Source: a bacterium
GTDB taxonomy: Bacteria; UBP15; UBA6099; DSWB01
DNA: 7,262 nucleotides
Reading direction: 5' to 3'
Assembly: GCA_020061125.1 (NCBI GenBank)
Contig: JAGUYV010000198.1
Coordinates: 1-7,262 of the forward strand
Below are positions 1-7,262 of the stretch, piece by piece. Each line of letters opens with the position of its first letter. The first letter of the stretch is position 1. The notes below the pieces were generated by a model that saw nothing but the letters and a program-made list of their open reading frames with translations, was not told the origin of the DNA and searched no databases. The position numbers and the translations under genes are program-made.

Positions 1-1
1 C

Positions 2-633
<632 letters not shown>

Positions 634-691
634 ACAAAACATTGGGAAGTGATGGGGAAATGGAAAACAGCGTGACCGCGCAGAGCAAATC

Positions 692-697
692 GGGAGG
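692..697 (+). promoter_or_regulatory. Shine-Dalgarno site deciding the fapA start
   Basis: GGGAGG lies 7 bases before the ATG at 705 and 4 bases before the ATG at 702. It supports one of these tandem ATGs over the in-frame ATG at 660, which is preceded only by the less well placed GATGGGGAA, and over the far upstream in-frame ATG at 456, which is inside cheB. Confidence 0.6.
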
Positions 698-704
698 TTC
701 AATG

Positions 705-2504
705 ATGAGCGGCAGTAACGACGGATCCGTGAAAATAGAATTGTCAGGAGATGAAATGCAGGCGGTGGCCTTCATCATGCCTCCGGGCCTGGACGGCAGA
801 CCCATGGAAGTGGCGGATGTGAAGCGCGCGCTCAAGGAGGCCGGAGTGGTGAGCGGCATCGTGAACAACGAGCGCATCGCATCCTTTTGCGAAGAGGGCA
901 AGCTCGTGCCCGTGGATTTCCTGGCCGCAGCGGGCACGCAGCCCGGCGCGGGCGAGGATGCGTCCATCACCTACACCTGGCTCAAGGAAGACGCCAAAGC
1001 CCAGGACGATGTGTCCAAAATTGACTTTCGGGAGCTGAACCTGGTCAAGTCGGTCAGGGCCGGCGATGTGATTGCCGTGCGCAAGCCGCCTACGCGCGGC
1101 GCCGAGGGCGAAACCGTGACCGGCAAAAAAACGCCCGGCGAGTGGGGTTCGGACATCAGCGTCAAGCCCGGCGCCAATGTGACCTGCAACCCGGACAACA
1201 CGCAGTTCGTGGCCGCCATGGACGGTTCCCCGAAAATCGCGAACGGCGTGATCAGCGTGGACCCGGTGTACCGCATCCCCGGCGATGTGGATTACTCGAC
1301 CGGCAACATCAATTTCGCGGGCGCTCTGGAAATCAAGGGCAATGTGCAGGACGGGTTCGTGGTCAAGGCCGAGGGCAACATCAGCATCGGCGGCAATGTG
1401 CAGGCCGCGGAAGTCATCGCCGGCGGCGATGTGGCCGTGGCCGGGGGCATCATCACCCGCCACGAGGGGACTGTGTCCGCCCGAGGCTCGGTCTCCGCAA
1501 AGTTTATCGAGAACTCCGCGGTGGAAGCCGACGGGGATGTAATCGCGGACCGCGCCATCATCAACAGCAAGGTGCGCAGCAACAACCGCGTGATCTGCAC
1601 CTCGCGCGAGGGCAAAATCATGGGCGGCGACATCATGGCCTTCCACGAGATCAGGGCCAAGCATCTGGGCACGGACAAGGAAACCCTCACGGTGCTGCGC
1701 GCGGGCTTTAAGTTTGATGTGTTTCTCAAGCTCGCGGCACTGGAGGAAAAGCTCGTCAAGGTGCTGCAGGAGTCCGAAAGAATCCGCAAGAGCCTGGCGT
1801 CCGCCAAAACCGCACAGGGCGACGCCGTCATGAACCTCAAGAAGAACCTGGCGCAGCTCGACTCGCAGAAGCTGGCCATTCAGCAACACCTCGCCGCTCT
1901 GCGCGGCAAGGTGCAGGTCAACCCCTTCGCCACGGTCAAGGGCGAGGAGTTCATCCACCCGGGAACCCTCATTTACATTGGCGGAGCGCGCGAGCGCGTG
2001 GCCAAAGCCCTCAAGTTCGCCACCCTGTCCGCGGACAAGGAAGGCGGCATCGCTCTGTCCGCTTACGACGAGTTGTCCCGCTCCGTGAAAACAACCAGCG
2101 TTGGCACCAAGGAAAAACAGAAGACCGTGCTCATCGTGGACGACGCCAAATTTATGCGCAACAAGCTGCGCAACATCCTCGAGAACGCGAATTTCAAGGT
2201 CGTGGCCGAGGCCGAGGACGGCCGCGACGCCGTGGGCCTGTACAACAAGCACAAACCCGATGTGGTGACCATGGACATCACTATGCCCAATGTGGACGGC
2301 ATCACCTCCCTGCGCGCCATCAAGAAAATTGATCCCAAGGCCCGCGTGATCATGATCTCCGCCCTGGGCCAGAAGGACAAGGTCAAGGACAGCATCATCG
2401 CCGGCGCCATGGATTTCGTGATCAAGCCGTTCGTGCCGGAAAAAGTCGTGGAGATCATCTCACGCATCGCAAGCAAGGAAGACGGAAAGGAAGCAGCGCA
2501 ATGA
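705..2504 (+). CDS. fapA: FapA/DUF342 beta-helix polymer-type protein fused to a CheY-like receiver
   Basis: A protein of 599 residues. An N-terminal FapA/DUF342 region (about 1-180) is followed by Gly/Val-rich short beta-helix repeats (about 183-322), seen in phrases such as GNISIGGNVQ and GDVAVAGG. A long heptad-like Leu/Lys/Glu-rich coiled coil follows (about 341-405), then a short closing segment. This is the usual FapA plan, a family linked to polar flagella and cell-pole functions and structurally reminiscent of bactofilins. Unusually, it continues in frame into a full receiver (about 472-590) with acidic Asp479/Asp480, phosphoacceptor Asp524 in TMDITMP, Ser552 and Lys574 in IKPF. The 44-residue Asp480-Asp524 spacing equals CheY Asp13-Asp57. 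The start was chosen by the GGGAGG at 692-697; ATGs at 702 or 660 are alternatives. The stop overlaps the cheX start. The FapA assignment is firm; phosphorylation control of assembly is inference. Confidence 0.9.
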   Translation: MSGSNDGSVKIELSGDEMQAVAFIMPPGLDGRPMEVADVKRALKEAGVVSGIVNNERIASFCEEGKLVPVDFLAAAGTQPGAGEDASITYTWLKEDAKAQDDVSKIDFRELNLVKSVRAGDVIAVRKPPTRGAEGETVTGKKTPGEWGSDISVKPGANVTCNPDNTQFVAAMDGSPKIANGVISVDPVYRIPGDVDYSTGNINFAGALEIKGNVQDGFVVKAEGNISIGGNVQAAEVIAGGDVAVAGGIITRHEGTVSARGSVSAKFIENSAVEADGDVIADRAIINSKVRSNNRVICTSREGKIMGGDIMAFHEIRAKHLGTDKETLTVLRAGFKFDVFLKLAALEEKLVKVLQESERIRKSLASAKTAQGDAVMNLKKNLAQLDSQKLAIQQHLAALRGKVQVNPFATVKGEEFIHPGTLIYIGGARERVAKALKFATLSADKEGGIALSAYDELSRSVKTTSVGTKEKQKTVLIVDDAKFMRNKLRNILENANFKVVAEAEDGRDAVGLYNKHKPDVVTMDITMPNVDGITSLRAIKKIDPKARVIMISALGQKDKVKDSIIAGAMDFVIKPFVPEKVVEIISRIASKEDGKEAAQ

Positions 2505-3031
2505 AAGCCGAATACTTGAATCCATTTTTGAAATCCGTGGTGCAGATCGTGGAGAGCACGGCCGGAGAAACGCCGCAGCGCGGCAAGGTGTACCTGCGGG
2601 GCAAGTACCCCTTCGAATCCGCGGATGTGGCCATTATCGTGGGCATCACCGGAGTGCTCACCGGCCAGGTCATCCTGTCCATGACCATAGACGCCGCCAA
2701 GGGCATCGCCGCGCGCATGCTCATGGAAGACGAAGTGCCCGAACTCGACGAATACGCCCAGAGCGCCCTGGCCGAGATGGCCAACATGATCACGGCCAAC
2801 GCCACCATCGGCCTGGCCGACGCGGGCTTCAACTGCGACATCACCCCGCCCTCGGTTATCACAGGCTCACGCATCGAAATCTCCTGCCAGGAGGGCATCC
2901 AGACCCTGGTCATCCCCCTGGAACTGACCATGGGCAAACTGGATGTGAACCTGTCCATGATTGAAACCGCCATGTTCGCGGGCGTGAAAAAGAAAGTGCG
3001 CGGCGACGCCGCTGTGGAGCAGAAAGCGTAA
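2501..3031 (+). CDS. cheX: CheX-type phosphatase of a CheY-like receiver
   Basis: A cytoplasmic protein of 176 residues, slightly longer than typical CheX (about 155). CheX/CheC/FliY-family proteins speed dephosphorylation of CheY-P. The single active-site helix with the E-x2-N signature is visible as Glu92-Met-Ala-Asn95 in ALAEMANMI, as expected for CheX, whereas CheC usually has two such helices. Flanking segments GITGVLTGQVILSM and the C-terminal VIPLELTMGKLDVNLS fit the alternating-strand CheX fold. The ATG overlaps the fapA stop in ATGA (2501-2504), and an AAGGA at 2487-2491 lies 9 bases upstream, implying translational coupling to the FapA-receiver protein. The overlap makes that receiver a natural candidate substrate; the receiver encoded next is another. 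Which receiver it acts on is inference. Confidence 0.9.
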   Translation: MKAEYLNPFLKSVVQIVESTAGETPQRGKVYLRGKYPFESADVAIIVGITGVLTGQVILSMTIDAAKGIAARMLMEDEVPELDEYAQSALAEMANMITANATIGLADAGFNCDITPPSVITGSRIEISCQEGIQTLVIPLELTMGKLDVNLSMIETAMFAGVKKKVRGDAAVEQKA

Positions 3032-3050
3032 ATGCTGTGACCCGCAGGCG

Positions 3051-3710
3051 ATGCCGCCCGCGGATGATTGCGCTCAAAAAGGAATTGCCGGACCCGTGAA
3101 CGACCCCATCGAGAATAAAGTTGTCCGTTCCGTCAAAGTCTCTCTGGACAAAGCCGTGCCGGGCATGACCCTGGCCGAGGACCTGCGCAACGCAAGCGGC
3201 TCCGTGATGCTGCCTGCCGACACCGTGATCAAGCGCGAGCATATCAAAAACCTCGCCGAAAGCGGCGTCGAGCATCTGCGCATCGTCTCTTATTCGCCCC
3301 CAAAGGAATTTCATCCTCTGCGCGGCAAGACCGCAGTGGTGATTGACGACTCCCCGTTCATCCGCCACATGTTCGCGAAGCTGCTGTACCGAATGGGCGT
3401 GTTCGTGGCCGAGGAAGCAGAGACCGCGGAACTGGGCATGGCGGCCGCGCGCAAGTACAAACCCCACCTTATGATCATGGACATTTTCCTGCCTGGAATG
3501 GACGGCCTCACCGCCATCGCCAAACTCAAGCCCCTGCTGCCGGACACCCGGTTCCTGGTTGTGTCCACGCACAACAAAAAGGAATATATCATTAACGCGA
3601 TTAAGTCCGGGGCGCACGATTTCATGGCCAAGCCCATCCACTGGGAAGACCTCAAGCCGCGCGTGCTGCGCCTCATCGGCGAGCAGCCCGCGCCCGGCGA
3701 AAACCCGTAA
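3051..3710 (+). CDS. Response regulator: HD-GYP-associated-type N-terminal domain plus receiver, no output domain
   Basis: 219 residues from the ATG at 3051. Residues about 27-80 (VSLDKAVPGMTLAEDLRN, then SGSVMLPADTVIKREHIKNL) resemble the small domain that commonly precedes HD-GYP or HDOD domains (pattern: pGM.la.D, G..ll..gt.i...hi..L). Residues about 93-212 form a complete receiver: Asp99/Asp100, phosphoacceptor Asp144 in IMDIFLPGMDG, Ser172 and Lys194 in AKPIHW. No HD, GGDEF or DNA-binding domain follows, so it likely signals through protein contacts. It lies 19 bases after cheX and is probably in the same operon. The ATG at 3051 lacks a clear Shine-Dalgarno site. An in-frame GTG at 3096 (204 residues) has AAGGA at 3079-3083, 12 bases upstream, and begins just before the conserved part, so it is a credible alternative start. 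Not a gene I can name. Confidence 0.85.
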   Translation: MPPADDCAQKGIAGPVNDPIENKVVRSVKVSLDKAVPGMTLAEDLRNASGSVMLPADTVIKREHIKNLAESGVEHLRIVSYSPPKEFHPLRGKTAVVIDDSPFIRHMFAKLLYRMGVFVAEEAETAELGMAAARKYKPHLMIMDIFLPGMDGLTAIAKLKPLLPDTRFLVVSTHNKKEYIINAIKSGAHDFMAKPIHWEDLKPRVLRLIGEQPAPGENP

Positions 3711-3920
3711 TCGCTGGATATCTCATTTGGTGAACAGGCACATATTTTCGCGCGGCCCCGAAACCGGTCCTGGATTATTTTTGTTTCATGAACAGGTCTT
3801 TTTCACAAACCGGAGTTGCGGTAGAATGGAACTGGAAGCGCGGGCGGCTGCGGGAGACACTACGAGCAGATCGGAGCCGCCCGGCTGCTCGAACACCTGC
3901 ACCGGCGCGCCCAACAGAAT
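3711..3920 (+). other. Non-coding gap between the receiver gene and the hybrid kinase gene
   Basis: About 210 bases, with the first 115 noticeably richer in A+T than the genes around it, including T-runs near 3776-3787 and 3798-3803. I see no convincing hairpin terminator and no clean -35/-10 or -24/-12 pair. The octamer TGAACAGG occurs twice (3731-3738 and 3789-3796), which could be a regulator half-site pair or chance. From about 3826 to 3920 the composition turns coding-like; see the kinase entry and the finding on its start. Confidence 0.5.
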
Positions 3921-6497
3921 ATGGATAATGAGAATCGGAACACAACGGGATATCTGGCCAGGCTGTTCGTTCCCGGCGGCGCTGTGTTCGCCTGCGCCAT
4001 CATCATTTATTTCGGGATCCTTTCGCACCACCGGTTCACGCGCCACTCGGTGAATCTGTTCCAGCAGACGCAGCTCACCGTGGCGTCCAGTGCGGCCCAG
4101 GGCGTGCACAGTCTGGTAAGCAACCTCGAGCGGCAACTCGACATACTAAGCCTGTCCAGCGATGTGCAGGACGACGGCAGCGTGGAATGCCGCACGGCCC
4201 TCAAGCAATTTTATTTCAGCAATAAGAATTATGTGTACGCCGGATACCGCATGAGCAGGGACAAGCGGCTCGTGCAGATGTTTCCCGCGGATCCCAATGC
4301 GCTGGGCCAGGACATCAGCCACCAGGACCATGTCAAGGAAATGTACCGCACCGGAAACAAAGTGGTGAGCGGCCGGTTCCATGCCCTTGAGGGCTTCGAT
4401 GCGGTGACCATCCATTACCCCGTGTACCGCAACCAGGAACTCAACGGGAGCGTGGCCACGCTGGTGCGCCTTTCGAGCATCGGCGAAACATTCATCCTGC
4501 CGATTCAGGAGCACAGCGACAGAGGAATCGGCTGGCTGGTGGACGACCAGGGGGTAATCGTGTCGCACCCGGACGCCTCGATGGTGGGAGAGCCGGTGGG
4601 CGGCGTGGAATTCCTTGGAGGCTCCGACCCCGAGGGTGATGCCGCGGAACTGGCTGCAACTCTGGCCAGAGGCAAAAAGGGCGCCGGACAATACGGCGAC
4701 ATGCTCGTGGCTTACGCGCCCGTGAAGATTGGGGAACGCACATGGAGCGTGGTCGTGTCCACGCCGTTCCAGGCCATCGCCGCGCCCCTGCGGCGCAACC
4801 TGTTCAACACCATCGGCTTCATGGCCCTTATCCTTCTCATGCTTGCGGGCGCCGCGTTCTGGCTCCTGCAAACCAACATGCGCGCCGCCAGCCTCGAAAA
4901 ATCACAGAGCCACCTGCAGGAAAAACTGGCTCTGCAGGAACAGCTCCGCGCCAGCCGCGACCACCTCGAAACCATCATCCGCACCATGCCCAGCGGCCTG
5001 TTCACCATAGACGCATCGCGCACCATCCTTTCCTGGAACGAAACCGCCGAACAGATTACAGGCTACAAAGCGGAAGAGGTTATCGGACGCAGTTGCAGCC
5101 TGTTCTACGACGACATGTGCGTCAAAGGCTGCGGCTTGTGGAATGAAGCCGTGCCCAAGCCCATCTCCGGCGCCGAGTGCGCTTTCCGCCGCAAGGACGG
5201 GCAGACCATCATCCTGTCGAAAAATGTGGATTTCATGCGCGACGCCCAGGGCAATGTCACCGGCGGCATCGAGAGCTTTATTGACATCACCCAGAGCCGT
5301 AAAGCCGAGGAGGCGCGCATCAACGCCCTGGCCCTGGAAAAGGAAGTCAAGCAACTGCGCCACATGGACGAAATCAAAACAAACTTTCTGTCCATGGTGT
5401 CCCACGAGCTGCGCACGCCCCTGTCCGTGATTCTCGGCAACCTCACCCTGGCGTTGCGCGGCCGGTTCGGCGAACTCCCCGGCCAGCTCTCCGACCGCCT
5501 TAACACAATCCAGAAACGCGCCCAGCAGCTCAACCGCCTCATCGAAAATCTGCTCAACCTCACCCGGCTCGAAACCGGAAAACTCGACATCCACAAGGAG
5601 CCTCTGGCCCTGCAGCCCCTCATTGAGGAAACCCTGCTCACCCTCAAATCCGATTACGAGGAAAAGAACATCTCTATGGTTCAGAATCTGGAACCCGAGG
5701 AGCCGGTGGTGTTCGCCGACGGAGGCCTGATTCAGCAGGTATTCACCAATGTGGTCGGCAACGCCATAAAATTCACCCCGGACAACGGGACCATCACCAT
5801 CTCCACGCGCCCGCTGACCGGTGCGCTGGAAATTCGAGTCCGGGACACCGGCGTGGGCATTCCCGAAGACGCGCTCCCCAGGGTGTTCGACCGGTTTTTC
5901 CAGGCCGACAATTCCCCCACGCGCGCATTCGGCGGCACGGGACTGGGCCTGTCCATCGTCAAGGAAATCATCGGCATGCACAAGGGCGAAATCAGCATCA
6001 GCAGCCGCGAGTGCGAATACACCGAAGTCGCGTTCACACTCCCCATGCCCGGAGGCCTAGTCAGCGCAGAGGGCGGTTCCGATCCGGCCGCTCCCGAAGC
6101 CTCCAGTGAATCCGAACCGGCCGCGGCCGGGCCGTCGCGCAAAATCCTCATCGTGGACGACGACATGGATTTTCTCAACCTCACCTGCGACATGTTCAGC
6201 GGCACGAGCCACAAGATTCTTTCCGCGCCCAGCACCATCGAGGGCCTCGATCTGCTCAAGAATGAGAAGCCGGATGTGATTCTTCTGGATCTCATGATGG
6301 CTGGCCGCGACGGATACTTTTTCCTGAAAATCGTACAGGCGGACGAGACCACGCGCAGAATTCCCGTGATCGTGCTCTCGGCGTCCATTGACGAAAAGCA
6401 CCGCAGCAAAGCCAAACAGTTCGGGGCCGCCGCATACCTCACCAAGCCCGTTTCCCAGCAGGATCTCCTCGAAGAAATCGAAAAGCTGCTGCCGTGA
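3921..6497 (+). CDS. Membrane hybrid sensor histidine kinase (dCache-like - PAS - HisKA - HATPase - receiver)
   Basis: 858 residues. TM1 is about 15-34 and TM2 about 295-316, enclosing a roughly 260-residue extracytoplasmic domain of double-Cache type (YVYAGYRMSRDK, LVDDQGVIVSHPD). After a coiled-coil linker comes a PAS domain (about 349-460) with Cys392, Cys400, Cys404 and Cys420. HisKA carries phosphoacceptor His495 in MVSHELRTPL. The ATPase shows Asn614 (NVVGNAIKF), Asp642 (DTGVGIP) and GGTGLGLSI at 671-679. An Ala/Pro/Ser-rich linker (about 710-742) leads to a receiver with Asp746/Asp747, Asp790, Ser820 and Lys842. All catalytic residues are present, so it should sense an extracytoplasmic ligand and pass phosphate His to Asp and probably onward to a separate protein. 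The receiver has Ala794 (LDLMMAGRDGY) where Pro is usual. ATG 3921 is the first possible start in frame but has no Shine-Dalgarno site. The ligand is unknown. Confidence 0.93.
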   Translation: MDNENRNTTGYLARLFVPGGAVFACAIIIYFGILSHHRFTRHSVNLFQQTQLTVASSAAQGVHSLVSNLERQLDILSLSSDVQDDGSVECRTALKQFYFSNKNYVYAGYRMSRDKRLVQMFPADPNALGQDISHQDHVKEMYRTGNKVVSGRFHALEGFDAVTIHYPVYRNQELNGSVATLVRLSSIGETFILPIQEHSDRGIGWLVDDQGVIVSHPDASMVGEPVGGVEFLGGSDPEGDAAELAATLARGKKGAGQYGDMLVAYAPVKIGERTWSVVVSTPFQAIAAPLRRNLFNTIGFMALILLMLAGAAFWLLQTNMRAASLEKSQSHLQEKLALQEQLRASRDHLETIIRTMPSGLFTIDASRTILSWNETAEQITGYKAEEVIGRSCSLFYDDMCVKGCGLWNEAVPKPISGAECAFRRKDGQTIILSKNVDFMRDAQGNVTGGIESFIDITQSRKAEEARINALALEKEVKQLRHMDEIKTNFLSMVSHELRTPLSVILGNLTLALRGRFGELPGQLSDRLNTIQKRAQQLNRLIENLLNLTRLETGKLDIHKEPLALQPLIEETLLTLKSDYEEKNISMVQNLEPEEPVVFADGGLIQQVFTNVVGNAIKFTPDNGTITISTRPLTGALEIRVRDTGVGIPEDALPRVFDRFFQADNSPTRAFGGTGLGLSIVKEIIGMHKGEISISSRECEYTEVAFTLPMPGGLVSAEGGSDPAAPEASSESEPAAAGPSRKILIVDDDMDFLNLTCDMFSGTSHKILSAPSTIEGLDLLKNEKPDVILLDLMMAGRDGYFFLKIVQADETTRRIPVIVLSASIDEKHRSKAKQFGAAAYLTKPVSQQDLLEEIEKLLP

Positions 6498-6574
6498 CAC
6501 GCTGCCCAGGGCCGCTTGTCTCCATTCTGAAAATTTCGTTGTGTCGAACAATGGTGAGGGGATAGCGCGGCGCG

Positions 6575-7261
6575 TCACGCCCAGCGGCGGCGCCACTGGC
6601 AGAACACGAACAAGTTCCACAGTTTTTTATGCTGGTCTTCGCGGCCTGCGGCGTGCGCGTCCAGGATGCGCCGCACGGCCGCGGGATTGAACAGGCCCTG
6701 CTCTTTGAGGCTGCGCTCCGACAGTGCATCGCGAAACTCGTCCAGCAGGTCTTCTTTAATCCACGCGGTCACGGGAATGCCGAACCCTTTCTTTGGCCGT
6801 TTGAGCACGAACTCCGGAATCAGCGGCGCCGCAGCTTTCCGCAGGATGTATTTGGTGGTCCAGCCCTTGAGCTTGAGGGCCGTCGGCAGGCGCGACGCGA
6901 ATTCCACGATCCGGTAGTCCAGGAACGGCGTGCGCGCTTCCAGGGAGTGCATCATGGACGCGCGGTCCACTTTTGTCATCAAGTCTTCGCCCAGATAAAA
7001 GCGCAGGTCCGTGAACATGGCGATGTCCAGGTCCGCCCACTTTTCGCGCACCGCGCCCAGGGCCGCGCGCGCCGGCTCGAAGATGTCCTGGTCTCTGACC
7101 GCATGCAGGAACTCCGGGGAAAGAAACTCCGCGCGCTCGTGCGGGGCCATGGGGCCGAGCCACACGAGCTGCCGCTCCAGGGGCGGGTACTGCGCGCCCT
7201 CGGCGAACTTGATGAACTTGAACGGCAGGTTCATGTTTTTCTCGGACGCCGGCAGCATGCG
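6575..7261 (-). CDS. asnB: Asparagine synthetase (glutamine-hydrolysing) AsnB type, C-terminal part
   Basis: About 229 residues of the synthetase domain, reading leftward and open through the right edge; the full enzyme is usually near 600 residues, so most of it lies outside the window. AsnB converts aspartate, ATP and glutamine to asparagine in the cytoplasm; paralogues serve in exopolysaccharide and surface-glycan clusters. Visible family signatures are YLGEDLMTKVDRASMMHSLE followed by ARTPFLDYRIVEFASRLP, then LKLKGWTTKYILRKA, then VLKRPKKGFGIPVTAWI, and a C-terminal HKKLWNLFVFCQWRR. The methionine at 7258 is internal, not a start, because the reading frame continues to the edge. It converges on the kinase gene with a 77-base gap and has no evident functional link to the signalling genes. 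Housekeeping versus glycan-cluster role cannot be decided from this fragment. Confidence 0.9.
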   Translation of the reverse strand, partial: RMLPASEKNMNLPFKFIKFAEGAQYPPLERQLVWLGPMAPHERAEFLSPEFLHAVRDQDIFEPARAALGAVREKWADLDIAMFTDLRFYLGEDLMTKVDRASMMHSLEARTPFLDYRIVEFASRLPTALKLKGWTTKYILRKAAAPLIPEFVLKRPKKGFGIPVTAWIKEDLLDEFRDALSERSLKEQGLFNPAAVRRILDAHAAGREDQHKKLWNLFVFCQWRRRWA

Positions 7262-7262
7262 C

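Follow-up and report, generated by a model that had tools for sequence, protein, structure and literature searches.

The bacterial DNA studied here encodes a FapA protein that continues in frame into a CheY-type receiver (FapA-REC, 599 aa), and this fusion is real, conserved and restricted to one lineage. FapA-REC carries a CheY-type receiver and is not a classical CheY: its receiver is fused to FapA instead of forming a single-domain protein. Its parts, active-site residues, synteny and phylogenetic placement are established at the level of sequence, and we see roughly an even chance that it is the response regulator of a complete CheA/MCP chemosensory system, tethered to FapA and acting near the motor. 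Descriptions of CheY usually make it a messenger that diffuses freely between the receptor array and the motor. If our reading is true, the chemotaxis signal in this little-studied, flagellated group may be kept at the flagellum rather than left to diffuse, and a lineage whose only Thermotoga maritima-type CheY is fused to FapA would test the need for diffusion. FapA-REC is a variant of the CheY and FapA kinds that comes with a directly testable idea, and it would provide a tangible way into what FapA does biochemically, a poorly understood matter in a widespread family.

The fusion and its distribution

The window, that is, the whole stretch of 7,262 nt that was analysed, is the entire contig C89 of a MAG in 513 contigs. 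The gene for FapA-REC (705-2504, forward strand, as are all its parts) is a single open frame of 599 codons with no internal stop, whose candidate start codons are the ATGs at 702 and 705, with GGGAGG upstream at 692-697; its orthologues are 63-67% identical over their full length. The protein begins with a FapA_N domain (residues 9-180, positions 729-1244; Pfam PF20250, E 5e-37), followed by the FapA beta-solenoid (residues 187-445, positions 1263-2039; Pfam PF03961, E 2e-62), and the two reach 127 and 212 bits against gathering cut-offs of 27 and 31, respectively, which places the protein in the FapA family. A low-confidence linker (residues about 459-471, positions 2079-2117; pLDDT below 50 at 459-462 and 465-471), probably flexible judging from the model, leads to the CheY-type receiver (residues 475-585, positions 2127-2459; Pfam PF00072 Response_reg, E 6e-30). 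The active site of the receiver is complete, with Asp479, Asp480, the phospho-acceptor Asp524, Ser552 and Lys574, and these five residues are invariant in an alignment of 14 FapA-REC proteins of the order. The preliminary description had FapA running in frame into a receiver with all phosphorylation residues intact, and the open frame, the Pfam domains and this alignment bear it out on both points.

The fragmentation of the source MAG could speak for an assembly or frameshift error that merged two adjacent genes, a reading to which we give next to no credence and which we reject, since a scan of genome contigs (genome_contigs) found the same junction, in one frame, at 13 further loci in six independent candidate-phylum MAGs of UBP15 type, with two to three paralogues per genome. 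Of the six other genomes in the order, five have full-length copies, two or three apiece in several; in G005 the copy is cut by a contig end. The earlier opinion that the fusion is no assembly artefact, formed on one uninterrupted junction, now extends to these 13 independent loci. Two outcomes had been named beforehand as speaking against the description, namely parts that are always separate genes and a receiver that cannot be phosphorylated, and within the order we found neither.

Many FapA proteins are present in the genomes that we surveyed, 386 domain-wide (the seven of the order included) and 247 from the G309 phylum, which groups with spirochaetes (633 in total). Among the matches listed, alignments covering both FapA and receiver were found nowhere outside the order in the first set, and none was found in the second. 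On these listed matches, which make a strong though not exhaustive case, we reject the idea of a fusion that is widespread in bacteria, and the architecture proves to be as unusual as first described. The 60 other loci of the genome_contigs pattern scan, which was built on subfamily motifs that a very divergent receiver could escape, likewise gave no FapA and receiver in one frame. Apparent fusions in Clostridia and Aquabacterium (L079, L102, L104, L107, L110, L115 and L121) turned out to be separate adjoining genes. We found no paper on a FapA/DUF342-receiver fusion, subscription papers and InterPro architecture lists lying outside the scope of the literature search. Long FapA proteins with Jag_N upstream of FapA_N were also seen (L118:7057-10452, L126:1561-4503 and L137:1189-3663), that of L118 with a weak MinC_C match.

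A single ancient fusion is likely, because the FapA parts of 13 fusions form one clade (SH-aLRT 99 in a quick tree), apart from the other FapA paralogues of the order. The fused receivers group in a single clade together with the plain CheY of the order and T. maritima CheY (support 97/84), while the second CheY of the operons and the CheB receivers fall outside it; within the clade, branching among the fused receivers is a polytomy that includes plain CheY, with too few columns to order events. The simplest reading of these trees would be that a single fusion arose and later duplicated, giving a chemosensory subfamily, to which the 599-aa protein belongs, and a second subfamily. Members of the latter are 38-39% identical to the former and sit away from che operons, with an Hpt gene close by in the source genome and GAF-HD-GYP genes close by in the relatives scanned, and the fusion is therefore not tied to CheA everywhere. 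The Hpt-domain gene (L002:1132-1488, reverse strand) lies directly 3' of the second FapA-REC of the source genome, a position that suggests the Hpt protein as a phosphodonor for the second subfamily. A 425-aa open frame with three tandem receivers, related to the CheY clade, was noted in G000 (C433, L176).

Gene neighbourhood and che operons

The start of cheX (2501-3031, forward) overlaps the stop of fapA-rec by 4 bases (ATGA, 2501-2504). Its product belongs to the CheY-P phosphatase family (Pfam CheX, 3e-21; 75.9 bits against a gathering cut-off of 27), and its best PDB match is CheX from the Borrelia CheX-CheY complex 3hzh (3e-15), the alignment to 3hzh_B spanning the region of the E..N motif. 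Whether the fusion recurs beside cheX was a check proposed at the outset, and cheX is indeed the next gene in all eight loci of the chemosensory subfamily. Upstream, the window opens on a CheB methylesterase domain (1-610, forward) whose N-terminal receiver was probably lost at the contig end. A catalytic-only CheB was considered as a novelty and rejected, since the contig end cuts the gene and, in relatives, CheB is a REC-CheB of 345 aa that shares the linker (...MTRTTEK.VAIGAS). Downstream of cheX lies a second receiver protein (3051-3710, forward), conserved in that position in relatives, with an N-terminal extension of about 90 aa that we take to resemble the PGM...D..G..L segment of HD-GYP proteins. 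It is followed by a hybrid histidine kinase (3921-6497, forward; dCache-PAS-HisKA-HATPase-REC) that is not kept at this place in relatives and is a possible extra phosphodonor for FapA-REC, or could itself be the donor. The window ends in the C-terminal part of an asparagine-synthase-like amidotransferase (6575-7262, reverse), the nearest model being the XrtA/PEP-CTERM amidotransferase, under its cut-off.

Two relatives place the fusion in a chemosensory operon. The order of genes is CheA, MCP, CheR, CheD, CheY, CheX, FapA-REC, CheX, hemerythrin, HD-GYP and receiver protein in L038, and MCP, CheR, CheD, CheY, CheX, CheB, FapA-REC, CheX and receiver protein in L041. Our contig is the tail of an operon of the L041 type, with CheB cut by the contig start; the CheA of this operon lies off the contig and is deduced from the relatives. 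The chemotaxis-type control proposed in the preliminary description is thus upheld by the full che operons of relatives. In G001, a REC-histidine kinase gene (L037:10389-11600, reverse) stands between cheB and fapA-rec.

A paralogous operon of the source genome (contig C178) reads CheA...MCP-CheR-CheD-CheY-CheX-CheB-CheY-HD, where CheR, CheD and the HD-type protein were assigned by reading the sequences. Its last CheY is a plain protein of 124 aa, 65% identical to the fused receiver, and it occupies the slot of FapA-REC, which therefore stands at the place of a CheY. Within the order this plain form is found only in G000, with a weaker match of 138 aa in G001; in G002, G003, G004 and G006 a plain-CheY query matches FapA fusions only at E<=1e-20, the completeness of G002 and G003 being 97% and 92%.

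Possible roles: a tethered CheY or a switched scaffold

The best PDB match of the receiver is T. maritima CheY (5e-35), and it also matches 4iga, a structure with the FliM N-terminus; its model superposes on T. maritima CheY with a Z of 24.2 and an rmsd of 0.8 over 118 residues. Between the fused receiver and the free CheY the alpha4 helix is 82% identical, against 65% overall. FliG and FliM are encoded in all seven genomes of the order, and the FliM N-terminus carries the motif LSQ.AIDDLI in the six relatives inspected, and this motif resembles the CheY-binding peptide of classical FliM. The receiver belongs to the type of T. maritima CheY, of which it is the sole representative in most relatives; a motor-facing, tethered CheY would therefore be no less likely than a switched scaffold.

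The FapA part was modelled with AlphaFold over 455 residues (pLDDT 91) as an N-terminal domain plus a beta-solenoid into which an antiparallel helical hairpin (residues 337-402) is inserted; the polymer-type character given to this part in the preliminary description was a supposition. Foldseek returned no match under 1e-3 for this part, and no solved FapA structure was detectable by sequence search. VIA aligned it with a beta-helical antifreeze protein (Z 14.3, rmsd 2.4, 168 residues aligned), and residues 272-455 with T. maritima MinC (Z 10.0, rmsd 2.2, 102 aligned). A separate, canonical FapA is encoded in the flagellar cluster, beside genes for the sigma factor FliA, an FlhG-like protein, FlhF, FlhA and FlhB, and FapA-REC is therefore an extra paralogue and not the housekeeping FapA. 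FlhF scores over the cut-off in six of the seven genomes; the HubP/FimV C-terminal domain (TIGR03504) gave no match over the cut-off in these seven, nor in any control genome, and recruitment by HubP would be hypothetical in the order. Vibrio FapA takes part in flagellar assembly and is brought to the pole by HubP (PMC12918733); it binds EIIAGlc only when the latter is unphosphorylated (PMC6877527). By analogy with this protein we infer that FapA-REC may act at the flagellar pole or base.

In the mechanism that we propose, CheA, together with MCPs, would phosphorylate Asp524, and the neighbouring CheX would strip the phosphate from it. Like Vibrio FapA, the FapA part would dock at the flagellar pole or in the basal region, and docking would concentrate the phosphorylated receiver beside the motor, where it could bind the LSQ.AIDDLI N-terminus of FliM, alter the contacts made by the FapA part to which it is fused, or both. 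A broader claim, that a CheY covalently anchored to a flagellar or polar FapA scaffold, localised, non-diffusing and reset by the adjoining CheX, has for the most part taken the place of the diffusible motor CheY in the order, we advance only tentatively.

The strongest alternative is that FapA is the true output, with phosphorylation of the receiver changing how FapA assembles with itself, where it localises or what it binds, and thereby adjusting flagellar assembly or placement instead of motor switching. This is the usual logic of fusions between a receiver and an effector, and it finds an echo in the interaction of Vibrio FapA, which depends on the phosphorylation state of its partner (PMC6877527). 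The second subfamily, outside che operons, fits an effector under varied donors, and the che operons encode a second CheY-like protein that could be the motor-binding CheY and would be free to serve the motor. However, the order keeps its separate canonical FapA by FliA, FlhG, FlhF, FlhA and FlhB, the fused receiver resembles CheY down to a conserved output face and is the sole CheY of its type in four genomes (E<=1e-20), and polymerisation of FapA is itself no more than a candidate property. A switch of polymerisation by phosphorylation, as suggested in the preliminary description, is a speculative possibility. On balance we hold this alternative to be a minority prospect, though a serious one. 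Further down the scale, we find it improbable that FapA-REC serves a non-flagellar output (c-di-GMP, surface polysaccharide or pili, for instance) or provides the other CheY with a localised phosphate sink. The HD-GYP genes near several copies, the hemerythrin gene, and the fact that each operon has two CheX and also two CheY-type receivers would suit such roles, but FapA is flagellar where studied (PMC6877527, PMC12918733), and flagellar motor genes are found in all genomes of the order.

Comparison with known systems

Among the closest counterparts of the tethered response regulator that we favour is T. maritima CheY (PDB 1tmy, 4iga, 4qyw), to which the fused receiver is about 51% identical, with the same active-site residues and a deviation of 0.8 A over 118 residues; the Thermotoga protein, however, is free and 120 aa long, whereas the fused receiver forms the C-terminal end of a FapA protein of 599 aa. 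The CheX-CheY pairs of Thermotoga and Borrelia resemble our locus in that cheX lies directly beside the gene of a CheY-type receiver, and differ from it in that the CheY partner here carries FapA. In Lachnospiraceae and Oscillospiraceae (L104, L107, L110 and L121) a FapA gene is followed on one strand by a gene for a CheY-like receiver, as it is, less tightly, in L079 and L102; in these bacteria, unlike ours, the two are separate genes and the receivers form their own clade. Such an independent pairing in Clostridia speaks for a functional connection of FapA with CheY-like receivers. In L079, from a Lachnospiraceae MAG, the gene directly after that of FapA (8878-11856) encodes a CheY-like receiver and, after it, pyridine nucleotide-disulphide oxidoreductase, rhodanese and nitrite/sulphite reductase domains.

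To our knowledge, Vibrio FapA has not been described as carrying a receiver. The FapA of V. vulnificus and V. cholerae belongs by name to the same family, is a polar protein of flagellar assembly and binds in a manner that depends on the phosphorylation of its partner (PMC6877527, PMC12918733), yet its control goes through HubP and a separate PTS protein, EIIAGlc, whereas FapA-REC has a built-in phospho-acceptor domain and adjoins cheX. Finally, the Cle proteins of Caulobacter share with FapA-REC the addition of a module to a CheY-like receiver, a module that in Cle changes the action of the receiver at the flagellar motor (PMC5677366); in Cle this is a short, arginine-rich, c-di-GMP-binding extension at the C-terminus, while in FapA-REC it is a FapA part of 455 aa at the N-terminus.
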